Program-made: the position numbers and the translations under genes | Shown: positions 1-64,000 of the stretch, in pieces | Numbering within the stretch: the first letter of the stretch is position 1 | How the letters are laid out: each line of letters starts with the position of its first letter | Assembly: GCA_030527205.1 (NCBI GenBank) | Contig: JAUNBG010000002.1 | Span: forward strand, 1-64,000 | DNA: 64,000 bases | Reading direction: 5' to 3' | Origin: Planctomycetia bacterium | GTDB taxonomy: Bacteria > Planctomycetota > Planctomycetia > Pirellulales > Thermoguttaceae | The notes under the pieces: generated by a model | Databases searched by the model: none | Told to the model about the DNA's origin: nothing | The model's input: the letters and a program-made list of their open reading frames with translations, nothing else

Positions 1-2000
1 CTAAAATCGCGCTGATCTGAATCCCGATTGGCAAAACGATTATTGCCAAATCGAGACCGCGACTTTTCTTCTTTTTTCTCAATATTTATCTGACGAAGTT
101 GTTCTTTCGCTATTTTTTCATGCTCTGTCTTCCGTTGGAGACGTTTGACGCGAGAGGTTTGCCGCAAATTCATCGCTTTGGGCGGATAAGGCGGAATGAG
201 ACATTCTGGTCCATTTCCGATCAAATCTTCCCGATTGGCTTCTTTCAACGCGGATTTAACATCATGATAATAATTGATATCATAATACATTAAAAGAGCA
301 TGCTGAAGTCGCCGCTCCCGAAGTCCTCGCGGAACATAAACTTCTTCCCCCGTCATTGGATTGATTCCCGTCCAATAAATACAAGTTGCCAATTCAAAAG
401 GAGCAGGAATAAAATCTTGAACCTGTTCCGGCCGAATATTATTTTCCTTCAAATATTCGGCAACCTGAATCATCGACGAATAATCGGAGCCGGGAAGTCC
501 TGCAATTAAATAAGGGACAAGATATTGTTCTTTGCCATTTTTTTCTGTTAAGTCAGCAAAAAGATTACAAAATTCCTCATATTTCTCAATCGGAGGCTTT
601 TGCATCAAAGTTAAAACTTCCGGGTCAACATGCTCGGGAGCCGTTTTTAAATGACCGCCGATATGATATTTGATCAATTCTTCAATATAATCCGGCGATT
701 CCAATGCTAAATCGGTTCGAACTCCGGAGGCGATAAAGACGTTTTTGACGCCGTCAACATTCCGCGAAGCTCGCATTAATTCAATAACAGCAGAATGATC
801 TGTATTCAAATTCGGACAAATTTCTGGAAACAGACAAGAGGTTCGACGGCAATTCGTTTTGATCTTCTGATTTTTGCAACCCATTTTATACATATTGGCG
901 GTCGGCCCGCCTATATCGCTAATCGTGCCGCGAAAAGAAGGGTTCTTCGTCATTTTCTGGATTTCTGCGACAACAGACTCCTTGCTTCGCGATTGGACGA
1001 ATTTCCCCTGATGAGCCGTTAAAGAACAAAAAGCGCAACCGCCAAAGCAACCTCGAAGAACAGGAATCGAAAACTGAACAACCTCAAAAGCGGGAATCGA
1101 TTCCTTATAAGAAGGATGAGGAAGACGCGTAAACGGAAGATCATAAATTCGATCCATTTCCGCTTCTGTCAACGGCAAAGACGGCGGATTAACAACAATC
1201 GCTTCATCTTCATGTTCCTGAACAAGCGTTTTGGCATTGAAGGGATTCAAATTGTCATATGCCATTTTTGTCATTTGAGCAAAAAGTTGTTTCTCGGTTT
1301 CAACTTCTTCAAAACTCGGCAGATGAATCAATGTCTCTGATTCTTCCGGCAAATCCTCATTCTTACCCAACCGATAAACTGTTCCGCGAACATCTCGAAT
1401 TTCATCAATCGGAACGCCTGAATCAAGTCGTTTAAAAATCTCGACCAAAGACGTTTCGCCCATTCCATATGAAATAAGATTCGCTTTGGAATCCATTAAA
1501 ATGGAGCGGCGAACTTTGTCGCTCCAATAATCATAATGAGCGATTCGTCTTAAACTCGCTTCAACGCCTCCGGCAACAATAACAACTCCCGGATAAGCTT
1601 CCCGGGCTCGTTGACAATAAGCAAGCGTTGCTCGATCAGGACGATGTCCTATTTTGCCGCCTGGAGTATAAGCGTCATCGTTTCGGACTTTTCGATTCGC
1701 TGTATAATGATTAATCATCGAATCCATATTTCCTGCGTTGACACAGAAACCAAGGCGCGGACGCCCAAAAGTTTTCCAGGCATCTGACGAATGCCAGTCT
1801 GGTTGACTTAAAATCGCAACCTTGAATCCTTCCGCTTCTAAAACTCTTGCCAAAAGTCCTGCCGCAAAAGACGGATGATCGACATAAGCGTCGCCGGTTA
1901 TAAATACAATATCAACCTGATCCCAGCCGCGTAATTCGATTTCTTCCCGCGTCATGGGAAGCGGTTCCAATTTTTCCGATAAATGTTTAACCTGCGACAT
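1..2000 (-). CDS. YgiQ-family radical SAM protein (partial, C-terminal end at or beyond the window edge)
   Basis: The translation starts MSQVKHLSEKLEPLPMTREE and soon reads FITGDAYVDHPSFAAGLLAR, which is the characteristic N-terminus of the YgiQ (UPF0313) family. The radical SAM cluster motif is seen as RGCFGGCAFC, with cysteines at about residues 318, 322 and 325 (CxxxCxxC), so it should bind a 4Fe-4S cluster and S-adenosylmethionine. The late segment REDLIGNGPECLIPPYPPK also matches the family. About 666 codons are present and the frame is open to base 1; family members are around 650-750 residues, so only a short basic tail is missing. The substrate of YgiQ proteins is not established. The start ATG at 2000-1998 fits the family start. 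A tRNA gene lies upstream on the same strand with a terminator between them. Confidence 0.93.
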   Translation of the reverse strand, partial: MSQVKHLSEKLEPLPMTREEIELRGWDQVDIVFITGDAYVDHPSFAAGLLARVLEAEGFKVAILSQPDWHSSDAWKTFGRPRLGFCVNAGNMDSMINHYTANRKVRNDDAYTPGGKIGHRPDRATLAYCQRAREAYPGVVIVAGGVEASLRRIAHYDYWSDKVRRSILMDSKANLISYGMGETSLVEIFKRLDSGVPIDEIRDVRGTVYRLGKNEDLPEESETLIHLPSFEEVETEKQLFAQMTKMAYDNLNPFNAKTLVQEHEDEAIVVNPPSLPLTEAEMDRIYDLPFTRLPHPSYKESIPAFEVVQFSIPVLRGCFGGCAFCSLTAHQGKFVQSRSKESVVAEIQKMTKNPSFRGTISDIGGPTANMYKMGCKNQKIKTNCRRTSCLFPEICPNLNTDHSAVIELMRASRNVDGVKNVFIASGVRTDLALESPDYIEELIKYHIGGHLKTAPEHVDPEVLTLMQKPPIEKYEEFCNLFADLTEKNGKEQYLVPYLIAGLPGSDYSSMIQVAEYLKENNIRPEQVQDFIPAPFELATCIYWTGINPMTGEEVYVPRGLRERRLQHALLMYYDINYYHDVKSALKEANREDLIGNGPECLIPPYPPKAMNLRQTSRVKRLQRKTEHEKIAKEQLRQINIEKKEEKSRSRFGNNRFANRDSDQRDF

Positions 2001-2083
2001 AAATGTTTCCTGACCAATGGTCATTGGGTTCTAATCTTTTGCTTTTTGTTGCCAGAAATAAATTCTCAAAACAAAATCTGGAC

Positions 2084-2124
2084 AAAAAAAAACCTTCGTC
2101 GTTAATTATATCACGAACGAAGGT
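2084..2124 (-). terminator. Rho-independent terminator after tRNA-Leu
   Basis: Read on the minus strand, ACCTTCGT pairs with ACGAAGGT (8 bp, extended by an inner CGT/ACG pairing with one bulged base), followed directly by nine T residues. It lies 120 bases downstream of tRNA-Leu and 84 bases upstream of the ygiQ-like start codon, so it separates the two transcription units. Confidence 0.85.
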
Positions 2125-2243
2125 CCATTATCTTTTCTGGCAATATTATATTAGAAAACAATTCTTCATCGATAATATACGAAAAAATGACATCCAATAT
2201 GATCTGCCTTGCGCTCTGTTGCTTCAGGAAAGGGTCCTGATAA

Positions 2244-2327
2244 TACCGGATCCCGGACTTGAACCGGGACGCCCGCGAAGGCAATGGATTTTGAATCCAT
2301 CGTGTCTGCCAATTCCACCAATCCGGC
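2244..2327 (-). tRNA. tRNA-Leu (anticodon CAA)
   Basis: The minus strand folds as an 84-base class II tRNA. The acceptor stem is GCCGGAT with ATCCGGT, the anticodon stem is ATGGA/TCCAT around the loop TTCAAAA (anticodon CAA, decoding UUG), there is a long variable arm, and the T arm is CCCGG-TTCAAGT-CCGGG. The discriminator is A. The bases that follow are TTATC, so the 3' CCA is not encoded and must be added enzymatically. Confidence 0.95.
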
Positions 2328-2964
2328 TCGCGTCCTTATTAATCGACGAGAAAAACTTTTTCTCGAACTCAACTAATCTGTTTCTTATTATAAATCTCTT
2401 TTATTTTTAATCAAGAGGAAAAACCGAAAATTTTTATAAATATCAAGCAATTGATTTATAATGGGCGTTTTTGTAACAAAGCGTTATCGAGAACAAATTT
2501 ACTTTTGCCGAAACCGCCCCGCATTGTCTGGCTTACAAATTTCAACGAGTCGGTTTAAGGAAATCTGTTTCGTTTCCAAAATTCTGTTTTGTCTCCAATT
2601 CGTTTTTTAGCAAAATTTTTTGTATTTTATTCAGTATTTCCAGATTATCCAATTTTATTCTTTTTTGAAAAAAAGTTGAAGAAAGTCATAATATTATTGT
2701 CAGATGGGCTTGTCGATTGTTGCAATAAAGTTTAAGATATAGATTGTGTATAATTATTTTCAGATATTGTTGCCTGACGGTTCGGCAAAGACTTCTCTGT
2801 TGAAGATGCCGACGTCAAAATAAGCAACAGTCTTTCGTCTAAGCTTGAATGAGCCGCCTGTTATTCCCGAATTACAAACGCAACAGGAAGGCATTTTTAA
2901 CAGGTTAGCGATTAAATAAACTTTAAACAAATTTAGTATTGAATCAATATTTCAGGAAAAGTCA
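2328..2964. other. Intergenic region upstream of yajC, no gene seen
   Basis: This 637-base stretch has no convincing reading frame and no recognised RNA. It holds a -10-like TATAAT at 2749-2754 without a good -35 partner. A small stem TTGCC/GGCAA lies near 2770-2788. A ribosome binding site (CAGGAAAAG) precedes the yajC start. Confidence 0.5.
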
Positions 2965-3336
2965 ATGAATTTACCCCTTTCTTTTTGGTCTGTTTTATTC
3001 GCTCAAGACGCCGCGGCAAATTCGACCGGCGGTCAAGTTTTCCAGTTTATGTTGATGATGTTTATGGTTTTGGTCGCAATGTATTTCCTGTTCGTTTTGC
3101 CAAAACAAAGTCAAACAAAACAAGCTCAAAAATTGATTAACAGTCTGAAAAAAAATGACAAGGTTATGATGAGCTGCGGAATGATCGGAACGATTTACTC
3201 CATTGATAAGGACGGGGGCGAAGTCATTATTAAAGTCGACGATTCCAACAATACCAAAATTAAGTTTTCGCTCGGCGCTGTTTATTTCGTCTTTAAAGAT
3301 GAAAAAGAGAAAGACAATAAAGATAAACAAAAATAA
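2965..3336 (+). CDS. yajC: Preprotein translocase subunit YajC
   Basis: The 123-residue protein has a short periplasmic N-terminus, one membrane helix (about residues 25-47, FQFMLMMFMVLVAMYFLFVL) and then the YajC signature PKQSQTKQAQKLINSLKKND followed by a small cytoplasmic beta domain (VMMSCGMIGTIYSI...VIIKVDDSNNTKIKF). YajC associates with SecDF and the SecYEG channel in the inner membrane. The gene is followed 256 bases later by secDF on the same strand, the usual pairing. The ATG is preceded by CAGGAAAAG. In many bacteria tgt lies directly upstream; here tgt is about 35 kb away. Confidence 0.95.
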   Translation: MNLPLSFWSVLFAQDAAANSTGGQVFQFMLMMFMVLVAMYFLFVLPKQSQTKQAQKLINSLKKNDKVMMSCGMIGTIYSIDKDGGEVIIKVDDSNNTKIKFSLGAVYFVFKDEKEKDNKDKQK

Positions 3337-3592
3337 CAGTCTGATCTTTCAAGTTTGACTTGTTTATCTAAACTATTCGAATATTGTTTGATAATATTTT
3401 ATTAAAACAATCCGGTTAAACTTGTTATACTCAAGCCCGACCATAACGGGCAAATTACGAAACGACAATCTTGCCTGTTCCAAAGTCGCAAACAGATTAA
3501 ACTGAAAATCAACCCAAAAACAAGTAAAAACAATAAATATTCTTATTTTGCAACGATTGCCAAAAACCATAACCAATTTTAACAGAAATTTT

Positions 3593-6500
3593 ATGACTCA
3601 GATGACTCAGGGAAAATTATTTCGACCGCTTTGTTTAAACGGTCTGAACTTTTTTTATGCGGCATTGATTTCGACGCTGTCAATCGTCGCTTTTTCTTCC
3701 GTTTTTGCTCAGGAACCAGAAACGTCCGCCGTTGACGTCTCTGCAGTTGCGGAAGCGACTGAAATTCCTGCTTTGCCAGCAGAATCTGTTTCGACCGATC
3801 AAACTGAAACGACGGAAAATGTCGCATCAACTGTCGAAAATAATGTTTCAACAGAAACCTCTGCCGAAACAGCAGAAACTTCGCCGCTTTCTCTTCCTCT
3901 GGCGACAACAGAGCAACAGCCAACGGAAAATCTCGGGGGAAATAACGAAACAGCAAACGCCAACCAACCAGCAGAAGGCCAACCGACGGAACCTTCCGGT
4001 TCGCTCCCCATTACTCATTCGCCGGTTACGGTTGAAGAAGTTCAAAATGGAAACGGACTTTTTATTTTTTCCGTTTTTGTTTTTGTCCTCATCGTTTCAT
4101 TCCTTCTTGCGAGAATATTATCAAAACGCTGGAGACTCCCTGATTACGAACGCGCTTATCTGATCACTCTTTTCTGTTTCCTTGGCGGTCTTTCCTCGAC
4201 TATTCTTGGAATAGCCGGAAATCGAATGAATCTCGGTATCGACCTTCGCGGCGGTTCCATTTTGGTCTATTCCGTTTCTCCCAATGAGGGAAATTTAGAA
4301 GACCCCAATGCAAGCGCAACCATTTCCAATACACAAATGGGCGAACTGAAGGCCGCTCTGGCTCGTCGAATCAACCCGACTGGCGTTCGCGAAATCGCTA
4401 TTCAGGAACTCGGCAACAACTCCGAGGTCAAAATAACGATTCCGGAAGCAGACGATACGGAAGTCGCCCGGCTCGAACGAATCATCAATTCGACCGGTCA
4501 ATTAAAATTCCGAATTCTCGCCTCAACAAGCGCCCCTGAAGAAAAAGAACTGATCGATCGCGCTCAAAGCGAAGAATATAAGACAGCCTGGGACATCAAA
4601 CTTCCTGAACCGATTGGAAAAGACGGAATTATTATCGGCGGAACCTGGGTTCCTGTCGATCCGACTCAAATGGATTCCGTTCAATCTCCCGATCTGATTT
4701 TGCGCGAATCATTATTCAACAGCAACGATCCAAACGCGCCAGCTCCAACGGTTGACGTCCTGGTTCTTGAGCTGGAACCCGCTTATGACGTTCAAGGCGG
4801 TCATATGTCGACCATTCGCGAAAGCGTCGATGAAATGGGACGTCCTATTGTTCTCTTTTCATTAAAACCGGACGGAGCGGAACGGTTTGGACAATTGACC
4901 GACCGTTATAAAGCCGGAGAAGGACGTTCTCGCGGACGGCAATTAGGAATCGTTATGAACGATTTCCTTTATTCTGCGCCAAATATCAAACAACGAATCA
5001 GCGACTCGGGAAGCATTTCTTTTGGCGAAAATCTCGGAGCAAAAGATCGGGAACGAATCCAACGCGATGTTCGCGATTTGATTAATGTCATGAACGCTGG
5101 CGTTCTTCCTGCAAAATTATCCGAAAAGCCGGTTACGAGTATGGTCACAGGACCAACTTTGGGATCCGATACAATTCAAAAGGGGAAAAACGCCATTCTT
5201 TGGGGCGGCATTCTCGTCCTGGCTTTCATGATCGCCTATTACGGTTTTGCTGGTTGTGTTGCCAGTCTTGCTGTTATCATGAACCTTTTGCTGATTATGA
5301 CTTTTATGTTGGCAATGAGGGCCGCTTTTACTCTTCCTGGTCTTGCCGGTCTGGTTTTGACCGTCGGTATGGCTGTTGACGCCAATATTCTTATTTTTGA
5401 ACGCATCAAGGAAGAACTCAACGGCGGAGCAACGTTAAAAATGGCTATTCGCAACGGTTTTCAAAGAGCTTTTTCTGCCATTTTAGACTCAAACGTTACA
5501 ACAATGATTACTGCCTGGATTCTTTATCTCGTTGGAACGGATCAGATCAAAGGTTTCGCTGTTACGCTGTTCCTCGGCGTTGCTTTCAGCTTATTTACAG
5601 CAACTTTTGTTTCGCGAATTATCTTTGAAACCGCAGAACGAATGAAGTTTATCGGCAAAAGTTGCGTTTATCCGATTATTCCCGGATTGAAACCGTTCGG
5701 TAAAACGAAAATCAATTTCCTGGGGAACGCCCGACCTTTTATTACAACATTTGCCATTTTTATCATTCTTGGAATGATTGCCGTTTTTGTTCGCGGAAAA
5801 GGCATTTTCGACATCGATTTTGTCGGAGGAATAGAAGCGCAAGCGGTCTTTACTCAAGAACAAAATATTGCGGAAATTCGTTCCAAACTCAAGGATCTTC
5901 CCGATCTGGCTGTCAGCAATCTGACTCTGTCCAAAGATCGATCCGGCAATTTGGTTGCTCCCAATACTTGTTTCACAATCAGTACTTCGTGCCCTGTTGA
6001 TCAAAATGCGGACGAATACAGCAAAGTTGTTGAAGAAAAAATGAAAGAAGCATTTGGCAATTCTCTTCAATATTTAACTTTGAATGTCCAAACCGATTAC
6101 AAAACAGAAGAAGTTCCAATTTCTTCTGATTCTGATAAAAAAGAAACCAATATTTCAATGGACTTGACCGTTTCGCCCGCCCAAAATCATGACGTTGTTT
6201 TGGGATATTTTGAAGACCAACGGGATAAATTGATTGCCGAAAAGGGACTCGAAACTTTTGAAATTGCCCTTTCCGGTCCGGAATATGATCAAGGAGATAA
6301 AGACGCTCCCTATAAAAATTGGACTCTGACCTTTACAACGGACAACGTTGATCTGATCAAGCAGATTGTTGCTTCTGTTGAAAACGAAATTAATGGAACT
6401 CCTATTTTTGAATCCTTCAATACAATTGGAAGTTCTGTTGCAAGTCAAGCCAGAATACAAGGTTTATGGGCCATTTTCGGAAGCTTGATTTTTATTATCG

Positions 6501-6982
6501 CTTATATTTGGATGCGATTTACTAAAGTTGTTTTCGGATTGGCGGCTGTTATCGCATTGGTTCATAATGTCTTATTCGTCCTGGGAATAATTGCCTTAAG
6601 TTATTGGCTCGCTCCATTCCTTGGCTTTTTACAAATCAGCGAATTCAAAATTGGTTTGCCAACCGTTGCCGCATTTTTGACGATTATCGGTTATTCGCTG
6701 AACGATACGATTATTCTTTTCGATCGTCTTCGGGAAATTCGCGGAAAAAATCCTCAAATTACAGCTGACATGATTAATTTGAGCATTAATCAAACATTGA
6801 GCCGAACCATTTTAACAACGTTGACAACTTTCTTTGTCGCTGTTGTTCTTTATTTCTTCGGCGGAGCGGGAATTCATACATTTGCGTTCGCTATGTGTGT
6901 CGGCGTCTTTATTGGAACGTTAAGCACAATTTTCATTGCTTCTCCAAGCCTTTACTGGATGTTAAATATGAAAAAGAAATAA
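3593..6982 (+). CDS. secDF: Fused protein translocase subunit SecD/SecF
   Basis: A single polypeptide of about 1129 residues carries both halves of the SecDF proton-driven translocation factor. A signal or anchor segment is followed by a long Thr/Glu/Ala-rich stretch (to about residue 140) that is not part of the usual family. SecD begins near GIDLRGGSILVYSV (about residue 215) and has its six-helix domain with TVGMAVDANILIFERIKEEL. The SecF half begins near DIDFVGGIEAQ (about residue 740) and ends with GYSLNDTIILFDRLREIR. The protein acts in the inner membrane with YajC. The frame is also open to a TTG at 3548; I prefer the ATG at 3593, although neither has a good ribosome binding site. A strong terminator follows the stop codon. 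Confidence 0.95.
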   Translation: MTQMTQGKLFRPLCLNGLNFFYAALISTLSIVAFSSVFAQEPETSAVDVSAVAEATEIPALPAESVSTDQTETTENVASTVENNVSTETSAETAETSPLSLPLATTEQQPTENLGGNNETANANQPAEGQPTEPSGSLPITHSPVTVEEVQNGNGLFIFSVFVFVLIVSFLLARILSKRWRLPDYERAYLITLFCFLGGLSSTILGIAGNRMNLGIDLRGGSILVYSVSPNEGNLEDPNASATISNTQMGELKAALARRINPTGVREIAIQELGNNSEVKITIPEADDTEVARLERIINSTGQLKFRILASTSAPEEKELIDRAQSEEYKTAWDIKLPEPIGKDGIIIGGTWVPVDPTQMDSVQSPDLILRESLFNSNDPNAPAPTVDVLVLELEPAYDVQGGHMSTIRESVDEMGRPIVLFSLKPDGAERFGQLTDRYKAGEGRSRGRQLGIVMNDFLYSAPNIKQRISDSGSISFGENLGAKDRERIQRDVRDLINVMNAGVLPAKLSEKPVTSMVTGPTLGSDTIQKGKNAILWGGILVLAFMIAYYGFAGCVASLAVIMNLLLIMTFMLAMRAAFTLPGLAGLVLTVGMAVDANILIFERIKEELNGGATLKMAIRNGFQRAFSAILDSNVTTMITAWILYLVGTDQIKGFAVTLFLGVAFSLFTATFVSRIIFETAERMKFIGKSCVYPIIPGLKPFGKTKINFLGNARPFITTFAIFIILGMIAVFVRGKGIFDIDFVGGIEAQAVFTQEQNIAEIRSKLKDLPDLAVSNLTLSKDRSGNLVAPNTCFTISTSCPVDQNADEYSKVVEEKMKEAFGNSLQYLTLNVQTDYKTEEVPISSDSDKKETNISMDLTVSPAQNHDVVLGYFEDQRDKLIAEKGLETFEIALSGPEYDQGDKDAPYKNWTLTFTTDNVDLIKQIVASVENEINGTPIFESFNTIGSSVASQARIQGLWAIFGSLIFIIAYIWMRFTKVVFGLAAVIALVHNVLFVLGIIALSYWLAPFLGFLQISEFKIGLPTVAAFLTIIGYSLNDTIILFDRLREIRGKNPQITADMINLSINQTLSRTILTTLTTFFVAVVLYFFGGAGIHTFAFAMCVGVFIGTLSTIFIASPSLYWMLNMKKK

Positions 6983-7011
6983 TGTTCATGTTCGTTTGAA
7001 GTCTTAACTCT

Positions 7012-7049
7012 ATTCCCCGTCTTGCATAATTCGCAACGGGGAATTTTTT
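7012..7049 (+). terminator. Rho-independent terminator of secDF
   Basis: Nine base pairs, ATTCCCCGT with ACGGGGAAT, close a 15-base loop and are followed by TTTTTT. It lies 30 bases after the secDF stop codon. Confidence 0.9.
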
Positions 7050-7310
7050 GCCCTTGTTATTTTATTATAACAGTTTGTCTGTTTTATTCATTTGCGTATC
7101 TTTTCATTCCAAGCTCTGAATCTATTCTTATTATATCAATGCCTTGTTTGATTATTTGTTGCTCAATTCGCAGAAATTATATGCGGAATTATCAACTGTT
7201 TTAATCTTAAAGAAAAACTTGAGTCTAAAATCCCAAAGACGTTTGGGCAATAACTTTTGCCTTTTCCAAATCCGTCCGTCGTTATCGAATTTGTGAATCC
7301 GGGAATCAGG

Positions 7311-7334
7311 GATTTTCTTTGCCTTGAATAAAAG
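7311..7334 (+). repeat. Family B core (degenerate copy) upstream of ruvA
   Basis: The sequence GATTTTCTTTGCCTTGAATA plus AAA matches the family B core apart from the CAACAGG portion. It is preceded, as in other copies, by a GAATC-rich stretch and a TTTGTGAATCC segment. It ends 33 bases before the ruvA start and points toward it. Confidence 0.55.
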
Positions 7335-7366
7335 TTTACGCCATTACTGAATGCGGATTTTTAACA

Positions 7367-7987
7367 ATGATAACAAAAATCACAGGAAAACTTGTCTCAA
7401 TCTTCGAGGAACGAATTATACTGGAAGCAGCTCCTTTTGAATATGAAGTTCTTATTCCCGAATATACTCGACGCCAAATTCAGGGGGAGTTAGGCAAAAT
7501 AGTAAGCTTGCAAACCATTGAATATTTTGACGGAAATCCAATGCAAGGACGAATGGTTCCTCGACTTTTAGGATTTCAAACAGAAGTCGAAAGAGAATTT
7601 TTCGACTTATTTTGCAGCGTTGATGGCGTTGGTTCCAAGAAAGCGTTGCGAGCAATGGTTCGACCTGTTCGGGAGATTGCCGTTGCTATTGAAGAACAAA
7701 ATGTCAAATTTTTATCCGGGCTTCCTGGAATCGGACCTGCGACAGCCGAAAGAATTGTTGCCAAACTTCGACGAAAAGTTCCAAAATTCGCATTGATGGT
7801 TTCTAAAACGACAGAAGCAATAGAACAGCCCTTAGATATTGTTTCGGAAACTTTTGAAGCTCTCATCGCGCTCGGTCATTCCGAATCCGAGGCTCGACGA
7901 CTTATTGACGCTGTTGTCGAAGGAAGTAAAAAGAAATTCAAAGATTCTTCGGAACTAATTCAGGCGATTTATATAAATAATCGATAA
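7367..7987 (+). CDS. ruvA: Holliday junction branch migration protein RuvA
   Basis: The 206-residue length fits RuvA. The N-terminal OB fold is seen in [20 protein letters not shown]. The tandem helix-hairpin-helix region follows with [20 protein letters not shown] and [20 protein letters not shown]. The C-terminal RuvB-binding domain is seen in [20 protein letters not shown]. RuvA binds four-way DNA junctions as a tetramer and recruits the RuvB motor. No ruvB or ruvC is adjacent here. The ATG at 7367 matches the family start. A family B repeat core lies just upstream. Confidence 0.95.
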
Positions 7988-8240
7988 TTTTGTCAACTTT
8001 TTATTATCCCGTCGAAACGACAAAACGCAAAGAAGAAAAAATCATTGCGGAACATTAATATCAAAACGATTATTTAAAAAACATTTTGATGAAGATTTTC
8101 GTGCGGATTTTATTGAGCAAGGCGAACTCTTTGCATTTGAATTCCGTTAATAACTCTAAATCAGAAACAGAAATAACGAGAACAGCAAATGTTTTCGCGG
8201 AGTCCCTTTGATCTCCGCAAGAAATAAAAAGATAACCTAA

Positions 8241-10427
<2,187 letters not shown>

Positions 10428-10508
10428 GAACAATCATCAAAAACGATATTCAATATAGATAATGAATAAGGCAAACCATTTATTGTTACCTAAATATTTA
10501 ACGCGATT

Positions 10509-10868
10509 TTAATCTGTGTCGTCCGAATCATCTTCATCAATCCTTTTATGAGGGACGATTTTGAAAAAGAAAATCAAAATATAAAAAATAATCAGACAAC
10601 AAATTGACGCCAAAACGGCAGAAAGAAAACCGAGCGGGCCAATTGGATTAAATGTTGTGAGCTGATAATAATGAGAAATAATCAAAGGTCCCAAACAACC
10701 GCCGGTCAAACCGATCAGAAAAATAATATATGGATTCTGTGCCAATTTTCCTGGGACAAAAATTCGAGCGGCAAACCCAACAACCATAGCAAATCCGATC
10801 CATAAAAGAATCATATTAACTAATGCTTGCGCTTTGGGCGGCAAATTGTAATCCAGAAGTTGTTCCAT
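10509..10868 (-). CDS. Small membrane protein, possibly GlsB/YeaQ/YmgE-like
   Basis: The 119-residue protein has three predicted membrane helices (about residues 17-37, 46-64 and 76-101) and an acidic cytoplasmic tail ending DEDDSDDTD. The pattern GFAARIFVPGKLAQNPYIIF followed by a Gly-rich helix resembles the transglycosylase-associated GlsB/YeaQ family, whose members have the same size and three-helix layout. That is a resemblance only; the function is unknown. It converges on ligA with an 81-base spacer. No ribosome binding site is obvious before the ATG. Confidence 0.75.
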   Translation of the reverse strand: MEQLLDYNLPPKAQALVNMILLWIGFAMVVGFAARIFVPGKLAQNPYIIFLIGLTGGCLGPLIISHYYQLTTFNPIGPLGFLSAVLASICCLIIFYILIFFFKIVPHKRIDEDDSDDTD

Positions 10869-11003
10869 ACAAAAGTTTCAACTCCGACCGATCAACATAA
10901 ATCAATAAATAAACCTTCATTTATAAAATCATTAAATCGACTAGCTAAATGAAGACTTATTTATTGAAATAGGCAACGGAAAAAGTTTTAACCAATGAAT
11001 TAA

Positions 11004-11252
11004 TCATTGCATTTCAAAATTATGCGATTCCAACTGACGATTGGCTCGTTCTTTTTCCATCCAATTGACCTCTTGTTGATATTGGAACTCATTTCCGGAC
11101 GGATGATATTGAATATTATTATTCAAATAGTCTGGATTCGGAAGAGTTTGCCCATTTTGAGTCAATTGACAACCGGTACAGGCAAGAATTCCGATCAACA
11201 GACTGAACAAAATCGCCCCGAAAGTTGTCCGTTTCAAGTTATTCGATCGCAT
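11004..11252 (-). CDS. Small planctomycete lipoprotein
   Basis: The 82-residue precursor has a lipoprotein signal peptide with lipobox ACTGC (cysteine at about residue 28), so the mature protein is a roughly 55-residue lipid-anchored peptide. The mature start CQLTQNGQTLPNPDYLNNN and the following IQYHPSGNEF resemble a short lipoprotein I recall from planctomycete genomes (GQTLPSPYYL-type motif); its function is unknown to me. GAAGGGG precedes the ATG at a good distance. The gene is divergent from the small basic protein gene at 11633. Confidence 0.8.
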   Translation of the reverse strand: MRSNNLKRTTFGAILFSLLIGILACTGCQLTQNGQTLPNPDYLNNNIQYHPSGNEFQYQQEVNWMEKERANRQLESHNFEMQ

Positions 11253-11632
11253 TTTGAATCCCCTTCATTTCCATAAACTGGAGATGCTGTTAAGCTTTGC
11301 GGTCCTTCTGAAAAGATCCATTCTTCCGGTCCGTTAGCTTTATCATATTTCTGTATTTCATTTCGCTAATGCATTAAAGTATCAAGAAATAATCAACTTT
11401 AACACAAAATCGATTCCTTGGGGTTTTATCGGTTTTTCTCAAAATCAAGCTTGAATCTTTTAAGTATATTTTTTCATTAAATAAGTAAAAAGTTAAAAAA
11501 ACGTTAACAGTCTTGACAGAATTAAGAAAACTGATTAGAATGAATAATTCATTATTTTGGGTTATTTTAAACCTTTAGTCTCGGTTTAAACAACCTCTAA
11601 ACCTTAAATTTTGATATTAAAAAGGAATTGAA
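11253..11632. other. Divergent intergenic region
   Basis: These 380 bases separate two divergent small genes. The only clear content is the strong promoter for the rightward gene at 11513-11541 and its AAGGAA ribosome binding site at about 11621-11627. No other feature was recognised. Confidence 0.6.
11513..11541 (+). promoter_or_regulatory. Sigma-70-type promoter
   Basis: A perfect -35 TTGACA (11513-11518), a 17-base spacer and a -10 TAGAAT (11536-11541) lie about 90 bases upstream of the small basic protein gene at 11633. The box match and spacing are among the best in the window. Confidence 0.8.
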
Positions 11633-11812
11633 ATGTCGCTTAGCGAACGAAAAAAAGAAATCAATTGCCGACGCAAACGTCGAGCTCAAATCAGCAAAAT
11701 GAAGGCAAAATTGCCAACAATTGATGCGGCAGCTAAAGCAGTTATGGCAGCCAAACTTCGCAAAATGACCCCTGGCGCCGAACTTTTGATTAAAGAATGG
11801 GGACTTGAGTAA
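11633..11812 (+). CDS. Small basic planctomycete protein (DUF6800-like, tentative)
   Basis: This 59-residue gene reads MSLSERKKEINCRRKRRAQI, then a Lys/Ala-rich helix and ends in KLRKMTPGAELLIKEWGLE. The pattern of an N-terminal RRKRR cluster and a C-terminal KLRxxTPGAE...WGL end is one I associate with a short planctomycete family (DUF6800, number from memory). The role is unknown; the charge suggests nucleic acid or ribosome association, which is inference. It has an excellent promoter, AAGGAA seven bases before the ATG, and a possible stem-loop after the stop (11814-11859), so it looks well expressed. Confidence 0.85.
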   Translation: MSLSERKKEINCRRKRRAQISKMKAKLPTIDAAAKAVMAAKLRKMTPGAELLIKEWGLE

Positions 11813-11909
11813 CTTTGTCGTTCTTTTGAACCGCGAAACGGTTTCATTTTGCCGACAAGATTGAAAAGCTGATTTATATAAGGTCAGATTAAATTTTAAT
11901 GTCTCCTTC

Positions 11910-11937
11910 TTGACATTTATTTATTTTGCCATAAAAT
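11910..11937 (+). promoter_or_regulatory. Sigma-70-type promoter for rpmI
   Basis: TTGACA at 11910-11915 and TAAAAT at 11932-11937 are separated by 16 bases. They lie about 90 bases upstream of the rpmI start codon at 12030. This supports rpmI having its own promoter in the absence of an adjacent infC. Confidence 0.65.
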
Positions 11938-12029
11938 AAATCGACTGTATATTTATAATCTGGATTGTCTTTCTCTTCATTTTTATGGATCGACTGAACA
12001 ATCTATTACGAATTAAAAATGGTGATAAA

Positions 12030-12233
12030 ATGCCGAAAATGAAAACCCATAAAGGAGTTGCCAAACGATTCAGCGTCTCCAAAAATGGTAAAGTCAAGCA
12101 TCGTCATAGCGGAACAAGTCATTTAGCTTGGCGTTTGACCAGCAAACGCGTTCGAGATCTTCGAGGAACTGACACAGTTGCAACTTGCGAAGAAAAAAAA
12201 CTGATTAAAGCGCTCGGTCATTCCGCTCGTTAA
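12030..12233 (+). CDS. rpmI: 50S ribosomal protein L35
   Basis: The 67-residue protein begins MPKMKTHKGVAKRFSVSKNG, the conserved L35 start, and retains the basic HRHSGTSHLAWRLTSKR core. L35 is a small globular protein of the large ribosomal subunit. The reading frame is open further upstream to 11985, but the ATG at 12030 gives the canonical N-terminus. It precedes rplT on the same strand, the usual order. The spacer of 341 bases is much longer than in the usual infC-rpmI-rplT operon, and infC is not in the window. Confidence 0.97.
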   Translation: MPKMKTHKGVAKRFSVSKNGKVKHRHSGTSHLAWRLTSKRVRDLRGTDTVATCEEKKLIKALGHSAR

Positions 12234-12574
12234 TCGCTCCAATGACAGTTTTTGATAAATTTTCCCTATTTGCCTTTTAGCGAAAATAAAGATTAGGGTT
12301 TAATTGTCAAGCTCAAATAAAGTCATTAATATATTATAGCGATAAAGAATCGAAAAAGGGCAGAGACGATTGCCCAACGAAATTGATGAAACTTTTATCA
12401 AAGTTTTCTCGATTGATTTATAATCGTCAAACATTTTCGAATCCGTCGTTGATTCGAGTTCACGAAATGGGTTGAAACGCTGACTCGTTGCTGATCTTTT
12501 TTATAAGAACGTTGCAACTTGAAGTCGGGACCTTATTTTGCAAAAATGTTCAAAAGAAAACAGGAATTAATACA
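12234..12574 (+). promoter_or_regulatory. Long rpmI-rplT spacer with stem-loops, possible L20 leader
   Basis: No gene is seen in these 341 bases. Two perfect short stems are present: GGGCA/TGCCC at 12358-12375 and TCGAATC/GATTCGA at 12437-12457 with a 7-base loop. L20 autoregulates through leader RNA structure in several bacteria, so a regulatory leader is plausible, but I could not match it to a known L20-binding fold. Confidence 0.4.
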
Positions 12575-12925
12575 ATGAGAGTACGTCGAGGCGCAGCGCG
12601 TCGCAAATCAAAGAGACGATTATTTAAAAGAGCAAAAGGTTTTCGCGGCGGTCGAGGAAAACTTCTGCGAACCATGAAAGAAACATTAATTCGAGCCGAT
12701 GTCTTCGCAACCCGGGATAGACGTCGTCGCAAACGAGATTTTCGTCGTTTATGGATTATTCGTATTAATGCCGCTGTTCGTATGCGAGGTTTGCGATACA
12801 GCGAATTTATCAGCGGTTTGAAAAAAGCCAATATTATCCTTGATCGAAAATCCCTGGCCGAAATGGCTGTTCGCGATACCGTTGCCTTTGACAAAGTTGT
12901 TGATTTGGCTAAAGCTGCTTTATAA
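12575..12925 (+). CDS. rplT: 50S ribosomal protein L20
   Basis: The 116-residue protein begins [20 protein letters not shown] and continues with [20 protein letters not shown] and the globular end [20 protein letters not shown], all typical of L20. L20 binds 23S rRNA early in 50S assembly and can repress its own operon. The frame is open to 12488, but the ATG at 12575, preceded by CAGGAAT, gives the family start. A terminator 180 bases downstream precedes phoH. Confidence 0.97.
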
Positions 12926-13107
12926 TCACAGTTTATTATTGATTTTGGAACAAAGTCATTTGTTGACTTATCCTTTTTTCTTATAAACGAAAAAATCGGA
13001 AATCCCAGAATTATTGAAATTGATTTATTGAAATCAATTCAAAATTGTTGTTAGTTAACCCCGATCAGAAATGCCGGGATTAAAGCAGTTGATTATATAA
13101 GAATAGA

Positions 13108-13137
13108 CCTCGAACATAACAGTTCGAGGTTTTTTTT
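13108..13137 (+). terminator. Rho-independent terminator immediately before phoH
   Basis: CCTCGAAC pairs with GTTCGAGG (8 bp, 6-base loop) and is followed by eight T residues. It lies 182 bases after rplT and ends only nine bases before the phoH ATG at 13147. It is therefore either the rplT terminator abutting phoH or an attenuator in the phoH leader. Confidence 0.88.
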
Positions 13138-13146
13138 GGATTAAAT

Positions 13147-14235
13147 ATGGAAGAAACAATCATTTCAGTCATAAACGCCAGAGTTCTCCGAAACGTTTTT
13201 GGCGCAAGCGATGAACATTTAAGAAGAATCCGCAAATCGCTTGGAATTCGCGTTACGGTTGACCGGGATAAAATTGTCATTCGTTCAGAAGATAAGGAAA
13301 CGGCGAAAAAAGCCGCTTATCTTTTCGAACAACTTCAACGAATAGCAGATCGGGAAGGAGCCGTTCTTTCCGCCGATGACATTCAGCGAACGATTTCAGA
13401 AGTTCAGTCGGGCGAAGAAATATCCCAAATTCGTCCAATGGATGTTTACAGCGGTCAACGAGTTCGTCCGAAAACAGCCGGTCAGGCTAAATATGTTGAA
13501 ATGCTTCGCCAAAAAGAAATTGTTTTTTGTACTGGTCCTGCAGGAACAGGCAAAACCTATTTGGCTGTTGCTCGCGCTGTTGAAGCGCTTCGAACAGAAG
13601 GAATCCGGAAAATCGTTTTGGTTCGTCCCGCTGTTGAAGCAGGCGAAAATCTTGGATTTCTTCCTGGCGATCTTCAGGCAAAAATTAATCCTTATTTGCG
13701 CCCGCTTTTTGACTCTCTCGCTGATATGATGGATCACGAAATGCTTCAACGTTATATGAACGAAGACCGCATTGAAGTTATTCCGCTTGCTTATATGCGA
13801 GGTCGAACCATAAACAGCGCTTATATTATTCTTGATGAAGCGCAAAATACAACCGTTTCCCAAATGAAAATGTTTCTGACTCGAATGGGCGACAATTCGC
13901 GAATTGCTGTTTGCGGCGACGCGACACAGACAGATCTTCCAAGAAGCAAACAGAGCGGTTTGGTTGACGCTCTGATTCGCCTCAAAAATATTGACGGAAT
14001 CGGCCATATCGCATTAAATGAAACGGATATTGTTCGTCATAGTTTAGTTCAAAAAATCGTTAATGCTTACGAAACAAACGAATCAGAATCGCCCCCTTTT
14101 TTTGAATCGTCTTTCAGCCAGAAAACTCAGGAAAATATTTCCGAGTCAACTGTTTTATTGGAAAACAACTCAAATTTCAATGGTCATTCAACGGCTGATT
14201 CAATTGGCATTGGCGGTTCCCTTTTCGAAAGTTGA
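13147..14235 (+). CDS. phoH: PhoH family ATPase
   Basis: The 362-residue protein has the PhoH-like layout. A short N-terminal KH-like region (SLGIRVTVDRDKIVIRSED) is followed by the ATPase domain with Walker A GPAGTGKT at about residues 130-137 and the LDEAQN Walker B. Signature stretches ARAVEALRTEGIRKIVLVRP and RIAVCGDATQTDLP are intact. PhoH proteins are NTPases tied to RNA metabolism and usually sit beside ybeY, as here, although with a 650-base gap filled by repeats. The C-terminal 45 residues are Ser/Asn-rich and non-conserved. Only GGA lies between the upstream terminator and the ATG, so transcription probably needs read-through or starts inside the hairpin region. Confidence 0.95.
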   Translation: MEETIISVINARVLRNVFGASDEHLRRIRKSLGIRVTVDRDKIVIRSEDKETAKKAAYLFEQLQRIADREGAVLSADDIQRTISEVQSGEEISQIRPMDVYSGQRVRPKTAGQAKYVEMLRQKEIVFCTGPAGTGKTYLAVARAVEALRTEGIRKIVLVRPAVEAGENLGFLPGDLQAKINPYLRPLFDSLADMMDHEMLQRYMNEDRIEVIPLAYMRGRTINSAYIILDEAQNTTVSQMKMFLTRMGDNSRIAVCGDATQTDLPRSKQSGLVDALIRLKNIDGIGHIALNETDIVRHSLVQKIVNAYETNESESPPFFESSFSQKTQENISESTVLLENNSNFNGHSTADSIGIGGSLFES

Positions 14236-14408
14236 GCCCAATCATATCATTCCTTCGCCGTTCAAAATGAATTTTGAGGAATAATCGAAATCCGTTTGAA
14301 CGACCGTTTTGTCCTTTTCGTTTCCAACAGTTTGCTTACGGAATTGCGTCCCCAACGATCCGGACTTTAACTGATTGGAATAAAAGTTTTATTGAATATA
14401 AAGCTTAA

Positions 14409-14514
14409 GGAAGTTCTAAAAACCTGTTTTTACAACAAACCTAATTCGAAAAACGTCGCAAAAATCCGTTCCTGCGGACGAGACTTCCGTTCCTGGCTGG
14501 TTTTTAGAACTCCC
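14409..14514 (+). repeat. Family A element, copy 1
   Basis: It starts GGAAGTTCTAAAAACC and ends GGTTTTTAGAACTCCC, an imperfect inverted match. The interior has CCTGCGGACGAGACTTCC, the family's internal palindrome in slightly decayed form. It lies 173 bases after phoH. Confidence 0.9.
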
Positions 14515-14590
14515 TCTTAATATTTCTTATTGAAAATCGTTTTGTTAAAAATAACTGCATTTTTCCCGATTTTTGTAATAAAATTGGAAA

Positions 14591-14764
14591 TTTTCGCGCA
14601 GCGACGCGGCGCAGCGAAAACTCAAGGGCGTTTTCTTTTCGGAACTTCCGATTTCGTCTTTATTTAAGTTGCCTTTAAAAACGGCTGTTCCATTTGAAAA
14701 AGAATCGTTTTTGTCGCTGGTTTTGGGAGTTTTTATCCTGTTCGCGGCGCCGCTGCGCAAAAAT
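14591..14764. repeat. GC-rich inverted repeat between phoH and ybeY
   Basis: The left arm TTTTCGCGCAGCGACGCGGC (14591-14610) is nearly complementary to the right arm CGCGGCGCCGCTGCGCAAAA (14743-14762). The arms are far more GC-rich than the surroundings. The loop is about 130 bases. It could be a large cruciform or the ends of a decayed small mobile element. Confidence 0.6.
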
Positions 14765-14888
14765 CCTTTCAACAGATAATGTTCTATTCGGTATCGCGAA
14801 AAGAAAAATCGGCGAAAGTATAGAAAATAATGATTCTTTGAAATTTCCCATTTTTCTTATGGGGAAGGTCATTTTGGAAAATAAACTG

Positions 14889-15329
14889 ATGAAAAACAAA
14901 CCGCTTCAAATTTCCATTTATAACGAACAAAAATTTCTTTCCATTGACGAGTCAAAAATAAAAAGCGTTTTATTGAAAATGCTTCAAGACGCTGAAATTC
15001 TTCAAGGAAGTTTGGAAGTTGCCATTGTTGATGATCCAACAATCCATAAACTCAATGTTGAGTTTCTGGGTCATGATTATGCAACCGATGTTCTTAGTTT
15101 TGAAATGGATGCCGATTCTCAAAAGAAATTTCTCGAAGGAAATGTTATTGTCAGCGCTGAAACAGCATTGAACCGCGCTTCTGAATTCGACCAAACGCCA
15201 GAAATGGAACTTCTGCTTTATATTATTCACGGAACTCTTCATTTGCTTGGTTACGATGACCATTCAGAAGAAGACGCCCCTTTAATGCGTCAGAAAGAAA
15301 CGGAATATTTGGATTGGGTTATTCGTTAA
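14889..15329 (+). CDS. ybeY: Endoribonuclease YbeY (rRNA maturation factor)
   Basis: With the ATG at 14889 the protein is 146 residues, the usual YbeY size. The zinc-binding motif HGTLHLLGYDDH is at residues 114-125, and the upstream VEFLGHDYATDVLSFEM segment is the family's second conserved block. YbeY is a metal-dependent ribonuclease acting in 16S rRNA 3' maturation and ribosome quality control. The family motif usually reads GYDH; here an extra Asp precedes the last His. Longer in-frame starts (14694, 14859) give N-termini without family similarity. It follows phoH, the common neighbour. Confidence 0.93.
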   Translation: MKNKPLQISIYNEQKFLSIDESKIKSVLLKMLQDAEILQGSLEVAIVDDPTIHKLNVEFLGHDYATDVLSFEMDADSQKKFLEGNVIVSAETALNRASEFDQTPEMELLLYIIHGTLHLLGYDDHSEEDAPLMRQKETEYLDWVIR

Positions 15330-15488
15330 AAAGGTCTCTTTTAAAATATTGTTTGACAAACTAATATTTGCATTTGATTTCCGAGAAAAAACAATATGCT
15401 TCTCAAGTCAGCAGAAAAACCAGGAATTTGAGTTTGCAAACCCGCAAGCGATCAAGCGGATTGACGAGAACGGTCGAGATTCGCCCCC

Positions 15489-16673
15489 CTATTGATTTCG
15501 GATAAACTCTTTTTCATAAAATAACGAAAGAACAAAATCGGAATGATAATGAGGAAGCATCCAGAAATGAGCAAATGATTCTATTTTTTTTGCAACCAAT
15601 TTCATTTTGGCATAATCCAATCCCAACTCGTTTGGCGCAATCGGACTTCCTAATTTTGAATACCAATTTTTCAATGCCTCAATCGTTCTTTCTGCGAGAA
15701 ATTCAGACTCTTTCAGCAGAAAAACTTCCCGACCGAATTGCTCAACTCTTGCCTTATTTTCAGGCGATTGTTTCATAAACCAGGAAAGCCAATGAGAAAA
15801 CGACACAGAAATTGTCGCTCCATGCGGGGAATCAAACAAGGCGCTCATTCCCATTCCAATCAAATGATTCGGAGTAAACCAGCGTCCAACTCCAGAAGGA
15901 GCCAGGCCATTCCAGGCCAGGGAAGCGCCCCACATAATCGTTGCGCGAGCGTTATAATCGTCTGCTTTTTCTAAACAACAATAAGAGGCGTCAATCAACG
16001 AACGGATTATTCCTTCCGAATAACGATCTTGAATCGGAGTAAACCAGTCATCGGAATGAGTAAAATAGACTTCCATTAAATGCGAAGCCGCGTCGATGGC
16101 TCCGTAAGCAGTTTGCTCTCGGGAAACCGTAAACGTCGTTGTTGGATCCAAAATCGATATTTTGGGATAAAATGGATCTGCTCCAATAACAAATTTTTCC
16201 TGCGTTTCTTCGTTCGTTAAAACGGTTCGACCATTCATTTCCGTTCCAGTCGCCGCAAGAGTTAAAACAGTCAGAACAGGAAGAGCTTGTTGAACTGTTT
16301 TCTTTCGACAATAAAAATCCCAAACAGAATAATCGACTTTTGAACCGGCGGCAATCGCTTTCGCTTCATCAATGACGCTGCCGCCGCCAATGGCAATAAT
16401 CATTTCAACTTTATTATCTTTGGCTTTTCTGATTCCTTCTTCCGCATGAGAAAGAACCGGATTCGGTTTGACTCCGGAATGTTCAACAAAAGAAACGCCA
16501 TTTTCTCGAAGCGTTTCGCAAACGGTTTGAAGGATTCCATTCTTTTTAACTGAATTTTGACCATAAACAAGAAGAGCGGACGCCCCATATTTTCTGGATT
16601 CCTGACCGATTTGTGAAATCGTATCCCGACCAAAAATAATTTTCGTTGGATTCTGAAAAACAAAATTTTGCAT
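15489..16673 (-). CDS. Iron-containing alcohol dehydrogenase (butanol dehydrogenase type)
   Basis: With the ATG at 16673 the protein starts MQNFVFQNPTKIIFGRDTIS, the classic start of the NADPH-dependent BDH-like branch. The Rossmann-like GGGSVIDEAKAIA motif binds the nucleotide. Metal ligands are seen in GAIDAASHLMEVYF (Asp, His), TPNHLIGMGMSALF (His) and DSPHGATIS (His). The expected reaction is reversible reduction of an aldehyde or ketone; the substrate cannot be read from sequence. The 394-residue length is normal. The frame extends to a TTG at 16685 with no support. It is transcribed alone, convergent with ybeY. Confidence 0.93.
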   Translation of the reverse strand: MQNFVFQNPTKIIFGRDTISQIGQESRKYGASALLVYGQNSVKKNGILQTVCETLRENGVSFVEHSGVKPNPVLSHAEEGIRKAKDNKVEMIIAIGGGSVIDEAKAIAAGSKVDYSVWDFYCRKKTVQQALPVLTVLTLAATGTEMNGRTVLTNEETQEKFVIGADPFYPKISILDPTTTFTVSREQTAYGAIDAASHLMEVYFTHSDDWFTPIQDRYSEGIIRSLIDASYCCLEKADDYNARATIMWGASLAWNGLAPSGVGRWFTPNHLIGMGMSALFDSPHGATISVSFSHWLSWFMKQSPENKARVEQFGREVFLLKESEFLAERTIEALKNWYSKLGSPIAPNELGLDYAKMKLVAKKIESFAHFWMLPHYHSDFVLSLFYEKEFIRNQ

Positions 16674-16862
16674 TCTGACACTCAAATCTGTTGAAAGTCT
16701 ATTGTATTCGAATCAGAAAGCCCGGAAATGACGGACGAATCTGGAAAGGGCGAAATTTGTTGCCAAAATCAGCTTCGTTTTGAAACTGTTTCAACCGATC
16801 TTCATTTTGAAAAACCAAAACAACAAAGCTAAACTTTTTCGTTAATCAAACAAAACCTGACT

Positions 16863-17972
16863 TTAAAAATCATCATTGTTTTCTGTAACGCTGTCATTCA
16901 ACATTTCATTTATATCATCGGGACTAATGGAATCGAGAATTTGTGTTTTGATTTCTTCAAGAAACTCGGGTTCTTCGACAAGCATTTGACGAACTTTTTC
17001 TCTTCCCTGCCCCAATTGCTGATCGCCATATCGAAACCAGGCGCCAGATTTAACAATAATTTTTTTCGCAATCGCCAAATCCAGAATGTCCCCTTCCAAA
17101 CTGATGCCGTTCGCATGCATCATATCAAATTCAGCAACACGAAACGGCGGCGCAACTTTATTTTTAACAACTTTTGCCTTAACGCGTTGTCCAATAACAT
17201 TTTCGCCTTCTTTAATCTGTCCGATACGACGAACGTCAATTCGGCAAGAACAATAAAATTTAAGAGCGCGTCCTCCCGGCGTTGTTTCAGGCGACCCAAA
17301 CATAACGCCAACTTTTTCTCGAATCTGATTGATGAAAATAACGGCCGTTTTACTTTTCGCAATAGCGCCGGTCAGTTTGCGCAACGATTGGCTCATTAAA
17401 CGCGCTTGAAGTCCAATATGCGAATCTCCGATCTCTCCTTGAAGCTCTTTTTCTGGAACCAAAGCAGCAACAGAGTCAACGACAATAATATCAACTGCAT
17501 TTGTTTTAACGAGCATTTCAGTAATTCTCATTGCTTCTTCGCCGCTGCTGGGTTGACTGACAAGCAACGATTCAAGATTGACGCCCAACCGTTTGGCCCA
17601 ACTGGGATCAAGAGCATGTTCGGCATCGATAAAAGCGGCAATTCCGCCTTCTTTTTGCGCTTGCGAAACGACATGAAGCGTTAATGTTGTTTTTCCGCTT
17701 GATTCTGGACCAAATATCTCGATAATTCTTCCTCGCGGAATTCCGTGTCCGCCCAGCGCAATATCCAACGAAATAGAACCGGTTGAAATTCCTGAAAGAC
17801 TTGGCGATCGATCCAATCCGAGAGGCATAATAGCGCCTTCTCCAAATTGCTTTTCAATTTGAGTAACCGCATTTTTTAGCTCTGGATTTTGATTATAAAT
17901 AGTCTCAATAATCGATTCCTTTTTTTTGGATTTTTCTTCTTTCGCGTCGTTGACTGCTGCTTTTTTTGCCAT
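16863..17972 (-). CDS. recA: Recombinase RecA
   Basis: The 369-residue protein carries Walker [10 protein letters not shown] at residues 88-96 and the RecA signatures [20 protein letters not shown] and [20 protein letters not shown]. The N-terminus is extended by a Lys-rich stretch ([16 protein letters not shown]) and the C-terminus has the usual acidic end. RecA forms filaments on single-stranded DNA for recombinational repair and stimulates LexA-type self-cleavage. AAGGGA precedes the ATG. I see no recognisable SOS operator upstream; planctomycete operators are not known to me. Confidence 0.98.
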
Positions 17973-18177
17973 AATTATCCCTTAATTCCAATAAAAGTTA
18001 ATAGAACAATATTTAATCAATTTCTGATTCTATTTGCTTTCAACAATTTTACAATAATAACAAAACGTTGCAAATATTATAAATGATTTATATGAACAAC
18101 CTTGAGACGCAATCTTCATTTTGAAAACCGCGAAATATTAAAATGAACAATAAATTTCGTCGAAAAAATGACGCAAC

Positions 18178-18201
18178 TTATATTCAAGCGAATGAAATCC
18201 C
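18178..18201 (-). repeat. Family B core between the S41 protease and recA
   Basis: On the minus strand it reads GATTTCATTCGCTTGAATA then TAAG, close to the family B core in its second half. It overlaps the end of the spacer after the protease gene (stop at 18210) and lies about 205 bases upstream of recA, pointing toward recA. Confidence 0.5.
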
Positions 18202-18209
18202 AAATCAGA

Positions 18210-19652
18210 TTATTTTGGCAATGAGCCTTTTTTGAGCAATTCAATTCCCTTTTCCAACTGCGGATCAAAATAAGGATTATTTCCTTGGGGGTTAAATATT
18301 GCCGTCTCTTTGGTCGACTCTTCCTGATTCAAAAGATTGATTAAATTGAGAGCAATATTTTGGTCGGTTTCCAAATGATCAATCTTTTGAAAGGTTCGCA
18401 ATTGACGCATCCAATGCATAAAAATTGTTTGAAGAGGCGAAAGAACAATTTCATATCCCTCATTTGGATGAACTCCCCAGGAATCTTCTTCGAGAGCATC
18501 TTTTGATCGATGAATGGGAATTCCAGAAGGACGCCAAAATTTTGCAACGGTTAAATGCAACAACCCCATTCGACAAGGAAGCGGAATCAATTCTTGAACC
18601 GTTCCTTTTCCATAAGAACGCGTCCCAACAATGATTGCTTGATCATAATCCTGAAGCGCCGCAGAGACAATTTCAGATGAGCTGGCGCTATTATTATCAA
18701 TAAGAACAACTAATGGATATTTATATTTTTTAATGTCGGTCGCAACAAAACGATTTTTGACCGCTCCATTTCGATATTTCGTTGTTACAATATCCGAGCC
18801 AGCTTCCAAAAATTGATCGCAGATTTCAACTGCTGCCGGAAGAAATCCCCCGGGATTGCCGCGCAAATCAAGAATCAACGATTGAACTTCTGGATTGGCA
18901 TTAAGAGTTTTCAACGCATTAATAAACTCATAAGCTGTTGTTTCTGTAAATTGATTAATACAAATATAACCAATCGAAGGTTCTGTTTCCAGAACAAAAT
19001 TCCAGGAACCGTCGCTGTTACGAAAATCGCCGGTTACGATTTCATGTTGAATCAATTTTCGCGTTAATGTTAATTCGCAAAACTCCGACTCGGCTTCATT
19101 TTCGCGACGTCTATCTAAAATTAAATCAGAAATATCTTCATTAAATTGCTCCATTCTTTTCGATTTGGGGCGAATCTTTAACTTAACGGTTGAACCTTCA
19201 TTCCCTCGAAGTTTTTCAATTAATTCTGATATGGAAAAACCTGAAATCTCTTCATCGTCAACGGCAACAATGCTGTCTCCAAATTTTAAACCAGCCTGTT
19301 GAGCAGGCGTATCCGGAATCGGCATAAAAAAGAACTCGCCTGTTATCGGCGATTTTTGAAGCAATGAAATGCCTATTCCCGCAAATTGACCCTGTATTTC
19401 ATGCTCATACAGAACTTTTTCCTCAAATGGCAAATAAGTTGTATACGGAAGATCATTGACTTTATAAGTCAAACCGAACATTGCCCCTTCCAAAAGTTCT
19501 TGTTCGCTGATTGGTTCGAGAGATTTCGTTTCAACGGTTTTTAATACATATCGAAAAATCTGTTCCTTCAGAGAAGTTCGCGAAAAGCAACAGACACAAA
19601 TAAGAATCGAGATTAAAATTAATTGAATATTACGAATCGGCATTTTATTCAT
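18210..19652 (-). CDS. S41 family C-terminal processing peptidase with PDZ domain
   Basis: The 480-residue protein has an N-terminal signal or anchor (residues 10-25), a PDZ domain (about 85-165, with GIGISLLQKS and FGDSIVAVDDEEI) and the S41 protease core. The catalytic pair is Ser324 in NSASSSEI and Lys349 in RSYGKGTVQ, matching the Ser/Lys dyad of CtpA/Prc proteases. The LDLRGNPGGFL stretch is also typical. Such enzymes cut periplasmic or envelope proteins near their C-termini. A family B repeat core lies just upstream and points toward the gene. Confidence 0.94.
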   Translation of the reverse strand: MNKMPIRNIQLILISILICVCCFSRTSLKEQIFRYVLKTVETKSLEPISEQELLEGAMFGLTYKVNDLPYTTYLPFEEKVLYEHEIQGQFAGIGISLLQKSPITGEFFFMPIPDTPAQQAGLKFGDSIVAVDDEEISGFSISELIEKLRGNEGSTVKLKIRPKSKRMEQFNEDISDLILDRRRENEAESEFCELTLTRKLIQHEIVTGDFRNSDGSWNFVLETEPSIGYICINQFTETTAYEFINALKTLNANPEVQSLILDLRGNPGGFLPAAVEICDQFLEAGSDIVTTKYRNGAVKNRFVATDIKKYKYPLVVLIDNNSASSSEIVSAALQDYDQAIIVGTRSYGKGTVQELIPLPCRMGLLHLTVAKFWRPSGIPIHRSKDALEEDSWGVHPNEGYEIVLSPLQTIFMHWMRQLRTFQKIDHLETDQNIALNLINLLNQEESTKETAIFNPQGNNPYFDPQLEKGIELLKKGSLPK

Positions 19653-19707
19653 TTCCGTTCTGTCGAAAAACTAACCTCATTGAGAAAATCATATGGAAGC
19701 AAATTGT

Positions 19708-19731
19708 TTATATTCAAGCCTGTTGAAAATC
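19708..19731 (-). repeat. Family B core upstream of the S41 protease
   Basis: The minus strand reads GATTTTCAACAGGCTTGAAT then ATAA, a near-perfect core. It lies 56 bases upstream of the protease start and points toward it. Confidence 0.8.
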
Positions 19732-19981
19732 GCTGATCGTTTAATTCGAAAGCCCAACAACGGACAAAACGAAACAAAATTCTTATCGGAAAGTTATCAT
19801 TCATAATCGTTTTTCCGTTTAACGGCAAACGATGTTTTGGCAGCCAAGCCAGCAAAAAAGCAAAATAAACTTCAAGAATCTGTCACGAATCGGAGAATGC
19901 AAACGTTCTCTCTGAAGGCATTAATAAAAATCTGAAATGAACGTTCTGATTCAATGGCAGACTCTTCAAAAACAACGATCT

Positions 19982-20091
19982 GGAAGTTCTAAAAAACAAG
20001 ATTTTTCAATAAACGCATTTTCGGACAAAATCGTTAAAACCAGTTCTTACGGACAAGACGTTCCGCGTTCCAAGCGGATTTTAGAGCTTCC
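19982..20091 (+). repeat. Family A element, copy 2
   Basis: It starts GGAAGTTCTAAAAAAC and ends ATTTTAGAGCTTCC. The interior reads TACGGACAAGACGTTCCGCG. It ends eight bases after the efpL stop codon on that gene's downstream side. Confidence 0.85.
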
Positions 20092-20099
20092 GGATTGCT

Positions 20100-20669
20100 T
20101 TATTTGTTTGCGCGACCCAAAAATTCTCCTGAGCGCGTATCAATCTTAATCGTTTCGCCCTGTTCCAAATATTCTGGAACCATAACAATCAACCCTGTTT
20201 CAACTGTTGCCGGTTTATTACGGGAAGTTGCAGAATTGCCGCGAACCGCCGGATCGCAATGCGTAACAAGCATTTCAACCGTTGTTGGCAACTCAATCGC
20301 TACGCAACGTTCCTCATAAATTAACGCGCGAATTCCTTCCAAACCTTCCTTGATATATTTCATTTCCTCTTCGACGTCTTCTTTGGCAATATTATAGGTT
20401 TCGTAATTCTGATTATCCAAAAAATAAACGTCGGTCGCATCCGCATAACTAAATGAAACTTCTCGTTTTTTGAAATCGGCGTCCTGAAGATTGTCTGTTC
20501 CCTTTAATTTCAAATCAACCTTTTCTTTTGTAATAAGATTTCTGCAGCGAAATTTATAAAGCGTTGCTGCCCCTCGCGCTGACGGCGTTTGAACTTGAAG
20601 ATTTTCAACAATAATCGGAGCTCCATTATTAACAATAATATCGCCGCGTTTCATATCTTTTGCAATCAT
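20100..20669 (-). CDS. efpL: Elongation factor P-like protein (EfpL/YeiP type)
   Basis: The 189-residue protein has the three-domain EF-P fold. The first-domain loop reads QTPSARGAATLYKFR (residues 27-41). That ARGAATLYK loop is the mark of the EfpL/YeiP branch rather than canonical EF-P, which has a PGKG-type loop with a modifiable lysine. The tip here has Arg32. The C-terminal RNKPATVETGLIVMVPEYLE block also matches YeiP. EF-P proteins bind the ribosomal E site and relieve stalling at proline-rich sequences. No modification enzyme gene is near. AGGAA precedes the ATG. Confidence 0.92.
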   Translation of the reverse strand: MIAKDMKRGDIIVNNGAPIIVENLQVQTPSARGAATLYKFRCRNLITKEKVDLKLKGTDNLQDADFKKREVSFSYADATDVYFLDNQNYETYNIAKEDVEEEMKYIKEGLEGIRALIYEERCVAIELPTTVEMLVTHCDPAVRGNSATSRNKPATVETGLIVMVPEYLEQGETIKIDTRSGEFLGRANK

Positions 20670-21244
20670 ATTGTTTCCTGTAATGAAAAAGAATGTTCTA
20701 TTTTTCTCAACAAATAATACTATTAACCCTCTTAATTATATCGAATGATTTTATTTGGAAAATCCCCGCAATATAAGGAACCGAAAAGAAAACAACGCGT
20801 TATTTCCTTTCGATTTTATTCAAATCTTCTTAAAGCCCTTCCTGTTCGTCGCAATTGTTGATAAGGAAAGTTTAACAATATCTTAAAACATTCCAAAACG
20901 ATTTTGTCAAATGGTTCTCTTAAGATTACAAACGCATTGACAGCATTTTGGAAAATTTTAAAATAATTTGAAATTGATCGCTGAGATCTATTTCGTTAAG
21001 GGTCTATTTCTTTAAAATGAGACAACGACTCTTTTTTAGCTCAAACCTATTGAAAATCCTTGATTGTCGATTTTATAACCCCGATAACAAAGGACGAACA
21101 ACGGAGGCAAAACCTATCGCTCATACCTGATTCGACATCAAGATCAATTTGTTCTTTATAGAATTAACGGGTCATTCATTTTAACCCCAAGCTCTCAACA
21201 AAATCATTCTCTTCAGACTCAAAAATGTAAAATCGGAACAAAAA
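20670..21244. other. Divergent efpL-ribF intergenic region
   Basis: These 575 bases hold a family B core at 21034-21059 and otherwise nothing I can name. I looked for an FMN riboswitch upstream of ribF and did not find its conserved segments. Confidence 0.5.
21034..21059 (-). repeat. Family B core upstream of efpL
   Basis: The minus strand reads GGATTTTCAATAGGTTTGAG then CTAAAA. It points toward efpL, 365 bases away, with a CCCCGATAAC-type flank like other copies. Confidence 0.7.
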
Positions 21245-22195
21245 GTGAAAATCATCGAACATTTGGAAACGCTTCCAAACGAATTACGCGGAAATTATAT
21301 GACGATTGGAAAATTTGACGGCGTTCATCGCGGACACGCTCGAATTTTACAGCGTTTGACTGCTCTGGCGCATGAAAATCATTCGCCTTCGATTGTTTTT
21401 ACATTTGACCCGCTTCCTGTTGAAATGATTCGTCCTCATTTAGCGCCGCCGCTTCTTTGTACAAAAAAGCAAAAAATTGAGTTAATCTCGCGCTTTGAAC
21501 CGGACGCTCTTTTTATTTATCCGACAAATTCCAAACTTCTCAACCTTTCGGCTCAAGATTTTTTTGAAAAAATTGTCCTTGAAATTTTTGGTTCCAAAGG
21601 TTTGGTTGAAGGAAAGGACTTTAATTTCGGTAAAAATCGAGACGGCAATGCAAACATTCTTCAGCAATTATGTTCAAAAACCAAAATTGATCTTGAAATT
21701 ATTTCGCCGTTTCAAGCGCTGGGTCGGGACATTTCAAGCAGTCGAATTCGTTCTTTGATTCATGAAGGACAAATTGAAGCGGCGCGGGGAATGTTAGGAC
21801 GCCCTTATCAAATTCGAGGGCATGTCGTTCATGGCGAACATCGCGGACGTCGACTCGGTTATCCAACGGCAAACTTGAGCGGCATCCAAACGATTCTTCC
21901 GAAACCGGGAATTTATGCCGCCATAACTCATTTTGAGAATGAATCCTTCATAACAGCGGTCAATCTTGGCGGCAATCCAACGTTTGGCGTTCAAACGATT
22001 AAATTTGAGGCAAATCTTTTTCAGTTTCAAGGCGATCTTTATGGGAAATTTTTAGACATCGATTTTATAAGCCGCATTCGCGATGTCATTCGCTTTGAAT
22101 CCAAAGAAGCTTTGTTACAACAAATTGATCAGGATCGGCAAATGATCGAAAAGGTCGCAAATGAGTATCGGAAAAACAATCCGTTATTCAAATAG
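21245..22195 (+). CDS. ribF: Bifunctional riboflavin kinase/FAD synthetase RibF
   Basis: The 316-residue protein has the N-terminal FAD synthetase domain (TIGKFDGVHRGHARIL, with the nucleotidyltransferase HRGH motif) including SSSRIRSLIHEGQIEAARGM-type sequence. The C-terminal riboflavin kinase domain follows from about residue 180 with GEHRGRRLGYPTANLSGIQ and AAITHFENESFITAVNLGGN. It converts riboflavin to FMN and FAD. The start is a GTG at 21245 with a weak upstream GGA. It is followed by a family A element. Confidence 0.96.
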   Translation: MKIIEHLETLPNELRGNYMTIGKFDGVHRGHARILQRLTALAHENHSPSIVFTFDPLPVEMIRPHLAPPLLCTKKQKIELISRFEPDALFIYPTNSKLLNLSAQDFFEKIVLEIFGSKGLVEGKDFNFGKNRDGNANILQQLCSKTKIDLEIISPFQALGRDISSSRIRSLIHEGQIEAARGMLGRPYQIRGHVVHGEHRGRRLGYPTANLSGIQTILPKPGIYAAITHFENESFITAVNLGGNPTFGVQTIKFEANLFQFQGDLYGKFLDIDFISRIRDVIRFESKEALLQQIDQDRQMIEKVANEYRKNNPLFK

Positions 22196-22256
22196 TTGCG
22201 TCATTGGAACGGTTCCGTCTCTGTCATTAATTTCAAGTCTTATATTCAAACTTAAA

Positions 22257-22364
22257 GGAAGTTCTAAAAACCTGGTTTTGCAATAAACTCCATTCGGAAA
22301 ACGTCACGAAAACCAGTTCCTGCGGACGAGATGTCCGCGCTCTCTGCGAGTTTTTAGAACTTCC
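22257..22364 (+). repeat. Family A element, copy 3
   Basis: It starts GGAAGTTCTAAAAACCTGG and ends GAGTTTTTAGAACTTCC. The interior reads TGCGGACGAGATGTCCGCGC. It lies between the convergent ribF and HIT genes, 61 bases after ribF. Confidence 0.92.
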
Positions 22365-22416
22365 ATTAATAATCTGCTCTCAAAAAGTTCTCGTCAGATA
22401 TCAAAAAGAAAAAAGA

Positions 22417-22764
22417 TTAACCGGGCGGCCAACCAAAGCCGCGACCTCCCAAAATATGAAAATGCAAATGCGGAACCGTTTGACAGGCATTAAGACCGCA
22501 ATTTGAAACAACTCGATAGCCGTCTGCGGCAATCCCCAATTGCTCGGCCAAAGATCGAATAACGCCAAATAAATGTCCGATAAGAGGTTCATCGACCGGG
22601 GCAATATCGCTGGTTGACGAAATTTCTTTTTTAGGAATGAGCAAAACATGAACCGGCGCTTGCGGATTGACATCATGAAAAGCAAGGCACAAATCATCTT
22701 CGTAAACAATTTTAGCCGGAATTTCCTTGTCGATAATTTTTTTGAAAATTGTTTTTTCTGACAT
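22417..22764 (-). CDS. HIT family nucleotide hydrolase (HinT-like)
   Basis: The 115-residue protein begins TIFKKIIDKEIPAKIVYEDD, the HinT-type start, and has the histidine triad in HLHFHIL (His99, His101, His103). The upstream PQAPVHVLLIPKK and GYRVVSNCGLNACQTVPHLH blocks are also conserved. HinT proteins hydrolyse purine nucleoside phosphoramidates and aminoacyl-adenylates. AAGGACAG precedes the ATG. It lies 81 bases downstream of the secreted TIM-barrel gene on the same strand and could share its transcript. Confidence 0.95.
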   Translation of the reverse strand: MSEKTIFKKIIDKEIPAKIVYEDDLCLAFHDVNPQAPVHVLLIPKKEISSTSDIAPVDEPLIGHLFGVIRSLAEQLGIAADGYRVVSNCGLNACQTVPHLHFHILGGRGFGWPPG

Positions 22765-22845
22765 AATATTCTGTCCTTTGTTTTTTTGGAAAAAAATATT
22801 GACTGAAGCCGGAATGAAGCAAACCAGCTTCGGTATAACGACAAG

Positions 22846-24237
22846 TTATTTCAACAAGAAAAGAGCTCCGTGGCCCGGAAGCAACCAATAACCGTAATCC
22901 CGATCATAATCAAAAAGGGTTCCGTCAATCGGCGAAACGATCTGAATTGATTGATAATCCGCAACCAGATTCAATTTAACTTTTGCGGGATGATCCAAAT
23001 CGCAATTGACCAGCATAACAGCAGACGTTTCTTTGTCATTCGTTTGAAATTCGCCGACCATAATCGGAGGAATTTCCGGAATGGCATTTCGCATTGAAGC
23101 GGTTTGTTCAACGGATTGAACAATTGTTCCTGGCAGCGTTGGAAGATTGGGCGTCGGAGTCGGATCGGTAAAATAGACGCCGGTCGAAACATAATCTTTC
23201 ATCAACAAACCAAGCGTTTTGGTCTGTTCGTTGATGTCGCGTAAATATTGCCAAATTATGGTTCGTTTCCCTTCTTCATTCATTGGAGCATAAACCCAAC
23301 TGAGCGGATAATAAGTAAACCAGCCCAAACCTTTTCCGCCGGCGCCAAGCGTTGAATAAGCTTGAAAAGCCAATCGGGCAACGGACGGCGGCGCAGACGT
23401 TTCCTGAATTCGAGTGCAGCCGGTAATATTCCAAAACGGCAAATCATATTTCAGGGCGATTCGTCGAATTTCAAGCAAATCATTATAATATTGAGCCGCT
23501 CGTTCTTTATTATGCATATCGTCGGAATATTCCGTCATATAATTGTCATAACTGATAAACTGCGGCTTAACTTCCTGAACAAAGCGTTCAAGATATTCCG
23601 TAAAAGAATGAGTTCCAAGTTGCGAAACGGCATCGGCTCCAATTGTTGAGGCATAACCTGGAAACAGATTGATATAAGCAAGTTTTCCCGGCGCATGTTT
23701 TTTGATCGCCGCAACCGCTTTTCCCAATCCGGCAAAATAATAGGAACCCGGCTCATCCATTAGATAATAACCGAGAACATATTCATTATCTTTCGTCGAT
23801 TCGATTGCCTCAACGACAATTTGTTCCATTTCCTCTTCGGAAATTGTTTTCAATGTTTCTGGATTCAATTTAATCCGAACAATGCAAGCCAGTTTCTTTT
23901 TCTCGCAAAGGGCGACATGCTCCGGATCGACAAATCCCGCCATATTAAAACCGCAATCGGCAATTCCGGCAATCGCGTCTTCCATTGTTTGATATCTGGA
24001 CGCCCAATCATAAAGATGATCCCAGGGATAAAGCGGGAAAAAATCCGGCGAAAAAGACGGTTTGTATTCGAATGGTTCCAAACCAAGCGATTCTGCAGTT
24101 GCATTTTCGTCAAAAGTAACAGGATGATTGTCGGTCGATGATTCTTCTTGAGCCCAAAGGGTTATTGAAAATGACAACATAAAAATAAAGGCAATCGCAA
24201 AGATTGGCTTAAAAAAAGCTGTTTTGACAACGGGCAT
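22846..24237 (-). CDS. Secreted TIM-barrel protein, putative glycoside hydrolase
   Basis: The 463-residue protein has an N-terminal signal peptide ending near LWAQ. The mature part looks like a glycosidase TIM barrel: YQTMEDAIAGIADCGFNMAG, then VLGYYLMDEPGSYYF, KPQFISYDNYMTEYSDDM and GWFTYYPLSWVYAP. The DEPG motif, with an acidic residue at a strand end, is common in GH2/GH42-like barrels and could hold the acid/base. The C-terminal 100 residues look like a beta-sandwich. I cannot assign a family or substrate. AAGGAGA precedes the ATG. Confidence 0.75.
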   Translation of the reverse strand: MPVVKTAFFKPIFAIAFIFMLSFSITLWAQEESSTDNHPVTFDENATAESLGLEPFEYKPSFSPDFFPLYPWDHLYDWASRYQTMEDAIAGIADCGFNMAGFVDPEHVALCEKKKLACIVRIKLNPETLKTISEEEMEQIVVEAIESTKDNEYVLGYYLMDEPGSYYFAGLGKAVAAIKKHAPGKLAYINLFPGYASTIGADAVSQLGTHSFTEYLERFVQEVKPQFISYDNYMTEYSDDMHNKERAAQYYNDLLEIRRIALKYDLPFWNITGCTRIQETSAPPSVARLAFQAYSTLGAGGKGLGWFTYYPLSWVYAPMNEEGKRTIIWQYLRDINEQTKTLGLLMKDYVSTGVYFTDPTPTPNLPTLPGTIVQSVEQTASMRNAIPEIPPIMVGEFQTNDKETSAVMLVNCDLDHPAKVKLNLVADYQSIQIVSPIDGTLFDYDRDYGYWLLPGHGALFLLK

Positions 24238-24312
24238 TTCTTCTCCTTAAAATAAAATTATCATATTTGAACACAAATTATATTGAGTCTAACGTTAAAT
24301 AATCCAATTCGA

Positions 24313-25920
24313 TCAATCGGTTTTAACGGAATGCGGACGATTTAATTCAGCAAAAACGGTTTGCATAATCAAAAGGACTGGAACGTTTGATCGTTTGGAC
24401 GCGGCCAGACAATCTTCATATTCCGGCGAAAACTGCAAATCATTTCCGAAACGAGAGCCGATTTTAACCCGTATCGTTCCAAACTTCGTTTCGATATTTT
24501 CCCAGCGTCGACACAATGAATGACGCAATATTTGTTGTTCTCGAATGCCAAATGTTCCTGATTCTTGAAACAGAACCGTTAAAACAGCGTCTCGTTTTTC
24601 TGGCGTTGCCAGAACGCTTAAAAGATAAGCGGGACGCGATTTTTTCATAACGATTGGAGTAAACCAAACATCCAAGGCGCCGATCTCAAAGAGAACATTC
24701 ATCGCAGAAGCCAATATTTCTCCGCTGACATCGTCAATATTGCATTCAAACAAAGACAATTGCTCAGAATTCTCTTTTTGTTTAACAAACTCAGCTTGCC
24801 TAATTAACTCAGTTTGTTCAACCAACTCTGTTTGTTTATTCTCTTCAGGCAATTTATCTCGACAAGACTGATCCATTTTATTAAAAGCGTCATTCTTCTC
24901 GATTTTGCAAGTTGATTTCAACAACGAATATTGCAACGAATTTTCGCAGGTTTCTTTCGATAATTCATCGTTTGTTTCATAAAGAGACGCTCGAAGAAGA
25001 TTTGGACGCGATTTCATCTCATAATGACCAAACGAATGAGCGATTTTTGATAAAAGAGCCCCTTTGGGAATCGATTGTTTCTTCCAAACGGCTAAAATAG
25101 CCGCTCCCGTTGGCGTTAACATTTCGCATTCTTCATGATCCATTGAAACAGGGAGCTGATAATTTCGGATCAACGTTGCCGTTGCCGGAGCAGGAAGGGG
25201 ATATATTCCGTGAGCGCAACGAACTGTTCCGTATCCGATCGGAAGCGGCGAAATCGATATTCCGTCCAATTTTAATTGATGATAAGCAATCGCCGCTCCA
25301 ACAATGTCAATAATGGAATCGGTCGCTCCAACTTCATGAAAATGAACCTTATCCGGCTCGGTTTGATGAACTTCCGCTTCGGCAACGGCCAACGCATGAA
25401 ATATTTCAATCGCATTCTGTTTTATCGCGGAATCCAAAGAACTCGACTCAATCATTTGACGAATATCCGCAAAACTTCGATGTTCATGATGTTTGACCGA
25501 ATGATGTTTGACCGAATGTTGTTCGCCGATTTCTGAATGACGATGTTCATCGGATTCAGAATGAGAATGTTTCTCTTGATGATTTTGGGATAAATCATTT
25601 GAGAATCCCGAATTTTCTGTTTTTAAATCCGGCAACAATGGCGAAGGCGGTTCGACATTCCGGCTTTTTTCGGATAAAGAGTCTGCGTTATGAAAATGAT
25701 CGGAATAATGATCGTCATGAAGCAACGGAATATCAACATTCAACTGACATCCATTTATTCCAAAGGAAAATTTGCTTCGCCATTGAAGAGAAAAAGGCTC
25801 TGGAATCAAATTTTTGAGTTGCATTTCAAGTTCATGAACATCGACTCCCAATGCGATAAAAGCGCCAAGAATCATATCGCCAGAAGCTCCGCCAACGCTG
25901 TCAAATCGTAATATTCTCAT
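24313..25920 (-). CDS. larC: Nickel pincer cofactor biosynthesis protein LarC
   Basis: With the ATG at 25920 the protein begins MRILRFDSVGGASGDMILGA, the LarC start. Both halves are in one frame: LarC1 contains HFHEVGATDSIIDIVGAAIA and HEECEMLTPTGAAIL, LarC2 contains LFECNIDDVSGEILASAMNV and TFGIREQQILRHSL. LarC uses CTP to insert nickel into the pincer cofactor of lactate racemase-type enzymes. A His-rich insertion (about residues 115-155, with HSVKHHSVKHHEH) could store or deliver nickel, which is inference. A second low-complexity Gln/Glu/Lys insertion precedes LarC2. No larA, larB or larE is in the window. The frame is open to a TTG at 25929. Confidence 0.93.
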   Translation of the reverse strand: MRILRFDSVGGASGDMILGAFIALGVDVHELEMQLKNLIPEPFSLQWRSKFSFGINGCQLNVDIPLLHDDHYSDHFHNADSLSEKSRNVEPPSPLLPDLKTENSGFSNDLSQNHQEKHSHSESDEHRHSEIGEQHSVKHHSVKHHEHRSFADIRQMIESSSLDSAIKQNAIEIFHALAVAEAEVHQTEPDKVHFHEVGATDSIIDIVGAAIAYHQLKLDGISISPLPIGYGTVRCAHGIYPLPAPATATLIRNYQLPVSMDHEECEMLTPTGAAILAVWKKQSIPKGALLSKIAHSFGHYEMKSRPNLLRASLYETNDELSKETCENSLQYSLLKSTCKIEKNDAFNKMDQSCRDKLPEENKQTELVEQTELIRQAEFVKQKENSEQLSLFECNIDDVSGEILASAMNVLFEIGALDVWFTPIVMKKSRPAYLLSVLATPEKRDAVLTVLFQESGTFGIREQQILRHSLCRRWENIETKFGTIRVKIGSRFGNDLQFSPEYEDCLAASKRSNVPVLLIMQTVFAELNRPHSVKTD

Positions 25921-26206
25921 AAAAATCAATCAATGAAAAAAGTTAATGAATGTTTGGTTCAATACATAAAATTCAGAAAAATCATTGAACGAATCATTGA
26001 TCTTTGTTGAAACGACGATTTCCTTGTTTCTGCTCTCAAAAGAAAAATCGTTTGAATTTTGTCAGAAAATAAAAAACCGATTCGTCCAATATCTTGAGAC
26101 GTTGCTTTCCAATTAAGCTAATCCATTTCCATTCTGCTGATCTTATCAAAAATGACTGCAAATTGCAAATCATCAGACGTCAACAATAAAAAACGAACGC
26201 TTTTGA

Positions 26207-26230
26207 ATCTTCAACAAACTTGAGCATAAA
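26207..26230 (+). repeat. Family B core upstream of the DUF1559 gene
   Basis: The sequence is ATCTTCAACAAACTTGAGC then ATAAA, one of the clearer copies. It lies 75 bases upstream of the -35 box at 26305 and points toward the gene. Confidence 0.65.
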
Positions 26231-26304
26231 CAACGTTTAATTGAGTATATCGTTTTATAAAAATGATTACAATCCCCTATTCGGGGCGAACTGTCGGAGA
26301 TTGC

Positions 26305-26333
26305 TTGACAAAAAGTTAAAAATATTATATTAT
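26305..26333 (+). promoter_or_regulatory. Sigma-70-type promoter for the DUF1559 gene
   Basis: A perfect -35 TTGACA (26305-26310), a 17-base A/T-rich spacer and TATTAT (26328-26333) precede the gene at 26407. Overlapping alternatives for the -10 exist in the same A/T run. Confidence 0.75.
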
Positions 26334-26406
26334 AAAAGCGGCATGTAAGTTATTGATCCGCTGTATTTTGATCAAATCATCTTTTAACCTTTATAAGGAA
26401 ATTAAA

Positions 26407-27534
26407 ATGAAACAGAATTATGTTAAAATGGAGGGAGGGGGCAAAAGCTCCCGAAAGAAGGGGTTTACTCTTGTTGAACTTCTTGTTGTTATTGCTATTA
26501 TCGGTATTCTTATTGGTCTGCTTTTGCCGGCTGTTCAAGCGGCTCGAGAAGCAGCGCGACGCATGCAATGCACAAACAATCTGAAACAGCTCTGTTTGTC
26601 CATTCATAATTATCATGACGTCAATAACAAAGTTCCAGGTTTCGGTTTTGGCGGTTACGGCAATCTGACCGCTTTTGTCGGAATTCTTCCTTTTATCGAA
26701 CAACAGGCTCGTTTTGATGAAATGTATTCTCGAGTTGGAAACGACCCGAATAATGAATTTCAAAGCCCTTATAACGATGTTGCCTGCTGGAAAGATTTTA
26801 TGTCCGGTCTGGCTTGCCCGTCTGACGGCAACACAAAAGTCAGCTCAAGTCTCCCAACGGCGTCCAATTATTGCTTCAGCGATGCCGATTTTGTTCTTCA
26901 AAGTTACGGTCGCCATGGGAACGACCGCTCGCCGTTCGGTATGCAACCCCGAGGCGCTAACGATCCTTGGGCCAATACCCAATGGGGCGCTGGCGGAAAA
27001 TATGGTTTCGAATCGATTACAGACGGAACCAGTAATACAATGGCGATGAGCGAACGTTGTTCCAGTCCGACATACGGAGGAATGGAATATAATCGAATCA
27101 AGGGCGGAATTGCGCTAAATTCCAGCGCCTGGTCGATTCTTCCGAATGCCTGTCTTGCGAAAAAAGGTCCGAACGATACTTATGCCACAGGCGTTTCAAC
27201 AACTGGCGGTTCCGGCGCGAACGCTTGGTATTATACATTAAACAATGCGATGTGCCAAACCATTCTTCCGCCTAATGCTCCCAGCTGCACAGGGGGCAGC
27301 GGTTTTACCGAAGCAAGTTATATGCCTCCAACCAGCAATCATTCAGGCGGCGTCAATGCTGGCCTTTGCGACGGTTCTGTTCGTTTTATCAGCGATACTA
27401 TCAATACGCATACAGCAGGAACCAATGGTTTGGGCGAATGGTATAAATATGCCGGTCATAGCACAGGCGCGTCCCCGTTTGGCGTTTGGGGAGCTTTTGG
27501 AAGCATGAACGGCGGCGAAAGTGTCAGTTTATAA
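26407..27534 (+). CDS. DUF1559 protein with prepilin-type N-terminus (H-X9-DG)
   Basis: The 375-residue protein has a type IV prepilin-like cleavage and methylation motif [19 protein letters not shown] near residue 20. [20 protein letters not shown] and LKQL follow, the hallmark of planctomycete DUF1559 proteins. The C-terminal motif [18 protein letters not shown] is the H-X9-DG signature. The helix probably assembles or anchors the protein at the cell surface after prepilin peptidase processing; the biological role is unknown and planctomycetes encode many copies. The ATG at 26407 is chosen over an open frame to 26353 because AAGGAAA precedes it. The next gene is a lipoprotein with a transthyretin-like domain, a common partner. 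Confidence 0.95.
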
Positions 27535-27920
27535 TTCGTTGACGAATCATTGATCGGCTAATAATTGATCGACTTATGAATTGTCAGCTTATAAATAACG
27601 GCCTGATTTGTCGTCTTTGTTTTTCTGTATTCTAATTTGTTTCTTGTTTGATTTTTAACGCCTTGATTTGATAAACTGCGATTTGTTCTTTCATTGGAAA
27701 CAGCAGGTTCGTCGACTTTTTAAAAGCAGGCAATCCAACGGGGGCTTATTCTTTTTAAGGGAAAGATTTCTTTTCGAGATGAGCTGCCCCAAAGGGATTT
27801 AATGTTTTTGGATCGCAGAATAGAACCTTTTGAATACAGAAATCTTTCTTTTCCCCGTCATAATATTGAAGAATATTGGGCGGGATTTTTTTTACAATCA
27901 TTCCTTTTCGAAAGAGAAAT
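27535..27920 (+). promoter_or_regulatory. Leader region with alternative hairpins between DUF1559 and lipoprotein genes
   Basis: In 386 bases there is a perfect 11-bp inverted repeat GAAAGATTTCT (27761-27771) with AGAAATCTTTC (27838-27848), enclosing 66 bases. A terminator stem begins five bases after its right arm. No reading frame is convincing. The layout resembles an attenuator, but it may simply be two adjacent terminator-like structures. Confidence 0.5.
27853..27893 (+). terminator. Rho-independent terminator before the lipoprotein gene
   Basis: CCCGTC pairs with GGGCGGG (allowing one G-T pair) around an inner 6-bp stem AATATT/AATATT with a GAAG loop. Eight T residues follow at 27886-27893. 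It ends 27 bases before the lipoprotein ATG at 27921. Confidence 0.85.
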
Positions 27921-28451
27921 ATGAAAAAAATATATTTAACATTAATGGTTCTTCTCGTTTTAACGAGCGGGTTGTTCGTCGGCTGTCAAAAATCTAAATT
28001 GAAAGGGTTGGTCCCTGCTGAAGGCGTCGTTACTCATAATGGAACGCCGGTCGAAGGAGCTCTTGTTACTTTTGGACCAAAAACAGCAACAGGAGAAGCT
28101 GCCGGAGCGACCGGAATAACCGATGCGCAAGGCAAATTCAAAATGATGACTCTTGATCCAGGAGACGGCGTTTATCCGGGCGAATATTTCATTACTGTCT
28201 CAAAAAATATTATTGAGGGCGGATTAAGTCGCGAAGATGATTGGGCCAGAATGAATGATAAGAGCGGAGAACGGGAAAAAGCGGAGACTCCCGAGCAAAC
28301 GGTTACTCATATGCTTCCGCGTCAATATGAAGAGATCGGAATGTCCGGTTTGGAAATTGTTATTCCTCCGGAAGGCAAAAAGGATATTACATTGGCCCTC
28401 GAAGGGGAAATCGACGATACGCCTCAACAAATCAGCGGTCCAAAACGTTGA
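27921..28451 (+). CDS. Lipoprotein with carboxypeptidase-regulatory (transthyretin-like) domain
   Basis: The 176-residue precursor has a signal peptide and lipobox LFVGC (cysteine at about residue 22). The mature part has a beta-sandwich typical of planctomycete lipoproteins: GVVTHNGTPVEGALVTFGPK then ATGITDAQGKFKMMTLDPGD and GVYPGEYFITVSK. Proteins of this kind are commonly encoded beside DUF1559 genes, as here; the role is unknown. The ATG at 27921 is preceded by AAAGAG; an open frame to 27876 lies inside the terminator and is rejected. The 3' end (PKR stop) is part of a duplicated 25-bp sequence. Confidence 0.88.
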   Translation: MKKIYLTLMVLLVLTSGLFVGCQKSKLKGLVPAEGVVTHNGTPVEGALVTFGPKTATGEAAGATGITDAQGKFKMMTLDPGDGVYPGEYFITVSKNIIEGGLSREDDWARMNDKSGEREKAETPEQTVTHMLPRQYEEIGMSGLEIVIPPEGKKDITLALEGEIDDTPQQISGPKR

Positions 28452-28520
28452 TTTGTTTTGATCGAAATTAAAAGCGGCATCGCAAGCCGCTCCGGCCAAA
28501 ACGTTGATTTGTTTTGATCG
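28440..28520. repeat. 25-bp direct repeat flanking a GC-rich hairpin
   Basis: CCAAAACGTTGATTTGTTTT plus GATCG occurs exactly at 28440-28464 and again at 28496-28520. The first copy includes the lipoprotein stop codon. Between them lies the stem AGCGGC/GCCGCT (28473-28491) with a 7-base loop. It may be a tandem duplication of the gene's 3' end, or the scar of an insertion. Confidence 0.85.
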
Positions 28521-28522
28521 GT

Positions 28523-30124
28523 CTAATACATAATTTTCAATCGCGCGAACCCCGTTGTTTTGGGCTCAAATTCATAAGAATAACCCGGGTCACAATCGCG
28601 ACTGGAAATATCCAAATGGCGAATAAAAACAAGTCCGCCTTCCAAAGCCCAATCAATTTGATCCGCTGTTCGCCTTTCAAGTCCGGCATAACATCGGGCA
28701 TCATAATATTCTAACGAAGCGGTTGAGCCATAAGAACCGTTTCGATTTATTGTTTTTTCTTTTGTTTGAAAAACCCATTGATTTCCTTCAAATTCGCCCG
28801 CAAAATAGAGCCAGTAATCTGTCGCGGTTTTTTCAGAAAAATAATTCAAACATTGAAAACCATCAAGCCGTTTTGCTATTTTCGGATTCGGAAAATATGC
28901 GTTTATATAAAAATCTTCTGACGGCATCCATATTATTCCGGCAACAGGCAGAATTTTAATGTTGCCGACATCTGTATAGAGCGCTCCTAAAATAAGGCGG
29001 GATTGAGATCCCATTTTCCAAATCCCAGCTCCGTAACCCGTTATTCGAAGCATTCGCGAATCATTAGCTTTCAAATCGCTGCTCCACTGGATTTTTGCGT
29101 CAAGATTCAATAAAATGGATTCCGTTATGGGCAACAGATATTGCGTTTCCAATCCAGGCGAATAAAGATGAAGTTGTTGTCCTAAATTCTTTTCAACAGA
29201 TTTGGGGAGATCAATCTGCGTCCAGGAAAAAATGGGTTTAAACAAAAGCGGACTTTCAACCGTTGGACTGGGAACGGCAAAGGTTGCCGACAAGTTCAGA
29301 TCCGTCAAACCGCTTCGCTCGACTTTCGTATTGGGAATATAGGAAAGATCAAAATCCAATCTTTGAAAAAAGGAGTTTCGCGGCGCTCTTACAGAAGTCA
29401 ACATAAAATCGGAAAGACTGTTTGGTTCAACGGCAATTGTCGATTCCTGTTGTTGGTTCAAAAGAGTAAACAATTCTTCATCGGTTTTTAATCCCGTTGG
29501 AGGCAGAACGACATTCTGTTCCGACTGGATCAGCAAATCGTCTTCATTCGGCTCGAAAGGAAAACTCATATCGTCAGACAAAACGTTTTCTTTAAATTGA
29601 ACATTTCCGTCAATCGAAACCGTTGCATTTGGCAACGTTTCCTTTTCAAACGAATTCCTTTCATTTGAATTTCTGGCAGTCGTCCTTTTTGAAAAAAGCG
29701 TTTGATCTTTTGTTACATTGTTGATTTTATTCGATTTCTCATTGAAAGGAGAATCGGGAAGAGAAAACGATTTTTTTGAACTCGTTTTATAATTTGAACT
29801 CGTTTTATAAGAAGTCGCCGATCTCTCTTTTGAAGAATCTGCTCGGCTTGGCGAAGTTTGAGGAATAAAATCAGAATCGCCCGATTGAGTTGAAGCATTT
29901 GATTCTTCAATAATCGCTGCCGGAACAACTGAATCTGACTGTTCGGAACGCGAATAGCCCCAAAAACCATAATTCCTGGGCGGAGTATAACTCGATTGGC
30001 CAAAATACAAAAAAGATTTCCGTTCCTGCGCAAACAAATCTTGATCGTCCGCAACAATCGAAGAAACGATCATAGCCAAACCGGTCAGCAAGAAAGTTGA
30101 AATCAAACAGCGAACTGAAATCAC
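28523..30124 (-). CDS. Secreted protein with C-terminal beta-barrel-like domain (DUF6268-like, tentative)
   Basis: The 533-residue protein has a signal peptide, a long Ser/Asn/Lys-rich low-complexity region (about 50-240) and a C-terminal half that looks like an outer-membrane barrel, with alternating beta strands and an aromatic C-terminal Tyr (ARLKIMY). It shares this half with the next gene (30278): compare LPVAGIIWMPSEDFYINAYF with LPSGGVVWKPNRNNEWRLVF, then a common pattern of Pro-Asp/Asn-Pro, Tyr-Leu and Trp. The start is a GTG at 30124 without a clear ribosome binding site. A planctomycete DUF6268 assignment is from memory. Short tandem duplications (KTSSNYKTSS) lie in the disordered part. 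Confidence 0.75.
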   Translation of the reverse strand: MISVRCLISTFLLTGLAMIVSSIVADDQDLFAQERKSFLYFGQSSYTPPRNYGFWGYSRSEQSDSVVPAAIIEESNASTQSGDSDFIPQTSPSRADSSKERSATSYKTSSNYKTSSKKSFSLPDSPFNEKSNKINNVTKDQTLFSKRTTARNSNERNSFEKETLPNATVSIDGNVQFKENVLSDDMSFPFEPNEDDLLIQSEQNVVLPPTGLKTDEELFTLLNQQQESTIAVEPNSLSDFMLTSVRAPRNSFFQRLDFDLSYIPNTKVERSGLTDLNLSATFAVPSPTVESPLLFKPIFSWTQIDLPKSVEKNLGQQLHLYSPGLETQYLLPITESILLNLDAKIQWSSDLKANDSRMLRITGYGAGIWKMGSQSRLILGALYTDVGNIKILPVAGIIWMPSEDFYINAYFPNPKIAKRLDGFQCLNYFSEKTATDYWLYFAGEFEGNQWVFQTKEKTINRNGSYGSTASLEYYDARCYAGLERRTADQIDWALEGGLVFIRHLDISSRDCDPGYSYEFEPKTTGFARLKIMY

Positions 30125-30277
30125 AAAAAAATATGCCTTTTATACTCAAAACTTTGAAGATTCCTGATCAGAGGTTCTCAAATCCTGCAACGACAGACGG
30201 AAATTCAAAACAAAAACCAAAAACGGAACAATTGATCCGCTTGATGATAAATCCAATGATTTTGCGATTGCCAAACA

Positions 30278-31696
30278 TTAATAAGCAATTCCGCCTTTGA
30301 TATATAATGCTGTTTTGGGCTTATACCAAGCGTTTCCAAACGCATAAAGTTCTCTCCCAAAAGCTCCGCCAATCTCAACGCTTCCGCTCAGACAATTCGG
30401 AGAATCAAACATCATTCCGATCCCAAGTCGATAATCGTTATAATCCGTATTGAAAGTCTGTCCTTTATCAGAAATCAACCAACGACCTCCGCCAATATTT
30501 CCTTGCAGATAGACCCACCAATCCGTTTCATTAATCTTTTTTAAATAATGAGCCAATCTTGGATCAGGAAAAACAAGCCGCCATTCATTATTTCGATTCG
30601 GTTTCCAAACGACGCCGCCAGAGGGCAGAATTTTGTATCGATTACGACAATAATAAATGACTCCCCCTGTCGCGGTTAAATTGTCCGTTATAACCAAATT
30701 GCCCATTGCTCTTCCGCGAACATAAATGCTTTTGGTTTTGACTTTTTCAAAAGAAGAAGCCAATCCGACGCTGATCCAGGCTTCGATTCCGAAATCCTGC
30801 GTTAATTGCGGCATAACGCCAAAAGCCAAACTGGCGTCAAAAGTACTCGACGGCATTTCATAAGGAACTTTTGAATCCTTCATTCCCGACCATAAATCGA
30901 GAGCAAATCCCGGCGTTATATAAAAATAATTCGATTCTGACTGATAAGCAACGGAAGAAAGAAAGTCACAAGGAACAGCAAATCGGGAATGAAAGTTGAA
31001 ATTATTGATTCCCAATCCTTCTGATCCGCTTTTCGGAATAAATGTATAATTCAAGGATAACTTATTCAAAAAACGCATAACTTTATCAACCGATCCCGAA
31101 AATCCCGTTTGCGTTCCATTGTTTGACGGAGAAAGAGAAATGGTTTCATTTCCTAAAATAGGCGCCGTTCCAACTGGCGTTCCTGAAAAATTGGAAGCGG
31201 CTGGAGAAACATTCGTTTCTGGAAGAATGGGAGCATTGGCTGCCGCCAGGGAACCGCTTGTTTCTTGCGCAACTAAAATGGGAGCATTGGCCGCCGCTTC
31301 TGCTGAACTGTTATAATCGCTGACCGGTCGCCAATAAGAAGTTGCTGATTGAGCGCGAACAATTGGGCTCGTTGTCGAAAAGTAATTTTTAGAAACAGGG
31401 CGCCGAGTCAAATAAAATTGAGAATCGGTTTCATAATTTTCGATAAACGAATCGTTATTCATCCAATGATTTTGTTGAGAAAAACATTTTTGTCGATAAA
31501 GCGGATGAGAATCTGTTGAAATATGATCGGTTTGAAAATCAATCAGGGAACCAAAACAAGAGCCCTGGCCGAAACATTCCATTCCTTTTGACCATTGAGA
31601 TTCCCAACTCAAACCAAGCGCCATCAAGGCAAGAAGCGTTATTCGCAAAGGACTCGCCAAAACCTTCTGTCGAAATTTTGTCAGGATTCTTTTCAT
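30278..31696 (-). CDS. Secreted protein, paralogue of the 28523 gene product
   Basis: The 472-residue protein has an N-terminal signal or anchor (LRITLLALMALGLSW) and an Ala/Asn/Pro-rich linker with repeated AAANAPIL units. The C-terminal barrel-like half contains LSLNYTFIPKSGSEGLGI, FPDPRLAHYLKKINETDWWV and a C-terminal GGIAY. Its C-terminal half matches the neighbour at 28523 in segment order. The two are in tandem on the minus strand with a 153-base spacer and probably arose by duplication. The likely location is the outer membrane or surface, which is inference from strand pattern. Confidence 0.75.
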   Translation of the reverse strand: MKRILTKFRQKVLASPLRITLLALMALGLSWESQWSKGMECFGQGSCFGSLIDFQTDHISTDSHPLYRQKCFSQQNHWMNNDSFIENYETDSQFYLTRRPVSKNYFSTTSPIVRAQSATSYWRPVSDYNSSAEAAANAPILVAQETSGSLAAANAPILPETNVSPAASNFSGTPVGTAPILGNETISLSPSNNGTQTGFSGSVDKVMRFLNKLSLNYTFIPKSGSEGLGINNFNFHSRFAVPCDFLSSVAYQSESNYFYITPGFALDLWSGMKDSKVPYEMPSSTFDASLAFGVMPQLTQDFGIEAWISVGLASSFEKVKTKSIYVRGRAMGNLVITDNLTATGGVIYYCRNRYKILPSGGVVWKPNRNNEWRLVFPDPRLAHYLKKINETDWWVYLQGNIGGGRWLISDKGQTFNTDYNDYRLGIGMMFDSPNCLSGSVEIGGAFGRELYAFGNAWYKPKTALYIKGGIAY

Positions 31697-31911
31697 TTTA
31701 ACAACTTTGCGTCAAAAAGGAACGATTTAAAAATGATCTTTAAATAATGTCACGGAAATAATTGATTGTTGAGGAATTCTCTGCTTTTTATTCGCTGCAG
31801 AACAACAGCTTGGTTTTGACCTTGTTCCGATTCTAAAGCCTCCGATTTGGCAACCGTTTTTCCCGTTCGCAATCCGCCCGTTGTTGCCAAAGTTCTGAAT
31901 CCGGCAATTTG

Positions 31912-31938
31912 AAATTTTCAATCGGTTTGGATTCAAAC
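31912..31938 (+). repeat. Family B-like core between two leftward genes
   Basis: AAATTTTCAATCGGTTTGGA then TTCAAAC resembles the family B core with an altered centre. The preceding 100 bases contain the family's flank (TTCGCAATCC, GTTGTTGCC). It is one of three copies not oriented toward an adjacent gene. Confidence 0.5.
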
Positions 31939-31982
31939 AGGCCTGTCCCCAAAAGGTCAAATCTCAAGCGATCAATAAGCAG

Positions 31983-34295
31983 TTAATCGAAAATTCGTAT
32001 CGATTCTTCTTTAATAAGCGGTTCCAGATCATCGGAACTGACCTGAACTTTAATTCGATGATCGCCCGGAACGGAACAGACCGCTTTAATTTTATAAACA
32101 ACTTCTGATTTTGCATCCAATTTGGGAATGCTGTCGAAAAAAACGCCGCCAACTTTTTCATTGCAACGAGTTGGTCCGTCGGAGGCAAGAATTTTCATTT
32201 GTTCGGGCAGAAAAATTTGAAGCGAAACATTTTTCGATTCTTTCGTTCCCCGATTGGCAATACGAATTTCATAAACAGCGTCTCGTCCAACTTCAACGGG
32301 ATCCGTCAGAGCTTTGACTTCATATGAGACAGCAGAAAGTCCGTCAATGACAATTTCCTGGCTTACTTCTGCCGCCAATTCATGTTCTCCCTTTCCTTTA
32401 AAAATAAGATTGCTTGTTCCGCTTCTTTTGGGAAGAAGAACCAATTCGATTTCTCCCGCCGCTATATTATTTGGAAGTTCAGCAAGCTCCCAATGAACGC
32501 AATGTTTTTCTGAATCATAAGCGCCAAGGTTATTTGTGCTGACAAATTCCATTTCTTGAGGAAGTTCAACGATCAATTTGATATCTTTGGCAACCGCAGT
32601 TCCCGGATTTTGAACGGTCAAATTATAAACAGCGTTTCGTTCCAAATAACGATATTTTGAACCATTGATCGCAAGAGATAATTCTGGAGCATTAACTTGA
32701 ATCTGAGTTATAACTTCTTCGGAAAGCCCATTATCAGCGCTGACTTTCATATGATTTTCAATGATTCCTGGCGAAACGCTCTGCAAGGTTAATGAAACTT
32801 TTTTGGTCTCTTGCGGTTTTAATGTTTCTATTCGATTGTCAAGAACGTTCCCGCTTGGATGATTAAGACCTTCCGGAACATTTTCGAGCAAAACAACGCC
32901 TGTCGCGGTTCCTGTTCCTGGATTCGATATCGTTATATCGAATGTTACATTTTCGCCAATCAAAACTTCTTGGGGAGCGTCAACTTTTATTTGAAGCATT
33001 GGTCGCGTACAGCGAGTTTTGCCGGAAATTTCTGTTTGAAAACCAACTGTTGCAACGCTTCCTATTTCTCCCTCTTCTTGCGGCAAAACGATATAGGAAA
33101 ATTCGCGACTTTCTCCGCTTTCTAAATCAAAACCGTTCCAAAGCAATTCTCCTTGACCCGTTGACATTGCTTGCGGAGTTGTTGCAACCAAAATCGTTCC
33201 CGCTGGAACCAAGTCTTTCAGCTCAATATTTTTCGCTGGCGATTGGCCTATATTTTTCAGAACGATTTTAAACTCCGTTTCTTGACCAATTTGAACTTCT
33301 TCCGGCAGAACTTTTTCGATCATTACTTGAGCCTGTTGAGGGCCGCTGATTTGATCGGAACCGGGACGTCCTATCCCAAATTGTTGCATTTCGCTAAAAT
33401 TGGTTAAATCTTCTCTATTATTCTGTCCTCCGAATTCTTGACCGTCAATATAAGTATTGGAGGGCAGATTTGCCGCAAGTTTTGAGTAATTGTTTTCATT
33501 CGTCGAATTGTTCAACAACTCTCGATTTCGTTCATTGAGAGTTTGATCCTGTTGAATCAATGGATTATTTTGATTTATCAAACTATTTTGAGTTAACTGA
33601 TTATTTGGATTTAACAATTGATTCTGATTTAATAATCGATTTGATTTTTCTGTTTGATTTGCTGGTTGAACTGAGTTGTCTAAGGGATTATTCGAAGGGA
33701 TTGGACCGGCATTTGGATCAAAAGTCGGATTCTGGGAATAAGGCGCTTGATTCTCTAAAGGTTGAACAACGACAGAATCCGAAACATAATTTGTATTGTC
33801 CATTGATAATGGATTGGGAGCAGAATAATTTGTATCAAGAGACGAATCGAAATCTTCAGCCGGGCTCGATATAAGCGGAGAACTTAAATCAGGTTCCAAC
33901 GAGACAGAATGAATTGAATCTGAAGGCTCTTCAATATAATCCGTTTCCGTATTATTCGTTTCCGTATAATCGGTTTCCAACGAAACAGGAAAAGCTTGAT
34001 TTGCAACGGGTTCGGAAATCAAAACCTCATTTTGCGTCGGAAAAGACGGATTTTTATTATCATTTGAAGCCTTATTTAACAATTCAGGCGCAAGAGAGCC
34101 CGTTTTGCCTGTATTTAAGGAAAGGGATGTCTTGCTTGTTTGGGCAATTGCTTTTGGCGTTCCAGACTTTCCTGAATTTGAGGCGGCATTGAGCTGCGGC
34201 GGAGAGGACAGTTTCTGACAAGTCCAAATCACGCCGACGATCACAAGAAACATTCCCAAACTTCCTGCGACGTATTGAACAACAGACTTTTTCAT
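31983..34295 (-). CDS. Membrane-anchored DUF11-repeat protein
   Basis: The 770-residue protein has an N-terminal membrane anchor (VAGSLGMFLVIVGVIWTCQ) and a long disordered Asn/Gln/Ser/Pro-rich region to about residue 310. Four immunoglobulin-like DUF11 repeats follow (about 325-430, 435-545, 550-650 and 655-770). Each has the form xxxEVLIGENVTFDITISNP then G-T-A and a later VPEGL-like turn. DUF11 repeats occur in bacterial surface and cell-envelope proteins, including many in planctomycetes. The protein is probably exposed at the envelope; no enzymatic motif is visible. Confidence 0.88.
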   Translation of the reverse strand: MKKSVVQYVAGSLGMFLVIVGVIWTCQKLSSPPQLNAASNSGKSGTPKAIAQTSKTSLSLNTGKTGSLAPELLNKASNDNKNPSFPTQNEVLISEPVANQAFPVSLETDYTETNNTETDYIEEPSDSIHSVSLEPDLSSPLISSPAEDFDSSLDTNYSAPNPLSMDNTNYVSDSVVVQPLENQAPYSQNPTFDPNAGPIPSNNPLDNSVQPANQTEKSNRLLNQNQLLNPNNQLTQNSLINQNNPLIQQDQTLNERNRELLNNSTNENNYSKLAANLPSNTYIDGQEFGGQNNREDLTNFSEMQQFGIGRPGSDQISGPQQAQVMIEKVLPEEVQIGQETEFKIVLKNIGQSPAKNIELKDLVPAGTILVATTPQAMSTGQGELLWNGFDLESGESREFSYIVLPQEEGEIGSVATVGFQTEISGKTRCTRPMLQIKVDAPQEVLIGENVTFDITISNPGTGTATGVVLLENVPEGLNHPSGNVLDNRIETLKPQETKKVSLTLQSVSPGIIENHMKVSADNGLSEEVITQIQVNAPELSLAINGSKYRYLERNAVYNLTVQNPGTAVAKDIKLIVELPQEMEFVSTNNLGAYDSEKHCVHWELAELPNNIAAGEIELVLLPKRSGTSNLIFKGKGEHELAAEVSQEIVIDGLSAVSYEVKALTDPVEVGRDAVYEIRIANRGTKESKNVSLQIFLPEQMKILASDGPTRCNEKVGGVFFDSIPKLDAKSEVVYKIKAVCSVPGDHRIKVQVSSDDLEPLIKEESIRIFD

Positions 34296-35096
34296 TTCTC
34301 TTTTCCGTATTCTTCCGATTAATTCGGTTTCAAGTCAAACGATATAGAAATAATATCCAAAAATTAAATTCAAAATATAAAAAATTGATTGCGAAACAAT
34401 TTCCGTTCAAATAGAGCCTTTGGGCAAACTTTTCTTTCGAACAGTTTTAAAACTCAACGTTACTCATTTCTTTAAGAAGTCTCAGGACAACTTTTTTAAA
34501 TGATGTTTCAAACTTTGAACGGGTTTTTTATTGAAAGAAATCAGCTTTAATCTAAAACAGATTATCCATTAGAGGAAGAAATAACAATTTTTTGCATTTT
34601 TGAAAAGAGCAATTTATAAATTTTTTCGTAATATTTCAGAGTTTAAAAGATTCGCATTGAGAATTTCATTAAAAGAACGGTTATTCGAAAAGAAGATTGT
34701 CTTAAAAGAGCGCTTGACCATTCCATTTCTCAAGCCGATCGAAAATAGAATTGATGACTTCGCAAGTTCGATAACGACGTTTGATTCAATTGCAAAATGA
34801 TTAATCAGTCAACCGTTATTATATTGTTTGTTACAGAATCTGTTTTCATCAAATTTGAATTGAACTTTCGACTCCAAATATTAACCCAAACGAATATCAG
34901 AAAACAAAAAAAACGGGAGAGCTTTCTCCCGTTCCTGATCTTCTGTTTTATACAAAATCTGTTTGTTTCCGAAAAGTCAAAACAATAGCCGGATTATTCC
35001 GTAATCAACAGAACCGTTAAAGTTCAGATTGAATTTGCTTCAATAATCCGTTTGCCATTGCCTTTTTTACAAAAACCATTGAATATTTTACAAAAG
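34296..35096. other. 800-base intergenic region downstream of dnaK
   Basis: The only clear feature is the dnaK terminator at 34905-34933. Two short rightward frames (34600-34800 from a TTG, 34797-34988) have no ribosome binding site or recognisable sequence and are not called. Confidence 0.6.
34905..34933 (-). terminator. Rho-independent terminator of dnaK
   Basis: On the minus strand AACGGGAGA pairs with TCTCCCGTT (9 bp, 4-base loop) and is followed by eight T residues. It lies 164 bases after the dnaK stop codon. Confidence 0.9.
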
Positions 35097-37004
35097 TTAA
35101 TTTTTGACTTCAAATTCAGCGTCAATTGCGTCATCGTCTCCCTTATTGGCTGCATTATCGGTTGATCCTGCCGAATTGGGATTGGCTTGCGCCTGTTGAG
35201 CCGCTTCATAAAGAGCCTTGCTCATCGCATGAGAAGTCTGTTCCAAATCGTTCAAAGCAGACTTAATTTTCTCAACGTCATCCGATTTACAGGCTTCCTG
35301 AGTTCGTTTGATTGCTGCGTCAAGAGCGGTTTTATCTTCGGGACGCAATTTGTCATTATGTTCTTTAAGCATTTTTTCCAGCTCGAAACACATCGACTCG
35401 GCGCGATTTTTCGTTTCAACCAATTCGCGACGCTTTTTGTCTTCATCGGCATGAAGCTCGGCATCTTTTCGCATTTTTTCGATTTCGCTCTCAGAAAGTC
35501 CTGACGACTGCTCAATTCGAACCTTTTGTTCTTTTTGCGTTCCGAGATCTTTCGCTTTAACATTCAAAATGCCATTGGCATCAATGTCGAAAGTAACCTC
35601 AATTTGCGGAATGCCTCGCGGAGCTGGCGGAATATCTTCCAAATTGAATTGACCCAAAAGTCGATTGGCCGAAGCAATTTCTCGCTCTCCTTGATAAACC
35701 TTAATCGTAACGGCTGTCTGATTATCGTCGGCTGTACTGAAAACCTGTTTCTTTTCCGTTGGAATTGCGGAATTTTTTTCAACCAATTTTGTCATAATGC
35801 CGCCCAGGGTTTCAATGCCAAGAGACAAAGGCGTCACATCAAGCAGCAAAATATCTTTAACGTCGCCCGCCAAAACGCCCCCTTGAATTGCTGCTCCAAC
35901 AGCAACAACTTCATCAGGATTAACGCCTTTATGCGGTTCTTTGTTAAATGTTTTTGTAACGATTTCCTGAACTTTTGGAATTCGCGTTGAACCTCCGACC
36001 AAAACAACTTCATCAATATCAGCCGGTTTCAAATGGGCGTCTTCCAAGGCTTGCAGAACGGGACCTTTGGTTCGTTCGATCAAATGATCAACCATTTTTT
36101 CAAATTCTGCTCGCGTAATTTTCAATTGCAAATGTTTCGGGCCGGTTGCGTCCGCTGTTATAAAGGGAAGATTGATGTCGGTCGTTTGGGACGAACTGAG
36201 TTCGCGTTTAGCTTTTTCCGCTGCTTCTTGCAAACGTTGAAGAGCCATTGCGTCCTTGCGAAGATCAATCCCTTGTTGCTTTTGGAAATTGTCCGCTATA
36301 TAGTCAATCAAAACTTTATCAAAGTCATCGCCGCCCAAATGAGTATCGCCATTTGTACTGATAACCCGAAAAACGCCGTCTGCAACTTCCAAAACGGAAA
36401 CATCGAATGTTCCGCCCCCCAAGTCAAAGACAACAATCTTTTGGTTGACGTTTTTGTCCAACCCATAAGCCAAAGAAGCTGCGGTCGGTTCATTAATAAT
36501 TCGCATAACTTCAAGACCGGCGATTTGTCCCGCGTCTTTGGTCGCTTGACGTTGAGCGTCATTAAAATAAGCTGGAACTGTAATAACAGCTTTATTAACC
36601 TTATGCCCCAAATAAGCTTCGGCGGATTCCTTCAATTTTCGCAATGTCATCGCAGAAATTTCTGGCGGAGTATAATTTTTCCCATCAACCTCAACTTTGA
36701 CATAATCTTCGGGACCGCCAACAATCTTATAAGGAACCGTCGTTTCTTCGGATCCGACTTCGCCTCGTTTGCGACCCATAAATCGCTTGATTGAGGCAAT
36801 GGTTCGGGTTGGATTGGTTACTGCTTGTCGTTTTGCGGATTCGCCGACCAAATTTTCGTTGTTATCGGTAAACGCAATAACGCTTGGAGTCAGACGGTTT
36901 CCTTCCGGGTTAGGAATAACTTTTGCTTCTTTGCCTTCCATAACAGAAACGACAGAGTTTGTTGTTCCCAAATCGATTCCAATAATCTTTTCGCCTTGAG
37001 CCAT
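35097..37004 (-). CDS. dnaK: Molecular chaperone DnaK (Hsp70)
   Basis: With the ATG at 37004 the protein is 635 residues and starts [20 protein letters not shown]. The ATPase domain has [29 protein letters not shown] and [16 protein letters not shown]. The substrate-binding domain has [14 protein letters not shown], and the C-terminal helical lid ends [11 protein letters not shown], the conserved tail that binds partners. DnaK folds nascent and stressed proteins with DnaJ and GrpE, neither of which is in the window. The upstream ATG at 37040 is rejected because GGAAG lies well placed before 37004. I saw no CIRCE operator upstream. Confidence 0.98.
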
Positions 37005-37680
37005 TGTATGTCTTCCTTCCTGTATATTTTGTAATTTCAATCAAAAATTTTCAATCAAAATTATCTTATTAGCTTTAATCTTGCTAATCCTTTGCTTGTT
37101 AGATCTTTTTGTTTAACTGAGTTTACTATAATGCAAAGTTTGTGCCAAAAAGGGAAAATTTTTTCCGAATTATTTCAATGTCTCATAAAATTCAATCTTT
37201 TAAATATATTATTCTTTTGATCGTTGCCATTTCTTATGCAAAGAAGTTTCATTGTTTCTGCCAAAATGACAGTTTTTTTTCATTATTTGTAAAAAATTAG
37301 ATTATCGGCAAAGAAAACAAGAAGAGCTATTAGAATGCCGACGCTTAGATTTTTCCGCTTCGCTTCCGCATAACCTTTGGTAATGCAGCTCCATAAATCG
37401 CCGCATTTCGAAAAATTCAAGGAAAACGTTTATAGTAATGGCAAAAGACAAATGATCGTTTATGCTCAAATCTATTGAAAAGCCCAAATCGTCGTCTTTA
37501 CAAGACCGGAAACGGCAGAATATTTATCAACACAAAAATCAAAAATTCCCATTAACTAAAGGGAAGTTCTAAATGCAATCCGGGCAGCTCTTTTCTCATC
37601 CGGCACTATTTACGAAAATTGGCTCATTTTTATCAATTAGAAACATTGAACCAATTAATTGCTCCAAAAAAGGGGATTCA
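37005..37680. other. Intergenic region upstream of dnaK
   Basis: These 676 bases lie between the convergent-side end of tgt and dnaK. They contain a family B core (37459-37484) and a truncated family A end GGGAAGTTCTAAA at 37561-37573. I see no clear promoter and no heat-shock inverted repeat of the CIRCE type. Confidence 0.5.
37459..37484 (-). repeat. Family B core upstream of dnaK
   Basis: The minus strand reads GGCTTTTCAATAGATTTGAG then CATAAA. It points toward dnaK, 455 bases away. Confidence 0.65.
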
Positions 37681-38793
37681 TCAAAACGACAAATGATTCC
37701 AGCACGCAAAACAATCTTGATAAAATTCGAGAAAGGCGTCATTTTCAATCGCTTCTCGAGTCCGTTGCATTAGTCGCTGATAATAAGTAATATTATGAAG
37801 GGTCAAAAGAATTGGCCCAAGCATTTCGCCCGTCATAAAAAGATGCCGCAAATAAGCGCGACTTCGTTGACAAGCCGGACAAGAACAATTTTCCTCAAGA
37901 GGGCGCGAATCGCGTTCATATTGAGCATTTCGCAATTTCATGGGACCTTGATCTGTAAATGCCATTGCATTGCGGCCATTTCGAGTCGGCATAACGCAAT
38001 CAAACATATCAACGCCTCGTCGAACTCCTTCCAATAGGTCTTCCGGGCGTCCAACTCCCATTAAATATCGCGGTTTATTTTCGGGCAAGAACGGAACGGT
38101 TTGATCAAGGCAACGATACATTTCTTCTGGTTTTTCTCCAACGCTTAATCCGCCAATTGCATAACCGTTAAAATTTAATTCCGTCAAGGCCGTTGCGCAG
38201 CGTCGACGCAAATCAACTTCGAGGCCTCCCTGAACAATGGCGAACTGCGTCTGATTTGAACGTCGATGAGCTGTCTGACAACGTTTAGCCCAACGAATCG
38301 TTCTTTCCATTGCGTCTTCAACAATATCCCGATCATTGGGCAACGCAACAACATGATCCAAAACCATTGCGATATCACTGCCGAGCGATTCTTGAATGGC
38401 AACGGAACGCTCTGGGGAAAGTTCCATTTTTCGACCGTCAATATGAGAACGAAAAATAGCGCCTTGTTCATCAATTTTTGTTAATTGAGCAAGCGAATAA
38501 AGCTGAAATCCGCCGCTATCGGTTAAAATAGGATGATTCCAACCGCAAAATTGATGCAAACCGCCCAATTCCTCAACAATATCTTCGCCGGGTCGAACCA
38601 TTAAATGATATGTGTTGCCCAAAATAATTTGTGAACCCGTTTCTTCAAGTTGACGAATTTCAACTCCCTTGACCGAACCTCTTGTTCCAACAGGCATAAA
38701 CGTTGGCAACTCAAGAATGCCGCGGGTTGTTGAAAATTGACCTCGTCGAGCAGAACAGTTTTTGTCTTGATGGATCAGTTTATATTCAAACAT
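37681..38793 (-). CDS. tgt: Queuine tRNA-ribosyltransferase Tgt
   Basis: The 370-residue protein shows TRGSVKGVE, the active-site region [38 protein letters not shown] and [17 protein letters not shown]. The C-terminal zinc site is [17 protein letters not shown] with a later LTLHN histidine. Tgt exchanges the guanine at position 34 of GUN-anticodon tRNAs for the queuosine precursor. The start ATG at 38793 ([20 protein letters not shown]) matches the family. In many bacteria it lies next to yajC-secDF; here it stands alone. Confidence 0.97.
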
Positions 38794-38970
38794 AATTCAA
38801 TAATAAGTTAAGATTTCAAAATCGATACAAATCGGTTATTTTAATGGCGCCGTCTTGAAGAAAACAATTTTATTGCCGCGATTGTTTTATATTGGAACCA
38901 GAACAGGCGAAGGAGCTTCGCCCTTTCATAATCCGACCGAAGTTGACGGACAGAAAACCGAATCATCACG

Positions 38971-38998
38971 GATTTTCAATGGCTGGTTTGAATATAAA
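38971..38998 (+). repeat. Family B core upstream-side of tgt spacer
   Basis: GATTTTCAATGGCTGGTTTG then AATATAAA matches the core with a three- or four-base insertion. It lies between two leftward genes and points away from both, an exception to the usual orientation. Confidence 0.6.
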
Positions 38999-39010
38999 CG
39001 ATCTCTGACT

Positions 39011-40900
39011 TTATTTCATCGAATCCAAAATGAGTTCGAGTTCGCCGACAGATAAAATGCTCGGATTGACAACTTTTCCAGTTTCATCGATAAGAATAAT
39101 CAACGGAACGTTTTGAACACCAAGTTCAAGCGCGGGAATTCCCTCTAAACCTGCGGCTTCGCAAACGTTTTTCCAGGGAAGATTTTGCGATTTGATAAAA
39201 GCTTTTGCTTCCTCAGGACTATTATCGAAATTGATTCCATGAACAATAATGTTATTAAATTTTTGCAAAACGCGAATCATTTCGTTGATTTCCGTTGGAG
39301 ACCAGGACGCCCAACAGAAAATAACGTTCTTTTTGCCTGGAATCAAACCGAACGGACCCGATTCGGCATAATTCCATTGAGGAAAGGTCAACGCTTTGCC
39401 GGTTGATTGCAGTCGTCGAATGGCTCCTGCCGCTTTTTGACCATTTGAATTGTTCGCAAAATTTTGGGCAACATTCATATAATAATTGACAGCGGCTTCC
39501 GTATCCTGAAGATATTCTTGATTCAAAGCCAAATACATTAAAGCGACGGCGCCGGAATTTGTTCGCGGATATTCATCAACAAACGCGACCAAATCCGCAT
39601 CATATTTATCTTGCGCCTGATCAAGATCGGCTCTCTTGGGAGGCGGACTCTGTTGCGTTACCGCATAATATTCGCCCTCGATTTGTCGTAATCGCAAAAG
39701 AGCAGCAAGTTCCGGATTGCTTTCCCCCTTATATTTTTCATATAAGGCCGCCAATTTTGCCGCTCCTTGCGGATAAAGTCCCCGTTGAATCGCCGTTATT
39801 AATAGAGATGCCGCTTGAGATATGATTTCGACTTCATCTTGCGGACTTTGAGCAGCAAGTTGAAGCATTAAATCGACCGTTTTCTCACAGCTTGCAACAT
39901 AATTTTGATCCGTTGCCTGATCAAGCTGATTATAAGCTTCTTCGAGCAATTGAGCTAAATTGCTGTAATCATTCGACATATTCGACATATTCGGGTCGCT
40001 GCCGTCTTGAACCGGAAAGAAAACAGAAGTTGCAATAACCTGTTCCGCTTCGCTATTTGGTTCCGTTCCAAAAGTCGCCCCCGAAGGAAGACCGACAATT
40101 TTCCAGGCGTCGCCGATTTTAATCATATCGCCAATATATAATTGATGACTTTGCTTGGAATCTTGCGGATCAATGACAACAACATTAGCGTTATAATAAA
40201 CGGGCAAATCAAACTTCAGCCCATATTTTCCGGTCGGAATCAAAGCAGGAGAACTGCCATTAAACGTTCCCCATTTCATATTTTGAGGAATTTTTAATGA
40301 TTGAACCAACTTGGCAAAACCAGCGTCAATGTTTTGAGTCTGCTTGATTAATTCAGCGGTAAGCGGTTCATTAAGTCCAAGCGCCTGAATTTCCGCTTCG
40401 TTTAAAGCTATTAATTTATAACGTCGAAGATCGTTATTGATAATGGCCAAAACCATTTCCGCCGTTGTTTCTTCAGGCGAAATAGATTTCCATTGAACAA
40501 TTCTGTTATCTTTATTGTCAGAATTCAGCAATCCCCAACGAGTTCCGGCATTATTGAGCCAGCGACATTCTTTGCCAAAAGTTTCTCGATAAACTTCAAT
40601 TCCGTTTCGATAATAACGAATTTGCTCAACATTTTCCGCTCCGGGAAGACCGCAACAATCGCGCAATTTTGTTCCGTCTGCTTTAAACAGACTGAATCCG
40701 GCATAATCGCCGTCTCGAAATTTTAAATCGATGCGACAGGCATTGATTTCGTCTTCATTTTCTGGAATGTCAATTTGGACCTCCGGTTGACTTGGTTTAT
40801 ATTTTAAAATCTGCTTGGGGGTTGGTTGTCCCCAAACAATTTGAGCTGTTGCCATCATAAGAAAGCAAATCAGTGTTCTTAAGATATTATTTTTTCTCAT
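39011..40900 (-). CDS. Secreted protein with C-terminal thioredoxin-like domain lacking the active-site cysteines
   Basis: The 629-residue protein has a signal peptide (MRKNNILRTLICFLMMATAQ, cut near WGQ), a beta-rich N-terminal half, a helical region resembling tetratricopeptide-type repeats (about 330-500) and a C-terminal thioredoxin/TlpA-like fold (about 505-629). In that fold the strand and turn where WCxxC would lie read FCWASWSPTE, so both redox cysteines are absent, while the cis-proline segment VQNVPLIILIDETGKVV is kept. It probably binds rather than oxidises or reduces. Planctomycetes have many large TlpA-like secreted proteins. AAAGGAAAAG precedes the ATG. Confidence 0.8.
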   Translation of the reverse strand: MRKNNILRTLICFLMMATAQIVWGQPTPKQILKYKPSQPEVQIDIPENEDEINACRIDLKFRDGDYAGFSLFKADGTKLRDCCGLPGAENVEQIRYYRNGIEVYRETFGKECRWLNNAGTRWGLLNSDNKDNRIVQWKSISPEETTAEMVLAIINNDLRRYKLIALNEAEIQALGLNEPLTAELIKQTQNIDAGFAKLVQSLKIPQNMKWGTFNGSSPALIPTGKYGLKFDLPVYYNANVVVIDPQDSKQSHQLYIGDMIKIGDAWKIVGLPSGATFGTEPNSEAEQVIATSVFFPVQDGSDPNMSNMSNDYSNLAQLLEEAYNQLDQATDQNYVASCEKTVDLMLQLAAQSPQDEVEIISQAASLLITAIQRGLYPQGAAKLAALYEKYKGESNPELAALLRLRQIEGEYYAVTQQSPPPKRADLDQAQDKYDADLVAFVDEYPRTNSGAVALMYLALNQEYLQDTEAAVNYYMNVAQNFANNSNGQKAAGAIRRLQSTGKALTFPQWNYAESGPFGLIPGKKNVIFCWASWSPTEINEMIRVLQKFNNIIVHGINFDNSPEEAKAFIKSQNLPWKNVCEAAGLEGIPALELGVQNVPLIILIDETGKVVNPSILSVGELELILDSMK

Positions 40901-41172
40901 TCTTTTCCTTTAAACCCTTTTCGCTCCAATTTGAAGCATTTTATGACGGTTTTCGTCTTCAGTAAAACGTCTGTTATTACAGACTGACGGAAACAAGCCG
41001 GAATTTTCGACCCGCTTAAATATAAAAGAATTCAAACCTTCGATTTTTGAATTGCTTTTCAATCTGTTATTGTGACAAAGAATTTTATATAACTTTTGAT
41101 TTTTCTCCAAGAGCAATTTGAAAAAAAGGCAAAATTTCCAGGAATATTTTGTCTTTAACCCAAAAATAGTTA

Positions 41173-41279
41173 GGAAATTCTAAAAACCCAGATTTTTCAA
41201 CAAACGCATTTCGGACAAAGTCGTTATAACTTGTTTTTTCGGACGAGACGACGCGCTCCTAAGGGATTTTAAAACTTCC
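41173..41279 (+). repeat. Family A element, copy 4
   Basis: It starts GGAAATTCTAAAAACCC and ends GGATTTTAAAACTTCC. The interior has CGGACGAGACGACGCGC. Its sequence is closest to copies 2 and 9 (shared ACGCATTTCGGACA-like segment), suggesting a subfamily. Confidence 0.85.
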
Positions 41280-41348
41280 TGGTTGAATATTCCTGTTTTT
41301 TGTTCAGCAATTCTGACGACAGTCGATCTGCCGTCTTCAACCCAAATC

Positions 41349-41381
41349 AAAAAAACCGTCTGCCTTAAGAACAAACGGTTT
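41349..41381 (-). terminator. Rho-independent terminator of the 41494 gene
   Basis: On the minus strand AAACCGTTTG pairs with CAGACGGTTT (10 bp with one G-T pair, 9-base loop) followed by T residues. It lies about 113 bases after the stop codon of the leftward gene. Confidence 0.85.
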
Positions 41382-41493
41382 CGGATGGATATCGATGAAT
41401 TTGTTTGAAATTTCCCTGACCAAACGAAAGATAGCTGGCCCAAAAGGAGAAATCGAAAAACCTCAAATTCAAACTGAAAAAACAATCAAGGGT

Positions 41494-42861
41494 TTATTTT
41501 CCATAAGTCTGATTTAATTTGCTTGCCTGTTGAACATTTGTTGTCGGCAACGTCAACGGCTGCTGAACATAAACTTTCGTAACGGGCTGTTGAACATTAT
41601 TATTGGGAACAACAATCATTTGAACCGTCCCATTAGCTGTCTGAGCATTGCCATTATTGTTTGCAGGAACCATAATTTGCTTCGAGACAATCATATTTGG
41701 TTGTCGGATATTTATTTTCTGATTCATTTTTCCCGAGTCATTATAATTAACTGGTCGAATTTTATTGAACAATTCGTTCATTTGAGGTTGACTGGCAACT
41801 TGAACAATCTGATTTCGCTGCTGAACAGGAATCTGTTGCTTATAAATTCGAATGGTTGGTTGATTATTCATCGTTTGAGAAATCTGATTGGATTGCTCCA
41901 AATTGGGTAAAACAAGAATCGGATGATTGTCCATATTATCGGTTATTTGTAAACCTTGTTGAACGGGAGAACGAGCCGATTGCATTGCTTTTGCTTTATT
42001 GACCGGCATAACTTTTGTTTGACTCGGAATCGGTTGCATTTGTTGCGGAACCTGCTGTATATTTTGGCTGGAGCCCGCTGGAACATTAATCATTTGCGAC
42101 TGAACTGTTTGAGGAACAGAATTCTGTTTCTTAAATTGATTTTGCGGAATGTTTTGTCGAGTCCGCATTGCAACTTGTTGGGGAACGCGCCGATTTATTT
42201 TCGTTGTTGAATTCCGATCGTTAATGACATTGCTTGGAATTTCTTCATAATTTTGCAATTGATCTTGAGGAGCTGATATCTGTTGATTTTCAATCGCGCC
42301 GTTTTCAAAATCTGAGGTCATAATTTGATCGCCAGCATAATTGATTCCATTGTTATAATCAAAAGCCCCCGAGCAAGAACTGCAACCTTGACCTCCGCAA
42401 TAATCACAACCGACCCAATTTCCGCAACCGTCACAAGGGTCGCAATAAGCTCGTTTCGGTTTGGGAGCGCAACCGCAATCCGGATAAGTCCCGAAAGTCA
42501 GAAGATTGGCAACCCAATGAACCGGCGTTAATGCGACGTTGGCAATATCAGAAATAAGAGGAAAAACTCCATTAGAATTATATCCGCAATCTGAATAACA
42601 AGGATCAATACAATTGACATTGCAAGCATCCAAACAAGGATCTCCGCAATCTGAATAACAATTGTCGTTGGCAAACATTGAAAACGAAGCGTCGTAACCG
42701 TCGTTATCAATATAATAACTCCCAGATGAAATATTCATCCCTCCCCCAAGAGTATAAGACGGATTGGTCGATACATTTTGGGCAAACGTTTGCGAAAGCG
42801 TCATTCCGCTTATCAGAATCGCCAATTGAAATACAAGAGAGATTTTCAATAATCGTCTCAT
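41494..42861 (-). CDS. Secreted Cys-rich, Gln/Asn-rich protein
   Basis: With the ATG at 42861 the protein is 455 residues. A signal peptide (LKISLVFQLAILISGMTLSQ, cut near TFAQ) is followed by a cysteine cluster (about 60-160) with repeated CYSDCG, CDPCDGCGNW and CDYCGGQGCSSCSG units. The remaining 290 residues are extremely rich in Gln, Asn, Pro and Val. The cysteine part could be disulfide-linked on the surface and the rest is probably disordered. I do not recognise a family. GGAGAA precedes the ATG at 42861; the longer frame to 42897 is rejected. A strong terminator follows. Confidence 0.78.
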   Translation of the reverse strand: MRRLLKISLVFQLAILISGMTLSQTFAQNVSTNPSYTLGGGMNISSGSYYIDNDGYDASFSMFANDNCYSDCGDPCLDACNVNCIDPCYSDCGYNSNGVFPLISDIANVALTPVHWVANLLTFGTYPDCGCAPKPKRAYCDPCDGCGNWVGCDYCGGQGCSSCSGAFDYNNGINYAGDQIMTSDFENGAIENQQISAPQDQLQNYEEIPSNVINDRNSTTKINRRVPQQVAMRTRQNIPQNQFKKQNSVPQTVQSQMINVPAGSSQNIQQVPQQMQPIPSQTKVMPVNKAKAMQSARSPVQQGLQITDNMDNHPILVLPNLEQSNQISQTMNNQPTIRIYKQQIPVQQRNQIVQVASQPQMNELFNKIRPVNYNDSGKMNQKINIRQPNMIVSKQIMVPANNNGNAQTANGTVQMIVVPNNNVQQPVTKVYVQQPLTLPTTNVQQASKLNQTYGK

Positions 42862-43510
42862 TTTATTTTCTCCAATTTGATTAGATTGTATAAACAACTT
42901 AAATTTCGCATTTTACAAACCATTAAATTCTTTCTGCTGTTACCCAATCTATTAAAATGCCTGTTTTATCGAAATATTAAGTTGTTCTTGAAGAATAAGC
43001 CGTTTTTTTGATAAGTTTTCATAAAACAAACGGCTCTGTAACTAATCTCAATATCGGCCGGAATATTTTAAATATTCAGAAAATCCGGAATAATCATTAA
43101 AAATTAACACAAAATTGGATATTATTCATTTTTTTTGGAATGGGCATCTCCAAACCGATTCCTTTCTGATCGACAGAATTCGCCTTTATTGAAATTTTTC
43201 GCCGCAACTGGGTTTGCAAAGCATCTGAATCGGATTTTCAACAGGCTTGAATATAACGCCCTTGCGTTGTTGAAAGATTTGTATAAAATGAACTAATTCA
43301 GATTGCTGGGATTTCTCCGATTCTGCCGGTTATTGAACCAAACGACAGGTCGAATGAATGGAAAATTCATTATAATATTAATATTGATGAAATTGACATA
43401 TAAATATTAATATTGAGTAAAACAATACTTTTTTGTCTTTCTGAGGACTCATTCAAAAGAAATTCATAAGCGTATGCCAATAAGGTTCAGAAACATTCGG
43501 ATTTCATACA
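42862..43510. other. Divergent intergenic region upstream of valS
   Basis: The 649 bases contain a family B core (43233-43256) and a hairpin AGCCGTTT/AAACGGCT (42998-43035) of unknown role. I looked for a T-box upstream of valS and did not find its conserved stem or TGG-type motif. Confidence 0.5.
43233..43256 (+). repeat. Family B core upstream of valS
   Basis: GATTTTCAACAGGCTTGAAT then ATAA is a consensus-quality core, preceded by GGGTTTGCAAAGC. It points toward valS, 254 bases away. Confidence 0.8.
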
Positions 43511-46500
43511 ATGTCAACTCAAGAACAGCTTATCAATGAACTTCCTAAACAATATGATCATCAATCAGCGCAGGATCGCTGGTCCGCTTTTTGGGAAGAA
43601 AAAGGGTTCTTTCACAGTCAACCCAACGCATATAAAAAACCCTATACAATAGTAATTCCGCCGCCCAATGTAACCGGCGCTCTTCATTTGGGGCATGCGC
43701 TCAACGATACGCTTCAAGATATAATAATTCGAATGAAACGAATGCAGGGTTATGAAACGCTTTGGCTTCCGGGCGTTGATCATGCAGGAATCGCAACGCA
43801 GGCCATTGTCGAAAAGCGGCTTTTTGAGCAAGAGAAAAAGACGCGGCATGACATTGGTCGCGAAGCTCTCGTTCAGCGAATTTGGGCTTGGAAAGATCAA
43901 TATCAGCAACGAATCATCAAACAACTCAAGGCGATGGGTTGCAGTTGCGATTGGAATCGAACGCGGTTCACGCTCGACGAAGTTTGCGCGAAAGCGGTTC
44001 GTCATTTCTTTTTCAAACTTTTCAGCGCCGGTCTGATTTATCGCGGAAAACGACTCGTTAATTGGGATACGCATTTGCAAACGGCGGTCAGTGATGACGA
44101 AGTTTTTCATGAAACTTTGGCGGGCAATTTCTGGTATTTGCATTATCCGATCATTGATCCCCAGGAAGGGGAACCTGAATTTGTAACCGTTGCGACAACG
44201 CGTCCTGAAACAATGCTCGGCGATACAGCCGTTGCCGTTCATCCTTTTCCTCAGGACGAATTTGATCAAATTGAACAGGAACTTCGTCAGAAAATAGCGA
44301 ACGCTTCAGAAAAAGAACAAGCCGAGTTGCAAACCGAATTGGATGCTTTGTTGAAACGTCGAGAAGAAATATTGCCGCATCTGATACAATTGGCTCAAAT
44401 GGCAAAAGAAGGGCGAAAAGTTCGATTGCCTTTAATGAATCGGGAAATTCCGCTTGTCACCGATATTTGGGCCAAACCGGAATTGGGAACCGGTTGCGTC
44501 AAAATAACGCCCGCTCATGATCCCAACGATTATGAAGTTGGATTGCGTCAGAAATTGCCGATGATTAATCTGCTCAATCGGGACGGAACTTATAATGAGA
44601 ATGCGGGGAAATATGCCGGTTTGTCCGTTAAAAAAGTTCGTCAGGAAGTTATTGCCGATTTGGAAACCTTGGGGCTTTTGGTCAAAACGGAAGATCGTTC
44701 GATTGAAATTTCGATGTCTGATCGTTCCAAAACGCCCATCGAACCTTTTTTGAATGATCAATGGTTCGTCAAAATGGAAAAATTGGCGCAAACGGCAATG
44801 GACGCCGTTATCGACGGGAAAGTTGCCATTCATCCGTCTCGATACGCCAAAGGTTATTTGGATTGGTTGAGCGAAAAACGGGATTGGCCGATTGGACGCC
44901 AACTTTGGTGGGGACATCAAATTCCTATTTGGTATTGCAAAGGGGCAACCGAAGAAGAACTCCAAACCACATTTGCCGGTCGAAATGATATTGAATGGAA
45001 TTTTGACACAGAAAACCAGCAATGGTGGATCTGCTCCGAGGAAGAAAATCTTTCGGAAGACGCAGTTCCTGGTCGAAAATTGATTCGGGAAGAAGACGTT
45101 TTGGATACTTGGTTCAGTTCGGCGCTTTGGCCGCATTCAACGCTTGGTTGGCCAGACCAAACAGCGGAACTCGATTATTATTATCCGACCAATGTTTTGA
45201 TAACGAGTCGCGATATTATAACGCTTTGGGTTGCTCGAATGGTTTTGGCCGGTTATTTTAATACTGGGAATAAGCCTTTTGAAGACGTTTTCATTCATCC
45301 GAAAATTCTCGATAAATATGGCGAAGGAATGTCCAAATCGAAAGGAAACGGCGTTGATCCGATTTCTGTTATGGAAAAATTCGGAGCCGATTCGCTTCGT
45401 TTCGCTTTGGCCTATTTGACAACGGAAAGTCAAGATGTTCGTTTGCCCTTGGATTTTGAATGTCCTCATTGCGGAGCAACAGTCGAACAGACGAAAAAGA
45501 ATCGGACGCTGCCCAAAATAATTTGTCCGAAATGCAAAAAAGAATTTTCGACGCAATGGGCAGAAACGGAAGAAGACAAAGCGCTGCCGATTGCGCCGGT
45601 TGTTGGCGAACGTTTTGAAGTTGCCAGAAACTTCTGCAATAAACTTTGGAATGCGTCTCGATTCGTCATGATCAATTTGGAAGGATTTTCGCCGCGTTCG
45701 ATTTCGAATAACGAGCTTCTTTTAGAAGACCGTTGGATTTTAAGCCGTTTGGCAACGGTCACAAAAATTGCAACAGAATCTATTTCTTCTTTCAAATATT
45801 CAGAAGCGGCCCGAACGCTTTATGATTTCGCCTGGGATGAATTTTGCAGTTTTTATGTCGAAATGGTTAAATCCCGACTTTCAAATATGGAACAACGAAA
45901 CGTCGCTCAATCGATTTTGCTTCATGTTTTGGATTCGTTGATTCGTCTTTTGCATCCGATTATTCCGTTTGTAACAGAAGAGGTTTGGCAACGCTTGGCT
46001 CATTTTGCTCCGATTCGCGGATTGAATTCGGAAAAAGCCGTTGAAAGTATAACGATCGCGTCTTGGCCGGTTGCCGACGAACAGGCGATTAATGTTTCTA
46101 TTGAAGAACAATTTGCGCAATTTCAAGAGCTTTTGAGGGCTCTTCGGGAAATTCGATCGCGTCAGAACGTCCCTCCCAAAACAGAAATTCGTTTTTCTGT
46201 CCGTTGCGATGACGAATTATTCAAGCTTCTCAAACCAATGGAACCTTATTTCCGATCCATGGCGGGAGCGGTTGCGGAAAATTGGGGGAAAGATATTGTT
46301 CCGCCAATGCTTTCCGCAAATGTTGCGACTGCAAAAATGGAAGTTTTTGTCGATCTGGCCGATTTGATTGATCTTGATTCGGAAATTCTCAAAAAAGAAA
46401 AAGACCTTGAGAAACTTCTCAGCTTTATCAAGTCCAAAGATGCCAAATTACAAAGCGATTTTATTGTCAAAGCGCCGCCGCAAGTTGTCGAAAAAGAGCG

Positions 46501-46597
46501 TCAATCGCTTGATGAACTTCGCGCTCAATGGATGGCCAATACGCAAATGCTCGACGGGCTTCGAAGCGTCAAGAATTCCAGACAATCAAAAGAATAA
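43511..46597 (+). CDS. valS: Valyl-tRNA synthetase
   Basis: The 1028-residue protein has the HIGH-type motif PPNVTGALHLGHAL (about residues 50-63), the editing domain with TVATTRPETMLGDTAVAVHP, and the KMSKS-type motif as GMSKSKGNGVDP near residue 605. The anticodon-binding domain and C-terminal coiled-coil arm (from about 950) follow. It charges tRNA-Val and edits mischarged threonine. Two oddities are visible. A zinc-ribbon insertion with CPHCG and CPKCK pairs lies near residues 650-676, after KMSKS. The first Lys of KMSKS is Gly. An Asp/Glu/Lys-rich insertion also sits in the editing domain (near 255-290). A family A element follows the stop by 20 bases. Confidence 0.97.
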   Translation: MSTQEQLINELPKQYDHQSAQDRWSAFWEEKGFFHSQPNAYKKPYTIVIPPPNVTGALHLGHALNDTLQDIIIRMKRMQGYETLWLPGVDHAGIATQAIVEKRLFEQEKKTRHDIGREALVQRIWAWKDQYQQRIIKQLKAMGCSCDWNRTRFTLDEVCAKAVRHFFFKLFSAGLIYRGKRLVNWDTHLQTAVSDDEVFHETLAGNFWYLHYPIIDPQEGEPEFVTVATTRPETMLGDTAVAVHPFPQDEFDQIEQELRQKIANASEKEQAELQTELDALLKRREEILPHLIQLAQMAKEGRKVRLPLMNREIPLVTDIWAKPELGTGCVKITPAHDPNDYEVGLRQKLPMINLLNRDGTYNENAGKYAGLSVKKVRQEVIADLETLGLLVKTEDRSIEISMSDRSKTPIEPFLNDQWFVKMEKLAQTAMDAVIDGKVAIHPSRYAKGYLDWLSEKRDWPIGRQLWWGHQIPIWYCKGATEEELQTTFAGRNDIEWNFDTENQQWWICSEEENLSEDAVPGRKLIREEDVLDTWFSSALWPHSTLGWPDQTAELDYYYPTNVLITSRDIITLWVARMVLAGYFNTGNKPFEDVFIHPKILDKYGEGMSKSKGNGVDPISVMEKFGADSLRFALAYLTTESQDVRLPLDFECPHCGATVEQTKKNRTLPKIICPKCKKEFSTQWAETEEDKALPIAPVVGERFEVARNFCNKLWNASRFVMINLEGFSPRSISNNELLLEDRWILSRLATVTKIATESISSFKYSEAARTLYDFAWDEFCSFYVEMVKSRLSNMEQRNVAQSILLHVLDSLIRLLHPIIPFVTEEVWQRLAHFAPIRGLNSEKAVESITIASWPVADEQAINVSIEEQFAQFQELLRALREIRSRQNVPPKTEIRFSVRCDDELFKLLKPMEPYFRSMAGAVAENWGKDIVPPMLSANVATAKMEVFVDLADLIDLDSEILKKEKDLEKLLSFIKSKDAKLQSDFIVKAPPQVVEKERQSLDELRAQWMANTQMLDGLRSVKNSRQSKE

Positions 46598-47525
46598 AGG
46601 TTGGGACAGTCTAAAAGGAAGTTCTAAAAACTTGTTTTTACAATAAACTCAATTCTGAAAACGTCGCGAAAACCATTTCCTGCGGACGAGACGTTCGCGC
46701 TTCTAAGGGGTTTTTAGAACTTCCTAAAAATATAAAAACGCTCAAACTTCATTATTCGCCAATCAAGACGTCTGGCTGTCCAATTGAAGCAGGAACCTTT
46801 GCGTTCTGGATTCAGACTTTTTTCTGCTGTTTTTCTCAAAACAAAAATGCGCCAAACAAAAGACAGGCAATATGCGCAAGCTTTTATGATCTCAAAAACT
46901 ATTCCAGCCAGCAAAACCCTTCTGATTACAAAAACTTTTCCGATTTTACAAACTTTTCCGAAAGAAATATCTGCTCTTGGTCGAAAATAAAAGAAGGAAG
47001 ATGTTTTAGTAAATTTTACTGATTTTCTTAAAACGGTTTTCCTTTGCGAACTCCAATTCTCTGTTTGATCTTGACAGAGAAGTCATCAGAGACTTGAATT
47101 CGCAGACTTATCAAAATTGGATAACAGATGAACTCATCGAAAACTCAAATGAATGTCAGGTCTTTTCCAACAACCCTGGATTCCTTTGAGCAAAAACGTT
47201 TTGAGGCCATTCGTTTCATTTTCAAACTTCGTTCTGCTCTCCGTTTTTCAAAGTTTGGCTTGCTGATCGACAAAGTTTACTTCGTCAAATTTGAGTTAAC
47301 TCAAGCGTCATGCAAATCCCAGATTGCTGAAATTCGCAAGTTCAGTAACGTCAAGCGAATCAAGAAAAGGCGAAGCCTGTTCGCGCAAACCGGATTCGTC
47401 ATAATCTCCTTGAATTGAAAAAGCGATTTGGCCTTCAGTTTGATTCCTTATTAAAAATAGATTGTTCATTTGTTTTTCAACTAATAAAATCTTATCAAAG
47501 CAGAGAAAAGTTAAAGGCGTAAATC
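46598..47525. other. 928-base intergenic region after valS
   Basis: It holds family A copy 5 (46617-46724). The remaining 800 bases have short frames (46784-46990, 47128-47418), rich in Phe, Lys and Ser, with no ribosome binding site I trust and no recognisable family, so I leave them uncalled. This is the longest stretch without a gene. Confidence 0.5.
46617..46724 (+). repeat. Family A element, copy 5
   Basis: It starts GGAAGTTCTAAAAACTTG and ends GGGTTTTTAGAACTTCC. The interior has GTCGCGAAAACC and TGCGGACGAGACGTTCGCGC. It begins 20 bases after the valS stop and could form the 3' end of the valS transcript. Confidence 0.92.
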
Positions 47526-49445
47526 ATGAACGCAAAGAGGAATTACAGATATATCGGAAACCAGATATATCACAGTCTTCTGTTTCCATTGCAATCGCTA
47601 TGGAATCTCGTTTTTGACGTTAATGGATCAGCATTGAGAAACAAAATCGAAAAGAATCTTTCTTCTGATTCCAACCAGGAAAATAATTTGACCAAAAGAT
47701 ATTTCGCTGGTTTTCAACCGATTTTGTTCGGTCTTGTCATTGGATTCATTTTTTTGGGAAATGGTCTGGTTCAAAATATTTTTGCAACAGATCATTCATC
47801 GGAAACTTCCTGGACAACGCCGACAGGCGAAAAAATCAAACAAATTGGAATAGATGATTCCGAAGAAACCGAACCGCTTCCATTGAACGCATTCAAAAAT
47901 AAAACAACGGAATTTACGATTTCAACAAGCGAAATCGAAAAACCGCCTATTTTATTGGTTCAAGGGACGCAAAACCTTTCCAAATCAAGTCAAGCCGAGA
48001 TTCCTCAATTTCTTCCTGTTTCTCCCGTTTCTCCTGTTCCAACAGAGTTACCGAATCAGAATTTGACTTCTTCAGCAAATCAAAAGTCTGTTGCGACTTT
48101 GCAAGAAACGTCCAATCAATTAGAAGAGCAAACATTGCCGAGCGGAGTTATTGCCCCTGAAGACGTTTTGTCTGAAACGGATTTACAGAAAGAATTCGAT
48201 GACTCGATCGTTTTGCCTGACGGCTCAACCGTTCCGTTGAAGACAAATAATCCGTTGATTTTTGATCCGTTGCAAACTCAATCGGCATTACCGAATCCGT
48301 CCAACCAAAAATCGAACAAAGGAATCGCGGCGCCATTCCAACAATCCAATCAACTTCCAACAATCCCCAATATTCAAACTCAACAGCAACCCCCGCTGAC
48401 ATCGAATAACGTTCGTCATTCAGGAACCTTCAGTAATATCGGCAATCTCGGAACTCGATTGGAAGACGGCTCGATGGTTGGCAATCCTTATGCTCTGCCA
48501 GGTTCGCAAGATTATCAGCCCTCGTTTTTATATGGGGGTCAACAAAATGAAATACCAACAGGAATGCCGCCAGTTGAAGTTTATGGACAGGATATGAATG
48601 GCAATCCGAGTTATTATTGTCAATCCCAATTATTTCAGAAATTGCGCTGGACGCTTCAAAATACAACATTTGATTTTGGCGTTCTCGGATTTCGCAATCC
48701 ATTGGATTTAAATAATACAGGAAATTTCGGCGTTGATATTGCAGTCAACTGGTCGACGCCTCAACGATTTCTTATGGGCTTAACCGCTCAAGGGGGCGGA
48801 CGCCTGACTCAAACAGCTCTTAACGGCTATTCCGAAACAAACGGGTTTGATTATGATGACGCCCGAACTCAATTATTTTGGACAAGCGGATTATTTTATC
48901 GAAATCCGATGAGTCCCTGGCAATTTGGGGCGGTTTATGATTCCTTAAACGATACCTATTATCGAAAATATACATTGGGTCAAGCTCGTTTAGAAATCTC
49001 GCGTCGTTTTAACGGAACAACAGACATCGGTTTTCGAGGGGCATTTCGCGTTCATGACGAATTGGTTAATTTATGGCGAGTTAATTCGGAAACCTATATT
49101 AAAGACAAAGCTCAAGTAACGTCCTATTATACAGGATTCATCCGCAAATATTTCGAGGCCGGCGGCGAAGGAATGCTCTTCGGCGGCGTTACCGAATGGA
49201 GCGAAGGTCTTGTCGGCGGACAGATTGAGATTCCGATCAATGATCATATGACCCTTAAGAACTCGTTTACTTATGTCTTTGCGAATGATCGCAATGTTAA
49301 TGATTTGGATGAACAAACCTGGAACGTTTCCGCCGGAATAACAATTTATTTGGGCGGGAACAGTCGAAAAAGTATGAGAAACCCATTGCGTCCAATGTTC
49401 GATGTTGCTGATAATGGAACATTTTTACAAAATTTCCAACGATAA
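47526..49445 (+). CDS. Putative outer-membrane beta-barrel protein (DUF6666-like, tentative)
   Basis: The 639-residue protein has a long N-terminal region with a hydrophobic segment (FQPILFGLVIGFIFLGNGLV, about residues 63-83), a low-complexity Thr/Gln/Pro/Asn-rich stretch to about 340, and a C-terminal domain with alternating aromatic strands: FDFGVLGFRNPLDLNNTGNF, QLFWTSGLFYRNPMSPWQFG and AGITIYLGG. The pattern and the ending PMFDVADNGTFL resemble a planctomycete family (DUF6666, number from memory) likely to form an outer-membrane barrel. The N-terminal 60 residues before the hydrophobic helix are unusually long for a signal peptide. A terminator lies 230 bases downstream. Confidence 0.75.
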   Translation: MNAKRNYRYIGNQIYHSLLFPLQSLWNLVFDVNGSALRNKIEKNLSSDSNQENNLTKRYFAGFQPILFGLVIGFIFLGNGLVQNIFATDHSSETSWTTPTGEKIKQIGIDDSEETEPLPLNAFKNKTTEFTISTSEIEKPPILLVQGTQNLSKSSQAEIPQFLPVSPVSPVPTELPNQNLTSSANQKSVATLQETSNQLEEQTLPSGVIAPEDVLSETDLQKEFDDSIVLPDGSTVPLKTNNPLIFDPLQTQSALPNPSNQKSNKGIAAPFQQSNQLPTIPNIQTQQQPPLTSNNVRHSGTFSNIGNLGTRLEDGSMVGNPYALPGSQDYQPSFLYGGQQNEIPTGMPPVEVYGQDMNGNPSYYCQSQLFQKLRWTLQNTTFDFGVLGFRNPLDLNNTGNFGVDIAVNWSTPQRFLMGLTAQGGGRLTQTALNGYSETNGFDYDDARTQLFWTSGLFYRNPMSPWQFGAVYDSLNDTYYRKYTLGQARLEISRRFNGTTDIGFRGAFRVHDELVNLWRVNSETYIKDKAQVTSYYTGFIRKYFEAGGEGMLFGGVTEWSEGLVGGQIEIPINDHMTLKNSFTYVFANDRNVNDLDEQTWNVSAGITIYLGGNSRKSMRNPLRPMFDVADNGTFLQNFQR

Positions 49446-49449
49446 AGAT

Positions 49450-49607
49450 CGGATAGCTCAACCTGTTAAAACCTGTTCGTCAGACTTTCCGAGTCTTGTC
49501 GTTATCTGGATGAATGCCAAACCTGAATAGTTATCCGCCTGCGTTGCCCGGCTAGACGAACTCGATAATCCGGAGTTTTGTAACAGGTTTGAAAATTGAG
49601 CTCTCCG
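49450..49607. repeat. 158-bp inverted-repeat element (type C)
   Basis: The left end CGGATAGCTCAACCTGTTAA and the right end read in reverse (CGGAGAGCTCAATTTTCAAA) share CGGAxAGCTCAA, and a further AAACCTGTT matches just inside. No second copy was seen in the window. It starts five bases after the stop codon of the preceding gene. Confidence 0.65.
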
Positions 49608-49671
49608 ATTTCGGAAAACTTTAACCCATAACAAACAAAAACGCTTTCTCTTTGATTTTCTCTGCGCTGAA

Positions 49672-49703
49672 ACGGAACGGATTTTATTCGTTCTGTTTTT
49701 TTT
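49672..49703 (+). terminator. Rho-independent terminator after the 47526 gene
   Basis: ACGGAACG pairs with CGTTCTGT (8 bp including one G-T pair, 9-base loop) and is followed by eight T residues. Confidence 0.8.
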
Positions 49704-49810
49704 CGGAAAGTTCATTCATCAAAAATCCGTTCATCTCAAACCTTTTGAAGAAAATAAACAGACCTTCCAAGTTTCTTTCGCCTTCAAAAAAAGAGAATAT
49801 TGAAAACAAT

Positions 49811-51424
49811 TTATAAAGAAGTCAAAGGCAACAGACGGCTCAAAACTAAAACGATGAACAACCCCGAAAAACCAATAAGGGCAATCCCCAACGTCCAGGA
49901 TTTTAAAGAATCTGTTTCGGAAATGCCGCTCATTCGAGAAAAAACGCAAAATCCGCTATCATTCATCCAACTTGTAACGCAAGAACCTATTCCGATTGTT
50001 AAAGCCAGATAAACAGGATGAAACCCGAGTATCGCCGCAGAAAGGTTTAAGGACGCAAAAATGTTCGCCGTTGTTATCATTGCCGTTGTACTCGAGCCTT
50101 GCGCCGTTTTCATCATCGAAGCAACAGAAAAGGCAACAATCAGAATCAATGAACCGGACAACATATTGTCGGTCATAAAAACGGTTTCGATTCTTTCGCC
50201 AATTCCCGACTCCCGAAGCATTGCGCCAAATGCGCCGCCTGCCGCTGTTATCAAAATGATAACTCCGGCGCTTGACAACGCTTCTTCCAAACTTTTTTCC
50301 AATTCTCTTAAGGAAATTTTTCTTGTCGATTTATAAACCCAAATCGCAATAATAGCTGCAAGAATCAAAGCCATTTGCGGATCGCCTATTAATTGAATCC
50401 ATTGATATATCGTTTGACCTTGAGAGGATTCAATCGTTTTTCCTGATTGCGTTATCGAATTAACAATTGAAGCGCCCGCAATAAAAAGAACCGGCAATAA
50501 TATCGGCAATATGGACGCCCAAAATCCCGGATATGATTCCTGATTTTCCGAGAAAAAAACTGTTTCCGAAAAAGGGGTTGTTTCTGAAAAACAGTCCGTT
50601 TCGTCTTGTTTCTCTTGAGATTTCAACGGCTCTTTATTGGCTGAAGAAAGAGAATCGTCTTCGGATGAGTTGGAATCAATTGCGTTCGAACAATTCAGAC
50701 AACTCAATTCTTTTTGTCCCGACAAATCCGTTTTCTGATCTTCATTTTCAGATAAAAACAAATCGGGCATTTGGCGAATTATTGGATTTGGATTCAATCG
50801 GTTCATTAACGCTGCGATTAACAAAGCAATTGGAACCAACAGAGCGCCAACCAATAACCCGATCAAGATCATTGTTCCTATTGGAATATTTAAGGTTTCC
50901 GCAACAACAAGAGGTCCCGGCGTCGGAGGAATCATTGTATGCGAAATCATCGCGCCAAAACCAATCGCCAAAAGATAAAGCAAATAATTTTTGCGCGTTC
51001 TTCGATAAACGGACTTGGCTAAAGGCAAAAGAAGATAAAACGTCGCGTCATAAAAAACAGGAATTGACAAAACAAATCCGCCGCCCATTAACGCCGTTGG
51101 AATTCTTTTTTCTCCAAACAAACGACAAATCGATTGAACAATTCGATCGGCTGCTCGACTTTCGGTCATTGCTTTACCGATTATTGTTCCCATAACGATT
51201 AAAATACCAATTTTCCCCGCCATCGTTCCAAAGGCGTCCGTAACCCGGCTGATTTTTAAAATAAACGATCCGTCTTCATTTGTTACAGAAAGAAAACTGA
51301 CAACAAATGCCGCCGTTATCAAGGCAAAAAATGCGTTCGCCCGCAAAAGAATAATCATTCCAATGACAAGAAACAATCCAACAAACAGAATAAAAAAAGG
51401 ATCATGAATTATGGAAATAAACAT
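49811..51424 (-). CDS. GntP family gluconate:proton symporter-like permease
   Basis: With the ATG at 51424 the protein is 537 residues and begins MFISIIHDPFFILFVGLFLV. About twelve membrane helices are visible, with the family blocks MGTIIGKAMTESRAADRIVQ, SIPVFYDATFYLLLPLAKSV and HTMIPPTPGPLVVAETL. GntP permeases import gluconate or related sugar acids across the inner membrane with protons. A Ser/Glu/Gln-rich cytoplasmic insertion of about 75 residues near 240-315 is unusual. No sugar-acid catabolic genes are adjacent, so the substrate is unknown. The longer frame to 51514 is rejected, since the extension is not hydrophobic and has no ribosome binding site. Confidence 0.93.
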   Translation of the reverse strand: MFISIIHDPFFILFVGLFLVIGMIILLRANAFFALITAAFVVSFLSVTNEDGSFILKISRVTDAFGTMAGKIGILIVMGTIIGKAMTESRAADRIVQSICRLFGEKRIPTALMGGGFVLSIPVFYDATFYLLLPLAKSVYRRTRKNYLLYLLAIGFGAMISHTMIPPTPGPLVVAETLNIPIGTMILIGLLVGALLVPIALLIAALMNRLNPNPIIRQMPDLFLSENEDQKTDLSGQKELSCLNCSNAIDSNSSEDDSLSSANKEPLKSQEKQDETDCFSETTPFSETVFFSENQESYPGFWASILPILLPVLFIAGASIVNSITQSGKTIESSQGQTIYQWIQLIGDPQMALILAAIIAIWVYKSTRKISLRELEKSLEEALSSAGVIILITAAGGAFGAMLRESGIGERIETVFMTDNMLSGSLILIVAFSVASMMKTAQGSSTTAMITTANIFASLNLSAAILGFHPVYLALTIGIGSCVTSWMNDSGFCVFSRMSGISETDSLKSWTLGIALIGFSGLFIVLVLSRLLPLTSL

Positions 51425-51899
51425 TTGACTTATCTTATTAAAATAAAAATCGAAACGGACAAATTCAACTTGATGAATACAAAATCTTTTAAATGTTTTT
51501 AATACAAAATACAAATAGGAAGTTCTAAAAACCAGTTTTTTGCAAAAACTCCAGTCGGAAAACGTCGCGAAAACCTGTTCCTGCGGACAAGACGCCCGCG
51601 TTCTAAAGGGGGATTTTTAGAACTTCCTTTGTTTTGCTTTTATGACTTTTTTCATTTTATCATCTTTCGATTCCGTTGAAAAGCCAAAAAGACAATTGCG
51701 TTCGTTTCCTGAAAATGTAAAATAATAATAAATTTGATATAATAAGCAAAAAGTATTAGACTCAAACTGATTTACCGAAGTCAAAATCGACGATGAAATG
51801 ATCTTCTGACAAAAAAAGACGCCAGAAAACGTTGACAAACGGACTTGTTTTATCGCCGATACGCAATACAAACCTTTCCCATTTGTTTAAAGGTCTAAA
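51425..51899. other. Divergent intergenic region with family A element
   Basis: The 475 bases hold family A copy 6 (51518-51627). The rest shows only an AAAGG ribosome binding site before 51900. Confidence 0.55.
51518..51627 (+). repeat. Family A element, copy 6
   Basis: It starts GGAAGTTCTAAAAACCAG and ends GGATTTTTAGAACTTCC. The interior has AAACGTCGCGAAAACCTG and TGCGGACAAGACGCCCGCG. It lies upstream of two divergent genes, the only copy not on the 3' side of a gene. Confidence 0.92.
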
Positions 51900-52340
51900 A
51901 TGTTTTTACGATTTTTATCAAATTATGATTATGAAGACGAATTCAGCTATTTTATTTTTCGAATGGAAACTCTTCTTGCCGCTTTCGTTATTGAAGCGTC
52001 CAAATATATTGATCATTTAACAGACGAACAGGCAAAAAATTATTTCGAGAATTGTTTTGCGCAATGTTTTGATCAAAATAACGAAACGTTAAAAAATTTT
52101 TGGACTCCGCCCTTTCCTTCTATTGAATGGTTTTGGAATTATTTTGATCGGGAATTACCGTTTATGATTCGGGAAGCGAAACGATTGGCTCAAGAGAAAC
52201 AAATTCCTCAAACGCCTGATTTCGATAAGAAAAAAGTTCGAGAATATGCTCGTCGAAACCCGATTTTTTTGGCGCAATTGTCCCCCAATCAATCTGACCA
52301 ATTAATGAGCAATAATCTTGACAACAACCATTCCCATTAG
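51900..52340 (+). CDS. Uncharacterised 146-residue protein flanked by inverted family A elements
   Basis: The translation (MFLRFLSNYDYEDEFSYFIF...) is mostly helical with aromatic segments such as NFWTPPFPSIEWFWNYFD and an Asn/Asp/His-rich tail. AAAGG lies seven bases before the ATG. I recognise no family. It is enclosed by family A copies 6 and 7 in opposite orientation. Amino acid composition and the absence of stop codons over 440 bases favour a real gene, but only moderately. Confidence 0.55.
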   Translation: MFLRFLSNYDYEDEFSYFIFRMETLLAAFVIEASKYIDHLTDEQAKNYFENCFAQCFDQNNETLKNFWTPPFPSIEWFWNYFDRELPFMIREAKRLAQEKQIPQTPDFDKKKVREYARRNPIFLAQLSPNQSDQLMSNNLDNNHSH

Positions 52341-52790
52341 TTCGTTATTTAATCAAAAAGTTCGTTAATTAATCAAAAGCGAAAAAGCAAGATCTGAAAC
52401 AGAAATTCCAACAGAGCGACAATTCTCAAAAAAGAAAGTCATTGAGCTTATACAAACAATAAGGAAGTTCTAAAAACCCGTTGGGAGCGCAGACGTCTCG
52501 TCCGAAGGAACTGGCTTTCGCGACGTTTTCCGAATAGAGTTTATTGCAAAAAACTGGTTTTTAGAACTTCTTGATTGAACAAACAAAAGCGTTTTGATCG
52601 GCATGAAAAATCTTGTTAAAATGCCGAAAATTGCTTCATTTCGACTTTCGATCAAACATTTTTCTTCAACGAATGCGCAAATCTTCTAAAATTGCTCTGG
52701 ACAGTTTTTTTCCTAATTGTTATTCTTTATCGTTTTGTTATTCCCGAAAAAATATTTCAGGGAAATTTATCAATAATTTGATCGATAAAA
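52341..52790. other. Intergenic region with family A element in reverse
   Basis: The 450 bases contain family A copy 7 (52463-52570). Nothing else is recognised. Confidence 0.55.
52463..52570 (-). repeat. Family A element, copy 7 (reverse orientation)
   Basis: It begins GGAAGTTCTAAAAACCCG and ends TGGTTTTTAGAACTTC. The interior reads GCGCAGACGTCTCGTCCGAA, then GCGACGTTTTCCGAAT, which is the reverse complement of the order in the other copies. It is the only reversed copy in the window. Confidence 0.92.
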
Positions 52791-53468
52791 ATGAGAACGG
52801 AGAAATATAAGGAAATGACTACGAAAATTGCTTGGCGACCTTTAATCATCGGTTTTTCCGTCGCAACTCTATTATTCGGAGTTTTGGTTCTGGCATTTTA
52901 TTTGGGCGGAGTTAATGAAAAACGGTTCTCGCAATCGACTCGCGCCATTCCTGTTTGGGCCTCTGCGTCCTGTGAAAGCAATGGATCAGCTTTATCAACA
53001 GGTTATTTTAATGACGGCGTTGAAGCTCTTTATTATCTGGATTCTCAAAACGCTCGACTCTCGGCAGCTATTTTGTCTCGAAACGAACCGAACTTCATCA
53101 AAACGTATACAAGAAACATTCGAATCGATTTAACGGAAGCGGTCAGCAAACTGAATTTGACTTTGCCTGCTAATCCGCAATTTATTATGGTTAGCGGCGA
53201 CGCTGATATTCGTCAATTTGGAGCTGGAGAAATGAATAAACTATCCAAATCCATTCTTTATGTTGCAGAAATCAATTCCGGTATTGTTATGGTTTACGCT
53301 CTTCCCAATTATGGCGATCGCGACCTTGAAATTACAGAAGGCGAAATCAGGTTTTGGACTTTTGCCCGTTTGAACAGCGGCATTAACGGAACCTCAACCG
53401 TCATCAATAATCAGCAACCGCCGCAACAAAAAAGCAATGCCATTGACGCCGGTTTTTTTAATCGTTAA
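52791..53468 (+). CDS. Planctomycete membrane-anchored protein of unknown function
   Basis: The 225-residue protein has one N-terminal membrane helix (IIGFSVATLLFGVLVLAFYL, about residues 20-38) and an extracytoplasmic domain. The segment KLSKSILYVAEINSGIVMVY followed by ALPNYG resembles a conserved block I recall in planctomycete hypothetical proteins (VYVAEVxxGxVxxYAxPW). QFIMVSGDADIRQFG is a second conserved-looking block. The function is unknown. A second ATG at 52815 has AAGG only a few bases upstream, so the start is uncertain by eight residues. Confidence 0.75.
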   Translation: MRTEKYKEMTTKIAWRPLIIGFSVATLLFGVLVLAFYLGGVNEKRFSQSTRAIPVWASASCESNGSALSTGYFNDGVEALYYLDSQNARLSAAILSRNEPNFIKTYTRNIRIDLTEAVSKLNLTLPANPQFIMVSGDADIRQFGAGEMNKLSKSILYVAEINSGIVMVYALPNYGDRDLEITEGEIRFWTFARLNSGINGTSTVINNQQPPQQKSNAIDAGFFNR

Positions 53469-53673
53469 TTTCATTCGGAACATTTTGATGATCCTGAAGT
53501 TCTTTCAATATTTGCCATTTTTTGATTTGATTTTTCACAATCAAAACAATTGACATTTTAAGTTCATTGGAATCGCAAGCGCGGCAATGACAGATCGATT
53601 ATAAAAAGGGCGAAATCTGTTGCTTAAACGATTCGATTTAACCAAAGAAATTTTGATTTTCCTGTTTTATTTT

Positions 53674-54891
53674 ATGAAAGATCAAAAAGAGATGACCAAA
53701 CAAATTTTGCTGACCGTTCTTTTTTTGGGAGGAATATTCCATTCAACTCTTCTTTTGGCTCAAAATGTCAATCAGACGCCAAAATCAGAAGCTTATTCGC
53801 CGTCAGCCAAAGCCATTTGGTCAACGTTACTAACAGGTCGATATTCCCCGGAAATTCTTCAATGGCATGTCGAGCAGCGAAAAAAGTTGTTCGTTCAACG
53901 CCCCAATTCCTTAAATCAACAAAACCAGCAAAATAATGTTCTGTCAGACAATTTTGCTTATAAACAACAACCCCGATTTGCTTATAAACAACAGCCCCGA
54001 TTGACAAATCCCCCCCAATTTCAAAATGGTTGGCGCAATTTTGAACAGGAATCTTCATTTTCCGACAACAATAACGCAATCGTTTATCAAAATCAACAAC
54101 AAATGCCTCAAACAATAAACGATTGGGAAAATAAGAAAAACTCTTCGGAATATGTTCAAATGTTGCGTCGAATGGAATTTTCGCTTTCATCCAAAAACAT
54201 CCCAACTGAATCAAAGTCTGCCCCAATAACCCAACCGCCAACGTCTGCTGTTTTGGCAAAATTGATCATTGGGCATTCAAATGACGAAATCAAAAAATGG
54301 AAAAACGAGAATTCTCAGCTCGCTTTCAGACAAGCTCAACCAAAACCTCAACCATTGCGTATTGAATCATTGATGTCGCCTGCGCAATCTGATTATATTG
54401 CGGTTTTGATCCCTGCCAATTCTCAAATTCTTAATGTCCCAACCCAACAATTATTGGCGGGAAATGAAAAAGACAATATTTTTTTGAATTATTCTTCAGC
54501 CGTTATTCCTTCTTATCCCAATGAGGAGACAAGTTCATTATTTTCAGATGAAATCGCTCAAAATGCGGATTCTTCCTCAAAAATCATTCCTGCGTCAGCT
54601 TTATTAGATCAATCGGCAATGAATGTTCGACCTGCTTTATATATTCAACCAACCCTTGGTTCATCGCAAATCGAAAATTCAACGGCAGAACCCGTTTCTT
54701 CAGAATGGGACAATGACCGTTTTATCGACGACGGGCTTCGTAACAAACCGCAGAAAATGAAAGTTTATCGTCCGAAAGAATCCTCATCGACTTCTTCGTC
54801 TTTACCTGTTGCCAGTCCGCTTCAAACTCAAAACACAAATCAAACAACAATCAATCCCGATCAAAATGGCTGGTCAAATCAACAAAAATAA
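53674..54891 (+). CDS. Secreted Gln/Asn-rich protein of unknown function
   Basis: With the ATG at 53674 the product is 405 residues with a signal peptide (QILLTVLFLGGIFHSTLLLA, cut near LAQ). Two short similar segments (AIWSTLLTGRYSPEILQWHV and VLAKLIIGHSNDEIKKWKNE) look like an internal repeat: A-x-x-x-L-L/I-x-G-x-x-x-x-E/I-x-x-W. The rest is Gln/Asn/Ser/Pro-rich and probably disordered. A 24-bp tandem duplication (FAYKQQPR twice) lies near residue 95. The start could also be 53692 (a Met just before the hydrophobic stretch) or a TTG at 53620. A family A element starts six bases after the stop. Confidence 0.7.
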   Translation: MKDQKEMTKQILLTVLFLGGIFHSTLLLAQNVNQTPKSEAYSPSAKAIWSTLLTGRYSPEILQWHVEQRKKLFVQRPNSLNQQNQQNNVLSDNFAYKQQPRFAYKQQPRLTNPPQFQNGWRNFEQESSFSDNNNAIVYQNQQQMPQTINDWENKKNSSEYVQMLRRMEFSLSSKNIPTESKSAPITQPPTSAVLAKLIIGHSNDEIKKWKNENSQLAFRQAQPKPQPLRIESLMSPAQSDYIAVLIPANSQILNVPTQQLLAGNEKDNIFLNYSSAVIPSYPNEETSSLFSDEIAQNADSSSKIIPASALLDQSAMNVRPALYIQPTLGSSQIENSTAEPVSSEWDNDRFIDDGLRNKPQKMKVYRPKESSSTSSSLPVASPLQTQNTNQTTINPDQNGWSNQQK

Positions 54892-55523
54892 TAAGAGGAA
54901 GTTCTAAAACCCCGGATTTTACAACAACTCCAATTCGGTAAACGTCGTTAAAACTAGTTCTTGCGGACGAGACGTCCGCGCTCCGAAGGGTTTTTAGATC
55001 TTCCTTAAAAGGTTTCGAAAGAAATCCAAAACATAAAAAGCAACAAATCAAAAAAAGTTCGATAATCTCGTCTCTTCAATAAAAGATTCCAAGCGTCAAC
55101 TTATTGAGAACAAAATCATCAATGGCTCACTTGACTTGGATCACAGATTCATCGAGCGACAATCTAAAATTCAAATAAAATCAACCTTATCAAATTTGCG
55201 AACAGAAAGATCAAAGTTTTTTAACAGATTTGAATAGATCGCAATATTTTCATTTTATTCCTTACGAAAAAAGAGAATTTCCGCAAAGAACATTCAAAAG
55301 CGTTTGACTCAACTTGATTTCATTCCGGGATCGTTGGATTCGCAAATCGACAAGCAAGCGACATTGCTCAGGACATAAAGTCTGACATCATTCTCGCTTT
55401 CATTAATCAAAAAACGACAGAAAATCGGTTCTCAAACAGCGTCAAAAAGAATGTTTCATAAAAACCAAATCGTTCGTTCTTTATGAAACATTTGAATGAT
55501 TAAACAAAGAAATCGGAAAAAGT
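54892..55523. other. Intergenic region between convergent genes
   Basis: The 632 bases contain family A copy 8 (54897-55004). The rest (55005-55523) is A/T-rich with GATTCGCAAATCG-like words as in family B flanks, but no full core. No gene is seen. Confidence 0.5.
54897..55004 (+). repeat. Family A element, copy 8
   Basis: It starts GGAAGTTCTAAAACCCCGG and ends GGGTTTTTAGATCTTCC. The interior has the intact palindrome TGCGGACGAGACGTCCGCGC. It begins six bases after the stop codon of the 53674 gene. Confidence 0.9.
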
Positions 55524-56789
55524 TTATTCAAAAACAACAGCAAATGCCCGACCCGTATTCGAATGATTAATCTTTAGAAAAGTCGAAGCATTAATTGAAT
55601 AAGGCAAATTGTTAATAACATTAATCGGACAATCGGTCGCAATGTTCTGACAATTTCTGGTCGCAGGAACTGTTTTATGTTGAATGGCCAGCAAGGATGC
55701 CGCCAATTCGACCGCTCCTGTTCCGCTTCCCAAATTGCCAAAATGCCCTTTTCCTGTAAAAACTGGAATATCATTCAACGTTTTTTGAATTGCCTGGGCC
55801 TCTATTGCGTCTTCGAAAATTGTTCCTAAACCTTCTGCGTTCAAATGTCCCAAATCCTTCGGAGTTCGATCCGCTTCCTTCAAAGCAAGTTGAATTGCTC
55901 GAATGATTGATTCTTCTTGAATACCGATTCTTCCCGTTGGCGCATTGGTTCGCGCTGCGCCTCGAATGGTCGCAATTGGCTGGACGCCTCGAGCTTGCGC
56001 AAACTCTTTGCGTTCTAAAACAAAAGCGGCCGCTCCTTCCCCAATAACCGTTCCAACTCGATCAACATCAAAAGGACGCGGAATGGTTTGCGGATCATTA
56101 GACCAAGGAGCAAGATTATAAGATTTTCCTCGCGCCAAAACTGTCGGATTGATTTTATTGCCGCAACCGCCGCAAACCATAACATCGGCGTCGCCTCGTT
56201 CCAAGACTCGAAACGCTTCGATTAAAGCCGATAAACTGGAACCTCGATCAAGCGTCGGCGTATTATTTGGGCCTCGGGCATCCAATGCAATCCCGATATG
56301 GCAAGCTGGCATATTAGGCAAATATTTGAGCATCCAAAGCGGCATGATTTTTTCCATAGCGCTATGCCCCCAAGTTGAAAAATCATGTTTTCCGCATTGA
56401 ATTCCCGCTTTAAAGGCGTCAACCAATTCTGAAAGTTCCAAACCAATTAAATCGCAACCAAAAATAACTCCGATTCGTTCCGGATCAACGGAACGTTCTT
56501 CGCCGTCTGTGATCAATTGAGCATCTTGACAGGCATGCGCAACCGAGACAACGCCCATTTGTATATCCCGACTCATAACCTTTATGTTTTTTTTAGGTTT
56601 TATATAGTCTTTCGGACGAAAATCGGGAACTTCGCTTCCAATAGGTCGATTCATCATTTGAGTTTCGATCGATTGAAGATAACCAATTCCGCTTTTCCCC
56701 TCACATAATGATGTCCAAAAAGAATCTTTGGTTATTCCAATAGAACTCAGAACGCCAATTCCCGTTAATACAACTTCATTTTTTATCAT
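55524..56789 (-). CDS. Beta-ketoacyl synthase homologue lacking the catalytic Cys-His-His triad
   Basis: The 421-residue protein aligns over its full length with FabF-type ketosynthases (MIKNEVVLTGIGVLSSIGIT, GDADVMVCGGCG, RPFDVDRVGTVIGEGAAAFV). The active-site elbow reads NNTPTLDRGSSLSALI: the nucleophilic Cys is Arg182. The first catalytic His (NAHG in FabF) is Glu319 in LNAEGLGT. The second (GHLLGA) is Asn352 in HFGNLGSGTGA; only Lys347 is kept. So it should not condense acyl chains. It could act as a chain-length-factor-like partner, a scaffold or an acyl-binding protein. No partner ketosynthase, acyl carrier protein or reductase gene is adjacent. No ribosome binding site is obvious. Confidence 0.9.
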   Translation of the reverse strand: MIKNEVVLTGIGVLSSIGITKDSFWTSLCEGKSGIGYLQSIETQMMNRPIGSEVPDFRPKDYIKPKKNIKVMSRDIQMGVVSVAHACQDAQLITDGEERSVDPERIGVIFGCDLIGLELSELVDAFKAGIQCGKHDFSTWGHSAMEKIMPLWMLKYLPNMPACHIGIALDARGPNNTPTLDRGSSLSALIEAFRVLERGDADVMVCGGCGNKINPTVLARGKSYNLAPWSNDPQTIPRPFDVDRVGTVIGEGAAAFVLERKEFAQARGVQPIATIRGAARTNAPTGRIGIQEESIIRAIQLALKEADRTPKDLGHLNAEGLGTIFEDAIEAQAIQKTLNDIPVFTGKGHFGNLGSGTGAVELAASLLAIQHKTVPATRNCQNIATDCPINVINNLPYSINASTFLKINHSNTGRAFAVVFE

Positions 56790-57643
56790 TGCGCTTTAAT
56801 GATTCTTTAATATTTTTTTCTGTGCGACTGCTAACAAAATAATGGGAGCTATTTGTTATCTTATCCGGTTTTCCCAATCCGATTGAAATCCAGCCTTCTC
56901 TTCGAAAGTCAGACAACATCAAGCGAAAGAAAGCAAAGTCTAAAATGCCTCAATCTGGTTTGATCCTTTTCAAATCTTCAGCCGAGTTTGAAATTTTATC
57001 TAATGATAATAAACAAATCATTTATAATTTCAAACTATAATATTAAACGAAATCGACTATTTTAACAAGGAAGTATTAAAAATTTTTTCTTTTCTTAAAA
57101 TTCCTCTGAAAGTTTAAAAACTTATTGGGGAATAAGAATATTGTTCTGTTATTATTCAGTTAAATTTCTAGTTATCGGTTGCAATCGTTACAGAACAAAC
57201 AGGACTTGAGCGCGGACGTCCCGTCCGTATCCGATCAAAAGAGTTGTCCCGACTCTTTGTAAAAACCAACCGTCGTCTATTTATAACATCCCCAAAACTC
57301 TAAAACCAGATTATTCCGAAATAATTATCCATAACTTTACTTTCTATTTTATAGTTATTCTAAAAGGAAGTTCTAAAACCCGGATTTTTCAACAAATGCA
57401 TTTCGGATAGAGTCGTTATAACTCGTTTTTTCGGACAAAATGTCCGCGATCCGAGGGGTTTTTAGAACTTCCTTAAATAGATCAATGCCGGTTCCCTCGA
57501 AGGACTCCGCTCTTTTGTAACCTGTCCGTCGCTGCCTGAATTGCGAATCAGACAATCTCGAATTATCCAAAGTTGAATTGCAATACAAGTTCCTTTTGAG
57601 AACAAAATATGTTCGCCATTAATAATATGAATTCAAATATCAT
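56790..57643. other. Intergenic region between KS homologue and tmk
   Basis: The 854 bases hold family A copy 9 (57366-57472). A GCGCGGACGTCCCGTCCG segment at about 57218-57235 resembles the internal palindrome of family A without its ends, possibly a truncated copy. No gene is seen. Confidence 0.5.
57366..57472 (+). repeat. Family A element, copy 9
   Basis: It starts GGAAGTTCTAAAACCCGG and ends GGGTTTTTAGAACTTCC. The interior (GCATTTCGGATAGAGTCGTT) matches copies 2 and 4 better than the others. It lies 171 bases downstream of tmk. Confidence 0.9.
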
Positions 57644-58270
57644 TTAATATTTTATAAATAGTATTTGGTCGACAATATTCTGTATAGTTTGCGAAACTTG
57701 TTCAGGCGTTCCCGAACTGTCAACGACAATACAACGATTGGGAAAAATTTGATTCCATTTGTCTGCCGCTTTTAAAAAACCGGCGCGAACTCGTTGATGA
57801 AAGTCAATTCCCTTCGATTCCATGCGATCCAAAGGCCGTTTGATCCGTTGCAATGCAATGGTCGGATCAACATCCAATAAAATCATCAAATTGGGCCAAA
57901 CTGTATCAACAGCAATTTCTCCTATTTTCCAAATTTCTTCCATCGAATCCTGAACAGCTATTCCTTGATAAACAAGAGTCGACAAAAGAAAACGGTCACA
58001 CAAAACAATTTGATTTTTTTGAAGAGCAGGCCGAATTATTTCCTCAACCAATTGAGCTCGAGCTGCCATAAAAAGAAACATTTCGCTTTTGACAGATATC
58101 TTTGTTCCATTTTCATTTAACAAAATATTGCGAATAGCCTCGCCCAAGCGCGTACTTCCCGGTTCTCGGCAAAGAATAACCTCTTTTTGTTGTTTTTCAA
58201 AATATTTTTTTAATAAAGAAATTTGTAAACTTTTTCCTGTGCCATCGCCGCCATCAATTGAAATGAACAT
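57644..58270 (-). CDS. tmk: Thymidylate kinase
   Basis: The 208-residue protein starts MFISIDGGDGTGKSLQISLL with the P-loop GGDGTGKS at residues 7-14. The TMK signature CDRFLLSTLVYQGIAV and the LREPGST-type segment (CREPGSTRLGEAIRNILL) are intact. It phosphorylates dTMP to dTDP. AGGAAAA precedes the ATG. A short coiled-coil protein gene lies upstream on the same strand with a 234-base gap. Confidence 0.96.
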   Translation of the reverse strand: MFISIDGGDGTGKSLQISLLKKYFEKQQKEVILCREPGSTRLGEAIRNILLNENGTKISVKSEMFLFMAARAQLVEEIIRPALQKNQIVLCDRFLLSTLVYQGIAVQDSMEEIWKIGEIAVDTVWPNLMILLDVDPTIALQRIKRPLDRMESKGIDFHQRVRAGFLKAADKWNQIFPNRCIVVDSSGTPEQVSQTIQNIVDQILFIKY

Positions 58271-58504
58271 TATTTTCCTGTCGCATTGTTATTCTATTCT
58301 GTATTCGTAAAATTGAGTATACTCAAATTAATTAAAAACCTTCGATCATCTGGTTCGCAAGTTTGACAACAAAGAACGGATTAAGAAATGGCAGGAAACA
58401 GTTGGCAGATTGATTTCAGCAATTCTATTTGACAAATTCGACTTTATTGACATTCCGGTTCAATTTGCGAATGACTTCTTGATCGAATTGATTTGCATGA
58501 GAAA

Positions 58505-58876
58505 TCAAACAGCAATATTTTCTCGATTTTTCGAGGTTAATTCATCTAAAATCCGTTTGGACTGTTCATAAAAGAGTTGTTTTGTTTGCTGAAAATCTTT
58601 CTTTTGAGATTCGAATTCCTGCGTCTGCCGATTTAATTCGGCTTCCTGATTTTGAAGTTTTTCCTGAGTCGTTTGAATGATTTGATTTATTTTCCGCATT
58701 TCCGACTCAAATTCTGCTATTTGCGCATTCAAAACGCTTTCGCGACGATCAATTTCTTCTTCCCTTTTTTTGATTATTGTCAAAACTTGCCGCATTTCTA
58801 TTTGAGACGTTTCATTAATTAAATCAACAGAATCCAAATCATCAAAATCATTTTCTGTTCTTTTGCTAAAATCCAT
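58505..58876 (-). CDS. Small coiled-coil protein of unknown function
   Basis: The 123-residue protein is almost entirely a heptad-like helix rich in Glu, Gln and Ile (EMRQVLTIIKKREEEIDRRE through SEMRKINQIIQTTQEKLQNQ to about residue 115), with an acidic N-terminus. AGGAG lies seven bases before the ATG, the best ribosome binding site in this part of the window, which supports it as a real gene. Likely a structural or scaffolding coiled coil; no family recognised. Confidence 0.75.
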   Translation of the reverse strand: MDFSKRTENDFDDLDSVDLINETSQIEMRQVLTIIKKREEEIDRRESVLNAQIAEFESEMRKINQIIQTTQEKLQNQEAELNRQTQEFESQKKDFQQTKQLFYEQSKRILDELTSKNRENIAV

Positions 58877-59120
58877 TCAATTCTCCTGTTTGCGTTTTTA
58901 CTTCAATCCAGACAATCATAAAAATCGACAAATTCAATCTGAAAATCCAATTTTTTTCTTGTTTTTATTAAAGTCAAAAAAAGAATAATAAAAATGCTCT
59001 AGACGTATTTCATGAAAATCGCTATTCTTCCAATAAATTTATCCTGAAGCTGATAGGGGCACAAGCTTTGTTTTTTGTAATCCAACGACATTAAGGGGCT
59101 TGCAACCTTCAACGATTCCG

Positions 59121-59144
59121 GATTTTCAATTGGCTTGAGCATAA
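59121..59144 (+). repeat. Family B core upstream of the 59178 gene
   Basis: GATTTTCAATTGGCTTGAGC then ATAA is a clear copy preceded by GGGCTTGCAACC. It ends 33 bases before the start codon and points toward it. Confidence 0.75.
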
Positions 59145-59177
59145 TAACCGCTGTTTTTTTTCTGAAAGGATTTAGAT

Positions 59178-59417
59178 ATGGATTTCAATTTTTTTCAATG
59201 GATTCGCGAAGGAGTTAAACGTTCGGTTTTACTCGGCGTTTCCGATGCTGTTCAACAAATGGGAATGCCTCATGATGAGGCGTCGAACAAAGATAAAATT
59301 CTTTCTTTTTTGCAAGATGAAACGTCATCAACAACGCGACGACGATTATCCTCATCAACGTCTGGGACAACAAGAAAACTGGGACGTTCGATTAACGATA
59401 TTCATCCAACAAATTAG
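59178..59417 (+). CDS. Small planctomycete protein of unknown function
   Basis: The 79-residue protein begins MDFNFFQWIREGVKRSVLLG and continues VSDAVQQMGMPHD, then becomes a Ser/Thr/Arg-rich tail. The N-terminal half is compact and conserved-looking and I believe it recurs in planctomycete genomes, but its function is unknown. AAAGGA precedes the ATG. Its promoter region is essentially the family B element. Confidence 0.75.
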   Translation: MDFNFFQWIREGVKRSVLLGVSDAVQQMGMPHDEASNKDKILSFLQDETSSTTRRRLSSSTSGTTRKLGRSINDIHPTN

Positions 59418-59644
59418 CTTGAATAATAAAACATAAATCAATTTTGCATAAAAGAATCGGGAAAAGCTTGAGAGATCATTGATACAGAAGCCAAATTGGG
59501 CAAAACCTTCGCGTTTTCGGATTTTGCTCATCGTTGTTGAGCTTGAAAACCATTGATCTCAATTTTTTAATTGACTGAGAACAAATCGGTAAAATGGGTT
59601 AATTGAGTTATTATTGATGTTATCCAGAATATTTTGACAAAATT

Positions 59645-60265
59645 ATGTTATTGATTGGCATCGTCGGTTGCATTTTTGGTATTCAACAGGCAAACATTTA
59701 TTTTTCCCTTATGAATACAGGACAAAATAACAATAAAAAACACAATATCTATTGGTTTGTCTTTTTTCAGTCTTTGTTTTGTCTTATCTCATTATTATTA
59801 TGCGCAATGATTCCGAATGGATTATTAAGTTTATTTCTGATTATTGGAGGACTGTTTATCTCTGCCAAATCTTACACAGATTTAACAACAATTGAAAATA
59901 AAACTAAAAAAAACAAAACCGAATCAAAATTTCAAAACATTTTTTGCCGTTGGCATTCGATGACTCGGTTGTTGTTGTTGACAAATTCCAAAGCCGTCTA
60001 TATTATTTCGTTATTCAACTGGCTATTTATTTATGCTCCGTTATTAATAATAACAAACAGTATTTTCATTATCATTCGTCCCTTATTTTTCCTGGTTATC
60101 TATTTAATTTCATTTTTAGGAACAAATATTATTTTCCGATTAATCAAAACAAACTTTCCTATGGTTTATTATCCGAAAATATTTCTTAAAAATATTTTAA
60201 ATATTATGACTTTTTTAATCGGCCTCATTTTTCTCGCTTCAGGAATTTTTCATTTCTTTACATAA
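59645..60265 (+). CDS. Uncharacterised integral membrane protein
   Basis: The 206-residue protein has about five or six hydrophobic helices (around 1-18, 36-58, 62-75, 115-140, 143-160 and 182-203) joined by short Lys/Asn-rich loops. The codon use is even more A/T-biased than its neighbours. There is no ribosome binding site before the ATG and no recognised motif. It may be a fast-evolving planctomycete-specific membrane protein; confidence is moderate. Confidence 0.6.
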   Translation: MLLIGIVGCIFGIQQANIYFSLMNTGQNNNKKHNIYWFVFFQSLFCLISLLLCAMIPNGLLSLFLIIGGLFISAKSYTDLTTIENKTKKNKTESKFQNIFCRWHSMTRLLLLTNSKAVYIISLFNWLFIYAPLLIITNSIFIIIRPLFFLVIYLISFLGTNIIFRLIKTNFPMVYYPKIFLKNILNIMTFLIGLIFLASGIFHFFT

Positions 60266-60362
60266 TCAATCTTTTTTATTAATCAACTTGACAAAACCTG
60301 ACGATTATAACGAAAGATTCGATTATTAGTTTTGGGACAAAATCCATTCATGAGGAACCCCA

Positions 60363-61046
60363 ATGATTTCCAATAAAAAAATATTTTTCTATAATCTCTT
60401 GATCATCCAAATACTGGGGCTCATTTTAATGGGAACATCAGGTTGCGCTGGAGCCATTTTCGGCCCTCTTTTTTTATTGAAAGGAACAGATGTTCCTGCC
60501 CTCTTCAAAAAAGAAGTTAAAGAAATTCCCAAAGAATCGAAAATCGTTGTCATTTGCCGATCTAGTTTAAATCTTTTTGGCGACGAAAACCCAAGCGGCG
60601 ATTTATCGCGTTGCATAACTTATTTGATGGAAGACAAGCTTTCGAAAAAGAAGTTTGAATGGATTCCCTATGACAAAGTTGAAGAGTCTTTTGACGATGA
60701 AAGTTTGATGCTCGAAAGTTTTTCCAAAATGGGAAAAAAAGTCAAGGCGGATTATGTCATTGGCGTCGATATGGACGATTTTAACATTCATCTTTCGTCT
60801 CAATTTTATCAAGGCCGTTCCAAACTTAACGTTAAATTGATTCAAGTCGAAACGGGAGAAATTATCGCTCAAAATTCGATGCCGCAATTTATTTATCCGC
60901 CGACGCCGATTATTAACACAGATATCCATTCTTCTGAATTTCAGAAAAAATTTATCGGCAAATTGGCCAATGAGGTCGGCAGTCTCTTTTATCCTCATGA
61001 TCCTCACGGAAATGTTGCAATGGATACAGATTTTCCTGCTCGATAA
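60363..61046 (+). CDS. Lipoprotein of unknown function
   Basis: The 227-residue protein has a signal peptide and lipobox GTSGC (Cys at about residue 28). The mature domain has the pattern KIVVICRSSLNLFGDENPSG, a helix, then VKADYVIGVDMDDFNIHLSS and KLNVKLIQVETGEIIAQNSM. The order of an alpha/beta half and a strand pair with 'ADYVIGxxxDxF...' resembles outer-membrane-associated lipoproteins that gather near transporters, but I cannot name a family. GAGGAA precedes the ATG. Confidence 0.8.
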   Translation: MISNKKIFFYNLLIIQILGLILMGTSGCAGAIFGPLFLLKGTDVPALFKKEVKEIPKESKIVVICRSSLNLFGDENPSGDLSRCITYLMEDKLSKKKFEWIPYDKVEESFDDESLMLESFSKMGKKVKADYVIGVDMDDFNIHLSSQFYQGRSKLNVKLIQVETGEIIAQNSMPQFIYPPTPIINTDIHSSEFQKKFIGKLANEVGSLFYPHDPHGNVAMDTDFPAR

Positions 61047-61135
61047 AATGAAAACGATTCTAAAGGTTGAAATATTTTTTGAATATCGCCATTTTTTGAA
61101 TTCCAAAACGGTTAATAAGATCAAACTTTTTGAGT

Positions 61136-61159
61136 TATAATCAAGCCTGTTGAAAATTC
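61136..61159 (-). repeat. Family B core between convergent genes
   Basis: The minus strand reads GAATTTTCAACAGGCTTGAT then TATAA. The flank continues with GCAAACCCGCAAGCG and a GGGCAA/TTGCCC pair, giving the longest family B copy (about 61136-61240). It lies between convergent gene ends, an exception to the upstream pattern. Confidence 0.75.
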
Positions 61160-61300
61160 AATTGCCCGATTCGCAAACCCGCAAGCGAACAGGCTGATTA
61201 CGAAAGGGCAAAGGCGAATCGGGTTGCCCAATTTCGTTTCGGCCAATATTCAAGATTGATTAAAATTATTCAAGATTATTGTCAAGATATTAGAGTTATT

Positions 61301-62539
61301 CTATTTAATAAAAACGGCAACTTCCGCAGGCGGATAGGATTTTCGTTTTCGCGTCAAAATGGGAGCGTTCAAAAGATCAAAGGAAAAGCGATCATCGGAT
61401 TCGATAACGAACATTGAATCATTTGGCGCAACGTTTCTAAGCGTTTGAATCAATTTCAACATTTCGGATTGACGCGAAACATAAAATTCGTAAGGAGGCG
61501 AACAAAAGATCAACCAGGGAATATCAACCGGAAGATAATCAAACGATTGCGGAAAGGAAACAGGATTCAAATCCGTCGATTTTTCAAGATTCTTTCCCCA
61601 AAAGAAAACATCTGTTGTTACAACGTTTATTTTGGATACAATCTCTGGTTTTCGTTCGCAAACCAGTTCTATATTTCTTTTTGCTATTCGAGCTGTTGGA
61701 AAATGAACTTCAATCATTGTTCCAGAAACAGCGCCTCGACTGATTGCTTCCAAACAGAGAGCGCCGGTCCCGGCAAAAAGATCAAGGGCATGTCTCCCTT
61801 GAATATCCGTTCCGATCAAATTGAAAACAGCTTCTCGAACTCGATCTTTCATCGGACGAACTCGATGATCCCCGCTATATTCAAGCTTCGTTCCGCGCAA
61901 ACTGCCGCCTATAATTCTCAAACCAACTGTTTTCCCTCGTTCTCCCGGTTCGCTTCCAACGTTTCGATTGCTCTTCGATGGCAAAACGTTAGTTTTTGTT
62001 GTTTCAATTTGATTATTCTTTTTTTTATTTCTTTTTGACTTTGATTGAGAATTATGATCCTCGAGTTCCAAACTCGTTTCGTTTTTCGATCTGGATAATT
62101 TCTTTAATTGTTTTTTATTCGAAAAATTTAAATTCGCCTGACTTTTCTGTTCGGAAGACCCTTTTTTTTCCTGATCAATTTGAGTTGTATTTGCAATGAT
62201 TGATTGGACATTCTGATAATGTTCAATAAATTCTTTACTGCTCAATAATCGAGGCGTTTTTAAGGCTTCTTCTGTTTCCAATATCTTTTGGCGAGTTTTT
62301 TTGGAAAATCCTTTTTTTTCGGACAAATTGACTTTTTCCGATTTTCCTATGATATAGACGTCGTCATAAATCAATTTGCCATTTTCTGGCTCTTCATCGG
62401 CCTGACCCATCGAATCGTTTGAAGACCCGGCAAGATTTTTTCGATAATTTGCTCGATTTCGATGATATTCTTCAAACGAAAGTCGAGAAGTTTCTTTTGA
62501 TTCTTCGGATTGTTTTTTAAAAGGTCGGAATTTTGCCAA
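61301..62539 (-). CDS. rsmD: RsmD-type 16S rRNA guanine methyltransferase with a long N-terminal extension
   Basis: The C-terminal 200 residues match RsmD, which methylates G966 of 16S rRNA: LRIIGGSLRGTKLEYSGDHR, RPMKDRVREAVFNLIG, ALDLFAGTGALCLEAISRGA and IEVHFPTARIAKRNI. The catalytic N-methyltransferase motif is SPPY (in FCSPPYEFY) rather than the usual DPPY. About 210 residues precede the domain, rich in Ser, Lys, Asn and Glu, with no visible domain. The start is a TTG at 62539 preceded by CAGGAG at seven bases, far better supported than the upstream ATG at 62701. The 412-residue product is about twice the family length. Confidence 0.9.
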   Translation of the reverse strand: MAKFRPFKKQSEESKETSRLSFEEYHRNRANYRKNLAGSSNDSMGQADEEPENGKLIYDDVYIIGKSEKVNLSEKKGFSKKTRQKILETEEALKTPRLLSSKEFIEHYQNVQSIIANTTQIDQEKKGSSEQKSQANLNFSNKKQLKKLSRSKNETSLELEDHNSQSKSKRNKKKNNQIETTKTNVLPSKSNRNVGSEPGERGKTVGLRIIGGSLRGTKLEYSGDHRVRPMKDRVREAVFNLIGTDIQGRHALDLFAGTGALCLEAISRGAVSGTMIEVHFPTARIAKRNIELVCERKPEIVSKINVVTTDVFFWGKNLEKSTDLNPVSFPQSFDYLPVDIPWLIFCSPPYEFYVSRQSEMLKLIQTLRNVAPNDSMFVIESDDRFSFDLLNAPILTRKRKSYPPAEVAVFIK

Positions 62540-62942
62540 AATAATACTCCTGATATTTAAGCCAGACGTTCTATAACCTATAAATAATAAGGCTCTTTGT
62601 TTTGCGTTGTCCAACGTTACAATACAGAACAAGGGTTGACGCCAATATGAAATTCGGATATGATATATATTTCGTAAACTGACTGAAATTCCTGCCGGCA
62701 AACGTTACGCATCGGACTTCAAAAACGTTCAGACGAACAATGGCATCCTTTTTTTAAAACTGCCTTTTAAAAAGGCAATGATCTTCAACAATAGACAAAA
62801 TTCTGTTCAAACAGCAATCCAAAGCCGAAACGGGAACGAACTTCGACTTTGCGTAATTCGTCCATTGTTATTGGGTTTGCGAACATAAAATCAAAGGTTT
62901 TTCAACAGTCTTGAGTTTAAAACATTAAACAATATTTCCAAA
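62540..62942. other. Divergent region between rsmD and the IS630 remnant
   Basis: These 403 bases hold the rsmD ribosome binding site and a family B core (62897-62921). Nothing else was recognised. Confidence 0.5.
62897..62921 (+). repeat. Family B core upstream of the IS630 remnant
   Basis: GGTTTTTCAACAGTCTTGAG then TTTAA is a clear copy preceded by GGGTTTGCGAAC. It ends 21 bases before the transposase-like start codon. Confidence 0.7.
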
Positions 62943-63540
62943 ATGCGTAAACAACATCTTGTTAAATTGACGGACAAACAACGTTTGGAATTATACCAAA
63001 CGATCAAAAAAACACAGGGGAGCCCTCGCAAAATCAAACGAGATCAAATTTTGCTCAAAACTGATATTATTGGTTTCAATTGGGTTGAAACCAAAATCGC
63101 AAAAACGTTTGACTGCAAATTTCAATTCGTTGAAAAAATTCGCAATCGTTTTAATGAGTTTGGGTTTGAGGCAGCTCTTCATGAAAGACAATATAAATCC
63201 GACTCGAAGAAAAATTCTCAACAGCGAACAAGAAGCAAAGATCATTGTTTTACGGAAAACCAGACCGCCTCAAGTTCATTCCCGTTGGTCTTTTCGTCTT
63301 CTTACGAAACGAGTTATTGAACTAAAAATTGTCGAATCCATAAGTTATCAACCCATTAAACGTCTTTTCAATCAAGAAAATCATAAAGGCCGTTCGTTAA
63401 TTTGCTGCAAAAAACAATCATTGCCTCTTTTTCTTAAATTCAAACGAACAACGAAAGACAAGAAACTCAATCCGATCAACCCCCTGATTGTTGTCGGGCT
63501 TACGAAAACAAAATTCGGGGTTTTTAACGGGTTCGAGTAA
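62943..63540 (+). pseudogene. IS630-family transposase remnant, frameshifted and truncated
   Basis: Frame 62943-63320 encodes MRKQHLVKLTDKQRLELYQT and RKIKRDQILLKTD...AKTFDCKFQFVEKIRNRF, the IS630 N-terminal helix-turn-helix, up to FEAALHERQY. The match then continues in the +1 frame (63070-63540) with EAKIIVLRKTRPPQVHSRWS and FRLLTKRVIELKIVESISYQ, the conserved second helix-turn-helix. The break is near 63180-63210. After PIKRLF the sequence loses similarity, and the DDE catalytic domain (the remaining half of an IS630 transposase) is absent. I see no terminal inverted repeats bounding an element. A family B core lies 21 bases upstream of its start. Confidence 0.85.
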
Positions 63541-63609
63541 AATAGTATCGAATTGAACGCCTCTCAAAATTTATTTTAAGACGAAACCGTCTTTGAAATA
63601 CGAAAAACG

Positions 63610-64000
63610 ATGTCAAAACAAAACTATTCCTATTCTTTTTCCTTGGTTTCTCTTGGTTGCCCCAAAAATCTGACCGACAGCGAAACGATGTCCGGAATGC
63701 TTATTCAGGCCGGATGGAATTTCAAAACAGAAATCATTGATTCTATTGATCTCATGATTATCAACAGCTGCGGTTTTTTGCAATCCGCAAGAGATGAAAC
63801 TTTTGAACAGATCGACATTTTTTCCGATCTTAAATCAAAAGGAATAATAAAGCGTCTTATTGTAACGGGTTGCGTTATCAATTCCAATGCAGAAAATCTC
63901 CAGAAACGTTTTTCTTTGGTCGACGCTTGGTTGAGTCCTTTCGATGAACATAAAATACAGGAAGTTGCCGACATTCTATTTTCCAGAATCAATAATCCAA
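63610..64000 (+). CDS. rimO: Ribosomal protein S12 methylthiotransferase RimO (partial, runs off the right edge)
   Basis: The 130 codons present give SLVSLGCPKNLTDSETMSGM, then LMIINSCGFLQSARDETFEQ and RLIVTGCVINSNAENL, the N-terminal methylthiotransferase domain. Its three cysteines, Cys17, Cys54 and Cys88, bind the auxiliary 4Fe-4S cluster. The radical SAM domain lies beyond the window. RimO methylthiolates an aspartate of ribosomal protein S12. GCPKN followed by T-D-S-E is the RimO rather than the MiaB form. The ATG at 63610 has no obvious ribosome binding site. Confidence 0.95.
   Translation, partial: MSKQNYSYSFSLVSLGCPKNLTDSETMSGMLIQAGWNFKTEIIDSIDLMIINSCGFLQSARDETFEQIDIFSDLKSKGIIKRLIVTGCVINSNAENLQKRFSLVDAWLSPFDEHKIQEVADILFSRINNP

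Follow-up and report, generated by a model that had tools for sequence, protein, structure and literature searches.

The window, a stretch of 64,000 nucleotides from a Planctomycetia bacterium, encodes a Cys-less FabF-fold protein of 421 amino acids (55524..56789, minus strand), a dead, KS-beta-like relative of the ketosynthases (KS). From sequence comparison, the chances stand at about even that this member of an ancient, operon-derived family pairs in trans with an intact KS encoded on the same contig (C6:151499-152782) and serves there as a non-catalytic subunit resembling a chain-length factor (CLF), its former active site now holding an Arg-acid pair.

The reading frame is intact in the ORF listing and in the DNA, starts with ATG, and its product matches both ketosynthase halves in Pfam end to end (ketoacyl-synt, 3.5e-29; Ketoacyl-synt_C, 5e-16), indicating a complete ketosynthase fold. 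An AlphaFold2 single-chain model built from a 90-sequence alignment (pLDDT 95.2, pTM 0.94) has the thiolase-like fold, and Foldseek matched it to FabF (beta-ketoacyl-ACP synthase II) with TM-scores of 0.88-0.90. The closest solved structures are FabF enzymes (4ls5, E 4.6e-48); structural comparison puts the identity at about 26-29%. The FabF alignment is ungapped at the three catalytic sites and, together with the DNA, confirms the full-length homologue and the three substitutions given in a preliminary description: Arg182 (codon cga, 56244..56246) at the catalytic Cys position, Glu319 (gaa, 55833..55835) at the first catalytic His and Asn352 (aat, 55734..55736) at the second, all read on the minus strand, as is Lys347 (aaa, 55749..55751) at the conserved FabF lysine. 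A further loss, which the preliminary description does not mention, is that of the C-terminal GFGG gate loop, where INHSNTGRA replaces the SNSFGFGGQ of KS. Both the Cys-His-His triad and the GFGG gate of FabF are therefore missing, and the protein scores below the curated FabF cutoffs (TIGR03150, 239.4 bits against 493.75; NF005589, 235.3 against 387). By known KS chemistry, a protein of this sequence is predicted to be catalytically dead.

The closest named relatives, at 60-67% identity, come from metagenome-assembled genomes of ruminant-gut Thermoguttaceae. Within the window's taxonomic family, matches at E 1e-60 or better, a threshold that also lets in Cys-less paralogues, were found in 108 of 119 genomes and in all 43 well-assembled ones; at the order level 171 of 198 genomes had a match at E 1e-75, and matches are widespread at the class level too. 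Among close orthologues, pairs whose synonymous changes are not saturated gave dN/dS values of 0.03-0.14; pairs that include the window gene itself have reached synonymous saturation, and the figures come from other pairs. The Cys-less family keeps its length, fold and signature throughout, and the lineage is under purifying selection. The joint loss of three catalytic residues might suggest a decaying or mis-assembled gene, but full length, a pLDDT of 95, dN/dS well under 1 among orthologues and the presence of orthologues family-wide make this exceedingly improbable, in agreement with the earlier view that the gene is not in decay. A sequencing error at all three sites is excluded, since 40 of the 145 Cys-less homologues, which come from many different assemblies, have Arg at the Cys site. 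In the tree, all Cys-less proteins, the window's included, form one clade against the intact KS (SH-aLRT 99), with the operon-borne dead type as sister to the remainder. Intact-triad orthologues had been named beforehand as the sign of a recent loss; no intact-triad member lies inside the Cys-less clade, and recent loss was rejected.

Site states were read residue by residue in the 145 Cys-less homologues. At the Cys site, Glu is present in 70, Asp in 30, Arg in 40, Gly in 3, and Ser and Gln in one each, and the commonest pattern of the clade is E/D-H-K-N. Conservation of R-E-N across planctomycetes, which had been put forward for checking, was thus not borne out: in this sample the full set is confined to the window protein, whose nearest relatives read R-D-N and R-N-N. 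With Arg at this position, the window protein departs from the acidic Cys site that marks the planctomycete Cys-less FabF clade (acid in 100/145). The first His site is His in 74 of the 100 acid-type proteins; among the 40 R-type proteins it is Asp (28), Asn (10), Glu (1) or Ser (1). Lys is found at position 347 in 93/100 acid-type and 29/40 R-type proteins, so that its reported retention is correct for the window protein but does not extend to the R-type proteins overall, while Asn at 352 is the most frequent state in acid-type and R-type alike.

In the tree, the R-type proteins comprise a large lineage of 38 rows, in which Arg182 is invariant, and the pair L051/L055. On these sequences, Arg arose once, or at most twice, L051/L055 being joint or separate depending on the root. 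Since two E-D proteins (L048, L058) branch near the base of the R-type lineage, the tree suggests a route from E-H through E-D and R-D to R-E or R-N. A coupling between site 319 and Lys347 (Lys in 29/29 R-type proteins with an acidic residue at 319 and in 0/11 with a neutral one) was considered as repeated compensation and rejected, the pattern tracing to a single change in the tree.

The fold being FabF-like, sites 182 and 319 should lie side by side in what was once the active site; on this basis, and given the joint change of both sites in the lineage, Arg182 and Glu319 probably form an internal salt bridge that closes the dead site. In 29/40 R-type proteins, the Arg at the Cys site goes with an acid at 319. 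Within the lineage of the window protein, acid-His at the disused active site gave way to Arg-acid, most likely as a salt bridge that stabilises the core. It had been proposed instead that the Arg creates a cationic pocket binding acyl-CoA or phosphopantetheine. The invariance of Arg182 in the large lineage, and the total of 40 R-type proteins, speak for such a pocket, but it is very unlikely in view of the acidic Cys site in most relatives, the frequent pairing of the Arg with an acidic 319, and the location of the FabF Cys site, which we take to be the innermost part of the tunnel for pantetheine, away from the phosphate-binding part. The His site has turned to Asp, Asn, Glu or Ser where the Cys site became Arg, and an internal charge swap fits this better than a ligand.

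The statement that the gene has no partner KS beside it proved correct only locally. No ketosynthase adjoins it within the window, but the genome carries a FabZ1-ACP-FabZ2-KS operon at about C6:149.4-152.8 kb, on the same contig and ~95 kb away, whose KS (C6:151499-152782) is intact. Moreover, in another planctomycete class the two genes are adjacent, in the order FabZ1-ACP-FabZ2-deadKS-KS (L159, L160, L162, L166, L173); these genomes appear to be Phycisphaerae-like. As to a co-conserved ketosynthase elsewhere, which had been suggested as something to look for, a partner-type intact KS is present in 32/32 genomes tested (30 of the window's class and two outside it). Of the 30 loci read in the window's class, 26 carry FabZ2 and ACP genes upstream of this KS, and none has the dead KS inside the operon.

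A further arrangement was found in family f33 (L163, L164, L168; outside the window's class), where an intact C-H-K-H ketosynthase occupies the slot of the dead KS and carries the signature PLWLLKHLPNM, common to the dead family. The operon of these three genomes reads FabZ-ACP-FabZ-KS-KS, with the full triad in both ketosynthases, and is likely an ancestor-like state. In the simplest history that we infer, an ancestral pair of active ketosynthases was present, one of which lost catalysis before the classes split; later, the dead gene left the operon and was duplicated in Planctomycetia. The dead family would accordingly descend from the first of the two ketosynthases in a FabZ-ACP-FabZ-KS-KS operon.

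Under the proposed pairing, the window protein would still associate in trans with the intact operon KS, an enzyme that would serve the FabZ-ACP-FabZ set, and at their dimer interface the dead subunit would shape the acyl cavity. The segment carrying the family signature, PLWMLKYLPNM in the window protein (residues 150-160; 56310..56342, minus strand), corresponds in the alignment to FabF residues 131-141; their side chains presumably form the dimer interface and reach into the acyl cavity of the neighbouring subunit. Position 155 in this segment is Lys or Arg in 143/145 dead KS; the partner-type KS have ExEQExNM here, with acids (Glu or Asp) at 153, 155 and 157 in 41/41. The opposite charges persist even though the two genes are unlinked in Planctomycetia, which favours a heterodimer formed in trans in the fashion of KS and chain-length factor. 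Lys at 155 is also found in planctomycete housekeeping FabF, only the ExEQE on the KS side being unusual, and specificity would therefore rest mainly on the KS side.

Mirror-tree partial correlations given DnaK were 0.661 for dead KS against operon KS, 0.659 for dead KS against FabF and 0.622 for KS against FabF; with the first two near-equal, the test does not single out the operon KS as the partner. This equality would equally suit a dead subunit that pairs with housekeeping FabF and adjusts general fatty acid chain length, as would the position of the second paralogue directly after the housekeeping ACP-FabF genes in some Planctomycetales (L123, L126, L128, L137). However, that adjacency belongs to another paralogue clade, and the window clade was never beside fabF in the loci read, leaving a FabF partner improbable.

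For pairing with the operon KS, the window genome also holds a competitor. It encodes six ketosynthase homologues, four intact (C-H-K-H) and two Cys-less, namely the window gene and L002, which may compete for the role of partner subunit. The second Cys-less ketosynthase, at L158:5980-7341 (C6:117543-118865), reads E-F-K-N and falls in another paralogue clade. As a wider and more tentative proposal, somewhat on the doubtful side, the class as a whole may use a split ketosynthase made of the intact KS of a universal FabZ-ACP-FabZ operon and one to three interchangeable, product-setting dead subunits encoded outside it, one lineage of which went from acid-His to Arg-acid.

In several Pirellulales, the dead-KS gene stands beside two GNAT acyltransferases and not FabZ/ACP. 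In 16 of the 98 loci with enough upstream sequence, GNAT genes, often paired, immediately precede the dead KS on its own strand; the linked loci are from Pirellulales (at least 16) and include the R-type L045 and L046, and a GTPase gene follows downstream in many Pirellulales. Ketosynthase folds naturally hold acyl chains, and the protein could be a stand-alone, homodimeric holder of acyl-ACP or acyl chains that supplies GNAT-type N-acyltransferases. The small share of linked loci argues against this, as does the window genome itself, whose GNAT pair lies near the other dead paralogue (L158), with LpxK and Dtd in between, and not by the window gene; the GNATs, moreover, have no NCBIfam assignment. 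We regard such a holder as unlikely. The GNAT pair (L158:1643-3980, ~380-400 aa) carries a WIPPL/WVPPL motif and recurs beside Pirellulales dead ketosynthases. Its database matches were a generic GNAT in Pfam, none in NCBIfam and none of significance in the PDB, and a ceramide-synthase identity, suggested by a motif, stays no more than a lead. The GNAT and ACP-FabF links point to acyl-chain metabolism, and to no one partner.

Around the window gene, only an upstream thymidylate kinase is common to some related genomes, and a conserved operon was rejected. Other reading frames were classified by eye: a long ORF at 3548-6982 resembles a SecD-SecF fusion, with a YajC-like ORF upstream; overlapping short ORFs at 62943-63540 look like a broken IS630-type transposase; and a 1257-aa ORF beside housekeeping fab genes (L180:3846-7619) looks like a fusion of MFS transporter, acyltransferase and AMP-dependent ligase.

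Cys-less FabF paralogues were reported by Rattray et al. 2009 (PMC2649909) in the planctomycetes R. baltica (NP_866153, E-H-K-N; NP_865682, D-H-I-H) and, among anammox bacteria, K. stuttgartiensis (Kuste3606, V-N-K-E; Kuste2805; Kuste3348). The window protein has phylum, fold and Cys loss in common with them, and the pattern of NP_866153 is the commonest of the clade; the window protein differs by carrying Arg, not an acid, at the Cys site, by lacking the first His and by having no fatty-acid genes alongside. Kuste3606 belongs to the cluster kuste3603-3608 with ACP, FabZ and FabF genes (kuste3603-3605), whose expression in E. coli did not substantially change the fatty acids and gave no ladderanes (PMC4790861). 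This ladderane-candidate cluster joins ACP, FabZ, FabF and a non-canonical FabF to a phytoene desaturase and a radical SAM protein. The window genome has its FabZ-ACP-FabZ-KS core ~95 kb from the dead gene; no desaturase or radical SAM protein was recognised among the ORFs read.

The comparison with chain-length factors, already drawn in the preliminary description, was a good lead. Type II chain-length factors (actinorhodin KS-CLF, 1tqy; aryl polyene ApeO-ApeC) have a KS fold without the Cys, and in the window protein the Cys is likewise replaced in a full KS fold, as in a KS-beta. In KS-CLF, the end of the cavity is reportedly formed by one residue per subunit, His138 of ApeO and Glu142 of ApeC (PMC8358021). 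The typical place of a KS-beta beside its KS is not seen in the window but only in the relatives from another planctomycete class, where the dead KS adjoins an intact one in CLF-like manner. Furthermore, the window protein is nearer to FabF than to CLF (4ls5, 4.6e-48, against 1tqy_B, 4.1e-26), has no Gln and, within the window, no linked KS. The KSQ malonyl decarboxylases, in which the Cys of a KS fold is replaced as well, retain both histidines; where these have Gln and two His, the window protein has R, E and N. An intact fold and many intact core residues would be compatible with a different enzyme, such as a malonyl-ACP decarboxylase of the KSQ kind or a Cys-free acyltransferase, yet the absence of both decarboxylation histidines and of the gate loop, and the variability of site 319 in the lineage (D, N, E, S), leave little room for it.

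Planctomycetes produce unusual lipids, such as the anammox ladderanes, and potential sphingolipid makers have been reported among them (PMC11334938). Cys-less planctomycete FabFs have been known since 2009; in the literature searched, with thin coverage of subscription journals, no paper was found that assigns a function to the dead KS or describes its Arg variant, its exit from the operon or the slot filled by an intact KS. The window gene encodes a real, conserved and uncharacterised protein of this kind, for which the comparison names a candidate partner KS and its operon, a partner-type KS being present in every planctomycete genome tested. A 'divergent FabF' of no assigned function may thereby become one half of a testable KS/KS-beta pair, whose operon slot is filled in family f33 by an intact, ancestor-like KS. 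It also exemplifies a dead enzyme in which the buried site would have undergone successive changes of charge.
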